Of a stretch of DNA of 42,670 bases, positions 1 through 42,670 are shown one piece after another. Made by a program: the position numbers and the translations under genes. Each line of letters opens with the position of its first letter. Position 1 is the first letter of the stretch. Source of the DNA: a virus. Under the pieces are notes generated by a model. That model was given only the letters and a program-made list of their open reading frames with translations. It ran no database searches and was not told where the DNA came from. The stretch lies in IMG/VR virus record IMGVR_UViG_3300025154_000189, positions 1-42,670 of that record. One strand, 5' to 3'.

Positions 1-78
1 AACTTTATTTAAACTACATTATTCAGTTATCAAAGACCGTATAAATTAATGGCAAATAATAGTAGTTTAAATAAAGTT
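1..78. repeat. 17-bp perfect inverted repeat
   Basis: Bases 1-17 (AACTTTATTTAAACTAC) are the exact reverse complement of 62-78, with 44 bp between the arms. It could be a terminator for an upstream gene outside the window, or part of the packaging region. There is no GC-rich stem or clear T-tract, so the terminator reading is weak. Confidence 0.55.
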
Positions 79-221
79 TGAGCTATTTGACGCAGTTAAT
101 TTATAATTTATTTATTTATTAAATATATTATATAACGTTTTGATTAAAAAGTAAATAGCTTTTTGAATAGCCGCAATATTAAAATTATTCTGAATAGTCT
201 GAATATTCTTAATAGCTTAAA

Positions 222-302
222 TATTCTGAGTATTCTGAGTATTCTGAGTATTCTGAGTATTCTGAGTATTCTGAGTATTCTGAGTATTCTGAGTATTCTG
301 AG
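222..302. repeat. Tandem 9-bp repeat, nine perfect units
   Basis: The unit TATTCTGAG occurs nine times head to tail from 222 to 302, with decayed units on both sides (TATTCTGAA at 303 and GAATATTCT-like words at 200-220 and 345-365). Units are direct and have no unique spacers, so this is not a CRISPR array. One frame reads as a monotonous Ile-Leu-Ser repeat, which I do not regard as a protein. Confidence 0.9.
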
Positions 303-322
303 TATTCTGAATATTCAGAATA
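303..322. repeat. 20-bp perfect palindrome abutting the 9-bp array
   Basis: TATTCTGAATATTCAGAATA at 303-322 equals its own reverse complement. It begins where the nine-unit array ends and is built from the same TATTCTGA word, so the array and an inverted copy meet here. This looks like a dimeric protein-binding site. Confidence 0.8.
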
Positions 323-420
323 TTCTTACAGGTCCAAAAATTGTCCGAATATTCTGAATATTCTGGCTACGCCTGGCGCGGTGTCGCAGAAGTAAAGCAA
401 CATTGAGATAAGCACAAGCA

Positions 421-476
421 GCGTCCAAGCATCATGGCGTCCAAGCATCATGGCGTCCAAGCATCATGGCGTCCAG
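421..476. repeat. Tandem 16-bp repeat, three units plus a partial
   Basis: GCGTCCAAGCATCATG is repeated at 421-436, 437-452 and 453-468, followed by a partial unit at 469-476. It is more GC-rich than its surroundings. It lies about 260 bp upstream of the small terminase gene and could be the small-subunit binding site; this is inference from position. Confidence 0.85.
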
Positions 477-693
477 ATAAATCCAAATATTGTAGATCCT
501 AAATAAGGCAATATTGTAGTTACGTATATACAAAAATAAAGCCAATATTTACACGTAGCACCTATTATTTACGTGTTAATAGTCCGTAAAATACTTTAAA
601 AGGCATTTATAAGGGCTATTATTATACTTACGCGCGGCAAGTACGTGAAAACCTTTTTATATCTACAATAGTAGTCTATAGCTCTACTATAGC

Positions 694-711
694 GCTGTAT
701 AACGTATAATA
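694..711 (+). promoter_or_regulatory. Promoter-like 18-bp motif, shared with 5602-5619
   Basis: GCTGTATAACGTATAATA contains a perfect TATAAT (705-710) and a TATAAC word. The identical 18-mer occurs at 5602-5619, and in both places it ends 22 bp before a start codon. No good -35 box is visible, so a phage-specific factor or an alternative role is possible. Confidence 0.5.
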
Positions 712-733
712 GTACTAAGGTGGTGAAAAATTT

Positions 734-1681
734 ATGAGTGATGCAGATACAGGTATAAGCAAGACTGAAGGCGATAAAAATGACCTAAGCATTACTACAA
801 CACTTATAGCTAAGCCGATTACAGAGTCCTTTGCAGGGTCTTTTACTAGCATTGTAGAGCGCAGTGACGATGTAAAGATTGAAGTCGAAATTGACTGTCC
901 GAGGTGTGGACAGCGTGGTATAGCAGATCATAGAAACAAACACATCTGTGTAAGTTGTGCTAAGACAGAAAATTCACTATACTCACACCGAAGGATGCAC
1001 CGAGACTGGGTTGCTATCGCCGCGGAATCGGGAATTGAATTGTGGGTACAGCAACCTGAAGAAACCCAGTGGGAATACACAGTCTGGGTTGCATACAGAG
1101 ATTCTTACCCAGGTAAGAAGCCCTCGTACAAGAGCGTAGCTGAGCAGTTGAGTACCACAGTTAATGCAGTGATGAAAATAGCACAGAGATGGTCCTTCCA
1201 GATGCGTATGCAAGCTTGGATGAGACATTGTGATGACATTACACTGCTACAGCGCCGCACTGAGATATTAGGTATGAATCAGGCCCACATCAACATGGCG
1301 TCCAGAATCAGAGAGAAGCTTGTAGATGCCATTGAGCTGATTAAACCGGCAGCGTTGGAGCCGAAGGACATTACGTCGCTGTTCAAACTCAGCGCGGAGC
1401 TGGAACGTAAAGCCAGAGTCGATACTATAGCACAGGATGAGATGGTGCGAGCTCTCACTACTGATAATGATAACCCTGCACTTAAAAAAACACAGACACC
1501 ACAATCAGACATGAAAGAGGTACTGCAAATATTGATGCAGACCGGGGCGCTGGGGCAAATTACACACGTCGGTATGAAGGAAACAAAGGAAATAAAGACA
1601 ACAACAGAGACAAAAGAGATAGAACTTGTAGATAATAATGGCAGAACTACCTCTATACAGCTTAATAGGGAGGCTACCTAA
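734..1681 (+). CDS. Terminase small subunit-like protein with N-terminal zinc ribbon
   Basis: This is probably the DNA-recognition subunit of the packaging motor. It is 315 aa. Residues about 55-76 carry CPRCGQ...CVSC, a zinc-ribbon pattern. Residues about 110-150 look like a helix-turn-helix (KPSYKSVAEQLSTTVNAVMK), and the rest is helical and charged, as expected for a multimer. It is the first gene of the structural operon and precedes an HNH nuclease and the large terminase, the standard packaging order. It overlaps the next start by one base (TAATG). The start ATG has AAGGTGGTG upstream. The assignment rests on context and the HTH; the length is larger than many small terminases. Confidence 0.7.
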   Translation: MSDADTGISKTEGDKNDLSITTTLIAKPITESFAGSFTSIVERSDDVKIEVEIDCPRCGQRGIADHRNKHICVSCAKTENSLYSHRRMHRDWVAIAAESGIELWVQQPEETQWEYTVWVAYRDSYPGKKPSYKSVAEQLSTTVNAVMKIAQRWSFQMRMQAWMRHCDDITLLQRRTEILGMNQAHINMASRIREKLVDAIELIKPAALEPKDITSLFKLSAELERKARVDTIAQDEMVRALTTDNDNPALKKTQTPQSDMKEVLQILMQTGALGQITHVGMKETKEIKTTTETKEIELVDNNGRTTSIQLNREAT

Positions 1682-2259
1682 TGGCTACCGGGCGTAAAAA
1701 TAGGACACGTAACGTTGCAAAGATGCACGGAGGCTTCCAGTCAGTTACAGTCGTTGAAGACGGAATCGTGTATCGCACGTGCGCGTTCTGTGGTGAGAAG
1801 AAGATTATTTCCGATTTTCCTAAGAATGGAACCAATATTGTAGGTGAACCAGAGTACAGAACAGACTGTAAAGTGTGCTACAACGTGCGTCGTAAGGCGA
1901 ATAACAGTCGGTCACGGAAGCACCATAGCGATTTCATAGGTGGGATGAAGCGCCGCGGCGAGGATGATGCAGACTTTACGCACCAAGAGTGGAAAGAGTG
2001 TTTGATCTTCTTCGGTGGGGAGTGTGCGTACTGTGGAGGAACGCCGCGGCGAGGTCAGCGATTGACTCGTGATCACCTTGAGTCTGTTGCGAGCGGTGGT
2101 TTGACCACGCAGTCGAATATAGTACCGGCTTGTAGTTCATGTAACAGCTCGAAGGGAGCAGATGACTTCAAGGACTGGTTTATGGGTCAGTCGTTCTTCA
2201 GTCAGGAGCGACTGAACATGATCTTTAAGTGGAGAACCGTTATAAGGCAGGTAGATTAA
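1681..2259 (+). CDS. HNH endonuclease
   Basis: A 192-aa treble-clef nuclease. An N-terminal zinc site (CAFCGEKK...CKVC, about residues 36-66) is followed by the HNH core: CAYCGG at about 119, the catalytic RDHLES near 131-136, then CSSCNSSKG near 152. The Asp-His pair and four cysteines are intact, so it should be active. HNH proteins next to terminase genes assist packaging cleavage in several cos phages (HK97 gp74 type). Lying between the two terminase genes here, that role is more likely than a free-standing homing enzyme, though homing cannot be excluded. Confidence 0.88.
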   Translation: MATGRKNRTRNVAKMHGGFQSVTVVEDGIVYRTCAFCGEKKIISDFPKNGTNIVGEPEYRTDCKVCYNVRRKANNSRSRKHHSDFIGGMKRRGEDDADFTHQEWKECLIFFGGECAYCGGTPRRGQRLTRDHLESVASGGLTTQSNIVPACSSCNSSKGADDFKDWFMGQSFFSQERLNMIFKWRTVIRQVD

Positions 2260-2261
2260 GT

Positions 2262-3635
2262 ATGTTAGATATACAGACTCTTGGTGATAGTGACGTATCA
2301 GCGCTGCAACGCGCTCTGACACCACGATTGACAAGGTATATACCCTTCGACCCGACGCCGAAGCAACGTGCCTTTCTGTTGATGAACGCCATACGTGAAA
2401 TTCTGTATGGCGGCGCAGCAGGAGGAGGTAAATCGGTATCACAACTTATGGCTGCATTACAATTTGTAGATATACCAGGTTACTCTGCTATTCTGTTTCG
2501 TAAAACGTACGCTGACTTGGCCTTGCCAGGTGCCTTGATTGATATATCTAAACAATGGTTAATGCCATTCGTAGAGGCAAGGGAAGTTAAATGGTCTGAA
2601 AAAGAAAAACAATATGTTTTTCCTTCTAACGCAACACTAAACTTCGGATACCTTGAGTCTGCTAATGATTGTTATAGGTACCAAGGCGCTGAGTTCCAGT
2701 ATATAGGTATGGACGAAGTAACACATATCGACCCAGCTAACTACAGGTATTTATTCTCCAGGCTACGTAAACCTAAGGCATTGAATGTACCGCTTAGGTT
2801 TAGGGCCACCGCAAATCCTGGCGGTCAGTTCGGTGAGTACTACTACCAAAGATTCTTTGTAGATGGTAAGGATAGGGGTCGTGTATTTATCGGAGCGGGT
2901 ATCGATGATAATCCGCACTTAGATGCTGAGGCCTATAAAGAGTCTCTTGATGAGTTAGACCCAGTTACACGTGAACAACTGTTGAATGGTAATTGGCAAA
3001 TCAAAGCTGCCGGTGACTTATTTAATAGACATTGGTACACAATTATACCACCTACTGATATTCCGCATAACGCGAGACGCGTTAGGTTCTGGGACATGGC
3101 ATCAACCGATCCTTCTAAACGTAAAGGTCGCGACAAGCGAGCACCGGACTGGACTGTAGGTTTTAAACTTGCGTACCATCAGGGTTTGTATTGGATTGAA
3201 GATATTGAGCGTGTGCAGAAGATGCCACACGATGTTGAAGAGATAATTAAAATGACTGCCCAGCTAGATGGTTATAGTTGTATGATACGCATGGAGAAAG
3301 AACCAGGCAGTTCAGGTGACATCACTATAGACCATTATGCCCGTAATGTAGTACCTGGGTACGATTTTGTAGGTGTAGCGTCGACAGGTTCAAAAGTTGA
3401 GCGTTCTAGAACTGCATCAGCCGCATCACAATCAGGTAGAGTATTTATTTCACAAAGGTGTAGAAATATACTACAGTTCTTTGATGAGGCTGATACATTT
3501 CCGTATGGTATAAAGGATGATACAGTAGACGCATTTTCAGGTGCTTTCAATACATTTAGGAATGTAGCACTGCTAAGGCCTCCATCAGGCGTAAAGAAAG
3601 CAGGGGGTAGTCATTGGTCTAAACTTAATAGATAG
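2262..3635 (+). CDS. terL: Terminase large subunit (packaging ATPase and nuclease)
   Basis: The motor that translocates DNA into the prohead and cuts it. It is 457 aa from ATG 2262. Walker A is GGAAGGGKS at residues 50-58. Walker B with the catalytic glutamate is YIGMDE (D151, E152). The C-terminal RNase H-like nuclease begins at RFWDMA (D278) and contains the late acidic DDTVDAF element near residue 420. I chose ATG 2262, preceded by AAGGCAGGT, over an in-frame GTG at 2229 that has no ribosome site and would overlap the HNH gene by 31 bases. Length and motif order are typical of phage TerL. Confidence 0.95.
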   Translation: MLDIQTLGDSDVSALQRALTPRLTRYIPFDPTPKQRAFLLMNAIREILYGGAAGGGKSVSQLMAALQFVDIPGYSAILFRKTYADLALPGALIDISKQWLMPFVEAREVKWSEKEKQYVFPSNATLNFGYLESANDCYRYQGAEFQYIGMDEVTHIDPANYRYLFSRLRKPKALNVPLRFRATANPGGQFGEYYYQRFFVDGKDRGRVFIGAGIDDNPHLDAEAYKESLDELDPVTREQLLNGNWQIKAAGDLFNRHWYTIIPPTDIPHNARRVRFWDMASTDPSKRKGRDKRAPDWTVGFKLAYHQGLYWIEDIERVQKMPHDVEEIIKMTAQLDGYSCMIRMEKEPGSSGDITIDHYARNVVPGYDFVGVASTGSKVERSRTASAASQSGRVFISQRCRNILQFFDEADTFPYGIKDDTVDAFSGAFNTFRNVALLRPPSGVKKAGGSHWSKLNR

Positions 3636-3646
3636 GAGGTTATGAA

Positions 3647-5044
3647 GTGCCTAGGAACTACAATCTTAAACAACTTGGTACAACAGGTCTTAAGAGGTAC
3701 GGACCGTATGTATATGAAGAGTTCCTACCTGAGTTACGTTGGCCAAGAGCCGGAAAGATATATCAAGAAATGGCAGATAATGATGCAGTAATAGGATCGG
3801 TGTTGTACCTTGCAGAGATGCTTATAAGAGGAGTAAGTTGGTCTGTTAAGCCAGCTGGCACAAGCAGCGCTGACTTAGCTGCCGCCGAGTTTCTTAAGAG
3901 TTGTATGGATGATATGGATATGTCGTGGGCTAACGTAATTTCAGAGATATTGTCAATGTTTACGTACGGCTTTAGTTTTCATGAGATTGTGTACAAAGTA
4001 AGAAGAGGTCCGTATGAGTCTAACAGCAAGTACCGTAGCAAGTATACAGACGGTAAAATTGCGTGGCGTAGATTGCCTATTCGTGCGCAAGTATCGTTAC
4101 ATGAATGGACGTTCGATGAAGAAGGCGATGTTACTGAATTTGTTCAATTAGCTGAACCTGACTATAAAATTGTCCATATACCAATGTCTAGAGGGTTACT
4201 GTTTAGAACAAAAATAAATAAAGATAACCCTGAAGGCAGATCATTGCTAAGGAATGCGTATAGGTCTTGGTTCTTCAAAAAGCATTTTGAAGAAATAGAG
4301 GGTATAGGCATTGAACGAGACCTTGCCGGTTTTCCAGTATTAACAGCGCCACAGAACTTAGATCTGTGGAATCCAGACGATCCTGAAATGGTTGTACTTA
4401 AGCAAAGAGCTGAAGATATTGTATCTTCAGTAAGACGTGATAGCGAAGAAGGTTTGTTATTACCGTTTGGTTGGGAACTTAAGTTACTTACATCAGGTTC
4501 TTCACGGCAAATTGACATAGGATCTACAATTGATAGGTACGATAATAGAATAGCAATAACTATGCTGTCTGATATCATATTGATTGGTGGCAATCAGTCA
4601 GGTTCTTTTGCATTAACTGACGCAAAGCAGTCAATGCTAGCCGCTGCATTACAGTCACAACTATCTAACATAGCTGATGTATTTAATGCAAAAGCAGTAC
4701 CTGACTTATTTAGATTTAACAATTTCAGTGATACTACAGAGTATCCGATTATTATTCCTGGACAAATACAGACACCTACATTTAAGGAACTTGCGCTTAT
4801 GTTAAGAGCAATGGGTCTAAACATAGCCGGTGACATAGAACTACAAAACTTCCTTAGGCATGTTCTTAGTTTACCTGGACTTGATGTTGATACTTTCAGT
4901 AAAACATACTTACCGCAACTTAAAAAGAATGATAGTACGGTGCCTGGTAAAGGTGCTGATGCAGGTAAAGGAAGTAAGGAGGACGATACTGCAGAAAATG
5001 ATTTTGAGCAGAACGATATGAATCACACTGGGGGCGGTAATTAA
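3647..5044 (+). CDS. Portal protein (DUF935 / Mu gp29-like)
   Basis: Forms the dodecameric vertex ring through which DNA enters and leaves. It is 465 aa and starts at GTG 3647, six bases after a perfect AGGAGGT. Features of the family include the early stretch with IGSVLYLAEMLIRGVSW, the FTYGFSFHEIVYK segment near residue 105, and the helical LTDAKQSMLAAALQSQLSN segment near 325. The C-terminus is acidic and low complexity. It directly follows terL and precedes the protease, the usual order. DUF935 is my best family guess; the portal role is well supported by position and pattern. Confidence 0.88.
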   Translation: MPRNYNLKQLGTTGLKRYGPYVYEEFLPELRWPRAGKIYQEMADNDAVIGSVLYLAEMLIRGVSWSVKPAGTSSADLAAAEFLKSCMDDMDMSWANVISEILSMFTYGFSFHEIVYKVRRGPYESNSKYRSKYTDGKIAWRRLPIRAQVSLHEWTFDEEGDVTEFVQLAEPDYKIVHIPMSRGLLFRTKINKDNPEGRSLLRNAYRSWFFKKHFEEIEGIGIERDLAGFPVLTAPQNLDLWNPDDPEMVVLKQRAEDIVSSVRRDSEEGLLLPFGWELKLLTSGSSRQIDIGSTIDRYDNRIAITMLSDIILIGGNQSGSFALTDAKQSMLAAALQSQLSNIADVFNAKAVPDLFRFNNFSDTTEYPIIIPGQIQTPTFKELALMLRAMGLNIAGDIELQNFLRHVLSLPGLDVDTFSKTYLPQLKKNDSTVPGKGADAGKGSKEDDTAENDFEQNDMNHTGGGN

Positions 5045-5045
5045 G

Positions 5046-5582
5046 ATGGCTGTTGTAGTTACTTCTAGAAGCTTTAGTGACAACAAGACATCGTCAGTGT
5101 ACCTTGAAAACGGTGATAGTGTGTATATTGATGAGTACAACAATACAAGAGTTGAACACTACACTAACGTTGATGATGCAGATCTTAATGTTGCAATTGA
5201 CTTTGCAATAACAAAGTCAAACGAAGAAAAGGGTCTTATAAGCGGTTGGGCCAGCGTCGCTATTAATGCGGATGGTTCTTTACCGCTAGATTGGGAAGAT
5301 GACGTTATAAGTCCAGATGTACTAGAAAAAGCCGCAATAGACTTTATGATTGATTATCGTGACAGCGGCGAAGTGCATAAAGGTACTAGTAAAGGTGTTG
5401 TTGTTGAATCAATTGTGTTTACAAAAGATAAACAGCAAGCTATCGGTATACCAGAAGGTACTGTACCTGAGGGATGGTTTATAACTGTTAAAACTTCTGA
5501 CAGTGATATACTTGCTAAAGTTAAGAGCGGTGAATACAAAATGTTTTCAATACAAGGTGCCGCCAAACGTGTTAAAATTTAA
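5046..5582 (+). CDS. XkdF-like putative prohead serine protease
   Basis: 178 aa. The segment from about residue 45 on (KGLISGWASV, then HKGT, then SIQGAAKRV) matches the pattern of the XkdF family (Peptidase_S78_2), phage maturation proteases that trim scaffold and capsid. The His of VHKGT and the Ser of FSIQG are the likely catalytic pair. The first 40 residues are poorly conserved. It begins two bases after the portal stop codon and is followed by a scaffold-like gene and capsid genes, which fits head maturation. The protease family is recognised from motif memory, so moderate confidence. Confidence 0.75.
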   Translation: MAVVVTSRSFSDNKTSSVYLENGDSVYIDEYNNTRVEHYTNVDDADLNVAIDFAITKSNEEKGLISGWASVAINADGSLPLDWEDDVISPDVLEKAAIDFMIDYRDSGEVHKGTSKGVVVESIVFTKDKQQAIGIPEGTVPEGWFITVKTSDSDILAKVKSGEYKMFSIQGAAKRVKI

Positions 5583-5601
5583 AGTTTAGTTATAATTTTT
5601 G

Positions 5602-5619
5602 GCTGTATAACGTATAATA
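5602..5619 (+). promoter_or_regulatory. Promoter-like 18-bp motif, second copy
   Basis: Identical to 694-711, with TATAAT at 5613-5618. It sits in the only notable gap (5583-5640) within the early head genes and ends 22 bp before ATG 5641. A weak -35-like TTATAA lies 17 bp upstream of the TATAAT. It could give extra transcription of the scaffold and capsid genes. Confidence 0.5.
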
Positions 5620-5640
5620 ATATAAGAGAGGTTGAGTAGT

Positions 5641-6474
5641 ATGCCTAATATCATTGTTGGCCTGGTGGTCGACAGAGTTGATTTTGTTGATGAAGGAGCC
5701 AACTCTGCCGCTTTCATAAAAATGTATAAAAGAAGGGAGAAAGACGATATGGACCTTGAAGAGGTTTTAGCTAAGCTTAAGCCTGAACACGCTGAAGTTG
5801 TAAAAGCAGAAATTGCAAAGCAAACAGCCAATGTAGATACATTAACTGTTGCGTTAAACACTGCTAATGACACTATCAGTACAGTAAATAAGGAACTTAC
5901 TGCTGCTAAAGATACCATTGTGCATGTGCAAGACGAGTTAAAAGTTGCAAAAGCTAAGCAAAAATGTGAATGTGCTGGTGAAGCAGATGGTGAAGGTATT
6001 TGTAAAGCGTGTGGGCTTAAGAAAGAAAAAAGCAGTGCATCATTTGATGAAACTGAAGTAATGAAAGGAATGCCTGAGCAGGCGCGTGAGTTATTCATTA
6101 AAATGCGCGATCAGAAAAATGCTGCTGAGGAATCTTTACGTAAGGAAAAACTCGAGAAGCAACACAGTGATGCCGTAGCTAAAGCATCCGCATTAAAGGC
6201 ACTGCCTGTAGATAACGCAAAGCTGATTGAGATTTGTAAAAAGGGCGATCAAGACGTTATCGACGTTCTTACTACTGTAAGTGCGGCTATTGATGGTGTT
6301 GTACTTAAAGAAGTAGGCGGCACGCACAGCACTGGTGGCACCGATGCCTGGTCTAAAATCGAAGCTAAGGCTGCAGAAGTTGCTAAGCGTGATAATATTA
6401 CTAAACAAAAAGCAGTTAGTGTTGTTATTAAGGAATGTCCGGAGTTGTATAAAGAGTACCTGAATAGAGGATAA
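5641..6474 (+). CDS. Putative head scaffolding protein
   Basis: 277 aa. The N-terminus (VDRVDFVDEGANSAAFIK) resembles the tail segment found in phage protease/scaffold proteins. Residues about 40-110 form a heptad-rich coiled coil, followed by a zinc-like CECAGEADGEGICKACG segment near 116 and a second helical charged region. Such a helical, charged protein between protease and capsid is typically the scaffold. ATG 5641 is used, nine bases after AGAGAGG; the in-frame TTG at 5632 is too close to that site. The scaffold role is inferred from position and composition, not from a signature motif. Confidence 0.65.
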   Translation: MPNIIVGLVVDRVDFVDEGANSAAFIKMYKRREKDDMDLEEVLAKLKPEHAEVVKAEIAKQTANVDTLTVALNTANDTISTVNKELTAAKDTIVHVQDELKVAKAKQKCECAGEADGEGICKACGLKKEKSSASFDETEVMKGMPEQARELFIKMRDQKNAAEESLRKEKLEKQHSDAVAKASALKALPVDNAKLIEICKKGDQDVIDVLTTVSAAIDGVVLKEVGGTHSTGGTDAWSKIEAKAAEVAKRDNITKQKAVSVVIKECPELYKEYLNRG

Positions 6475-6522
6475 GTACAGTGAGTGCTATACTGACTGTA
6501 AATAAGTGGAGGTGTAAAACTA

Positions 6523-7281
6523 ATGACAGTGTTTGAAATACCTAATCTTCGCTTTAGTGGTGTAGCTGCCGCTACTGTTAGGAGGTATAGGTTCGTTAAA
6601 GTTGATGCAAATGGCCTGATCGTGCAAGCTGGTTTAGGTGAAGCATCTATAGGTGCCACAAGAAATGAAGCCGCTATTGATCAAGCGGTTGAAATTAACG
6701 ATGGTATTGCCATTGTTGAAGCAAGTGCAGCAATTGCAGCTGGTGCACAGGTTCAAGCTGCTGCCGATGGTAAAGCTGTTACAGCTACTACTGGTGGTGT
6801 AGTGTTAGGTATCGTTCTTGTAGGGGCGGCTGCAGCTGGTCAATTTTGTACTGTTAAAATGCCTACAGGTGTTAAAGGTGCCGCCGGTGACGTAATTGTT
6901 CCATTGTTCTATCAAGGAACAGACTTAGCAGCGGGTGCTGACCTCACTGCAGTAGCTTTTGGGTCGTGTCCAGTAGGTTATACTGCCACGGTTGTTTCTG
7001 CCCAAGTAATTTCGCAGGGTACCGCAGCAGGTATTGATGATGCTAATACTTCTGCTTTTGTCATAAAGAAAGGCACTGACACAGTTGCATCAGTGACGTT
7101 TAATACTGCCGTAGCATTCCCCGCAGCTGCTGCTGCACAAGCTTTAACTTTAAGCGCTACGCCTGCAAATCTTGCATTAGTTGCCGGTGACAGCCTTACA
7201 ATTGCTGTAACAAATGGCGCTACCGCTAATTTACCGCTATACCTTGTTCAAGTAATGTTGAAGCTTGAACCCGCTGCATAA
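6523..7281 (+). CDS. Capsid decoration/cement protein (DUF2190-like N-terminal domain)
   Basis: 252 aa, Ala/Val/Gly-rich and largely beta. Residues 1-110 follow the pattern of DUF2190 capsid-cement proteins (RRYRFVKVDANGLIVQAG ... GVVLGIVLVGAAAAGQ). Residues about 125-250 form a second beta domain, probably exposed on the capsid surface. It lies directly before the major capsid gene, the usual place for a decoration protein. The start ATG follows GGAGGTG. The two-domain build is longer than simple DUF2190 proteins of about 110 aa, so the C-terminal part is likely an added head-surface module. Confidence 0.72.
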   Translation: MTVFEIPNLRFSGVAAATVRRYRFVKVDANGLIVQAGLGEASIGATRNEAAIDQAVEINDGIAIVEASAAIAAGAQVQAAADGKAVTATTGGVVLGIVLVGAAAAGQFCTVKMPTGVKGAAGDVIVPLFYQGTDLAAGADLTAVAFGSCPVGYTATVVSAQVISQGTAAGIDDANTSAFVIKKGTDTVASVTFNTAVAFPAAAAAQALTLSATPANLALVAGDSLTIAVTNGATANLPLYLVQVMLKLEPAA

Positions 7282-7305
7282 TTTTAGAGAGGAGGGCTAA
7301 AACTA

Positions 7306-8283
7306 ATGCCTAAAATGCAAGATGCTCATGTAGATAGAGCGCTTACAAACGTATCAGTAGCTTATTTACAGGATGCAAGTGCTTTCATAGCTGATAAAGT
7401 ATTTCCTGTTATACCTGTAAAACGCCAATCTGATATGTACTATATCTACAATAAAGGTGACTTCATGCGTGACGAAGCTGCTGTACGAGCAGCCAGTACA
7501 GAGTCCGCCGGTGGCGATTACGGTGTTGAGGCATCAACTCCGTACTACTGCAAAAAGCACGCATTCCATAAAGATATTTCTCCTGAGGACCGCACTAACT
7601 ACGATGAGCCTTTAGATGCTGATCAAGACGCAACTGACTTTGTAACACAGAAAATGCTTATTCGTCGTGAGATGGAATGGGCAACAAAGTACTTTGGTAC
7701 AGGTATCTGGGGAACTGAATGGGCCGGTACCGCGTCTAATCCAGGCGCTAACCAGTTGTTACACTGGAGTGATGATGCTTCAAATCCTATTAAAGATGTT
7801 ACAGATGCAGGCGTTACAATGGCAGGTGAAACCGGTTTCAAGCCTAATGTATTTGTATTGTCACCTGTAGTTTTCAATGCACTGAAAAACCATCCCGATA
7901 TTCTTGACAGAATAAAGTACACACAAAAAGGTATCGTAACCGCTGATTTGCTCGCAACACTGTTTGAAGTAGAAAGAGTTGTTGTAGCATGGTCAGTTGT
8001 AAACTCTGCCGCTAAAGGCGCTACAGACAGCATCGGCTTTATTATGGGTAAACATGCATTACTATGTTACGCTAACCAGAAACCTGGTCTTCGTAAGCCT
8101 TCCGCAGGCTATATCTTTGCATGGACTGGTCTAGAAGGCGCTGGCGCTTATGGTAACAGAATTGTACGTTTGCCGATGGACTTGCTCGGCCTCGGTACAG
8201 AGCGTATCGAAGGTGAGATTGCTTTCGATGCTAAACAAATATGTGCTGACCTTGGTACATTCTTTAAGGATATTGTTGCGTAA
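7306..8283 (+). CDS. Major capsid protein
   Basis: 325 aa, forming the icosahedral shell, probably with the HK97 fold. Recognisable features are the N-terminal LTNVSVAYLQDASAFIADKV, a KVFPVIPVKRQSDMYYIY stretch, the long helix DFVTQKMLIRREMEWATKYF near residues 106-125, and a C-terminal LDLLGL...IEGEI segment. No long N-terminal delta domain is obvious, which agrees with a separate scaffold gene. The ribosome site GAGAGGAGGG is one of the strongest in the window, as expected for an abundant protein. Position after scaffold and decoration genes supports the call. Confidence 0.88.
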   Translation: MPKMQDAHVDRALTNVSVAYLQDASAFIADKVFPVIPVKRQSDMYYIYNKGDFMRDEAAVRAASTESAGGDYGVEASTPYYCKKHAFHKDISPEDRTNYDEPLDADQDATDFVTQKMLIRREMEWATKYFGTGIWGTEWAGTASNPGANQLLHWSDDASNPIKDVTDAGVTMAGETGFKPNVFVLSPVVFNALKNHPDILDRIKYTQKGIVTADLLATLFEVERVVVAWSVVNSAAKGATDSIGFIMGKHALLCYANQKPGLRKPSAGYIFAWTGLEGAGAYGNRIVRLPMDLLGLGTERIEGEIAFDAKQICADLGTFFKDIVA

Positions 8284-8573
8284 TGTCTTACTTTATTGTC
8301 AGACGTACATTTAAATGTAAGTCTGGTATTAAGCATGCCGGTTCTATTATAGAACCGGCAGACATTAGGGATTTTAAGTACCGGTTACGTGATAAGTATA
8401 TTGTTGAGATTAACGAGCAAAACTTTGATAGTATGCATTATCTATTTAGTATACGGTACGGTATTGATATTGTTAATCCAGAACATATTGTGGATATACC
8501 GAAAGTTGTTGAGCCGGTTGTTGAGCCTGGTGTTGAGCCGGTTAAGGTTATAAAAGCAATAGTCATTCCATAG
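8283..8573 (+). CDS. Small protein of the head-connector region, unknown
   Basis: 96 aa, start ATG overlapping the capsid stop (TAATG), so translation is probably coupled. I do not recognise the family. The N-terminus YFIVRRTFKCKSGIKHAGS is basic, the middle has a DIRDFKYRLRDKYIVEI segment, and the C-terminus is a low-complexity VVEPVVEPGVEP repeat. Small proteins here in other phages are capsid accessory proteins or the first connector. Its first 80 bases contain two strong hairpins (separate entry), which may limit downstream expression. Confidence 0.75.
   Translation: MSYFIVRRTFKCKSGIKHAGSIIEPADIRDFKYRLRDKYIVEINEQNFDSMHYLFSIRYGIDIVNPEHIVDIPKVVEPVVEPGVEPVKVIKAIVIP
8300..8360 (+). promoter_or_regulatory. 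Two tandem RNA hairpins at the 5' end of the gene after the capsid
   Basis: 8300-8325 is a 26-base near-perfect palindrome (13-bp arms, one mismatch, centred on TTTAAA). 8336-8360 is a perfect 11-bp stem (TGCCGGTTCTA) with a 3-base TTA loop. Neither has a T-tract. Position after the most highly expressed gene suggests mRNA stabilisation or partial attenuation. Confidence 0.6.
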
Positions 8574-8584
8574 GTGGTGAGGAA

Positions 8585-8959
8585 ATGACTTGGACATACT
8601 CAGGCGATCCTTCTAGTAGCCAATTGGATGAGTTAAGATTTGTCGTTGGTGATACAAGGTCGGACGAACCTATTATGCAAAACGAGGAAATACAGTACTT
8701 AATTAACACTTACGCCAGTAGTAACAATCAGTTAATGTATCAGCTATTTACACGAGCTGCCACTCTGTTCGCTAGGGATATAAAGCGGAGTCTAGGCCCT
8801 CAGTATGAAGACCCTACAGAGCGTTTAAAGTTTTTTAAAGAACAGGCCAAAAAGTATGAACTAAAACTTACTGCTTCAGGTTTATCTGTACCGTTATACG
8901 CGCATGAAAAAGTGTTTAGTATAGGTATGCAAAATAATCCGCCAAACACTGGAGATTGA
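8585..8959 (+). CDS. Head-tail connector/adaptor protein
   Basis: 124 aa. The pattern WTYSGDPSSSQLDELRFVVGDT followed by PIMQNEEIQYLI and a helical region AATLFARDIKRSLG is typical of small helical head-tail adaptors that bind under the portal (HK97 gp6 / SPP1 gp15-like). The start ATG follows GGTGGTGAGG. It is the first of four connector genes in canonical order. It ends with TGA, a rare stop codon in this window. Confidence 0.75.
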   Translation: MTWTYSGDPSSSQLDELRFVVGDTRSDEPIMQNEEIQYLINTYASSNNQLMYQLFTRAATLFARDIKRSLGPQYEDPTERLKFFKEQAKKYELKLTASGLSVPLYAHEKVFSIGMQNNPPNTGD

Positions 8960-8963
8960 TTGT

Positions 8964-9272
8964 ATGTACAATAGCTTGAAAAAATGGATAAATGTAGATT
9001 TACAGATTAAACCTTTTTTAGAAGTAGATGGCGCCGGTGTTGCTGTTTACGGTGAGTCTGTTTATACTAAGTGTTATCCTGAAGAAAAAATAGTAACAAT
9101 AACAGACAAAAACGGCGTTGAAGTTGTTTCCAATACTCAATTGTACCTGTCAGGAACAACTGAAATAAATGAGTTGGACAAAGTTGTGCTTAATGGTAAA
9201 GACACACAAATAAAGAGTATAAGTTTATTTTACCGTAATGGTTTAGTTGATTTGAAAGTTATCTACTTGTAG
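8964..9272 (+). CDS. Putative head closure (stopper) protein
   Basis: 102 aa, mostly predicted beta strand, without motifs I can name with certainty. The position between adaptor and HK97 gp10-like protein, the length and the beta content match the SPP1 gp16 class of stoppers that close the portal after packaging. The start ATG lies 4 bases after the previous stop, with no strong ribosome site (GGAGATTGA), so it may be translationally coupled. Confidence 0.6.
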   Translation: MYNSLKKWINVDLQIKPFLEVDGAGVAVYGESVYTKCYPEEKIVTITDKNGVEVVSNTQLYLSGTTEINELDKVVLNGKDTQIKSISLFYRNGLVDLKVIYL

Positions 9273-9286
9273 GTGAGGTGCGTACA

Positions 9287-9715
9287 GTGCAAGTTAAGTC
9301 TGGAATGAACATAAGTACACAAGGTATAAAAGATATAGCGGCTAATCTAGACATAGCAGAAGACCTTATACATAACGCGTTGCGTAAAGCGTTGTACGCT
9401 GAGGGTCGCTTACTTATAGATGAAGCTGGTCAAGAGGTACCTAAAGATACTCGTGCGCTATACAATAGCCGGTTTGTAGCACCTCCTAATACGGGTAAAG
9501 AAGGTATAAAACTTACGTGTGGCTTCGGTACGGCATCTACAATAAATGCAAAAACTAAAGAGCCCACTTCTAACTATGCGCTAATAGTGCATGAAAGGTT
9601 AGATGTTGTACACCCAAATGGTAAAGCTAAATTTTTGGAGGACCCTGCTAATAGGTTAAAGTCTAAATTAGAGGCTAATCTAGCAGCACGTGTTGCCAAT
9701 AGTATAGGTAGGTAA
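9287..9715 (+). CDS. HK97 gp10-like tail completion protein
   Basis: 142 aa from GTG 9287. Family pattern: an N-terminal helix with alanine-rich ALRKALYAEGRLLIDEAGQEVPKDTRALYNS, a beta region with ALIVHERLDVVHPNGKAKFLEDP, and a C-terminal helix. This matches HK97 gp10-type neck proteins. GTG 9287 lies eight bases after AGGTGAGG; the in-frame GTG at 9278 overlaps that ribosome site and is unlikely. Its position between the stopper and the terminator agrees. Confidence 0.8.
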   Translation: MQVKSGMNISTQGIKDIAANLDIAEDLIHNALRKALYAEGRLLIDEAGQEVPKDTRALYNSRFVAPPNTGKEGIKLTCGFGTASTINAKTKEPTSNYALIVHERLDVVHPNGKAKFLEDPANRLKSKLEANLAARVANSIGR

Positions 9716-9719
9716 CTAC

Positions 9720-10106
9720 ATGGCAGATTTATTGCTTGATTTAACTGCGTTGTTAGTAACTGAAGGAGTAGTCACAGGTGATGGCATAGATTGTTTCAGA
9801 GATTTTACTCCTAACGAGCCAAACGACATTGTAGTTTTAAATGAGTACGCAGGCGTACCAAGTGAAACTTGCTCTGCCGCAGTTAGATCAATTCAAGTTA
9901 TTTCTCGTGGTGTAAATGCAAGTACAGCCAAACAACGCATTTGGGATATATATAAGCTACTTAATACTCCTGAAAATAGACTTATGACGTTAGGCGACAG
10001 ATGGTTAATTGTATTACCTAGACAAACACCATTTCGCATAGATGTAGATAAGAATAATCGTATCATATGGGGTTTCAACGTAGCTATAACTACAGTTAGT
10101 GATTGA
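9720..10106 (+). CDS. Tail terminator (minor capsid) protein
   Basis: 128 aa. It has the alpha/beta pattern of the phage minor-capsid/tail-terminator group: an N-terminal helix (LLLDLTALLVTEG), a strand ending in VVLNEYAG, a central VRSIQVISRG strand, a helix with RIWDIYKLLNTPENR, and C-terminal strands. It would cap the tail tube and bind the connector. It directly precedes the major tail protein, which is the conserved position. It ends with TGA. The exact Pfam family is not certain. Confidence 0.72.
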   Translation: MADLLLDLTALLVTEGVVTGDGIDCFRDFTPNEPNDIVVLNEYAGVPSETCSAAVRSIQVISRGVNASTAKQRIWDIYKLLNTPENRLMTLGDRWLIVLPRQTPFRIDVDKNNRIIWGFNVAITTVSD

Positions 10107-10120
10107 AAGGGGGTCCATAA

Positions 10121-10693
10121 ATGGACGGTGTTGTTATAGGATTAAAAGAGTTGCATTACGCACTTCTTACTACAGATACAGAGGCTACTATTTTGTATGC
10201 TACACCTGTTAAAATTGCAGGAGCTATTCAGGCTAATATAAATCCAAATGCTGCTAATGAAACGTTATTTGCTGATGACGGTCCTATGGAAACTGCCTCA
10301 TCTTTAGGGCAGATTGAGTTGGAACTAATTGCAGCAGACATACCGTTAGATATACAAGCAGCGTTGCTTGGTCATACAATATCTGCTAAAGGTGTACTAC
10401 GGCGTTCTGCTGGTGACATACCGCCGTGGGTTGCTATCGGTTTTCAAACGCTTAAAAGTAACGGCAAGTACCGTTTTGTATGGTTGCTTAAAGGTAAGTT
10501 TACACAACCAGAACGTAAGCATGAAACGCGTGGCGATAAGGTTAATTTCCAGACACCAACCATCAAAGGTAATTTCGTGAAACGTGACCATGATGATGAT
10601 TGGATACTTGAAACAGACGAAGATACTACTGGCTACACTGAGTCTATAGGTACTGGGTGGTTTACACAAGTTGACCCAATAGAAACAACATAG
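10121..10693 (+). CDS. Major tail protein (phi13-type)
   Basis: 190 aa, polymerises into the tail tube. The sequence GLKELHYALLTTD, then VKIAGAIQANINPNA, then LFADDGPMETASSLGQIELEL follows the phi13 family of major tail proteins, and a KFTQPERKHETRG loop precedes the C-terminal strands. The start ATG follows AAGGGGGTC. It stands between tail terminator and tail chaperones, exactly as expected. Confidence 0.87.
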   Translation: MDGVVIGLKELHYALLTTDTEATILYATPVKIAGAIQANINPNAANETLFADDGPMETASSLGQIELELIAADIPLDIQAALLGHTISAKGVLRRSAGDIPPWVAIGFQTLKSNGKYRFVWLLKGKFTQPERKHETRGDKVNFQTPTIKGNFVKRDHDDDWILETDEDTTGYTESIGTGWFTQVDPIETT

Positions 10694-10719
10694 GATACTA
10701 ATTATAAGGAGTGGTAAGC

Positions 10720-11052
10720 GTGAGCCACGCTGCGGACGTAAAGGAAAGTTGCTTTCCTGTTTTGTTAGATAAAGAGCGTACTCTAAAGTACGACTTAAAT
10801 TCTTTTATTGAGCTTGAAGAATTGTATGGTTCAATTGAAGGAGCTCTTAAAGAAATGGAAAAGGGCACCGGTCAAATGAAAGCTGTAAGAGCCGTATCAT
10901 GGGCTGGACTGTTGCATGAGGACCCGAGTTTAACAGTAAAAAGTGTTGGCGCTATGCTAAATTTACGTAACTTAGATGCAGTTTCACAAACACTTTTAGC
11001 TGCAATCGAAGCAGCTCTTCCGAAAGGTACTGATACGAAAAACCCTTTGTAG
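10720..11052 (+). CDS. Tail assembly chaperone, short form (gpG-like)
   Basis: 110 aa from GTG 10720, eight bases after AAGGAG; the in-frame GTG 10711 overlaps that site. The protein is helical and acidic with DLNSFIELEELYGSIEGALKEM near residue 20, typical of the first of two overlapping tail chaperone frames. It ends in Asn-Pro-Leu then TAG (11050-11052). The last two sense codons are part of the slippery heptamer CCCTTTG, which allows a -1 shift into the frame encoding the second part. Confidence 0.85.
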   Translation: MSHAADVKESCFPVLLDKERTLKYDLNSFIELEELYGSIEGALKEMEKGTGQMKAVRAVSWAGLLHEDPSLTVKSVGAMLNLRNLDAVSQTLLAAIEAALPKGTDTKNPL

Positions 11053-11261
11053 TTGATAAAGCTACCAAAATAGACGACGATGGATGGGACTGGCGCTGGC
11101 TATACTATGCTGGCACAGTCCTTCTTCGAATGTCTGCTAGTGAATTTTGGCGATGTACTCCCCGTCGCCTCAAGGCTCTTATCAACGTACATATTGAAGT
11201 AAACGGCAAGGGAGATACAACCGACGCACCTAGAACTGGTTACATAGATCAAGTTCTTTAG
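10720..11261 (+). CDS. Tail assembly chaperone, frameshifted long form (gpGT-like)
   Basis: Product of a programmed -1 frameshift: the first 110 codons are read to 11049, then base 11049 is read again and translation continues GTA GTT GAT to TAG at 11259-11261, giving about 180 aa. The extra 70 residues (DDGWDWRWLYYAGTVLL then EFWRCTPRRLKALIN) resemble the tryptophan-rich T domains of many siphophages. The -1 frame has a stop at 11031-11033, so the shift must happen between 11034 and 11052, exactly where the heptamer lies. The long form would bind the tape measure during tail assembly. Confidence 0.82.
11043..11049 (+). promoter_or_regulatory. -1 ribosomal frameshift slippery heptamer CCCTTTG
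   Basis: The zero-frame codons are CCT (11044-11046) and TTG (11047-11049) directly before TAG. The heptamer fits the canonical X XXY YYZ rule, and after slippage the codons become CCC and TTT. A weak bulged stem spans 11046-11069; no strong downstream stimulator is obvious. Confidence 0.85.
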
Positions 11262-11274
11262 GAAGTGATATAAA

Positions 11275-14200
11275 ATGAACATAGGAAACTTGATAGTAAA
11301 CTTATCATTAGCCACGACAAGCTTTAACGCGTCTATAAGACAAGTTAGAACGCAAATCAGTGCGCTGGGTACACAATTTCAAAGGTCTTTAGGTACCCAA
11401 ACGCAAAATGCACTTAACAATACTCAAAACCAACTTAACAGACTTACATGGACTACACGCGGGTATCTTAAAGATGTCAGTAGAATTGCCACAGGTATCT
11501 TAATATCTCAAGCTTTTTACAAAGTATTGCGGACAGTAAATGAAAGTGTAGATAGCTTAGCAGAATTCAACAGTGAATTACAACGGGCTGAAATAGGTTT
11601 TAAAATTTTACTGGGTTCTGCTAATGATGCAAAAGGGTTTATTTCAGCGTTAGAAGACTTCACTGCAACTTCTCCATTAATGTTTGAACAAAGCTCTAGA
11701 ATATCGTCACTTCTTGGTGCAATGGGTTTTCAAGGTAAACAGTTAATACCTATATTACGTACTATAACAGACGCTGCTTCTGTGAGAGGCGGTGGTGTAG
11801 AAGTTATTGAAGGTATAGCACTTGCTTTAGGGCAGATGCGTACTAAAGGTAAAGTTGCTACACAAGAACTTAACCAATTAGCAGAGCGCGGAATACCGGC
11901 ATTCGAGATATTACGTGAAGAACTAGGTCTTACAAAAAAAGACATGCAAAATATGGGTAGGGCAGGCATTCCAGCAGGTAAAGCTATCGCAGCGTTACTC
12001 ACTGGCATGGACAAGCGCTTCCACGGCGCTGCTCAGCAGCTCAACAGAACTACAATGGGTTTGTGGAGTAACATAAAAGATGCCTTGTTATTTGTAGGTA
12101 ACGATGTATTCACGCCAATGTTTGAAAAGCTAAGAAGCTCCCTAGAAGTAGTTTCAGATAAGTTACAGGAAATGAGACGTATAGTAAAAGAATCTGGGTT
12201 GGGTTCATTGTTCAAGCATATAGTTCCTGTTAACTTACAAACATCTATTATGCTAGTTGTAGGTGCTATTAAGAGTCTTTGGAGCAGTGTACGCATGCTA
12301 TGGCAAGCATTTAAACCGGTCTTCAGTGATATGGCTGAGTTAGGCTTACGCTTAGCCAGTATATTTCTGCCAGTATTAGCTGGCGTAGTACGCGCTATAT
12401 CATTACTTGTTAAATGGTCATTACAAGCTGGTTCGCCTATACGTTACTTAGTTATAGCTATAACTGGTTTACTTATAGCTGGTACTGCCGCTAAAGCAAC
12501 TCTATGGTTAGCGTCTGGTCTTAGATTTTTATTTATTGCTGGACCTGTTACCAAACTTGTAGCTCTTTTAGTAAGGGCTTTAGCGGCACTTAACGTAGTA
12601 ATGATACGCAATCCTATTGTAGCCGTAGTTATTATGCTAGCAGTAGCGCTAGTAGCATTGGCAGTAAGTTCTCAGACTGCCGCGGCATGGCTTGATAACT
12701 TAATGCGTAAGTTGTCTGCGCTACTTGGTTATGATATCGGTAAAATACTTAGTCCTGACACATCTGATGATGCGTCTAAGTGGGCAGATGAGTATACTGC
12801 TGGTTTACAAGAAGTTATAGATGGCTTGAATGATACTGATGAAGCGGCTGAAGAAGCTAAAAAATCAATAATGTCTTTTGATGAAGTATATCAATTATCT
12901 GATGAAGAAGATAACGATATACCTCCTTTAGACATTCCTGATATTCCAGATATGCCTACAATACCACCTGTAGATGGTGTAGGCCCTTTAGAACCGGGTA
13001 GTGATGGAACTCTTCCACAATTTGAGTGGCCAGAAATACCTCCTTTTCCGCCGTGGCCACCTATACCTCCTATTCCGCCGATACCACCTATTCCGGTTCC
13101 TGTTATACCACCGATACCTATTCCTATAGTTGCACCGGTGCCAGTGCCTGTTCCGTCTTGGGTGTTTTCTTTTGCTGAAGCTTTTGAAGCAGCTTTTGCT
13201 CCTGTTATTGAAGTAGTACACGCGTTTCAGTATGCATGGCAAAATGCTACTGAACTAGTGACTTCCGCTGTGAATTCTTTAGAGTTAGCTTGGTATTCCG
13301 TTGTACAGACTGCAAAGGCTTTTGTACAACCTGCAGTTGAACTGGCAAATTCATTCTCAGTAGCGTGGGATACAGCTGTTAATTACGTATCTGAAGCTGT
13401 AGTAAGCTTTCAACAAGTGTGGGATTCAACTTGGGCCGGCGTTGTAGCGGCAGTAAGTCCTATTGTAGAAGCTGCAAGATTGTTTAAGGATGCTTGGAAT
13501 ACTAGTACAGATAAAATAAAAGAAGTAATGAAAGACTTTGGGGACTGGGCTTCTGATGTTATGGGACAACTAGGTGATATGATGAAGAAGCCACTAAGCC
13601 AAGCTTTCGCTGTAATAGAAGATTTTTGGGAAAATCACAAGACGGCTGTACTAGTCACTGTAGGCGTATTATTTGCAGGTATAGCAGCTTGGTGGCTCGG
13701 TTTACCTGTTATAGCTCTAGAAGTTTTAGTAGTTATACTGTCTAAGCTTACAGGGTTTTTTCCTAGAATTGCAACTACAATGGTAAGTCTAGTAACAGCT
13801 ATGTTTAGTAGCGTAGGTATTGCAGCGGCCAACGAAGTGGAGGCTACTAAAGCTAAGGTAGTATCAGGTTGGCAAAATATTACTAGTGCTATAGGAGACG
13901 TAATTAGTGGTATATGGACTTCTATTAAAGAGAATGTTCGAAGTTCTGTAAATAATATGATTGATATTATGAATTCCTTTATAAGCTACCTTAACGGATT
14001 AACTATACGCGTACCATCCGTAAACATCCCACTTGTAGGTGAAGTTGGAGGCTTTAGTGTAGGTATGCCACAGATTGCAAAGATTCCACATTTAGCCGCA
14101 GGAGGAATTGTAAGTAAAGACCAAATAGTACGGGTAGCTGAGAATAATCGCCCAGAAGGTGTTGTACCATTGTCAGGTAGCGCAGCAGAACCATTTGTGT

Positions 14201-14379
14201 CTATGATTGTAGATTCTGTTTTAGCAGCTCTGCCACAACAATCTAACGGCAGCACTTCGGAGCTGCCTCCTATGTACGTAGGTACTCTTATTGCTGATGA
14301 TCGAAGCTTAAAAGAGCTATCGCGCCGTATGCAAGTTATAGCTATAGCAGAGACTCAACGGAGAGGAGGTATCGGATAG
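11275..14379 (+). CDS. Tape measure protein
   Basis: 1034 aa, sets tail length and is threaded inside the tube. The N-terminal tape-measure domain spans about residues 90-285 (LAEFNSELQRAEIGFKILLG ... MRTKGKVATQELNQLAERG ... MGLWSNIKDALLFVG). Hydrophobic segments near 389-420, 451-465 and 785-820 are likely membrane-active. Residues about 548-627 are an exceptional Pro-rich tract of IPP and PVP repeats. After it come helical repeats with regularly spaced Trp. The C-terminus has a glycine-rich AAGGIVSKDQIVRVAENN element common in tape measures. It overlaps the next gene by one base. The ribosome site is AGGAAGTGA. Confidence 0.93.
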   Translation: MNIGNLIVNLSLATTSFNASIRQVRTQISALGTQFQRSLGTQTQNALNNTQNQLNRLTWTTRGYLKDVSRIATGILISQAFYKVLRTVNESVDSLAEFNSELQRAEIGFKILLGSANDAKGFISALEDFTATSPLMFEQSSRISSLLGAMGFQGKQLIPILRTITDAASVRGGGVEVIEGIALALGQMRTKGKVATQELNQLAERGIPAFEILREELGLTKKDMQNMGRAGIPAGKAIAALLTGMDKRFHGAAQQLNRTTMGLWSNIKDALLFVGNDVFTPMFEKLRSSLEVVSDKLQEMRRIVKESGLGSLFKHIVPVNLQTSIMLVVGAIKSLWSSVRMLWQAFKPVFSDMAELGLRLASIFLPVLAGVVRAISLLVKWSLQAGSPIRYLVIAITGLLIAGTAAKATLWLASGLRFLFIAGPVTKLVALLVRALAALNVVMIRNPIVAVVIMLAVALVALAVSSQTAAAWLDNLMRKLSALLGYDIGKILSPDTSDDASKWADEYTAGLQEVIDGLNDTDEAAEEAKKSIMSFDEVYQLSDEEDNDIPPLDIPDIPDMPTIPPVDGVGPLEPGSDGTLPQFEWPEIPPFPPWPPIPPIPPIPPIPVPVIPPIPIPIVAPVPVPVPSWVFSFAEAFEAAFAPVIEVVHAFQYAWQNATELVTSAVNSLELAWYSVVQTAKAFVQPAVELANSFSVAWDTAVNYVSEAVVSFQQVWDSTWAGVVAAVSPIVEAARLFKDAWNTSTDKIKEVMKDFGDWASDVMGQLGDMMKKPLSQAFAVIEDFWENHKTAVLVTVGVLFAGIAAWWLGLPVIALEVLVVILSKLTGFFPRIATTMVSLVTAMFSSVGIAAANEVEATKAKVVSGWQNITSAIGDVISGIWTSIKENVRSSVNNMIDIMNSFISYLNGLTIRVPSVNIPLVGEVGGFSVGMPQIAKIPHLAAGGIVSKDQIVRVAENNRPEGVVPLSGSAAEPFVSMIVDSVLAALPQQSNGSTSELPPMYVGTLIADDRSLKELSRRMQVIAIAETQRRGGIG

Positions 14380-14729
14380 TGGGAATCGCTCCTAAAATTA
14401 ACGGTACCTCTATTAAGGAGCCTACCGACTTTGATGTAGAGAAGTATAAGCTATCTAAGTCTGGTCGAGTAGCTTCTGGTAAGATGACTATGGAAATTAT
14501 AGCTAAGAAGAAGAAATTCAACTTTAGTTACGCAGTTTTATCTGGTACCGAACTAGAGACCATTACAGATATCTTGGACAGTAATACCGCTTTCTATAAC
14601 TTCTCGTTTGTCGAAAATGGAGATACCAAAACTTACACTATATACCCTGGTGCTATAAAGTTTAAAAAGTTCCGTACGGATGGAGTATGGTACTGGAAAG
14701 ATGTACAATTCAGTTTAATTGAACAATAG
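14379..14729 (+). CDS. Small tail protein (DUF6711-like)
   Basis: 116 aa, start GTG 14379 overlapping the tape measure stop (TAGTG), eight bases after GAGAGGAGGT. The sequence (PKINGTSIKEPTDFDVEKYK ... YPGAIKFKKFRTDGVWYWKD) is beta-rich and matches what I remember of DUF6711 tail proteins found after tape measure genes. It probably forms a ring at the tail tip, like a minimal distal tail protein. Function beyond tail structure is not visible. Confidence 0.68.
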   Translation: MGIAPKINGTSIKEPTDFDVEKYKLSKSGRVASGKMTMEIIAKKKKFNFSYAVLSGTELETITDILDSNTAFYNFSFVENGDTKTYTIYPGAIKFKKFRTDGVWYWKDVQFSLIEQ

Positions 14730-14741
14730 TGGGGTGATTAG

Positions 14742-16103
14742 TTGATAATAGTCAGTGAAGCTTATAAAGACTCTATAAAAGCGGATACTAGACATATAAT
14801 AGCACGTGTTGATGTATACTTCGATGGTCCAGATCAATTACCCACTATATTCAATGAGATAGTTTCGTTAAGTCTTCTTGAGGAACTTAAAGCGGATAGT
14901 GCAAGTCCGTTAGGTTTAGTAAGTTCAAATGAACTTACTATAGGTTTCGACAATAGCGCTAGAGACTTTACACCAACCAACTCTGAAGGTATTTATTATG
15001 GTATGCTTAAGCCTAACATTTTAATTAAACCGTATCTTGGTTTAGAACTACCTGATAGTAGTATTGAGTATATTCCTATCGGCGTATTTAGGTCCGGTGA
15101 TTGGAACAGTCCAAGTAGTTCTTTGGAATCATCTGTAACAGCGTACGACAAGCTGTACGAGATAGGCGATTTAGATGTCCCTATGATAGCCGTTGCATCC
15201 GATACCACAATAGGACAGTTATTCGAGATGTTGTTTTCCGCTCTTGGAATGGCTACAGATGAGTATACTATAGACGCTACATTGACGCAGGTAGTACTGC
15301 TAGGCTATATTCCTAAAGGTAAAGTCAAAGCAGCGCTGCAGTACCTCAGCACCGCAGGTTGCTGTAGTGTGTATGCTGACAGATATGGTATTATACAGGT
15401 CAAAAGTAATTTCATTAGCGGTAGTTCAGTTACTACTTGGACCGATGACGACCAAATTATCAATGCAGAAAACCCTCAGAAGTATTTAGACGCATACTCA
15501 GTTATAAGGTTAAACTACAAACTTCCTGTTAAAAAATCTTTGACTACTATTCTCAGCATTACTGACTATAGCATACCTACTGGAGGTATTGCAGTAACTG
15601 CCGCGGAATTTTCAATTGGACCTGTTTTTTATGTGGAACAGGTAAATTTACTTGGTGCTATTAACGCGCAAGTAACCAATATCAATTATGGAGCATGGTC
15701 TATAACAGTTGAAATAGCTAACATAGGTGATGCTGAGGTAGTAACTATTGAAGTGATTGGACGTACTGTAGAATTTACAGGATTTAACTACTCTATAGAA
15801 GATACTAGTGCAGTTACCTTATTTGGACGAAGAGAACTACCGATCGATAATAACCTTATCCAATCTTTAAGTGTAGCTACATCTTACGCGCAATCATTAT
15901 TAACGTACGTTGTAGATCCATTAGTAAATTTTGACGTCGAATTAAGAGGTGACCCTGCCGTAGAAGTACACGATATTGTTAAAATAGAGGACACAGTCGA
16001 TAAGATAGGCACTATTGATATAGTCGTCACCAGAACCGAGCTAAATTTTGATAGTGGCCTCAGTGCAAAAGTTAAAGCTAGAAAGCCGATAGCGGGGGTG
16101 TAG
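14742..16103 (+). CDS. Tail tip hub protein (Tal-like N-terminal region)
   Basis: 453 aa, start TTG 14742 after GGGGTGA. The N-terminus (RHIIARVDVYFDG) and the early SSNELTIGFDNSARDFTP pattern are those of tail hub proteins that close the tube. A YDKLYEI...DTTIGQLFEML...GYIPKGKVKAALQYLSTAGCC stretch near 145-210 fits the same group. Its place after the tape measure and before fibre genes supports a hub or baseplate role. I see no catalytic peptidase motif, so wall digestion by this protein is not claimed. Confidence 0.68.
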   Translation: MIIVSEAYKDSIKADTRHIIARVDVYFDGPDQLPTIFNEIVSLSLLEELKADSASPLGLVSSNELTIGFDNSARDFTPTNSEGIYYGMLKPNILIKPYLGLELPDSSIEYIPIGVFRSGDWNSPSSSLESSVTAYDKLYEIGDLDVPMIAVASDTTIGQLFEMLFSALGMATDEYTIDATLTQVVLLGYIPKGKVKAALQYLSTAGCCSVYADRYGIIQVKSNFISGSSVTTWTDDDQIINAENPQKYLDAYSVIRLNYKLPVKKSLTTILSITDYSIPTGGIAVTAAEFSIGPVFYVEQVNLLGAINAQVTNINYGAWSITVEIANIGDAEVVTIEVIGRTVEFTGFNYSIEDTSAVTLFGRRELPIDNNLIQSLSVATSYAQSLLTYVVDPLVNFDVELRGDPAVEVHDIVKIEDTVDKIGTIDIVVTRTELNFDSGLSAKVKARKPIAGV

Positions 16104-16104
16104 T

Positions 16105-16461
16105 ATGGCTGACGAATTATACGGTAAGAATCAACTTACAAACCCAGGTGCGGAAACCGGTAATATGACCGGTTGGACGATTGAAGGAATACTTAATGAT
16201 ATAGGCGTTGCTGCTGGAGGTAATGGTGCTGAGAGTACCTATTGCTTTGCTATAGATAGTACTGGCGTTAATATGTCACAAACGAAAAGCTATTTCACGA
16301 CACCATCGGATTTTAAAATAGAGGCTGATTTCTTACCTGCTACAGATAATGATGATGGGGCGTATCAAACAGAAGGTATAGTGGCATTAATATTTGCGTA
16401 CGGCGATGGAACTAGTGACAAGATAGTGTTCCCTCTACGTGACGATTCGGAGGGTTCTTAA
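16105..16461 (+). CDS. N-terminal half of a carbohydrate-binding-module-like tail protein
   Basis: 118 aa. It begins with the typical CBM signature NQLTNPGAETGNMTGWTIEG, a beta-sandwich opening often found in bacterial and phage sugar-binding proteins. The frame stops in the middle of that domain (FPLRDDSEGS), while the missing strands, ending in the matching YFDNFALT, are encoded by the next gene in the -1 frame. Either two chains assemble into one fold or a base has been lost. The stop overlaps the next start (TAATG). Confidence 0.6.
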   Translation: MADELYGKNQLTNPGAETGNMTGWTIEGILNDIGVAAGGNGAESTYCFAIDSTGVNMSQTKSYFTTPSDFKIEADFLPATDNDDGAYQTEGIVALIFAYGDGTSDKIVFPLRDDSEGS

Positions 16462-17009
16462 TGGCAATATCTTGGGTAGCTGGAGAACTTAATGAATTAC
16501 CGGTAAAATGGTTAACAGTTAAAGGTACCGCAAAAGTAAATCAAGAGAAAGAGTTTCTGACCGCTAAGTTTTTAATTAAACTAATACAGTCTAATGGTAT
16601 GGATGCATACTTCGATAATTTCGCATTAACCAAAAACCTGCTCAATGACAAAACCCTTGGGAACTCTATTATCTACCTGCCATTACTAGCTGGAACAACC
16701 GAATACCCGGTTTTTGGAGCCCTGGCTGACTGTCATATTGTGGCAGCACATATCGTTCCAAAAGCCGACATAACTGGTACTGACGAAAGCCCGATGCAAC
16801 TACTGCTTAGGAATGTTGACACTAACGAGGTTATCTGTACAAAAACTTTCATACTTGGGAATAATGCCACAGCTAACCAAGTAACCAGCTTTGGCCCTGT
16901 GAACGACACAAATAAAGAGCTTTATCCGGGTAACGGTGTTACTTTTGAGCAATCAGGAGGCTGTAGTATACCGGATATATTATTAATAATAGAATGGAAT
17001 CTATCTTAG
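16461..17009 (+). CDS. C-terminal half of the CBM-like domain plus beta domain
   Basis: 182 aa. Residues 1-55 (VKWLTVKGTAKV ... GMDAYFDNFALTKN) complete the sugar-binding beta-sandwich begun in the previous gene. Residues about 60-182 form a second beta domain (NSIIYLPLLAGTTEYPVFG ... LLIIEWNLS) of the kind seen in phage surface proteins. The ATG has its own site GGAGGG six bases upstream and overlaps the previous stop by one base, so re-initiation would work. Likely a receptor-contacting tail component. Confidence 0.62.
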   Translation: MAISWVAGELNELPVKWLTVKGTAKVNQEKEFLTAKFLIKLIQSNGMDAYFDNFALTKNLLNDKTLGNSIIYLPLLAGTTEYPVFGALADCHIVAAHIVPKADITGTDESPMQLLLRNVDTNEVICTKTFILGNNATANQVTSFGPVNDTNKELYPGNGVTFEQSGGCSIPDILLIIEWNLS

Positions 17010-17016
17010 GAGTTGA

Positions 17017-17124
17017 TGGCTTACGGCTACTGTAACGTTTGCGGGGCATGTAACGGATAAGCGTACAGGAGCGCCGCTTGCTGGTGTAATTGTAAACATT
17101 TCTGGAAATTACAACAATGCTAGT
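17017..17124 (+). pseudogene. Frameshifted 5' part of the following fibre gene
   Basis: ATG 17017 follows AGGAG (17009-17013), but its frame stops at TAA 17059-17061. From about 17024 to 17101 another frame reads TVTFAGHVTDKRTGAPLAG, then VIVNI; after a second shift near 17101 the original frame continues with SGNYNNASVYFN into the next entry. This piece matches the domain further on in the same gene (VTGIVTDSISGAPLPNV), so it is clearly coding. An extra base near 17022-17023 and a missing base near 17101 would explain everything. Confidence 0.7.
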
Positions 17125-18495
17125 GTGTATTTTAATACAGAAGTTACTACAGATAGTAATGGGTTTTATACTCATACTCAAGATATGCCAAGTTACACGA
17201 ATGGATTAACGCTAAACTCAGTGTGGTTCAAGGGATCTAACTTAGTCTTAGCAAACTTCTATCCACTAACAGGCAGTGCCTACGTACCTCCAAGCTACAC
17301 ATACATCCTTGATGTAGAACTAATTAGCAATGTAGCTGTTACAGGTATAGTAACAGATAGCATTTCCGGTGCTCCTCTACCGAATGTGAATATAGATGTC
17401 GTTATCGGAGCCTACAATTCCAGTAATGTAAAAGTTCAGGAAATAACCGTAACTACAATCACAGATGTTAATGGGGTTTACGCCGGAATTTTACCTGTTA
17501 CTGACTTTTTCACCATACCGTTGTCAACAAGTACAACTTATCTAAAAGTAATATCTTTAAGATTCTATTCGAGCTTCACGCAGGAATATTTGCTGCCCCT
17601 CACTGATATGTTGGTATCTTTCACCTATAGTTCTGTGTGGGTAGAATATCGTTATTCGGGTTTTTATAGTAACGTCTCTCGAAACGTCTCATTAGTGTCC
17701 ATGACTCACACCCTTACTATGGATGTTTGCGGAGTTGGTACAACGACTCCTGCTGTAGGCACTCATCAGTACATAGAAGGACAAGTTATAAATATTTTAG
17801 CTGTGCCAGGCTATGGTTACGCTTTTGATTCTTGGGATGGTAATGTAGCTCAACCTAATAGCGCAAGTACTACGGTAACTATTGGTAGTGCTGATATAAC
17901 AATTACTGCAGTATTTGTGCTTGTCTGTAGCTTAACTATACAAATCAGTGGTAACGGTACGACTACGCCTAATAGTGGAATTTACAGTTACGGTATTGGC
18001 CAACTAATAAACTTATTAGCACTTCCAGACGAAGGTTGGAAATTTCTACAGTGGCAAGGTGCTGTAGAAGATCCAAATAGTTCGACCACGACCATATTTA
18101 TGAATGCGGATAGAGTAGTAACAGCAGTTTTTCAGCTATCTCCAAGTCCACCACAATTATTAACAACTGAAATGCGTAGCGCAAACCCGCTGATTAAGTT
18201 TCTTATTGTAAAAGTAGCTAATGTACCTTACACAGGTCCAAAGTTACACTACCGGGTAGAGGTTTTTGCGGACAGCGAAATGACCGAGTTGCTTGATGAC
18301 AGGACCAGCAATATTGTAGATAGTAGTCACCCGGCATTCCAATACAGTTTCAATGGGTTTACGTGGTTTGATATTGCGCCGACAGGAATTGACCCTACCC
18401 AGTACGGAAATTTTGATATGTATATCCGGGCCATGGTGCATGTAGGCCCGCGGCTACATGCTTATATAAGATGCAGCGTTGGTACAGATAATTAG
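17125..18495 (+). CDS. Receptor-binding/fibre protein with Ig-like and InlB-type repeats
   Basis: 456 aa in the open frame; the true N-terminus probably lies at 17017 (see previous entry), since GTG 17125 has no ribosome site. Domain order: two carboxypeptidase-regulatory-like beta domains (the second starts at VTGIVTDSISGAPLP), a beta linker, two tandem divergent InlB B-repeats (LTMDVCGVGTTTPAVG ... FDSWDGNV and LTIQISGNGTTTPNSG ... FLQWQGAV), and a C-terminal module of about 115 aa that recurs in the next gene. This is the build of an adhesin. It should act at the tail tip. Confidence 0.78.
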   Translation: MYFNTEVTTDSNGFYTHTQDMPSYTNGLTLNSVWFKGSNLVLANFYPLTGSAYVPPSYTYILDVELISNVAVTGIVTDSISGAPLPNVNIDVVIGAYNSSNVKVQEITVTTITDVNGVYAGILPVTDFFTIPLSTSTTYLKVISLRFYSSFTQEYLLPLTDMLVSFTYSSVWVEYRYSGFYSNVSRNVSLVSMTHTLTMDVCGVGTTTPAVGTHQYIEGQVINILAVPGYGYAFDSWDGNVAQPNSASTTVTIGSADITITAVFVLVCSLTIQISGNGTTTPNSGIYSYGIGQLINLLALPDEGWKFLQWQGAVEDPNSSTTTIFMNADRVVTAVFQLSPSPPQLLTTEMRSANPLIKFLIVKVANVPYTGPKLHYRVEVFADSEMTELLDDRTSNIVDSSHPAFQYSFNGFTWFDIAPTGIDPTQYGNFDMYIRAMVHVGPRLHAYIRCSVGTDN

Positions 18496-18514
18496 GTAGA
18501 GAGTTGGTGACGTT

Positions 18515-19735
18515 TTGGCGGGAGGTAATTTCGGCGGTGGTACTGGTATGGAACTAGACCCGTACCTAGTAGAGGATGCAGATGACTTAAACGCGGTAAG
18601 GAATGACCTGGCTGCTTCTTATAAACAAACTGCAGATATAGATCTATCAGGGTATGCTAACTGGGAACCTATAGGAAATATAAGCGACTTGGATTACGAT
18701 CCATGGGTTATATTCGCGCCATTTACAGGTAGCTACGATGGTAGCGGTTACACTGTTAACAACTTACAAAGAGTAGACCCTAGAGAACCTACAAGTACTG
18801 TTTTCGATGAGTGTAGTGGTCTGTTCGGATTTTACAATGGAGCTACTTTTTCAAACATAGGTATTTTAAATGCAGATGTAACCGCTTATACTAATGGTGG
18901 AACCCTTGCAGGGGGCGGTCCCGGTGGAATATTTAACAAATGTTATGCAACAGGAACTGTTAATGACAAGGATTTAAGTGGAAATTATTTCTTTGGTGGA
19001 CTAGTAGGAAGTCCATCCGGCGGCGAATTCAATAATTGTTACGCTATCGTTAATGTAAAGGGTGCGCGTGTCGGTGGGTTAGTAGGGTTCTGGAGAAATA
19101 CTGATTTTACTAATTGTTTTTCGGCTGGTTCTGTTACTCAAACTGGCGACTACCCAGCATATAAAGGCGGTTTGATAGGTGAAGTAGATACCGTAGGCAC
19201 GCTAACAGCTTGCTATTACGACTCAGAAACATCTGGTCAAAACGATACAGGTAAAGGTATACCTAAAACTACCACACAAATGCGACAACAGGCAACATTT
19301 AGTGGATGGGACTTTACTGACACATGGAATATAGACGAAGGAATCTCATATCCATATTTAATATTTGCACCGGATATAGCTTTAACATCTCCAGTACTGT
19401 TAGTGACAGATATTAGAAGTGCAAATCCTACAATTAAATTTAAGATCAATAAACAGGAAAACATACCTTACCTTGGTCCAAAGCTGCATTGCCGTGTTGA
19501 AGCGTTTGCAGATGAAGCGATGACTGTCTTGTTAGATGATAGGATAAGCAATATTGTAGATAGTGCGCACCCAGTATTCGAGTATAGCTTTAATGACGCT
19601 ATGTGGTTCGATGTAGCACCTACTGGGATAGATCCCACACAGTATGGTAACTTTGATATGTACGTACGGGCTATAGCATACGTAGGGCCAAGACAGCAAG
19701 CTTATATCAGGTGTAGTATAGGTATAGATAGTTAA
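18515..19735 (+). CDS. GLUG-repeat beta-helix tail spike/adhesin
   Basis: 406 aa, start TTG 18515 with GGTGA upstream. Residues about 1-290 have GLUG-type repeats (SGLFGFYNGATFSNIGIL, NYFFGGLVGSPSGGEF, ARVGGLVGFWRNTDFTNC, YKGGLIGEV), which form a right-handed beta-helix. Residues about 290-406 are a C-terminal module homologous to that of the previous gene (SNIVDS then APTGIDPTQYGNFDMY in both). Two adjacent genes sharing an attachment-type module suggest alternative or paired receptor-binding proteins. Confidence 0.8.
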   Translation: MAGGNFGGGTGMELDPYLVEDADDLNAVRNDLAASYKQTADIDLSGYANWEPIGNISDLDYDPWVIFAPFTGSYDGSGYTVNNLQRVDPREPTSTVFDECSGLFGFYNGATFSNIGILNADVTAYTNGGTLAGGGPGGIFNKCYATGTVNDKDLSGNYFFGGLVGSPSGGEFNNCYAIVNVKGARVGGLVGFWRNTDFTNCFSAGSVTQTGDYPAYKGGLIGEVDTVGTLTACYYDSETSGQNDTGKGIPKTTTQMRQQATFSGWDFTDTWNIDEGISYPYLIFAPDIALTSPVLLVTDIRSANPTIKFKINKQENIPYLGPKLHCRVEAFADEAMTVLLDDRISNIVDSAHPVFEYSFNDAMWFDVAPTGIDPTQYGNFDMYVRAIAYVGPRQQAYIRCSIGIDS

Positions 19736-19762
19736 TTACTCTGTTACCGAGGGGTGAGGTGA

Positions 19763-19963
19763 ATGGAAGCTGAAGCACTTAAGTTAGCGTCGAGTCAGGG
19801 ATTTTTTGCATTTTTATTTGTCTGTCTACTGTTCTATGTGCTAAAAGAAAATGCAAAACGCGAGGCGCAGTATCAAAGCACTATTAATACGCTCGCTAAA
19901 AAACTTGATATTGTAGATGATATCAAGTTTTTTAGCGAAGAAATAAAATCTCATGTAGTGTAG
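19763..19963 (+). CDS. BhlA/UviB-type holin-like protein
   Basis: 66 aa. An N-terminal amphipathic stretch (EAEALKLASSQG) is followed by one transmembrane helix (FFAFLFVCLLFYVL, about residues 14-27) and a charged KENAKREAQYQ tail. This is the BhlA/UviB pattern of bacteriocin and phage holins in Bacillota. It lies in front of a second holin and upstream of the endolysin. The ribosome site is GGGGTGAGGTG. Confidence 0.85.
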   Translation: MEAEALKLASSQGFFAFLFVCLLFYVLKENAKREAQYQSTINTLAKKLDIVDDIKFFSEEIKSHVV

Positions 19964-19976
19964 GAGGTGAATACAA

Positions 19977-20165
19977 ATGTGGAACTTTAAAGGTAAACTT
20001 AAAAGCGCTTCTTTCTGGGTAGCTTTAATAGGAGCAGCTAAACTAGCTACTGATGCATTAGGCTTTGCAGTTATCTCAGACGCTCAGGTCAATACGATAG
20101 CTAACGGTATCGCCGCTATCGTTACTTGTCTTGGCGTTGTTTACGATCACGGTGCTACCTCTTAA
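19977..20165 (+). CDS. Phage holin
   Basis: 62 aa with two likely membrane helices (ASFWVALIGAAKLATDALGF and VNTIANGIAAIVTCLGVVY) and a short C-terminal YDHGATS. The KSASFWVALIGA opening and the VVYDHG ending are characteristic of small Gram-positive phage holins (phi LC3-like group). It would form the lesion that lets the amidase reach the wall. The ribosome site AGGAGGTGA is perfect. With the BhlA-like gene upstream it may act as a holin pair. Confidence 0.85.
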   Translation: MWNFKGKLKSASFWVALIGAAKLATDALGFAVISDAQVNTIANGIAAIVTCLGVVYDHGATS

Positions 20166-20188
20166 TATGAGGTGGGAGGAGGAACAAA

Positions 20189-21487
20189 ATGAATGCTACA
20201 ATAACTAGAAAGCCGCTACTTGCTGCAGGTGTGTATGAGCAGCCTTGGCAAGATAGACTTAAGAGTGATACGGTGGTTGCAGTTAAAGGTACGATATTTG
20301 CAGACGCGGCGGGCACTCTATATGTTGATGCTTCTGATGATGGTGGAATAACTGCATCGGAGCTCACAAATGTAAGTGTGAATGTACGTACTACTGCTGA
20401 GTTAAATTGGTTAAAGCTAACTAAACGCTGGTACCGCTTCCGGTATGTCAATAGTGAAACTGCTCAAGATGAGTTTATACTAGTCCAAGAGATTACTAAA
20501 ACCAGTGGTATCAAGATTACTAATACAGCGGGTGACGAGGATGTATCTATTGTAGCTAACTTAGGAGACGAAGAAACATTCGTCAACGCTTTAGCTACTG
20601 TTGGATTTATGCTACAGCACGACGCGGCTACAGGTAACTACAAAAGGTTTACTGGAAAAGTAGTACCTATCGATACCGCTGGCAATGAAATATTCACTGA
20701 TAACAACCCGGCGTCTATCAAATTAACGGGTAGTAGAACTGCTGTAATAGCGCACAGGGCCGCTATTACAGCAGTAGATAAGGTACCTACCGTAACAATA
20801 ACAGCTACAAATTCAGATGTAGGAGGCTCTTTAACGGCCGTTAACCATGGCGTAGCGGTCGCTCCTGGGAACGCCTATGGTTCTTGCGGCATTTCAAATA
20901 TAGTTGTAGTTACGCCGGCTGCCGGGGAAAGTATTGACATATTCATTCCGCAAGCTGTTGGGGCTGCGTATTATGACGTTCTCGTTTCTCCATCTACAAC
21001 GGCGCCTTTTTGGGTTGGGCGTATTACAGAAGAGCAACGAGCAGCAGGGTGTACAATAACGGCTATAGGCGTAGTTGAGACAGGGGGCCAAGCTGATTCT
21101 GTAAATGTAAAAGTTGTTGGCGCTGGTACTGGAACAGCTGTTGCTACTTCAGCTATTTACGCCGCTAATAACGCATATGTTTTTGGCGCCATAGAAACTA
21201 TTTCATGTGTAGGTAAAACTAAAGCCTATATCTATACAAGGGTTGCTATTGACAACTTAGGCGCGGCTCCCTCAGTAGGCATCGTGCCATTCTTTCGGAA
21301 GAACGATACATCAATAAACTGGTATGCTACAGACGTTAATTTGTTGTCGGTTTTAGGTGGGTTAGGGGGTCAGCCCCTTTCGCAAGTGGTTGTTGTAGAT
21401 ATTAATGCTGTAAAAGAATTAGTAGTTCTTGTAGATGTGCTAGCAGGTAACGGAACCACAGTAGATATAGATGTGGAACTTTACTAG
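20189..21487 (+). CDS. Structural appendage-type protein, unknown family
   Basis: 432 aa, beta-rich, Ala/Val/Thr-rich, without cysteine clusters or catalytic motifs. The N-terminal part (TLYVDASDDGGITASELTNV ... RWYRFRYVNSETAQDEF) resembles domains found in phage tail or head-fibre proteins. Later parts are repeated beta strands (VSPSTTAPFWVGRI, VKVVGAGTG). The ribosome site GGAGGAGG is strong. Lying after the holins instead of in the fibre block, it may be a separately regulated appendage. No specific function can be assigned. Confidence 0.65.
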   Translation: MNATITRKPLLAAGVYEQPWQDRLKSDTVVAVKGTIFADAAGTLYVDASDDGGITASELTNVSVNVRTTAELNWLKLTKRWYRFRYVNSETAQDEFILVQEITKTSGIKITNTAGDEDVSIVANLGDEETFVNALATVGFMLQHDAATGNYKRFTGKVVPIDTAGNEIFTDNNPASIKLTGSRTAVIAHRAAITAVDKVPTVTITATNSDVGGSLTAVNHGVAVAPGNAYGSCGISNIVVVTPAAGESIDIFIPQAVGAAYYDVLVSPSTTAPFWVGRITEEQRAAGCTITAIGVVETGGQADSVNVKVVGAGTGTAVATSAIYAANNAYVFGAIETISCVGKTKAYIYTRVAIDNLGAAPSVGIVPFFRKNDTSINWYATDVNLLSVLGGLGGQPLSQVVVVDINAVKELVVLVDVLAGNGTTVDIDVELY

Positions 21488-21498
21488 GAGGTGCTAAC

Positions 21499-22224
21499 AT
21501 GAAAATTACTGTAGTACAGCCGATAGCAAAAGGAATAGAAGGCATACACGCTGATGAGCTAGTTGCCGAATACCGTTTTGATGAGCTAACAGGAGACGTA
21601 TTGTTAGATTACTCAGGCAATGGCAATCATGGAGCGTTTGGTCTAGGTAACGCTAGGCCTGAAAGAACATCTACCGGCATAACATTTTTTGACGATTATA
21701 TAACGTTACCTAATGCAGTAAGGGACGCTTTATCTGTTAGTAAAGAGTTCACTGTTATTACAGCTGGACTTGTAGGTAAAAGCGGTGGCTCTGTTTTGGG
21801 TTCTGCAATAAGCGCTACGGACAGATTTATACTTAATGCTTCACCAGGCATGGTTACTAGTTTAAGCCCATACTTAAAAAATATGCGTGGGTGTTTAAAT
21901 ACAGGCACGACTACTGTTACGCAATTTGCAAAAGCTTCTGGTTCTTTTGACGTATACTCTACGAGTATTTTTACGTACTGCTATAATCCTACTTTTCTAA
22001 AGGGCAAAATGATTATAGGCAATGAATTGTATGGCAATGTATCAGCTGCAAATCCTTCCAATATTATAGGTTGTCGAATCGGCGCTCAGACCAGCGGCGC
22101 GCCGTTCTTAGTAGGTACTCTTTACTATATGCTGATTTACTCAAAATTTTTAAATAACAGTTTAATACGTAAGCAGCATAGAGTTATTAAAAAAATACTG
22201 AAACACAGAGGAGTTGTTATATAA
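21499..22224 (+). CDS. LamG/concanavalin-like lectin domain protein
   Basis: 241 aa. The sequence LVAEYRFDELTGDVLLDYSGNGNHGAF is the hallmark opening of LamG/ConA-like jelly-roll domains, and DYITLPNAVRDALSVSKEFTVI continues it. The C-terminus (NNSLIRKQHRVIKKIL) also resembles the conserved end of such phage proteins. It probably binds sugars on the host surface or is a minor structural component. The ribosome site is TAGGAGGTG. It overlaps the next gene's start by one base. Confidence 0.75.
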   Translation: MKITVVQPIAKGIEGIHADELVAEYRFDELTGDVLLDYSGNGNHGAFGLGNARPERTSTGITFFDDYITLPNAVRDALSVSKEFTVITAGLVGKSGGSVLGSAISATDRFILNASPGMVTSLSPYLKNMRGCLNTGTTTVTQFAKASGSFDVYSTSIFTYCYNPTFLKGKMIIGNELYGNVSAANPSNIIGCRIGAQTSGAPFLVGTLYYMLIYSKFLNNSLIRKQHRVIKKILKHRGVVI

Positions 22225-22454
22225 TGGCATTCTATATTGTTTGGCCAAGTTTGGAAAGCTTTGAAAGTACCGAGTTGCCGCTACCCAGCGGCCAGTCACT
22301 TGGAGAGCCAAGAGTAGATGTAAATGGCAGAAGGTTGGTACGCTACAATTGGGACCAACTTACCCAGGAAGACGTGGACTATTTCTTGAGCATGGAAGGT
22401 GTGACAGTAAGCGCATACCTGCCTGACCCTTGGGATGAGTACGCAGAAGAATAG
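22224..22454 (+). CDS. Small hypothetical protein of the appendage block
   Basis: 76 aa, ATG overlapping the preceding TAA (TAATG), with GGAG upstream. It is acidic, with a PSGQSLGEPRVDVNGRRLVRYNWDQL centre and a terminal LPDPWDEYAEE. I do not recognise a family. Coupled translation with the lectin gene suggests a partner or chaperone of that protein. A short terminator-like hairpin follows (22458-22477). Confidence 0.65.
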   Translation: MAFYIVWPSLESFESTELPLPSGQSLGEPRVDVNGRRLVRYNWDQLTQEDVDYFLSMEGVTVSAYLPDPWDEYAEE

Positions 22455-22457
22455 CCG

Positions 22458-22478
22458 ACTAACGAAGGTGCGTTAGTT
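22458..22478 (+). terminator. Short hairpin after the appendage block
   Basis: ACTAACG (22458-22464) pairs perfectly with CGTTAGT (22471-22477), with loop AAGGTG and a short T-run after it. It is a 7-bp stem and so only a weak terminator candidate, placed between the structural block and the recombinase gene. Confidence 0.4.
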
Positions 22479-22511
22479 TAACAAAAGTTTCAAAATTTAA
22501 GTATTTTGTTA
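22479..22511 (+). repeat. Inverted arms directly upstream of the recombinase gene
   Basis: TAACAAAA (22479-22486) and TTTTGTTA (22504-22511) are perfect inverted arms around a 17-bp centre, and the centre holds a second inverted pair, CAAAAT and ATTTTG. Such arm-spacer-arm layouts are used by tyrosine recombinases, so this may be a core site; it could also be a simple hairpin next to the ribosome site. Confidence 0.4.
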
Positions 22512-22522
22512 GGAGTGTTTAC

Positions 22523-23359
22523 ATGAATCTTAGTTATGCTTGGAGACTTTATGAGTCTGATAAGAGGCTAGCGCGGTATGCAGATACAACATTAGACGCG
22601 TATCGTCTTCAAGCTAAGCTCCTAATGCAGCATGTAGGTGACATTAAATTAGATGCATTAGACTTACCTACAATTAAAGATTATTTAATTAGCCTGAGTC
22701 ATCTAACACCTATGTCTCTAACACACCGTATTAAGTTTCTTCGTTCAATGCTTAGATGGGCTTCTGATGAAGGGTACATACAAAAGAATCCTATCGCTAA
22801 GCTTAAAGACCCTAAGCTAGGCAAACGTCTACCTAAAGCACTTGATATTGAGTCTATTGAGATACTAAGGGATAGCTGTAAAACATCTTTTGAGAGATCT
22901 TTGATTGAATTTTTGCACTCTACTGGGTGTAGATTAGATGAAGTGTACAACTTAAACAGAACATCATTAAACATGACTAATCTGTCTATTGTAGTAATAG
23001 GTAAAGGAGACAGAGAGCGTGAAGTATACTTCTCTATAATATGTAGATTATGGTTAAACAGATACTTAGCAAGTAGAAAAGATAATGACACAGCGCTATT
23101 CGTAACAGAACGGATGCCTCATAGAATGTCTAAAGCGCAATTAAGATTCATAGTTAAGAAAATAGCCGATAGGACCGATATAAGTGTTTCAGTATATCCA
23201 CACAGGTTTAGACACAGTTACGCTACACATTTGTTGGATAAAGGGTGTCCTTTAGAAGCAATTAGTGATTTCTTAGGACATGCTAGAATAAGCACAACAA
23301 AGATTTACGCACAGTTATCTAGCGCTAGAAGAAGCGAAATATACAAAAGGTACTTCTAA
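22523..23359 (+). CDS. Tyrosine recombinase/integrase (Xer-like)
   Basis: 278 aa. The N-terminal SAM-like arm-binding domain covers about residues 1-85, and the catalytic domain about 105-278. All catalytic residues are visible: R137 (TGCR), the GKGDRE beta-hairpin lysine, H227 and R230 (HRFRHSYATHLL), H253 (FLGH) and the nucleophile Y262 (TTKIYAQL). It is short and Xer-like without a long N-terminal extension. It sits between late genes and endolysin, unlike most temperate phages. It may integrate, resolve multimers or rearrange nearby fibre genes. Confidence 0.92.
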   Translation: MNLSYAWRLYESDKRLARYADTTLDAYRLQAKLLMQHVGDIKLDALDLPTIKDYLISLSHLTPMSLTHRIKFLRSMLRWASDEGYIQKNPIAKLKDPKLGKRLPKALDIESIEILRDSCKTSFERSLIEFLHSTGCRLDEVYNLNRTSLNMTNLSIVVIGKGDREREVYFSIICRLWLNRYLASRKDNDTALFVTERMPHRMSKAQLRFIVKKIADRTDISVSVYPHRFRHSYATHLLDKGCPLEAISDFLGHARISTTKIYAQLSSARRSEIYKRYF

Positions 23360-23372
23360 GGAGTGTTACAAT

Positions 23373-24161
23373 GTGAGCATAAAAGCTTACATCGACCTTG
23401 GTCACGATGAAGGCAGTGACACTGGGGCGGTGTGTGGTAGTTTTATAGAACGTAACATGATTAAAGTTTACGCAGCGCAATTAGTTAGACACCTTGTAGC
23501 TGCTGGTTGGGACGTAAAAGTAAAACCACCAGGCTTAGGCATTAACGCAAGCGCCGCGGTGTGTAATGCATTTAACCCTGACATTATGTTCAGTTGTCAT
23601 ATCAATGCAGGAGGCGGAGACCGCGGCGAAGTTATACACAGTATACGTGCAGGCTCTAAACAGCTTGCTAATGTAATTGGCAGTGGTCTAAGCAGTGCCG
23701 GTCAGACTAAAGTAAATACGTACTTAAAACTTAATACAAACGGCACGGACTACTTTGGTATGTTACGTCAGACAAAATGCGCCGCCGTGATAATTGAGCC
23801 ATTCTTTTTAGATAATATTGTAGATCGTCAAATCGGCAACACGGATGGTGAGCTACAACACATTGGTAAGTGCATCGCCTTTGCGTTACTAAAGCACTAT
23901 GGCGGTCTACAAATTAAGGAGGAAACAGAAATGGTTAGGTATCGTACACTTAATGAAATACCGAATGAAAGTGGTTTTAGAGATGTTGTAGATAAACTTA
24001 TGAATGCTAAAATAATTACTGGCGACGGCAGTGACACTACAGGTAATACTGACGTTATTGATTTGTCACATGATCAGGTTAGGACATTAGTGTTTACTTA
24101 CCGCGGCGGCGCGTTTGATAAGAAACTACAAGTTGTAGGTCTTGCTCCGGCGGTTAAGTAG
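23373..24161 (+). CDS. Endolysin: N-acetylmuramoyl-L-alanine amidase (Amidase_3)
   Basis: 262 aa, start GTG 23373 after AAGGAG. It cuts the amide bond between MurNAc and L-Ala. Residues 1-175 form the zinc amidase domain with H11 (DLGH), E26 (IERNM), H76 (SCHIN) and catalytic E142 (IIEPFF). From about 187 a separate wall-binding domain follows (YRTLNEIPNESGFRDVVDKL), as in many Bacillota lysins. Within the gene there is a perfect ribosome site and in-frame ATG at the domain border (next entry). No signal peptide is seen, so export depends on the holins. Confidence 0.93.
   Translation: MSIKAYIDLGHDEGSDTGAVCGSFIERNMIKVYAAQLVRHLVAAGWDVKVKPPGLGINASAAVCNAFNPDIMFSCHINAGGGDRGEVIHSIRAGSKQLANVIGSGLSSAGQTKVNTYLKLNTNGTDYFGMLRQTKCAAVIIEPFFLDNIVDRQIGNTDGELQHIGKCIAFALLKHYGGLQIKEETEMVRYRTLNEIPNESGFRDVVDKLMNAKIITGDGSDTTGNTDVIDLSHDQVRTLVFTYRGGAFDKKLQVVGLAPAVK
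23916..24161 (+). CDS. Internal start: separate C-terminal wall-binding domain of the lysin
   Basis: AAGGAGG (23916-23922) stands eight bases before an in-frame ATG at 23931, which would yield the last 76 residues of the endolysin alone. The codons around it also encode IKEETEMVRY at the domain linker. Several clostridial and enterococcal lysins are known to make such a second product, which assembles with the full-length enzyme. Here the internal ribosome site is as strong as any in the window, so dual translation is likely. The interval includes the ribosome site; coding starts at 23931. Confidence 0.65.
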   Translation, partial: KEETEMVRYRTLNEIPNESGFRDVVDKLMNAKIITGDGSDTTGNTDVIDLSHDQVRTLVFTYRGGAFDKKLQVVGLAPAVK

Positions 24162-24177
24162 AAACTACAATCCTCTT

Positions 24178-24209
24178 AGAACCTATGTTCTTATATGGAC
24201 ATAGGTTCT
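24178..24209 (+). terminator. Terminator-like hairpin after the late operon
   Basis: AGAACCTATGT (24178-24188) pairs with ACATAGGTTCT (24199-24209), an 11-bp perfect stem with a 10-base loop. The following sequence is AT-rich but has no pure T-run. Position 17 bases after the endolysin stop supports termination of the late transcript. Confidence 0.65.
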
Positions 24210-24214
24210 ATATA

Positions 24215-24480
24215 GTATATAATACATAATATATTTATTATTCAGTAATACTTATTATTTTATTATTTTATTATTTTATTTATTTATAAATTTTCTTAAC
24301 TTCCTTAACTTATTGTCTTTTCAACATAAAAATTTTTGACTTTTTAAAATTTCATTTGAAAAATTTTCAAATATTTTTAAACACTAAATCATTTTTAACA
24401 TCGTGAAAGTGTAAATAAGCCAGTAAACTAAGGAAGTTAAGGAAAATAATAAATAAATAAATTATAAATAGTAACTTAAC
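24215..24480. other. AT-rich region with nested inverted repeats (candidate replication origin)
   Basis: No gene. An imperfect inverted repeat of about 35 bp has arms at 24275-24310 and 24427-24462; both contain a TTAACTTCCTTA word or its complement. Between them, 24354-24372 is a perfect 9-bp inverted repeat (ATTTGAAAA / TTTTCAAAT). The stretch is almost entirely A and T. It separates the late structural block from the replication block. Such a duplex-unwinding layout suits an origin, which I infer from position and composition. Confidence 0.4.
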
Positions 24481-24596
24481 AAGAATTGTAGTTGCGTCGG
24501 CGCCGCGTCTCTGTATTATAAATAGTACTGTAGGTATAACGACGTAGACCTACACAACGAACGGCCCTTTGGCATTACCAAATAATACCATTGCAT

Positions 24597-24665
24597 CACG
24601 GAAGAGTGTTAAGATACCACGAACAGTATACTGTCTCACGACCAGTATTAAGTTTCACGACAGTG
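24597..24665 (+). promoter_or_regulatory. Iteron-like CACG repeats upstream of the early promoter
   Basis: CACGGAAGAG (24597), CACGAACAGT (24618), CACGACCAGT (24637) and CACGACAGTG (24656) are spaced 21, 19 and 19 bp, about two helical turns. A 12-bp palindrome ACAGTATACTGT (24623-24634) overlaps the second copy. This looks like an operator or an initiator binding array for the strong promoter just downstream. Confidence 0.5.
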
Positions 24666-24695
24666 ACACTCGCAGAAAAGTCGTTAAAGAAGTTA

Positions 24696-24731
24696 TTTAC
24701 TTTATAATGAAAAAGTGGTATAATATTAAGA
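24696..24731 (+). promoter_or_regulatory. Sigma-70-type promoter of the early block
   Basis: TTTACT (24696-24701), a 17-bp spacer and perfect TATAAT (24719-24724) preceded by TG at the extended -10 position. The predicted start lies near 24731, giving a leader of about 40 bases with AGGAGG at 24756. It is the best consensus promoter in the window and fits early transcription by host RNA polymerase. Confidence 0.75.
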
Positions 24732-24772
24732 GTGGGGGAATTATACTTTAAATTAGGAGGCTTGATTTAACT

Positions 24773-25189
24773 ATGAGTAAAAAGTTCAGAGTCGAGGTTG
24801 TTGTACCTGAAGGGCTTAAGCCCGGTGACGCGTTTTTAGTCGAGATTGAAATCCCGAAGAACAGTGGCAAGCCAAGAGGCGTGCTTAAAGGTATTGATCT
24901 TGAAGATATGACTGACGACCAATTGAAACGTGAAATCATCAATGCCAGCTCGGTATTGTACAAGGCCAAGCAACGTGAAGCTGCTCCGGAAATAATTGAG
25001 GCTAACCAAGCAAGACTCGACGCCGCTAAAGCCGTAAAAGCAAAGCGTGAGCCAGTCGCTGAAGTTGAAGTGCTGCCAACTTTGACAGCCGCAATTGTAG
25101 GTACTAAAGTCAAAGACACTCCGGTTTATGTCAGTGATGAAGTTGCAGAAGAGCCTGCTTATGAACCTGACATTGCTTCTGAGATTTAG
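24773..25189 (+). CDS. Early protein of unknown function
   Basis: 138 aa, first gene behind the strong promoter, with AGGAGG upstream. Not a family I know. Residues 1-40 are beta-like (KKFRVEVVVPEGLKPGDAFLV), 45-95 are helical and charged (MTDDQLKREIINASSVLYKAK ... ANQARLDAAKAVKAKRE), and the tail is acidic. No cysteines, no membrane helix. An immediate-early product that acts on the host or on replication initiation is possible, but nothing in the sequence shows it. A structured terminator-like RNA lies downstream. Confidence 0.75.
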   Translation: MSKKFRVEVVVPEGLKPGDAFLVEIEIPKNSGKPRGVLKGIDLEDMTDDQLKREIINASSVLYKAKQREAAPEIIEANQARLDAAKAVKAKREPVAEVEVLPTLTAAIVGTKVKDTPVYVSDEVAEEPAYEPDIASEI

Positions 25190-25528
25190 CATTGCAACAA
25201 CTAGTTCGAATTTAATTCGGCTGGTTGTCGAAAGTTCTCGTACGTACTACAGGTCTAAGGTATTAGGCATAGCTACACAGTGGTTATACACGAAAGCTTT
25301 CGTGAATCAGTTTGTAAGCTACACGGTAATGGATGCGACATCCAAGCATCTAATTGCCTATGTTGTATAGGTGTTGTACAATGTCGTGCAGGGTACTGTA
25401 TAACACCAGGAGTTCTGGTTATTAGTTGGTTTCCTCCTTTACCAACTAATTAACCAGAATTTTCTATCTAAACAAACAGTTCAGATACGTACATATAAAC
25501 TATACAATGAAATAGGTGACCGAATAAA
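25190..25528 (+). other. Gap with an unassigned open frame, RNA structure and weak promoter
   Basis: A frame stays open from within the previous gene to TAG near 25368-25370 and reads protein-like text (SKVLGIATQWLYTKAFVNQF, then VSYTVMDATSKHLIAYVV), but it has no ribosome site and no ATG in the non-overlapping part. It may be a decayed or unusually started small gene. From 25370 two hairpins follow (next entry). A possible promoter TTCAGA (25480) - 17 bp - TACAAT (25503) precedes the helicase gene, though it would leave a very short leader. Confidence 0.4.
25370..25463 (+). ncRNA. Two-hairpin RNA element with an anti-Shine-Dalgarno loop
   Basis: Hairpin 1: GGTGTTGTACA (25370-25380) pairs with 25397-25407 through 11 bp including one G-U. 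Hairpin 2: 25413-25430 pairs with 25441-25459 with one bulged base, an 18-bp stem ending in TTTT. Its loop, TTCCTCCTTT, contains CCTCCTTT, the same sequence as the anti-Shine-Dalgarno end of 16S rRNA. At the least it is a good intrinsic terminator for the upstream gene; a regulatory RNA role is a speculation. Confidence 0.55.
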
Positions 25529-27082
25529 ATGGCTAATAAGATACTTATATCGAAGAACAAAATAGAAATTCACTGCGCCAAAGGTGATATTGATACACAA
25601 ACTAAACTTGTAGATATCAACCCGTTGCATTTTAATAGGTCAAGAACAATATTTACATGTTCTGCGCATTTTGTTCCTGAGATACTGCACTTACTTAGAG
25701 GTGTTACTAAGGACAACATTGAATCAGCGCCGCTGAAAATTCAAGAGTATTTCAATAATGAGATTCGTATTAGAGAGAATATGCAGGATTTGTTAGTCAA
25801 TGGTCCGCGTATGTCACCTTACATAAACAGTAACTTAACATTAAAGAAACACCAACAGTTAGGTAGAGAGATTGCGATGTATCAAGATAAGTTTGGTTTC
25901 TTTTATGATACACGTACAGGCAAAACACCGTTATCACTGGCGATAATTAATGATGACCTACAAGTAAATCCTAATCATAAGTGGTTAGTAATTTGTCCGT
26001 TGATTTTAATAGACAACGCTTGGCTTGAAGACGCTGCTAAATTTGTACCTTACATATCTTTTATAAACTGTCACGCATCTACAAAGCAAAATAGGCTAAA
26101 GCAAATAGCTAAGCCCGGCAACGTATACATAACTAACACAGAGTCATTTATAACATACCGTACATATTTTGATAAAATTAACTTTGCTGGTTGCATTTTC
26201 GACGAAAGTTCTGACATAAAGAGTAACAGTTCTAAAGTCAGTAAAGAGATTGTAGATTTTGCGGCGCATGTGCCGAGGTTCTACTTACTATCTGGAACGC
26301 CCGCTGCTAATGGTGAGTATGAGTACTTTATGCAAATCCGTGCTATAGATTACTACGGATTTCAACAGAGTTACGAACAGTTTAAAAAGTATTATTTTGT
26401 TAATGTGGCGTATAACTCAAGATTTGAGAGACTTATGTTAAGGCCTGACAGAGAACAGGAATTTTATGAAACATTACGTAAGTACAGTATCTTCATAGAT
26501 AAAGAGGATGTTCTAACGACACCAGGTAGGACCTTTCTTGAAGTCGAGTTGGATATGCCTAAGGATCTCAAGCAGCACTACAACTTGTTAAAGAATCAGA
26601 TGTATCTTGAAGTTGAGAATGAAAAGTTCATAACTACTGCGAACGCTGCTGCGAAGATGAACAAACTTAATCAGGTTGCGTCTGGTTTTATTATTGATAC
26701 AGGCGCAAAAAAGGACAATAAGTTGTTCAAAGATGACGAAAGTTATGAAAAACAGCAAGAATGGTACCTACTAAATGAGTTTCGTTTCCATAAGCTTGCT
26801 GAGCTACTTTCATCAGGGAAATGTGTTGGTAAACAGGTTTTAATATGGGCAAACTACAGGAATGAGTTCGAGCTAATTAAGAAGATGTTAGGCGCCAACT
26901 GCAGGCTCATATATGGAGCGACTTCTCTTAAAGAGAAGTCAGAAGCGATTAGGTTATTCAAGGAAAAACGTATACAATACCTTGTAGCTAACCCTGCTTC
27001 TGCTGATAAAGGTTTGACGTTAACTAATGCTCACATCGCTGTTTACTTTAGTCTAAATTGGTCGTACGAGCTCTTAGACTAA
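25529..27082 (+). CDS. SNF2/DEAD-like superfamily II helicase, interrupted by in-frame TAA
   Basis: 517 aa in this frame. Motif I is TRTGKT (K132), motif II DESS (D225, E226), motif III LLSGTPAANG, and the second RecA domain has VLIWANYRNEFELI and VANPASADKGLTLTNAH. ATP-driven translocation on phage DNA is expected, perhaps with the VRR-NUC nuclease encoded next, a common phage pair. The frame ends at TAA 27080-27082 after LNWSYELLD, exactly where motif VI (Q-SYERI) should start, and the rest continues in the same frame. If no read-through occurs the enzyme lacks the arginine motif and would be inactive. Confidence 0.85.
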   Translation: MANKILISKNKIEIHCAKGDIDTQTKLVDINPLHFNRSRTIFTCSAHFVPEILHLLRGVTKDNIESAPLKIQEYFNNEIRIRENMQDLLVNGPRMSPYINSNLTLKKHQQLGREIAMYQDKFGFFYDTRTGKTPLSLAIINDDLQVNPNHKWLVICPLILIDNAWLEDAAKFVPYISFINCHASTKQNRLKQIAKPGNVYITNTESFITYRTYFDKINFAGCIFDESSDIKSNSSKVSKEIVDFAAHVPRFYLLSGTPAANGEYEYFMQIRAIDYYGFQQSYEQFKKYYFVNVAYNSRFERLMLRPDREQEFYETLRKYSIFIDKEDVLTTPGRTFLEVELDMPKDLKQHYNLLKNQMYLEVENEKFITTANAAAKMNKLNQVASGFIIDTGAKKDNKLFKDDESYEKQQEWYLLNEFRFHKLAELLSSGKCVGKQVLIWANYRNEFELIKKMLGANCRLIYGATSLKEKSEAIRLFKEKRIQYLVANPASADKGLTLTNAHIAVYFSLNWSYELLD

Positions 27083-27253
27083 AGTTATGAACGTATATAT
27101 GCGGATATAAGTAAACAACCTGAACATTGTTACTACTATATTTTTATTGCTAAAGGAACTATAAATAGAGCTATATACAGCGACGTATTGCTTGGTAAAA
27201 AGCATGCCAGCGACGCTGTGTTGAATCACTTGAAAGGAGGAAACTTAATTTGA
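27083..27253 (+). pseudogene. Remainder of the SNF2 helicase after the in-frame TAA
   Basis: Same frame as the helicase: SYERIYADISKQPEHCYYYI, then FIAKGTINRAIYSDVLLGKK, ending at TGA 27251-27253. This is motif VI and the C-terminal end typical of phage SNF2 helicases. A single change CAA to TAA at codon 518 explains the break. It has no ribosome site or start codon of its own. The AAAGGAGG at 27234 near its end serves the next gene. Confidence 0.8.
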
Positions 27254-27654
27254 TACCGTCTGATAAGCAGTACAGTGACGAAGCTACACTACTTAAGAAA
27301 GCTATTGAATGGTTAGAGTCACTTAAACGTGAAGGCATTAAGGTAATACGAATAAATGATAACAGTCACGTTGGGTACTCTGACCTATTCATAAGTGTTA
27401 ATGGTTGGTTCGTTGTTGCTGAACTTAAAGATGATAAAGGCACTGCCTCCGTGCCTCAGAAGCTGTTCATAAAAGAAATGATTGCCACCGGAGCGGTAGG
27501 AGGAGTTTGTAGATCATTGCGCGATATCTACAGACTGATTCAGACTGCTAAAGCTTACCCGCTGAGTGTTGCACATCCTATCGATGCTGATGGTAATACC
27601 AACAATAAAGTATCGTACTGTCACGTTTGTGGTCAAAGGCTGAAATGGACTTAA
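27250..27654 (+). CDS. VRR-NUC domain nuclease
   Basis: 134 aa, start TTG 27250 overlapping the helicase-frame TGA, eight bases after AAAGGAGG. It is a PD-(D/E)xK nuclease of the VRR-NUC family: D45 in GYSDLF, E58 and K60 in VAELKDD, and Q70 in VPQKLF. A C-terminal CHVCGQ (C124, C127) adds a half zinc site. In phages this domain stands next to SNF2 helicases and is thought to process branched DNA. The strict overlap with the helicase gene supports a joint function. Confidence 0.88.
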   Translation: MIPSDKQYSDEATLLKKAIEWLESLKREGIKVIRINDNSHVGYSDLFISVNGWFVVAELKDDKGTASVPQKLFIKEMIATGAVGGVCRSLRDIYRLIQTAKAYPLSVAHPIDADGNTNNKVSYCHVCGQRLKWT

Positions 27655-27667
27655 GTTATGGAGGTGA

Positions 27668-27758
27668 CGTCACTTGCGAGATGGAATTGAAACCGTAATA
27701 AACCAAAACGTTGGGTTACTTTACAAGCAGTTACATAAATTTCATCTCGCAAGTGACG
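27668..27758 (+). promoter_or_regulatory. 21-bp RNA stem enclosing the sigma factor start codon
   Basis: Bases 27668-27688 pair with 27738-27758 over 21 bp with a single G-U, and 16 of them (27668-27683 with 27743-27758) are perfect Watson-Crick pairs. The TTG start codon (27674-27676) lies in the 5' arm, directly after the ribosome site GGAGGTGA. The 3' arm is inside the coding region. Folding should block initiation. Confidence 0.75.
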
Positions 27759-28222
27759 CCGATGCAATCAGCTTTGGGTATGAAGCATTGTGGAAAGCTG
27801 TTACAACGTATAGTGCTGATAAAGACGTAAAGTTTTCTACATATGCTACTGTATGTATTTTCAACGCACTAGGTTCATACGTTAGGACACTTAATAGACA
27901 ACGTCAACTTGAAGTTATCTCGTATAACAATATTGTAGATAACACTACAGAGTACTTAGAACTACTGAAGTCACCTGTAGATATAGAGGATGATTATATA
28001 CGTAATGAGTACGCTAATGTGTTAGATACAACCCTTGAATCTGTTTTCAATATGCTTAGTAAAAAGCATAAAGAAATAATAACGCGTTGGATTGAGTCAG
28101 ATTTTGAGGCTACTGCAACACAGATAGCAAAGGAAGTCGGATGTTCACAATCCTACGTAAGTCAAGTCGAAGCTATTTTCAAAGGAAAGTTTAAGAAAAG
28201 ATTGGAGGAGTCGAATTGCTAG
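27674..28222 (+). CDS. RNA polymerase sigma factor (sigma-70 family, phage)
   Basis: 182 aa, start TTG after GGAGGTGA. Region 2 is recognisable (DADAISFGYEALWKAVTTY then VKFSTYATVCIFNALGSYVR, about residues 28-75). Region 4 has the helix-turn-helix ATATQIAKEVGCSQSYVSQVE near 150-170. Such short two-region factors redirect host polymerase to phage promoters, usually for late genes; targets could be motifs such as 694-711. Its start is buried in a strong stem, suggesting tight control. It overlaps the ligase gene by 7 bases. Confidence 0.85.
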   Translation: MRDGIETVINQNVGLLYKQLHKFHLASDADAISFGYEALWKAVTTYSADKDVKFSTYATVCIFNALGSYVRTLNRQRQLEVISYNNIVDNTTEYLELLKSPVDIEDDYIRNEYANVLDTTLESVFNMLSKKHKEIITRWIESDFEATATQIAKEVGCSQSYVSQVEAIFKGKFKKRLEESNC

Positions 28223-29574
28223 AAGCCGCTCGCATTATTAATGCAATACAGAAGACGTCTGGTACTAATGACAAGAAAACTATACTGATAAGAAATCAGT
28301 CTAACCAGGCGCTAAGAGACATCTTGAAGTTTATCTACAATCCTTACTTAAAAGCAGGTATATCAGCTGCTAAGCTTAAGAAAGTACTATCATTTAGTGC
28401 CGCTAACGCTGTAGGTGAAAGACATCACGTAGATGTTAACTATGTGGAAGTAATTGAGTATTTATCAACACACACCACAGGTTCAGACGCCGACTTGCTA
28501 ATGGCTGCTCGTTTTATTAACAGCACCAAGTTAGCGTACAATTCTGATATCGCATATGAATTAGCTAAAGCCATTGTTACACAGAACCTAAAGATAGGCG
28601 TAGCTGTTAAAACACTTAATGAAGTATTTGGTGTAGACTTTATACCTGTCGTTGGTTGTATGCTTGGTACTAAGTATAGTGATTTAGGACCGAATAAGAT
28701 AGAATGGCCTTGCATAGTGACCGAGAAACTAGATGGCATTCGCCGCATACTCGTTAAAGAAAATGGTGTTTGTAGATTATTTAGTCGCTCTGGTCATGAG
28801 GATACTGGTCTGGTTGATATTGTTAAAGAAGCGCGTTTGTTACCTAATAATACAGTGTATGATGGTGAGCTACTCGCTGCTGGGACCTACAGAGATAGTA
28901 TTGCACTTCGTCAGGTTACGAACTCTATAGCGAGTCTATTGGGTACTAAAACTGGACTTATATTCAACATATTTGATATGGCGCCTGTTGATGAATTCTA
29001 TCGAGGTATATCTGGACAAGTTGCACTAGTGCGTAAAGTAACTCTTGGAGCTATACTGATGGATAATAGCATCGCGTTGTTACCTACAAGGCAACCTGCT
29101 GATGAACTTATCAAAAAATTCGGTTTGCATCAGGAACTGTCATTTATCAAGTCAGTGCCTATTCTCGGCTATATCAATGAGTTATCAGAAGCAGACGAAA
29201 TTGTTAAAGGTATTTGGGGTCGCGGCGGTGAGGGTATTATGCTTAACACAAAGAATGGCAGGTATGAAGTTAAACGCTCTAAGCACCTTATAAAGGTTAA
29301 GCATACAGAAGAGATGAACCTAACCATTGTAGATTTTATAGAAGGTACTGGTAAATACGAAGGCATGTTAGGATCACTAGTTGTAGCTTATAAAGGACAT
29401 AAGGTAGGCGTAGGTACTGGCTTTACTGATAATCAGCGCCGCGACATATGGGAAAATCAAGGAAAGTACATCGGACGCAACATAGAATTTGACACATTTG
29501 GTGAATCTACTGATAAGTTCGGTACAGTATCACTTAACTGCCCTGTATTCAAGCGGTTCGTTGGAGAAGAGTAA
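28216..29574 (+). CDS. ATP-dependent DNA ligase
   Basis: 452 aa, start TTG 28216 after GGAGG. It seals nicks using ATP. Catalytic lysine K171 lies in motif I (TEKLDGIRR); motif III is near VYDGELLA; motifs IV (GRGGEGIMLN) and V (IKVKHTEEM) follow, then an OB-fold (GSLVVAYKGHKVGVGTGF). Residues 1-150 form a helical N-terminal DNA-binding domain as in larger phage ligases. It belongs to the replication operon with sigma factor and RNase H. Confidence 0.92.
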   Translation: MLEAARIINAIQKTSGTNDKKTILIRNQSNQALRDILKFIYNPYLKAGISAAKLKKVLSFSAANAVGERHHVDVNYVEVIEYLSTHTTGSDADLLMAARFINSTKLAYNSDIAYELAKAIVTQNLKIGVAVKTLNEVFGVDFIPVVGCMLGTKYSDLGPNKIEWPCIVTEKLDGIRRILVKENGVCRLFSRSGHEDTGLVDIVKEARLLPNNTVYDGELLAAGTYRDSIALRQVTNSIASLLGTKTGLIFNIFDMAPVDEFYRGISGQVALVRKVTLGAILMDNSIALLPTRQPADELIKKFGLHQELSFIKSVPILGYINELSEADEIVKGIWGRGGEGIMLNTKNGRYEVKRSKHLIKVKHTEEMNLTIVDFIEGTGKYEGMLGSLVVAYKGHKVGVGTGFTDNQRRDIWENQGKYIGRNIEFDTFGESTDKFGTVSLNCPVFKRFVGEE

Positions 29575-29609
29575 TTTACTAATGCTACGTTTAAAGGAGG
29601 TGAACTGTA

Positions 29610-29762
29610 GTGCGTGTTACTGTAAAAGTTGACTTCAGTGAGTTTTGTAAACAGTTTAGAATAATTGGTAATGGACTGTTGGCAATTGCAGATGACCTAG
29701 AAAAAGCAGCGAAAGAAGCTGCTGAAAAAGAAGCAGCTGAAAAAGAAGAAGGTGACTCGTAG
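29610..29762 (+). CDS. Small acidic-tail protein
   Basis: 50 aa from GTG 29610, after a good AAAGGAGGTGA. It starts MRVTVKVDFSEFCKQFR and ends with a Lys/Glu/Ala helix (LEKAAKEAAEKEAAEKEEG). No known family. The stop TAG is directly followed by the RNase H start. The strong ribosome site and lack of overlap with other frames support a real gene. Confidence 0.65.
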   Translation: MRVTVKVDFSEFCKQFRIIGNGLLAIADDLEKAAKEAAEKEAAEKEEGDS

Positions 29763-30422
29763 ATGTTACGTATAGCAATAGACGGCGCGTGTCGCCGTAA
29801 TGGTAAACCGGATTGTATATCTGCTGGCGGTGTGTTTGTAATGAGTTATGATGATTTAAAGCTTACGCGCACTTATACATTATCTGGTTATGAATTTAAT
29901 TCTACAAGCCAACGTGGTGAACTACAAGCTTTGCTTATGGCGTTAGACTATGTAAATATGTATAAACAGGACGCACAGATTATTACTGACTCTGAGTACT
30001 TATTCAATACAGTGACCAAGGAATGGTATAAGAATTGGGAACGTAAAGGTTGGGTCACTGCAGTGAATGAACCAGTTAAGAACGTTGATATGTGGCGTAA
30101 AATAAGTTCAGCTATAAGTGTGTGTGCAACAGACATAATACTTTATCACATAAAAGGTCATTGTATACCATTTGGTAAAGTAACAGCATCGAACTTACTT
30201 GACACAGATGGTACTGGCCTAGCGTTACTTAAAGCCGTAGACGCTAAGTACGACCAAGTTAAAGACTCTAAGTCTGATAATATTTTGAAAGCTACACAGC
30301 TGTCCGAAAAGAACAATGGTTTTGCACTGGAAGATGAACAGCTTAAAGCATTCATAGTTGCCAACGTAGTTGCCGACGCAATAGCTACAAGGTGTATTGA
30401 TGCTTTATCGTTAGCTAACTAA
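29763..30422 (+). CDS. Ribonuclease H (RNase HI-like)
   Basis: 219 aa. Catalytic acids D7 (IAIDGAC), E53 (QRGELQAL), D76 (IITDSEYL) and a C-terminal aspartate in VVADAIAT near 207 are all present, with the YNTVTKEW-like helix between. It removes RNA primers or R-loops during phage replication. It is longer than typical RNase HI (about 155 aa) because of an insertion at about 145-195. The ATG directly follows the previous TAG, with GAAGGTGA as ribosome site. Confidence 0.9.
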   Translation: MLRIAIDGACRRNGKPDCISAGGVFVMSYDDLKLTRTYTLSGYEFNSTSQRGELQALLMALDYVNMYKQDAQIITDSEYLFNTVTKEWYKNWERKGWVTAVNEPVKNVDMWRKISSAISVCATDIILYHIKGHCIPFGKVTASNLLDTDGTGLALLKAVDAKYDQVKDSKSDNILKATQLSEKNNGFALEDEQLKAFIVANVVADAIATRCIDALSLAN

Positions 30423-30456
30423 TTAAATTATACGTTACTTTAAAGGAGGTGTTAGT

Positions 30457-30669
30457 ATGAAAGATACTTGTTACGTAACTAAGCGCAAAACTAAATTGCA
30501 TGTTGAAGTGCCGTATGCTACAGACTTTCTTGAAACATTTAAAAGACTCGTACCGGCTGATGCACGCACCTGAGATCCTGCAATGAAACAATGGATTGTA
30601 GATGAATCCTACGCTAGACAAGCAACGCAGTGTTGCAAATCGCACTTCAATAATGTTATTGAATGCTAA
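30457..30669 (+). pseudogene. HARP-like small protein interrupted by in-frame TGA
   Basis: ATG 30457 has a perfect AAGGAGGTG upstream. The frame runs 70 codons to TAA 30667-30669 but has TGA at codon 39 (30571-30573). The text around it, VPYATDFLETFKRLVPADAR-T-x-DPAMKQWIVDE, follows the pattern RxWDPxxKxW of helicase-associated HARP-type domains, in which x is Trp. TGG to TGA is one change. Either a nonsense mutation, a sequence error or read-through. Confidence 0.65.
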
Positions 30670-30717
30670 CTAAGTAGCATCCTATACTATAACTTAAACT
30701 AAATGGAGGTATGAACG

Positions 30718-31554
30718 ATGACTAAATCTACTGTTGTTAACGAAACTGAAGCTACAGTTGTTGACGAGAAAGAAGTTGTTCAGGCAAAAGAAGTAGCGGA
30801 AGTAAAAGAAGCCGCTTCAAATGAAACTGCTATTGCAACACAGCAGGACATTCCGATGGGCTTTGAGGACGATAATCCAGAGGATATGATTATACCGCGT
30901 GTCAAGGTTATTCAGACTTTAAGTCCTGAGCGTAAGGATAAGATTGCTGAGGAAGGTGACATCCTTAACTCTCTGACAAAGGAAAAGATTAATGGTAAGA
31001 TATTCATTCCGGTATTTAAGTTCAATAACAATATCGAGTGGCGCCCAAGGAATGATGGCGGCGGTATTGTATGTCAGGCCCGCGACGCTAAGCTAGGTGA
31101 AAAGTCAGACGGTACGCGTATGCTGTGCATATCCTGTAAGCGTTGTGAGTTTGACAATACTAAGCAAGGCAGCGACGCAGCGCCGAAGTGCACTAAGTAC
31201 ATCAACTTCTTCGGTTTCTTTGCCGGTGAAAGAATGCCTATCATCTTGAGTTTTGCAAAGACTAACTACAATGAAGGTAAAAAGGTATACAGCTTGGCGA
31301 AAGTAACAATGCAAAACATGTGGAATTACGGTTACCGGTTGGATGAGAAACTAATTTCGAAGAATGGTAATGAGTGGTACAATATTGTAGGTACTCCTGC
31401 CGGCGCTACTTCTGTTGAAGACCGCGATTTTGGTTTATCACTTTACAAGCAATTTAGAGCCAATGTAACTAGCCTTAATATTGACCTTGAAGACTCAAAC
31501 GCTGCAGCCGCAGAACAAGCTCCTGTTGTTGACGTTGACAAAGTAGAGTACTAA
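30718..31554 (+). CDS. Putative ssDNA-binding/recombination accessory protein
   Basis: 278 aa. The first 45 residues are a Glu/Val/Ala-rich disordered tail. Residues 55-235 form the core (DMIIPRVKVIQTLSPERKDK, then KIFIPVFKFNNNIEWRPRND) with four cysteines (CISCKRCEFDN and PKC near 135-160) that may bind zinc. The C-terminus is acidic (DVDKVEY). Such proteins occur in phage replication blocks and are sometimes annotated as single-strand binding proteins. Position before the primase-helicase supports that, but I cannot identify an OB-fold with certainty. Confidence 0.5.
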   Translation: MTKSTVVNETEATVVDEKEVVQAKEVAEVKEAASNETAIATQQDIPMGFEDDNPEDMIIPRVKVIQTLSPERKDKIAEEGDILNSLTKEKINGKIFIPVFKFNNNIEWRPRNDGGGIVCQARDAKLGEKSDGTRMLCISCKRCEFDNTKQGSDAAPKCTKYINFFGFFAGERMPIILSFAKTNYNEGKKVYSLAKVTMQNMWNYGYRLDEKLISKNGNEWYNIVGTPAGATSVEDRDFGLSLYKQFRANVTSLNIDLEDSNAAAAEQAPVVDVDKVEY

Positions 31555-31568
31555 GATTTAATTGGATG

Positions 31569-31604
31569 TGCATAGTGCTACAATAGCACTATGCATGGAG
31601 GAGG
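31569..31604 (+). promoter_or_regulatory. 11-bp hairpin abutting the primase-helicase ribosome site
   Basis: TGCATAGTGCT (31569-31579) pairs perfectly with 31585-31595 around the loop ACAAT. The ribosome site GGAGGAGG starts two bases later (31597-31604), and ATG is at 31612. It could be an operator, a terminator remnant or a translation control element. Confidence 0.6.
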
Positions 31605-31611
31605 CTGGTAA

Positions 31612-34581
31612 ATGCTTTGGAGTGAGTATACAAATCGCATTCTAGCCGAGATAGACAACGAAGCCTTTTTCTTGAATGAACTTAAAAACATTCAACGTAG
31701 AGGACAGGAAGTCAAAGCAGAATGTCCGTTCAAGGAACTACATGGTTCGCAGACTGATAATAATCCTTCATTAACTGTAAACGTATCAAGAGGTGTGTAC
31801 TACTGTAATAGTTGTCATTCAAAAGGTAACGTACACACAATGTATAGGCATTTGTATGGACTTACACCTGAGCAAGCTTGGTTTCAATTAGGTGACGCAT
31901 TAAAACTTCAAAGACCTGACGGTACTAAACCTACAAGACCTGATATTAACATAGGGTTAGTACAACTGTACCATAAGCAGCTTATTAATTTAACTGGCCC
32001 AATAAGAGATATATTACGAGAAAGACGTGGGTTAACTGATGATACTCTAAAGCGCTTTCAGCTTGGTTGGGATGGCGAACGAATAACAATTCCAATATAC
32101 GATGAATACAACACGTTAGTTAATTTCAGGCGCTATAAATGGAACTCAACTGATGACCAATGGAAAGTACTTAACTATATAGATGAACTTAACAACTCGT
32201 ATGGTGAAGTTCGCATCTTTGGTATAGACAAGATTGTAGATACTTCTATTGAGTACGTAGTATGGTGTGAAGGTGAAATGGACTGTATATGTGCTACGCA
32301 GCATGGTTTCCCATCTGCGTGCCCAACGTCTGGTGCAGGTACATGGAAAGCTGATTGGACAAAGTTGTTTAGGAATAAGAAGCGCGTATATTTAGTACAA
32401 GATAATGATGAAGCAGGACGTAACGCAGCTAATAAGCTTTGTGAAAAACTGTATCGTGTAGTTGATGTCTATTTAATTAATTGGCCAGAAAATTTCCCAG
32501 ATAAGGGAGATACAACAGACTTCTTTACAAAGTGTGGTCTTGGTACTGAAGATTTTCAGCGGCTGCTAGACAACGCTGTTCAGTACATTGATAGTACACT
32601 GGCTGATAACAGAATCGCTGATGAGGCCGATGCACAAGAAGTACACCTATCTGATAGCTCCGAAGCAGGCTTCTATGGTAAGAGATTACGTATTCCTGTT
32701 ATGGTAAGTGGTAAAGATAACACGCCGTATATATGTCCAAAGGTAATTAGAGTGCGCTGCGGCGACGCAGCTGATAGTGAGAATAAGCGGTGTGAAAAAT
32801 GTAGTCTAGCTGTACATGCTGGTGAAATTAATAAGACATTAACGTCTGCTGATAAAGATATTTTAAAGCTTATAAAATGTACTGAGAAGCAACAACAAGC
32901 AGCTATACATGAAATGTTAGGTGTTAACCATAAATGCACGCAACACAGTCTTGACATAATAGAGTATATGAACATAGAAGAGTTAAGGTTGATACCTAAG
33001 GCTGAAGCAAACTTTGGTTTTTCTAAAGAGCATGATTATGTAGTTAGGACTGGCCACTACATTGGTAATAACTTAAAGACTAATAAGCGCTACACCATGG
33101 CTGGTTACATGTACGCAGAACCTACGACTCAGTACGCAACATGTATGTTTGATAAAGCGTATCCTGAGAAGGATTTAATAAGTGACTTTGAATTAACTGA
33201 TGAGGTACTCGAACAGCTTAAAACTTTCAGAGTTAAACCCGGTCAAACAGTTAAAGAAAAGTTTGATGAGATTCACATAGACTTGGAGCGTAACGTAACC
33301 TACATATGGGAGAGGCGTAACATAGCGTTTGCAGTTGATCTAATATACCACACTGTACTTAACTTTTATTTTCAAGAACAATTTGTTAAACGTGGTTGGG
33401 GTGAGTTACTAATCATAGGTGACTCTGGACAAGCTAAAACTACTGTTGTAGAGCGCTTGATGAATCACTATAGACTAGGTGAACTACACTCTGGCGAGTC
33501 CTCTCGTAGGACAGGCTTAGTGTACAACATGCAGCAAAACAATAAACGATGGTTTCTTGTCTGGGGTGCGTTTCCATTAAACGATGGAGGATTGATAACT
33601 CTTGACGAATTATCTGGACTTAGCGAAGAAGATTTGTCCATTATGTCTGACGTCAGGTCTTCAGGAATCGCTAAAGCAACTGGTGTCATTACTGCAGAAA
33701 CAAGTTGCAGGACTAGAGCAATCTACATCTCGAACCCTAGAAATGGTAGACAGCTCAATTCAGAAACATATGGTGTTACAGCTGTACTCAAGCTTATGGG
33801 TAAAGCAGAAGACGTTAGACGTCTCGATATCGCAATGTCTGTTGCATCTGGAGACGTTGACCCATCACTCATCAACAGAGCAGTTGAGGACTTTCCTAGC
33901 ATCGGGCATGTTTATACCTCGGATCTGTGTAACTCACGCGTACTGTGGGCATGGAGTAGGCGGCCAGAAAATGTTAAAATCACGCATGAAGCTACAAAAC
34001 GTATCCTTGAATGTGCGACGGAGATGGGCTCAAAATACACTTCGAAGATACCAATAGTTGAGGCAGCTGATCAACGCATAAAGATAGCTAGACTATCAAT
34101 AGCTACTGCATGTTGTGTGTTTTCTTCTGATGAAGCCGGTGAAAACGTAATTGTTAAGCCAGAGCATGTAAACTTTGTTGTAGATTTTATGACGGAGTTA
34201 TATAGTGCGAAAAGCTTTGGTTATGATAAACTTAGTGAGCAAGAAAAAGTTACAACTGATTCATCCGACGATAATATTAGCAAGTTACGCGCTATGTTCT
34301 TGACACTACCTATTATGGATGCTAATGAAATGGCTACTGTACTGTATCAACTACCGTACTTTAGCCGAGCTACACTTGAGGATTACACAGGCTTATCAAA
34401 AGATGACCTTAAGATGCTACTGAAGTTTATGACTAATCAACACCTTGTAGATAAGGTTAGAGGTGACTACAGAAGATTGCCTTTAGGTACTGAATTGTTT
34501 AAGAACTTAACTATCATACCAGTAAGTAAAAAGGAAATTGACGAAGCTAGGAAAGAGTTCTACAGCGCCGCGGACTACTAG
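31612..34581 (+). CDS. Primase-helicase: CHC2 zinc finger, TOPRIM, MCM-like AAA+ domain
   Basis: 989 aa. Residues 38-68 form the CHC2 finger (C38, H44, C65, C68). TOPRIM acids are E220 (WCEGEMD) and D264/D266 (VQDNDEAG). Residues about 380-600 are a linker with a cysteine cluster near 390-402. The C-terminal AAA+ unit has Walker A GDSGQAKTT (603-611), Walker B LITLDELSG (D665, E666), SSGIAKATGVI, sensor ISNPR (N708) and EDVRRLD (R736/R737) as arginine motif. This order and wording resemble MCM helicases (GDPGTAKS, IDEFDKM, SISKAGI, AANP, SRFD), not DnaB or T7 gp4. It should prime and unwind at the phage fork. The MCM relation is my reading of motifs. Confidence 0.85.
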   Translation: MLWSEYTNRILAEIDNEAFFLNELKNIQRRGQEVKAECPFKELHGSQTDNNPSLTVNVSRGVYYCNSCHSKGNVHTMYRHLYGLTPEQAWFQLGDALKLQRPDGTKPTRPDINIGLVQLYHKQLINLTGPIRDILRERRGLTDDTLKRFQLGWDGERITIPIYDEYNTLVNFRRYKWNSTDDQWKVLNYIDELNNSYGEVRIFGIDKIVDTSIEYVVWCEGEMDCICATQHGFPSACPTSGAGTWKADWTKLFRNKKRVYLVQDNDEAGRNAANKLCEKLYRVVDVYLINWPENFPDKGDTTDFFTKCGLGTEDFQRLLDNAVQYIDSTLADNRIADEADAQEVHLSDSSEAGFYGKRLRIPVMVSGKDNTPYICPKVIRVRCGDAADSENKRCEKCSLAVHAGEINKTLTSADKDILKLIKCTEKQQQAAIHEMLGVNHKCTQHSLDIIEYMNIEELRLIPKAEANFGFSKEHDYVVRTGHYIGNNLKTNKRYTMAGYMYAEPTTQYATCMFDKAYPEKDLISDFELTDEVLEQLKTFRVKPGQTVKEKFDEIHIDLERNVTYIWERRNIAFAVDLIYHTVLNFYFQEQFVKRGWGELLIIGDSGQAKTTVVERLMNHYRLGELHSGESSRRTGLVYNMQQNNKRWFLVWGAFPLNDGGLITLDELSGLSEEDLSIMSDVRSSGIAKATGVITAETSCRTRAIYISNPRNGRQLNSETYGVTAVLKLMGKAEDVRRLDIAMSVASGDVDPSLINRAVEDFPSIGHVYTSDLCNSRVLWAWSRRPENVKITHEATKRILECATEMGSKYTSKIPIVEAADQRIKIARLSIATACCVFSSDEAGENVIVKPEHVNFVVDFMTELYSAKSFGYDKLSEQEKVTTDSSDDNISKLRAMFLTLPIMDANEMATVLYQLPYFSRATLEDYTGLSKDDLKMLLKFMTNQHLVDKVRGDYRRLPLGTELFKNLTIIPVSKKEIDEARKEFYSAADY

Positions 34582-34592
34582 GAGGTGTTAAG

Positions 34593-34781
34593 ATGTTCGA
34601 ATTCCTTGCTGTAAGTATTTTCGGTTTAATGATTGCACTCTGGTTTGTATGTTATTGGTGGGTAGGTAAGTACTGCACAGTACCTTCAGCAGAGCAAGCA
34701 TTTCTCAATTGTTCCAGTACTTCCGTAGAGGAGTACACTCCGGAAGAGGTAGTAGTGATAGTCGTACCACCAGTGATATAG
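34593..34781 (+). CDS. Small membrane protein
   Basis: 62 aa, perfect AGGAGGTG upstream. One transmembrane helix (FLAVSIFGLMIALWFVCYWWV, about residues 4-24) and a C-terminal acidic/hydrophobic segment (EEYTPEEVVVIVVPPVI). Function unknown; first of three small membrane-type genes in a row. Confidence 0.7.
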   Translation: MFEFLAVSIFGLMIALWFVCYWWVGKYCTVPSAEQAFLNCSSTSVEEYTPEEVVVIVVPPVI

Positions 34782-34791
34782 GAGGGACGTC

Positions 34792-34878
34792 ATGTTAAAC
34801 AATTTTTGGAAAGAGAATGGCTTAGCTATAGCAATCGGTTTCATATGTGGTGCTGCCTTATTTTGGTTAACGAAGTAG
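34792..34878 (+). CDS. Very small membrane peptide
   Basis: 28 aa (MLNNFWKENG start, then LAIAIGFICGAALFWLTK as a single membrane helix). GGAGGG stands five bases before the ATG, and its stop is directly followed by the next ATG. Its length hides it from common gene callers. Unknown function. Confidence 0.6.
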   Translation: MLNNFWKENGLAIAIGFICGAALFWLTK

Positions 34879-35100
34879 ATGTACTACATTATTAATGGGG
34901 TGTTTAGAATTGAACCACTTTTAATTACGTCTGTTATATTAAATGTAACGCTTACAGTACAGTATGTTATGTTAGTAAAGAAACATAATCGTGTTATTGA
35001 TGATGTGGTGTCTATGCTTGAAGACATTAAAGGTAGACATTGTAGACCACCTAAACCACTGGCACAAGGAAAGGTTAGAAAGCAAGGACTAAATAACTAG
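34879..35100 (+). CDS. Small membrane-anchored protein
   Basis: 73 aa, ATG immediately behind the previous TAG, so probably coupled (no strong ribosome site). One membrane helix (PLLITSVILNVTLTVQYVMLV), then a basic cytoplasmic tail (KGRHCRPPKPLAQGKVRKQG). No known family. Confidence 0.65.
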   Translation: MYYIINGVFRIEPLLITSVILNVTLTVQYVMLVKKHNRVIDDVVSMLEDIKGRHCRPPKPLAQGKVRKQGLNN

Positions 35101-35111
35101 GAGGAGTACAA

Positions 35112-35378
35112 ATGGATAATGCAAACAATGCCGATGGTAAAGAAGTTCGCTATTACCTAGATATTATAAAGAAAGCAATGGAACCTAAACCCGATATAAA
35201 GTCATTCGAGCCTTCTTATATTGTTACGGCAGTAAAGTTGCCTACTGGTGCTATTGAGCTAATAGTTAACAGTAGCAACATAGCAGAAAAGATTGATTAC
35301 CTATTAGAAGCCTATGATGAAAGCATGTGCCTAAAAGCTAATCCGAAGATATTTATAAGTAATGTAATGGTTGTATGA
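35112..35378 (+). CDS. Hypothetical early protein
   Basis: 88 aa, perfect AGGAGGAG upstream. An acidic N-terminus with EVRYYLDIIKKAMEPKPD, then beta-like VTAVKLPTGAIELIVNS and a helical NIAEKIDYLLEAYDE. No recognised family. It overlaps the next start by four bases (ATGA) and ends with TGA. Confidence 0.7.
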   Translation: MDNANNADGKEVRYYLDIIKKAMEPKPDIKSFEPSYIVTAVKLPTGAIELIVNSSNIAEKIDYLLEAYDESMCLKANPKIFISNVMVV

Positions 35379-35641
35379 TACCTGCAAGATTAGTTAATAA
35401 GAAGCATAAGCATGACGTGTACATCGGCAGACCGTCGCGTTGGGGGAACCCTTACCACATTGGTATAGATGGTACACGTGAAGAGTGTATAGCAAAATAT
35501 GAAGACCATGTGAGGACAAGCAAGATTTTAATGCGAGCCTTACCAGCATTAGCTGGTAAGGTATTAGGATGACACTGTCCTCCGAAGCCGTGTCACGGCT
35601 CTGTACTGATTAAGATACTGAATGAAATTGAGTACGCGTAG
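35375..35641 (+). CDS. DUF4326-like protein with in-frame TGA
   Basis: 88 codons to TAG 35639-35641, with TGA at codon 66 (35570-35572). The text VYIGRPSRWGNPYHIGIDGT, REECIAKYEDHV, then LPALAGKVLG-x-HCPPKPCHGSVL matches the DUF4326 family, whose end normally reads GCxCxPxxCHGxVL. The TGA takes the place of the first Cys of that cluster. Without read-through the protein loses its Cys/His end at residue 65. A 6-bp stem with GTC loop (35586-35600) follows 13 bases after the TGA. Function of the family is unknown to me beyond frequent presence in phages. Confidence 0.75.
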
Positions 35642-35870
35642 GTGGTGGCAACAAATAGCTAAGTACACTATAGACGGCATTTTGTTTCAACATAAGCTAC
35701 TTGCAACAGTACCTGAACAAGACACACATAATTATAACAGTACAAACAAAGACAATGAAAATATGCTCCTTTACAAAACGTTTCACCATAGTGCACTTAT
35801 GGCATGTGGCGGTGGCGGTGGTGGTGGAGGAGGAGGTGGCGGCGGTGGCGGCGGTGGTGGCAATTGGTAA
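35622..35870 (+). CDS. ORF ending in Cys-Gly18-Asn-Trp
   Basis: The open frame could start at ATG 35622 (82 aa) or, more likely, at one of the ATGs further in, such as 35800, giving MACGGG...GNW. No clear ribosome site is seen for any of them. Eighteen consecutive Gly codons use GGC, GGT and GGA in mixture, so the run is not a simple slippage product and may be selected at protein level. The GC-rich run is out of character with the AT-rich genome. The overlapping +1 frame (35701-35892) is also open and would be Val/Ala/Glu-rich, so the coding frame is not certain. Confidence 0.4.
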   Translation: MKLSTRRWWQQIAKYTIDGILFQHKLLATVPEQDTHNYNSTNKDNENMLLYKTFHHSALMACGGGGGGGGGGGGGGGGGGNW

Positions 35871-35895
35871 TAATAAAGAAATGAGGTACTAATAA

Positions 35896-36894
35896 ATGGT
35901 AGTAGCATTAAAGCAATTAACTAACTGCTCTGTGTATTCAACAGTAACTAAAGAGGAAGATGAAGATGCTTGGCTAAAAGCTAGGACAAGAGGTATAGGT
36001 GGTTCTGACGTTGGCGCTATATGTGGTGTAAGTCCATTCACGTCAGCACGTCAAGTGTACCTTAGTAAAACCGGTCAGTATGAAGATTCAGTAAAAGGCT
36101 TCAGCGCCGCGGCTACAGAACGCATGCACTTTGGTAGCATGCTAGAACCGATAGTTGCAGATGAGTTTGCTAAGCGTACAGGCTTAAAGCTTGTAGAAGT
36201 TAAAGCTACACTAATGCATAATGAAGTACTGTGGGCATTAGCAAACATTGACAGGTTAGTAGTAGATGACGAAGGTAAACCTATAGGTGTGCTAGAGTGT
36301 AAGACAACAAGCGAATATATGAACAGTGACTGGGAGAATGGCGACTTGTTATTGTCATATATATACCAACTTAACTGGTACTTATGGATAACAGGCCTTA
36401 AGAGAGGCTGGTTCGCATGCTTAGTTGGCGGTAACAAGTTCTACCATTATGAAGTGTTCAGGAATGATGAACTGCTAGAAACTATCATAATACCTGCAGT
36501 TACACATTTCTGGAAAGAAAACGTTTGTAGTTTAATAGAGCCAGAACTACAGGCAACTGATAAAGACTTCGCTAACGGCTTATACGCAGAGGTTATAAAA
36601 AATGCTGAGATTATAATGGAAGATGATGTTGCCAACGAGCTTGCTCGTACAGTCTTCGATTGTAAGATACAGATTAAAGAGATTACGGCGATTATGGAAG
36701 AGGCACAGAATAGATTGAAAGACAGACTTAAGGAAAATGAAATCGGTTATACAAAAGATTTCATGATTAAATGGTCGCCGCGGTCACAGGTTAGAGTTGA
36801 CACAGACAAGCTTAAGGGACAATTTCCACAGATATACGCTCAATGTCAAAAGAGAATTGACTTCAGGGCGATGTCAGTTAAAGGAGTGAAGTAA
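35896..36894 (+). CDS. YqaJ-like exonuclease (phage recombinase nuclease)
   Basis: 332 aa. It has GIGGSDVGAICG (35-43), E84 in GSMLEPIVADEF, D119 in ANIDR and E134/K136 in LECKTT, the PD-(D/E)xK signature of YqaJ/lambda exonuclease proteins. The C-terminal third is a long helix (about 240-295). It makes 3' single-stranded ends for annealing-type recombination; the upstream 278-aa protein might be the partner. The ribosome site is GAGGTAC. Its stop overlaps the next ATG (TAATG). Confidence 0.9.
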   Translation: MVVALKQLTNCSVYSTVTKEEDEDAWLKARTRGIGGSDVGAICGVSPFTSARQVYLSKTGQYEDSVKGFSAAATERMHFGSMLEPIVADEFAKRTGLKLVEVKATLMHNEVLWALANIDRLVVDDEGKPIGVLECKTTSEYMNSDWENGDLLLSYIYQLNWYLWITGLKRGWFACLVGGNKFYHYEVFRNDELLETIIIPAVTHFWKENVCSLIEPELQATDKDFANGLYAEVIKNAEIIMEDDVANELARTVFDCKIQIKEITAIMEEAQNRLKDRLKENEIGYTKDFMIKWSPRSQVRVDTDKLKGQFPQIYAQCQKRIDFRAMSVKGVK

Positions 36895-37325
36895 TGGATA
36901 AGCTTTACAAATGTGACCCTGAAAAGAACACTGAATGTACTAAAGAAAGCTGTGGTACGCACTGTACTAAGACTACAAATAAGAAATTTGCTATGCAGGA
37001 AGAACCTACATGTACGGTACGCATGGACGGCGAAGAAGTAACTACAGATGATTTTATAGCCATTGTAGTTAATGACGAAGCAGATGCCGTGCTAATATTC
37101 AACACTGACGCTTTGACGCTAGGAATGGCTCTTAGGCTGCTTACTAAGTCATTCGCTGAGATGATGGCAGAGTGTACAGAGGAAGAACGTAATGAAATCA
37201 AAGCTGTACTAAACAACGAGCACTTCATTAAGCAGACTGACGAAGAAAGCTCTGCAAGGCACGTGTCACAGCGTCCTACACTGAGCCTTGTTACAAATGG
37301 TAAGAAAGAGGTAAACAATGAATAA
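36894..37325 (+). CDS. Hypothetical protein with N-terminal cysteine cluster
   Basis: 143 aa. It begins with CDPEKNTECTKESCGTHCTK, a short Cys-rich patch that might bind metal, then an alpha/beta part (DDFIAIVVNDEADAVLIFNT ... LGMALRLLTKSFAEMMAE). Translation is coupled to the exonuclease (TAATG) and its end overlaps the ThyX start by 8 bases. No family recognised. Confidence 0.7.
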   Translation: MDKLYKCDPEKNTECTKESCGTHCTKTTNKKFAMQEEPTCTVRMDGEEVTTDDFIAIVVNDEADAVLIFNTDALTLGMALRLLTKSFAEMMAECTEEERNEIKAVLNNEHFIKQTDEESSARHVSQRPTLSLVTNGKKEVNNE

Positions 37326-38121
37326 GATTGAAGTTGCCGTACTCCATGAAGCAAATGTAAGTCCAGCAGGAATGATGATGTTCCTTGCTAAGCTCACACA
37401 GCGCGGCCATAGTATAACTGATATGAGTTCATTAAAGAACTTGTACCAGGAGTGTATATACGGCCCGCTACCGTTAGTGGCTGATAAAGTCGCAGTGATG
37501 CCACATGGAACCATCAAAAGGTTCACGCCTATAACAATAGCTATTGTGGGTGCTTCACGTAGGTTCTTAGCACAGGCAAGAACACATCAAGTCGGTTTTA
37601 CGTGTGTATCAGCATCGCTGCAGTACAGCGATTATTCTAATGGAGCAGACTTTGTAGTTCCTTATAAGTTCTTTGAGAGTGATTCAATTGTAGGTGATAT
37701 GTATCTACAATCATGTAAAGACTCTATGAGACACTACCGGCAGTTGGTAGACAGAACAGATGATAACGATTCAGCTGGCTACGCGTCGCCACAAGGCTTA
37801 CGTAACATACTGATAATGCAAGGTAATCATGAAGCGTTACGCTACTTTATTCGTACACGTGGTTGTAACAGGAATACAGCTGAGACGCAGTACGTGACAA
37901 TGTTGGTGTGGAAGGAACTATTGACTACTGCCGATGGTTGTGTAATGTTCGAAAAAGCTGGCCCAGATTGTTGCTATGGCCAGTGCCGTGAAGGCACTAT
38001 GACATGTGGTAAGTCTCTTAAGCCGGTAGCTGAAATGCAGCGTATAGTTAATGATAACTTACCTACGCTGATAATTGAAAAACGGTGGCCGTTGCTTCTT
38101 GGAGGTATCGTCAAATGTTAA
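37318..38121 (+). CDS. thyX: FAD-dependent thymidylate synthase (ThyX-like)
   Basis: 267 aa, converts dUMP to dTMP with methylene-THF, FAD and NADPH. Evidence: FLAQARTHQVGFTCVSASLQYSDY (84-107), which corresponds to the ThyX motif region, followed by a helical part and EALRYFIRTRGCNRNTAETQYV (about 180-200), the substrate-binding end. The RHR of the classical motif reads RTHQ here, a divergence shared by some phage ThyX proteins as far as I recall. Neighbours are dTMP kinase and dCMP deaminase, which complete the thymidine route. It overlaps the kinase start by 7 bases. Confidence 0.82.
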   Translation: MNKIEVAVLHEANVSPAGMMMFLAKLTQRGHSITDMSSLKNLYQECIYGPLPLVADKVAVMPHGTIKRFTPITIAIVGASRRFLAQARTHQVGFTCVSASLQYSDYSNGADFVVPYKFFESDSIVGDMYLQSCKDSMRHYRQLVDRTDDNDSAGYASPQGLRNILIMQGNHEALRYFIRTRGCNRNTAETQYVTMLVWKELLTTADGCVMFEKAGPDCCYGQCREGTMTCGKSLKPVAEMQRIVNDNLPTLIIEKRWPLLLGGIVKC

Positions 38122-38579
38122 TACTGCTTGAAGGGCCTGATGGTAGTGGAAAAACTACTCTTGCTAAGCAATTAGCAAAACAAACTGGTTATAAACAGGT
38201 ATGTTTCAGCTATCCTAAATCAGAACAGGAAAAAGCTGAAATGTTAAGTATGTACGAAAAAGTTATTAAGAGTGCTGGCAATGTTATAATAGATCGCTGC
38301 TGGTATTCTGAAATGGTATACGGTCCTATATTACGTAAAGAAAACAATATAAGTTTTCCACAGATGTACACACTAGAACGGTTGTTAGCTAAGAAAGGCG
38401 CTATGATTATCTACTGTACTGGTGATAGGAATACTCTATGGGAACGATGCCTTAAGCGTGGTGAAGATTACGTAACTGATCTTGAAGATTTTATTAACAT
38501 ATGTAGAGGGTACAACACGCTAATGCTTGATGTACCTCACTACATCCCGGTAACAAAATATGAGTACATTGACGTGTAA
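38115..38579 (+). CDS. Thymidylate kinase-like (dNMP kinase)
   Basis: 154 aa from ATG 38115, preceded by GGAGGT; an upstream in-frame start inside thyX is not needed. P-loop GPDGSGKTT is at residues 7-15, and DRCWYSEMVYGP near 63-74 is the DR(Y/F)xxS substrate motif. A lid-like region, ERCLKRGEDY, follows near 118. It phosphorylates dTMP to dTDP. The protein is shorter than cellular Tmk (about 210 aa), as is common in phages. Confidence 0.85.
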   Translation: MLILLEGPDGSGKTTLAKQLAKQTGYKQVCFSYPKSEQEKAEMLSMYEKVIKSAGNVIIDRCWYSEMVYGPILRKENNISFPQMYTLERLLAKKGAMIIYCTGDRNTLWERCLKRGEDYVTDLEDFINICRGYNTLMLDVPHYIPVTKYEYIDV

Positions 38580-39162
38580 AGGTTGTGGTTGGGTTTACCC
38601 ACCAGATACAACTAGACGAAGATGTAGATTCTGCGGCACTGAGTTTGAAGAAAGCACTTGTAAGATATGTGGTAAGTTTGGGAAGCTATTTCCCAAACTT
38701 ACTATATGCAGAGAATGTTACAATAGACACTTAAGGGAGTCAGGCACAGCCAGTAGGCTGTATGCAAAAAAGATAACTAAGTACATTAAGAACGTTGAAG
38801 ATAAGTATACAGCATGGCGGGACTTAATTAACAAAATACCGAAACCTTACAAGTTCCTTACGGAGAGTCAATGGTTAGATGCCTGTAGATTCTTCAATGG
38901 TTGTGCACTTTGTAACAACAAGGAAGTAACTACAAGAGGTTTTTTCATACAGCATAGTGCAGGTGGTAAGTATTGTGATTGGAACACACTACCGTTATGT
39001 GAACAGTGCGCGACAAGGTTAAATATACAGCCTAACCCATTTAAGCGTATGGATAAAATACTAAATAGGACGGTTAACACTGAACGCGGTATGTCAAAGG
39101 AAAAGGTAGAAGCTGCGGCGTTGTATTTAAGTAGTAAGATGGAGGTTTTAATACGTGGGTAG
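38560..39162 (+). CDS. Zinc-ribbon protein with HNH-like C-terminal domain
   Basis: 200 aa. Residues 5-26 (CKGCGWVYPP ... CRFCG) and 34-53 (CKICGKFG ... CREC) form two zinc knuckles. Residues about 112-150 (CALCNNKEVT, FFIQHSAGG, then LPLCEQCATRLN) resemble the HNH treble clef but with IQHSAGG instead of the usual DH pair, so catalysis is uncertain. It could be a mobile or regulatory DNA-binding protein. The start overlaps the kinase gene by 20 bases, without a strong ribosome site. Confidence 0.7.
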   Translation: MSTLTCKGCGWVYPPDTTRRRCRFCGTEFEESTCKICGKFGKLFPKLTICRECYNRHLRESGTASRLYAKKITKYIKNVEDKYTAWRDLINKIPKPYKFLTESQWLDACRFFNGCALCNNKEVTTRGFFIQHSAGGKYCDWNTLPLCEQCATRLNIQPNPFKRMDKILNRTVNTERGMSKEKVEAAALYLSSKMEVLIRG

Positions 39163-39559
39163 AAGTGAAAAACTTGCAGTTTTTAAAGCATTTACAAACC
39201 ACCTAGCAACATTGTCTAAGTGCACCGAACGTAAGGTTGCGGCTATTATTACAGACTACAATTTGACACAGGTGTACAGTATAGGTATAAATGGTGGACC
39301 TAAAGACCTTGATGATTGTATGTGTGTTACAGATGGTAAGTTTGGTTGTTTACATGCCGAAATAAATGCGCTTATTAAATGCAAGGTAATGGCACAAAAC
39401 AAAATTATGATTGTGTCTCTATCGCCGTGTAAACAATGCGCTGCTGCAATAATAAACGAGCCAGGTGGATTTAATACAGTGTACTACATGGAAGAATGGA
39501 AGTACTCTGAAGGTCTTAAATTATTAAAAAATGCGGGGATAAACACTCTTAAAATATGA
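39155..39559 (+). CDS. Deoxycytidylate (dCMP) deaminase-like
   Basis: 134 aa, start GTG 39155 eight bases after GGAGGT. Zinc-dependent deaminase with H67-A-E69 (CLHAEINAL) and P91-C92-x2-C95 (SPCKQCA), giving the zinc ligands H, C and C and the catalytic Glu. It turns dCMP into dUMP, feeding ThyX. The context with ThyX, dTMP kinase and reductase favours dCMP over RNA or free cytidine as substrate. It ends with TGA. Confidence 0.85.
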   Translation: MGRSEKLAVFKAFTNHLATLSKCTERKVAAIITDYNLTQVYSIGINGGPKDLDDCMCVTDGKFGCLHAEINALIKCKVMAQNKIMIVSLSPCKQCAAAIINEPGGFNTVYYMEEWKYSEGLKLLKNAGINTLKI

Positions 39560-39670
39560 CGTGCAGCATATAGCATTAACCTTTAAATAGTACGTAAGTA
39601 TTGTTTATATACATTTATACTAGTAATAATTTACGGACCTACAACACGTTAATTTAAGGAGGTGAACAAT

Positions 39671-39904
39671 TTGGCTAATATAGTTATTAACACTACACCA
39701 GAAGAGCAAGAAGCTGTACTAGATGCACTTAGAAAACTACAAGGTGTTGTAGTTCCGTTATCAAGAGTAGTAGGTATAACAGGTTTGACATACAGTAAAG
39801 TTAGGTATGTAGTAATGGACTTAGAGGATGCAGGCAAAATAAAACGCATCAAAGCTAAAGAATTTAATAAGCACTACGTACGGTACATGTATGAAGTGCT
39901 GTAA
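39671..39904 (+). CDS. Winged-helix DNA-binding protein
   Basis: 77 aa from TTG 39671, after AAGGAGGTGA; the GTG at 39662 overlaps the ribosome site. After a helix (EEQEAVLDALRKLQG), residues about 30-60 (VVGITGLTYSKVRYVVMDLEDAGKIKRI) are a clear helix-turn-helix with wing, similar to MarR/LexA-like or replication-control small proteins. It could regulate the reductase operon that follows. A 100-bp AT-rich gap precedes it, which may hold a promoter, although I see no good -35/-10 pair. Confidence 0.72.
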   Translation: MANIVINTTPEEQEAVLDALRKLQGVVVPLSRVVGITGLTYSKVRYVVMDLEDAGKIKRIKAKEFNKHYVRYMYEVL

Positions 39905-39924
39905 ATAACGGAGGTGTATCTACA

Positions 39925-42093
39925 ATAGCACTATTATCGGACGCTGGTCAACGCGTGTTTGATGCGCGTTACGCAGCAAGAGATGAAAATGGTATAATAT
40001 ATGAAACGTTTGAGCAGGCTGTTGACAGACTTGCAAAAGTTGCATCAAGTGTTGAGGAAAATCAAAAGCACTGGTACAGTGAATTCAAGTACGTGCTTGA
40101 GAATCTACTATTGGTACCATCAACGCCTATATGGGCTAACATTGGTAAAGATGACAGAGAATGGCAACCGTCCGCATGTTTTGTATTGGATATAGAAGAT
40201 GATCTACATGAGATGTATAAAACGCTTACTGATACAGCATTGATATTTAAGTCAGGTGGCGGTGTAGGGTATAACTTCAGTAAGATACGTCCTAAAGGTT
40301 CTTTAGTTAACTCTACAAAAGGTAAGGCATCTGGTGTTGTTGAACTTATAAAGTTGTATGATGCAAGTTCATCAATGGTTATGCAAGGTGGCGTGCGACG
40401 CGGCGCTTCGATGGCTATACTTAACATAGACCATCCAGAGATAATTGACTTCATAAATGCTAAACTAAACGGTGAATTACCTAATTTCAATTTATCTGTA
40501 GGTGTTTTCAATTCATTCATGGACGCGTTAGAAGCAGATGGCTATTGGGACCTACAATTCAACGGTATAGTTCATCAGACAATTAGGGCTAGAGAACTGT
40601 GGCGTATTATAGTTGAAGCGTCATATGCATGCGGCGACCCTGGATTGATATTCCTAGACCACATACAACATGATAATCCAATGATACATGTAGTGTTAAG
40701 AGCTACAAATCCATGTGGTGAACAACCTTTAGCAATCGGTGAGTCTTGTTTATTAGCCAGTATTAACTTGGCAAGATTGCTTGTAGGTACGCCTGAGTTC
40801 TACAGGGTTATACAAATTGCTGTAAGATTTCTTGACAATATGATCGAGGTGGCACAGTATCCATTGGTTGTTATAGCTGAAGCTACACTTGCTACACGTA
40901 AGATTGGCTTAGGTTACACTGGTTTAGCTGATGCGCTGTTTAAAGCACGGTTCGCGTACGACTCTGAAGAAGGTCGTATGTACGCTAAACGTATAACAGG
41001 TAGTTTACGTTCTATAGCGTATGAAGCGTCTATTGATTTAGCTAAAGAAAAAGGCTGTTTCCCAGAATGGTGCAATAGTACGTTTTATCCTAATATACCG
41101 ATGCGAAATGCTACCCGTGTAACAATGGCACCAACAGGGTCTGTTACAACAGTGGCAGGCTGTGAGGGTTATGGTGTTGAGCCTATATTCGCTGTTGCAT
41201 ACAAGAAATCTACAAACGTTGCGGGTGACTTTGAAGTGTTTAGTCCGCTGTTTGTAGAAGCATGCAATGAATATAAAGTACCTACTGACGTTATGGTAAA
41301 AGTGGCAGAACTTGGTACATGCCAAGGTGTTGAGGGAGTGCCTGGTATAATACAACATGTATTTAAAGGAGCACAAGACATCGCCGTTATAGACCATTTA
41401 CTAATGCAATCTGCTATACAGGAAGAAATTGATAATGCAGTGAGTAAAACAATAAACATGCCTAAGACAGCAACTATGCTTGATGTAAACGAAGCGTTCA
41501 GGGCTGCTTACAAACTAAATCTTAAGGGCATAACAGTATTCAGAGACGGCTGTAAGAAAGGCACAATCACAGTAGGTGAAGGTAATACAACTAAAATTGT
41601 TGCACAAGTAGGCTGCGTTATTAAAAAGAGACCTGAAAGTGCACCGGGTGAAACATTCTGTTTATTAACTGGTTGTGGCAAACTGTATCTTACTGTTAAC
41701 TATGAACACGGTGAAATACTAGAGGCTTTCATAACTACAGGTTCTGATGGCGGTTGTCTAATATACACTGAGGCAACGTCTAGACTAATAAGCCTGGCAG
41801 TACGCGCAGGTATACCTATTGAAGTTATAGTTGAGCAGCTTAAGAGTACTCATGCATGCCCATCTTATATGCATGCAAAAGGCGCCGGTAAGAAGCTGTC
41901 AAGAGGTAAATCTTGTCCTTCTATTATCGCTAATAAACTACAAGAAATTACGGATAAAATCAAGACGCGTGAGCAAGTAGTGGTGCAGATACACGATAAA
42001 GCAATGACGCAAATGTGTGAAATATGTGGAGAACAGCTGCGCGCCGCTGAAGGATGTTTTGTGTGTACTAACTGTGGGTATTCAAAATGTTAA
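39925..42093 (+). CDS. nrdJ: Adenosylcobalamin-dependent (class II) ribonucleotide reductase
   Basis: 722 aa if started at ATA 39925; the first standard start in frame is GTG 39955. The ribosome site GGAGGTG (39910-39916) lies eight bases before ATA, and the skipped residues (ALLSDAGQRVFDARYAARDE) fit the family N-terminus, so ATG may have become ATA. Key residues counted from 39925: active-site C85 (ACFVLD), N262-P-C264-G-E266 and the PTGSVT loop. The C-terminal CEICGEQL...CTNCGYSKC zinc end is characteristic of B12-type NrdJ. No R2 partner is nearby. It makes dNTP precursors independent of oxygen. Confidence 0.92.
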   Translation: MALLSDAGQRVFDARYAARDENGIIYETFEQAVDRLAKVASSVEENQKHWYSEFKYVLENLLLVPSTPIWANIGKDDREWQPSACFVLDIEDDLHEMYKTLTDTALIFKSGGGVGYNFSKIRPKGSLVNSTKGKASGVVELIKLYDASSSMVMQGGVRRGASMAILNIDHPEIIDFINAKLNGELPNFNLSVGVFNSFMDALEADGYWDLQFNGIVHQTIRARELWRIIVEASYACGDPGLIFLDHIQHDNPMIHVVLRATNPCGEQPLAIGESCLLASINLARLLVGTPEFYRVIQIAVRFLDNMIEVAQYPLVVIAEATLATRKIGLGYTGLADALFKARFAYDSEEGRMYAKRITGSLRSIAYEASIDLAKEKGCFPEWCNSTFYPNIPMRNATRVTMAPTGSVTTVAGCEGYGVEPIFAVAYKKSTNVAGDFEVFSPLFVEACNEYKVPTDVMVKVAELGTCQGVEGVPGIIQHVFKGAQDIAVIDHLLMQSAIQEEIDNAVSKTINMPKTATMLDVNEAFRAAYKLNLKGITVFRDGCKKGTITVGEGNTTKIVAQVGCVIKKRPESAPGETFCLLTGCGKLYLTVNYEHGEILEAFITTGSDGGCLIYTEATSRLISLAVRAGIPIEVIVEQLKSTHACPSYMHAKGAGKKLSRGKSCPSIIANKLQEITDKIKTREQVVVQIHDKAMTQMCEICGEQLRAAEGCFVCTNCGYSKC

Positions 42094-42107
42094 TGAGGTG
42101 AGACTTA

Positions 42108-42670
42108 TTGGCTGTGATAAAAGCTAAGAAAAGACCTGTAATACAGAAAGGTGCAGGGTATGTGTACGATAAGTTCACATTCATAACTAAGCACAAAGTA
42201 TCGAACTTTTATACAGTACAATCTGCAGAAGAGCTACTTCAATGCGTAAAGCCATTTGAGTTGTTCGATAGAAAGTTTATAACGTTCGACACTGAGACGC
42301 ATCCACACTTTGGAAGTAGCCAAGAAGTACCTAAAGAAGTAGTGCGCCGCTGGGTTGGTAAAGGTAAGAAGGCAATTCCACAAGATTATCCGTTTTGCAT
42401 ATCTGTGTGTGACGGTAAAGCTGCTTATACACTGTATGACAGTGTTGATAATAACTTCGAAGAGTTTAAGAAGCTAATGCCACTGTTCTGCGACCCGTCT
42501 ATTGAAAAGATAGCACACAACGTAAAGTTCGACATGCACATGTTTGCTAACGCTGGATTAAGGATTGTAGGTAAGCTACACGATACTATAGTTATAGGTA
42601 AGTTAGTAAACGAGAACCGCATGTCTTTCCAATTAAAAGACATTGTAGCAAAGAAACCCGGCGGTATAGT
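42108..42670 (+). CDS. DNA polymerase I family protein, N-terminal part (runs off the window)
   Basis: 187 codons are visible from TTG 42108, after GAGGTGAGA. The DnaQ-like 3'-5' exonuclease motifs are present: Exo I TFDTET near residues 62-67, Exo II AHNVKFDMHMF near 133-143, and a following KLHDTIVIGKLVNE helix. This is the proofreading domain of family A phage polymerases. The polymerase domain lies outside. Start of the protein (AVIKAKKRPVIQKG) is basic. It follows nrdJ by 14 bases and probably belongs to the same operon. Confidence 0.85.
   Translation, partial: MAVIKAKKRPVIQKGAGYVYDKFTFITKHKVSNFYTVQSAEELLQCVKPFELFDRKFITFDTETHPHFGSSQEVPKEVVRRWVGKGKKAIPQDYPFCISVCDGKAAYTLYDSVDNNFEEFKKLMPLFCDPSIEKIAHNVKFDMHMFANAGLRIVGKLHDTIVIGKLVNENRMSFQLKDIVAKKPGGI

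Follow-up and report, generated by a model that had tools for sequence, protein, structure and literature searches.

The primase (DnaG or AEP) and the ring helicase (DnaB or MCM) are treated as the two packages by which bacteria are set apart from archaea and eukaryotes. The locus described here raises the question of what to make of a phage gene in which both packages appear to be mixed in one polypeptide, a DnaG-type CHC2/TOPRIM primase followed by an MCM-like AAA+ helicase (TOPRIM-MCM). The gene lies in a viral sequence of 42,670 nucleotides, positions 1 to 42,670 of IMG/VR record IMGVR_UViG_3300025154_000189, which was analysed as a whole and is called the window below. MCM helicases of bacterial phages and plasmids are already known, joined to AEP primases (PMC5862659; PMC4538821). 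In the open-licence literature we found no description of a TOPRIM-MCM fusion, and the literature search returned no biochemistry on any TOPRIM-MCM.

The gene is one open reading frame with an ATG start and without an internal stop, and its product divides into two parts, a DnaG-type CHC2 zinc finger and TOPRIM core in residues 1–330 and the MCM-like helicase in residues ~336–960 (Table 1). For the primase half, Pfam places Zn_ribbon_DnaG (PF01807) at residues 23–99 (36.0 bits, cut-off 24.9) and Toprim_2 at residues 219–294 (42.9 bits, cut-off 22.1). In the alignment of relatives the zinc ligands C38, C65 and C68 are kept in 30/30 covering rows and H44 in 28/28, while the TOPRIM acids E220/E222 and D264/D266 are kept almost without exception in 32 relatives. 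Profile A3, built from 12 diverse relatives of which one is an AEP-MCM, matches this half to Aquifex DnaG (2au3) with an E-value of 1.1e-28. The bacterial DnaG model, NCBIfam TIGR01391, gives 104.4 bits, which is below its cut-off of 283.6. We assign residues 1–330 as a divergent phage DnaG-type core and not as a bacterial DnaG; the DnaG-type assignment made earlier from the letters of the sequence is upheld by profile, profile-profile and fold comparison.

Table 1. Features of the primase-helicase gene and of its upstream neighbours, in window coordinates.
Feature	Residues	Position	Strand	Basis
SNF2/UvsW-type SF2 helicase, not a ring helicase		25529..27082	+	domain matches
ATP-dependent DNA ligase, replication module		28216..29574	+	domain matches
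RNase H, replication module (primer removal)		29763..30422	+	domain matches
Pam3_Gp34-family protein, directly upstream of the primase-helicase, weak SSB candidate		30718..31554	+	PF23977, 89.8 bits
TOPRIM-MCM primase-helicase, 989 aa		31612..34581	+	ORF and domain matches
CHC2 zinc-binding domain (C38, H44, C65, C68)	23–99	31678..31908	+	Pfam PF01807
DnaG-type RNA polymerase core with TOPRIM (E220, E222, D264, D266)	120–327	31969..32592	+	Toprim_2, Aquifex DnaG match, conserved residues
MCM-like N-terminal domain, OB-type beta barrel	336–520	32617..33171	+	start of AEP-MCM homology, Foldseek, hhalign, invariant Cys
MCM-type AAA+ motor	565–837	33304..34122	+	PF00493, SsoMCM 4fdg match
Walker A, GDSGQAKTT	603–611	33418..33444	+	K609 invariant
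Helix-2 insert	635–660	33514..33591	+	in register with MCM; model strands 638–643 and 646–650 at low pLDDT
Walker B, LITLDELSG	661–669	33592..33618	+	D665 31/32, E666 32/32
Pre-sensor-1 hairpin, RSSGIAKATGVITAETSCRTR	682–702	33655..33717	+	spacing and alignment with MCM
Sensor 1, YISNP	705–709	33724..33738	+	N708 invariant
Arginine finger, EDVRRLD, equivalent of MCM SRFD	733–739	33808..33828	+	R737 and D739 invariant; aligned to SRFD
Sensor 2, R822	817–828	34060..34095	+	R822 invariant; aligned to MCM sensor-2 helix
C-terminal winged helix	885–960	34264..34491	+	H-H-H-E-E pattern in model; hhalign near end of archaeal-virus MCM

The helicase half carries the set of parts expected of an MCM, namely a Zn/OB-type N-terminal domain, an AAA+ motor with helix-2 and pre-sensor-1 inserts, an MCM-type arginine finger, sensors 1 and 2 and a C-terminal winged helix. 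The Pfam domain MCM (PF00493) matches residues 565–717 with 43.8 bits against a cut-off of 23.3, and the next AAA+ family, AAA_5, reaches only an E-value of 0.2. We dropped PF00493 as proof on its own: because it also finds matches in 14/14 control genomes, including that of E. coli, the weight of the assignment rests on the SsoMCM profile match and the Foldseek matches. MCMs and DnaG are the best PDB sequence matches of the 989-residue protein, with an MCM first (3f9v, E 8e-10, residues 594–837), and profile A3 reaches SsoMCM (4fdg) at an E-value of 4.8e-15 in an alignment that runs from the P-loop to sensor 2. When the AlphaFold model was compared with the PDB by Foldseek, the top 50 matches were all MCM subunits, with E-values to 3e-19, and the alignments extended over 560–660 columns, about the whole length of an MCM chain and including the N-tier. 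A comparison by hhalign with four archaeal-virus MCMs gave 99.1% over 460 columns, from about residue 450, late in the OB domain, to the winged helix.

The details of the motor agree with this. Conservation was counted in 32 relatives, the most distant of them at about 30% identity. The distance from the Walker A lysine to the Walker B aspartate is 56 residues, compared with 58 in archaeal MCM, and that from the Walker B aspartate to the sensor-1 asparagine is 43 residues, compared with 44; the insert region aligns to MCM with a gap of two residues. Alignment register and motif spacings thus place both the helix-2 insert and the pre-sensor-1 hairpin, the regions where the AlphaFold model has a pLDDT below 50 (629–659 and 667–699). 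The canonical pre-sensor-1 lysine position is not kept in the subfamily of the window protein, where K688 (K or R in 28/32) sits 2–3 residues earlier. An MCM-type arginine finger (SRFD) and sensor-2 arginine are represented by R737 and R822. In the N-terminal domain, C383, C394, C397 and C442 are invariant in 32 rows, and the model supplies the OB and zinc-finger tier of an MCM with predicted zinc binding, although the spacing of these cysteines differs from that in cellular MCM.

The earlier note had read this DNA as a CHC2 finger and TOPRIM core in one chain with an AAA+ module whose motifs resemble MCM. Three Pfam domains above their cut-offs bear out the domain content, and the motifs that it quoted are all found in the order claimed (GDSGQAKTT 603–611, LDELSG 664–669, SSGIAKATGVI 683–693, ISNPR 706–710, EDVRRLD 733–739). 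Its reading of the AAA+ module as MCM also holds, as profile, profile-profile and fold comparisons all return MCMs, and the two inserts that it proposed to look for are present and in register. It had named SF3, DnaB and sigma54-type AAA+ proteins as the outcomes that would speak against MCM; MCM proved the best match among these profiles and folds, and an SF3, DnaB, sigma54 or MoxR/Mg-chelatase identity was discarded, such proteins being absent from the sequence and fold matches listed. SF3/D5 helicase families, likewise, appear nowhere among the Pfam, named PHROG or PDB matches. The cellular archaeal MCM model NCBIfam NF040949 gives 33.4 bits at residues 586–719 where its cut-off is 940, and for this reason we classify residues ~336–960, by sequence, as an MCM-like helicase at the superfamily level and not as a cellular MCM.

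How the two halves came together can be approached through relatives with a different primase. An AEP-type (PriS-type) primase replaces TOPRIM in gp45 of phage vB_BboS-125, in a Bacillus velezensis plasmid protein and in many IMG/VR contigs. The family phrog_18685 is such an AEP-MCM protein (vB_BboS-125 gp45 scores 1979 bits), and the window protein matches it in the MCM part only, at residues 336–958 with an E-value of 1.3e-115; no match to an AEP primase domain was obtained in the window protein, which has TOPRIM in its place. Since profile A3 includes an AEP-MCM row, its comparison with the AEP-MCM profile A6 was set aside and the TOPRIM-MCM profile A1 was used instead. Profiles A1 and A6 are homologous over residues 335–960 (617 columns, 33% identity), with no homology before residue 335. 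As far as alignments can tell, the junction is sharp and lies right behind the TOPRIM domain at ~335. Because the homology of the MCM module begins directly after the primase, we conclude that the primase has been exchanged and the helicase has not, the junction showing what reads as at least one non-homologous exchange. The suggestion in the earlier note that a TOPRIM-MCM replisome would be a separate solution therefore stands for the primase, which is separate, but not for the rest: the MCM module is the same as in the AEP-joined phage proteins, and the architecture is common in phages.

The number of exchanges was considered with trees. In a 46-row tree of the MCM module the clade of the window protein groups with an AEP-MCM, L168 (95/95), while 30 other TOPRIM-MCMs lie on a separate branch (96/89). 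This tree would need at least two primase changes, yet the AU test is borderline (p 0.0515 for the 46-row tree, 0.07 for a smaller tree), and in a comparison with ten phage TOPRIMs and Aquifex DnaG the TOPRIM domains of the TOPRIM-MCMs all fall into a single clade (99/94). Two independent gains of TOPRIM, at which the MCM-module tree hints, were not adopted on these grounds, and the single TOPRIM clade together with the borderline AU test makes one fusion origin for TOPRIM-MCM likely; the primase exchanges may have been one or several, and in either direction. In another tree archaeal-virus MCMs stand well apart from all phage modules (100/100). Two AEP relatives have unusual gene structures. 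In L077 (3625–6926) the AEP primase and the MCM-like helicase are two separate adjoining genes, which makes it a split version of this system. In L162 (1563–5977), on a 175-kb IMG/VR contig, the AEP part of the AEP-MCM is interrupted by an intein that has a LAGLIDADG endonuclease domain, and the two halves are in separate open frames.

The TOPRIM-MCM architecture is common in phages, and the family is poorly named. Homologues that are 46–100% identical are intact in more than 40 contigs. By tblastn, 47 phage records contain at least 80% of the protein at one place and 50 hold the MCM part; 36 of the latter are Microbacterium phages (Krampusvirus), and the rest include Bacillus BSP7/BSTP phages, vB_BboS-125, Weizmannia phage Youna2, Arthrobacter phage Wollypog, Paenibacillus phages and an environmental contig. 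The MCM module is encoded by 343 IMG/VR contigs, 80 of which were kept, and among the divergent contigs that were classified (n = 34) 30 have TOPRIM and 4 have AEP. The scan of genome contigs returned a single relative, in a Bacteroidales MAG. Relatives are annotated as 'DNA primase', 'DNA primase/helicase', 'DNA primase small subunit' or 'DNA directed DNA polymerase', and among the records opened an MCM-family homologue is mentioned only for vB_BboS-125, in a note. The 'DNA primase small subunit' of Youna2 (L107, 3960–6977) and the 'DNA directed DNA polymerase' of MW202657 (L082, 9053–11899) are misannotated TOPRIM-MCMs.

Over 42.3 kb the window shares 99.95% identity with an IMG/VR record of 63,166 bp, IMGVR_UViG_3300025011_000042, and it overlaps the other end of that record too (95%). 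It is a fragment of a longer genome, and the gene neighbourhood is real. Besides the genes in Table 1, a YqaJ exonuclease, ThyX, a dNMP kinase, a deaminase and a ribonucleotide reductase are encoded near the primase-helicase, and the 63-kb twin record has a family-A DNA polymerase just past the end of the window. Such a polymerase is found in 20/23 related records, DnaB_C in 0/23 by Pfam scan, and the Pfam scans gave no DnaB loader. The Pam3_Gp34 family, present in 19/26 related records, has an acidic C-terminal tail ending in EF or EY, as in phage and bacterial SSBs, which makes its member here a weak candidate for a single-stranded DNA-binding protein. RPA chains are among its top Foldseek matches, none of them significant, and an identification as SSB was not retained; a fold match to the PhiC31 recombination directionality factor is also weak (probability 0.97, TM 0.33–0.40). 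Elsewhere, Krampusvirus (L080) and Wollypog (L108) have DnaE-like polymerase genes with their TOPRIM-MCM, Krampus without a family-A enzyme; the polymerase may thus be a second component that is exchanged next to TOPRIM-MCM. In Bacillus phage BSP7 (L106) and in Youna2, TOPRIM-MCM is followed directly by QueC/QueD/QueE-like and GTP cyclohydrolase genes, which suggests 7-deazaguanine DNA modification in these two phages.

We propose, with a probability of roughly 0.8, that TOPRIM-MCM is a phage-encoded, self-contained primase-helicase of the replication fork, because it occurs in phages that have no DnaB and usually have their own family-A polymerase. The proposal starts from the domains, the catalytic residues, both MCM inserts, the MCM module common to AEP-MCM and the lack of DnaB-family genes in related records. 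Six copies would form an MCM-type ring of OB/zinc collar, AAA+ motor and winged helix, which would act as a helicase and unwind the phage DNA. BcMCM, an AEP-MCM, has been reported to be a 3′–5′ helicase with primase and polymerase activity (PMC4538821); by analogy with BcMCM and cellular MCM the phage ring probably moves 3′–5′, on the leading-strand template. The CHC2/TOPRIM primase of each subunit, on the collar side, would lay RNA primers, to be extended by the phage family-A polymerase and processed by its RNase H and ligase. In CMG, Pol alpha-primase sits on the N-tier face of MCM, above the lagging-strand exit (PMC10501992), and the phage primase may be placed analogously, on the N-tier over that exit. 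The fork geometry, we infer, would be that of eukaryotic-type lagging-strand priming with a bacterial-type primase, its polarity opposite to that of T7 gp4.

The counterpoint to a fork role is that host DnaB could act in trans. In a rival reading TOPRIM-MCM is an origin-specific initiator, whose MCM-like module binds and melts the phage origin, as with SaPI Rep and Cch-type proteins, and whose TOPRIM part primes the first strand before host DnaB drives the fork. Origin recognition could fall to the C-terminal winged helix, and mobile elements offer a precedent in SCCmec Cch, which is MCM-like, and Cch2, which binds an iteron, both being proposed initiators (PMC7581432). We nevertheless consider an initiator unlikely, as work at the fork is what one would expect of a chain that includes a lagging-strand-type primase and of a phage whose own replisome is nearly complete (PolA, ligase, RNase H), and the absence of a DnaB gene (23 related records) or a DnaB loader from the Pfam scans points the same way, though host DnaB is usable.

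It is less probable still that the primase alone is at work and that the MCM-like part serves as an AAA+ scaffold, inactive or at least no helicase. BrxL is a precedent, an MCM-like AAA+ protein without shown helicase activity (PMC10164562), and the shift of the pre-sensor-1 lysine would fit; but Walker A, Walker B, sensor 1, the arginine finger and sensor 2 vary little or not at all among 32 diverse relatives, and the MCM module is retained where the primase is exchanged. An artefact, either a chimeric assembly or two genes fused through sequencing error, has a negligible chance. The separate AEP and MCM halves of L077 are all that we found in its favour, whereas over 40 contigs, as well as finished genomes of cultured phages, carry the same single ORF, and chimeric assembly is refuted by these independent genomes.

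A fork primase-helicase of this kind is ordinary in its occurrence, and its interest lies in the primase exchange and the replisome geometry. Relatives of the same MCM motor bear either primase, which provides a natural experiment on what a fork needs from its primase, with a DnaG-type primase beside a motor of opposite polarity. With this analysis phrog_18685 and dozens of phage genes labelled 'DNA primase' also acquire a name and a likely function, and phages of Microbacterium, Arthrobacter and Bacillus subtilis are workable laboratory systems. A broader formulation, for which we see about even odds, makes TOPRIM-MCM a widespread class of phage primase-helicase that has not been described before. 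Its bacterial-type primase would be permanently joined to the N-tier of a 3′–5′ MCM ring on the leading-strand template, giving the fork geometry of the eukaryotic replisome, and one MCM module would have been swapped between two unrelated primases at a fixed junction (~335), possibly more than once.

What is already known are the parts and the order of primase before ring helicase; their combination sits uncommented in databases. In T7 gp4 and Twinkle a single chain holds an N-terminal CHC2 and TOPRIM primase and, behind it, a ring helicase; that helicase is RecA-type, of the DnaB family, and moves 5′–3′. The window protein shares the placement of a CHC2 and TOPRIM primase N-terminal to a ring helicase, but their RecA-type DnaB_C is absent from it by Pfam. 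With cellular MCM (SsoMCM, MCM2-7) it shares an AAA+ motor with helix-2 and pre-sensor-1 inserts, arginine finger, sensors, OB/Zn collar and winged helix, and differs in carrying a fused primase and in scoring far under the cellular-MCM cut-off. With AEP-MCM (phrog_18685; vB_BboS-125 gp45) it has in common a homologous MCM module that begins with the Zn/OB domain and extends into the winged helix, the order of primase then helicase and a family-A polymerase alongside, whereas the N-terminal primase of AEP-MCM is of the archaeo-eukaryotic PriS type and unrelated to CHC2/TOPRIM. The Bacillus cereus prophage protein BcMCM is the studied protein of this kind, its family tie to the AEP-MCM set being putative. 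Closest in design are Krampusvirus gp47, Wollypog gp50 and the proteins of BSP7 and Youna2, which have the same full TOPRIM-MCM architecture, aligned over 86–94% of the protein, at 28–31% identity to the window protein and on the other branch of the MCM module (96/89).
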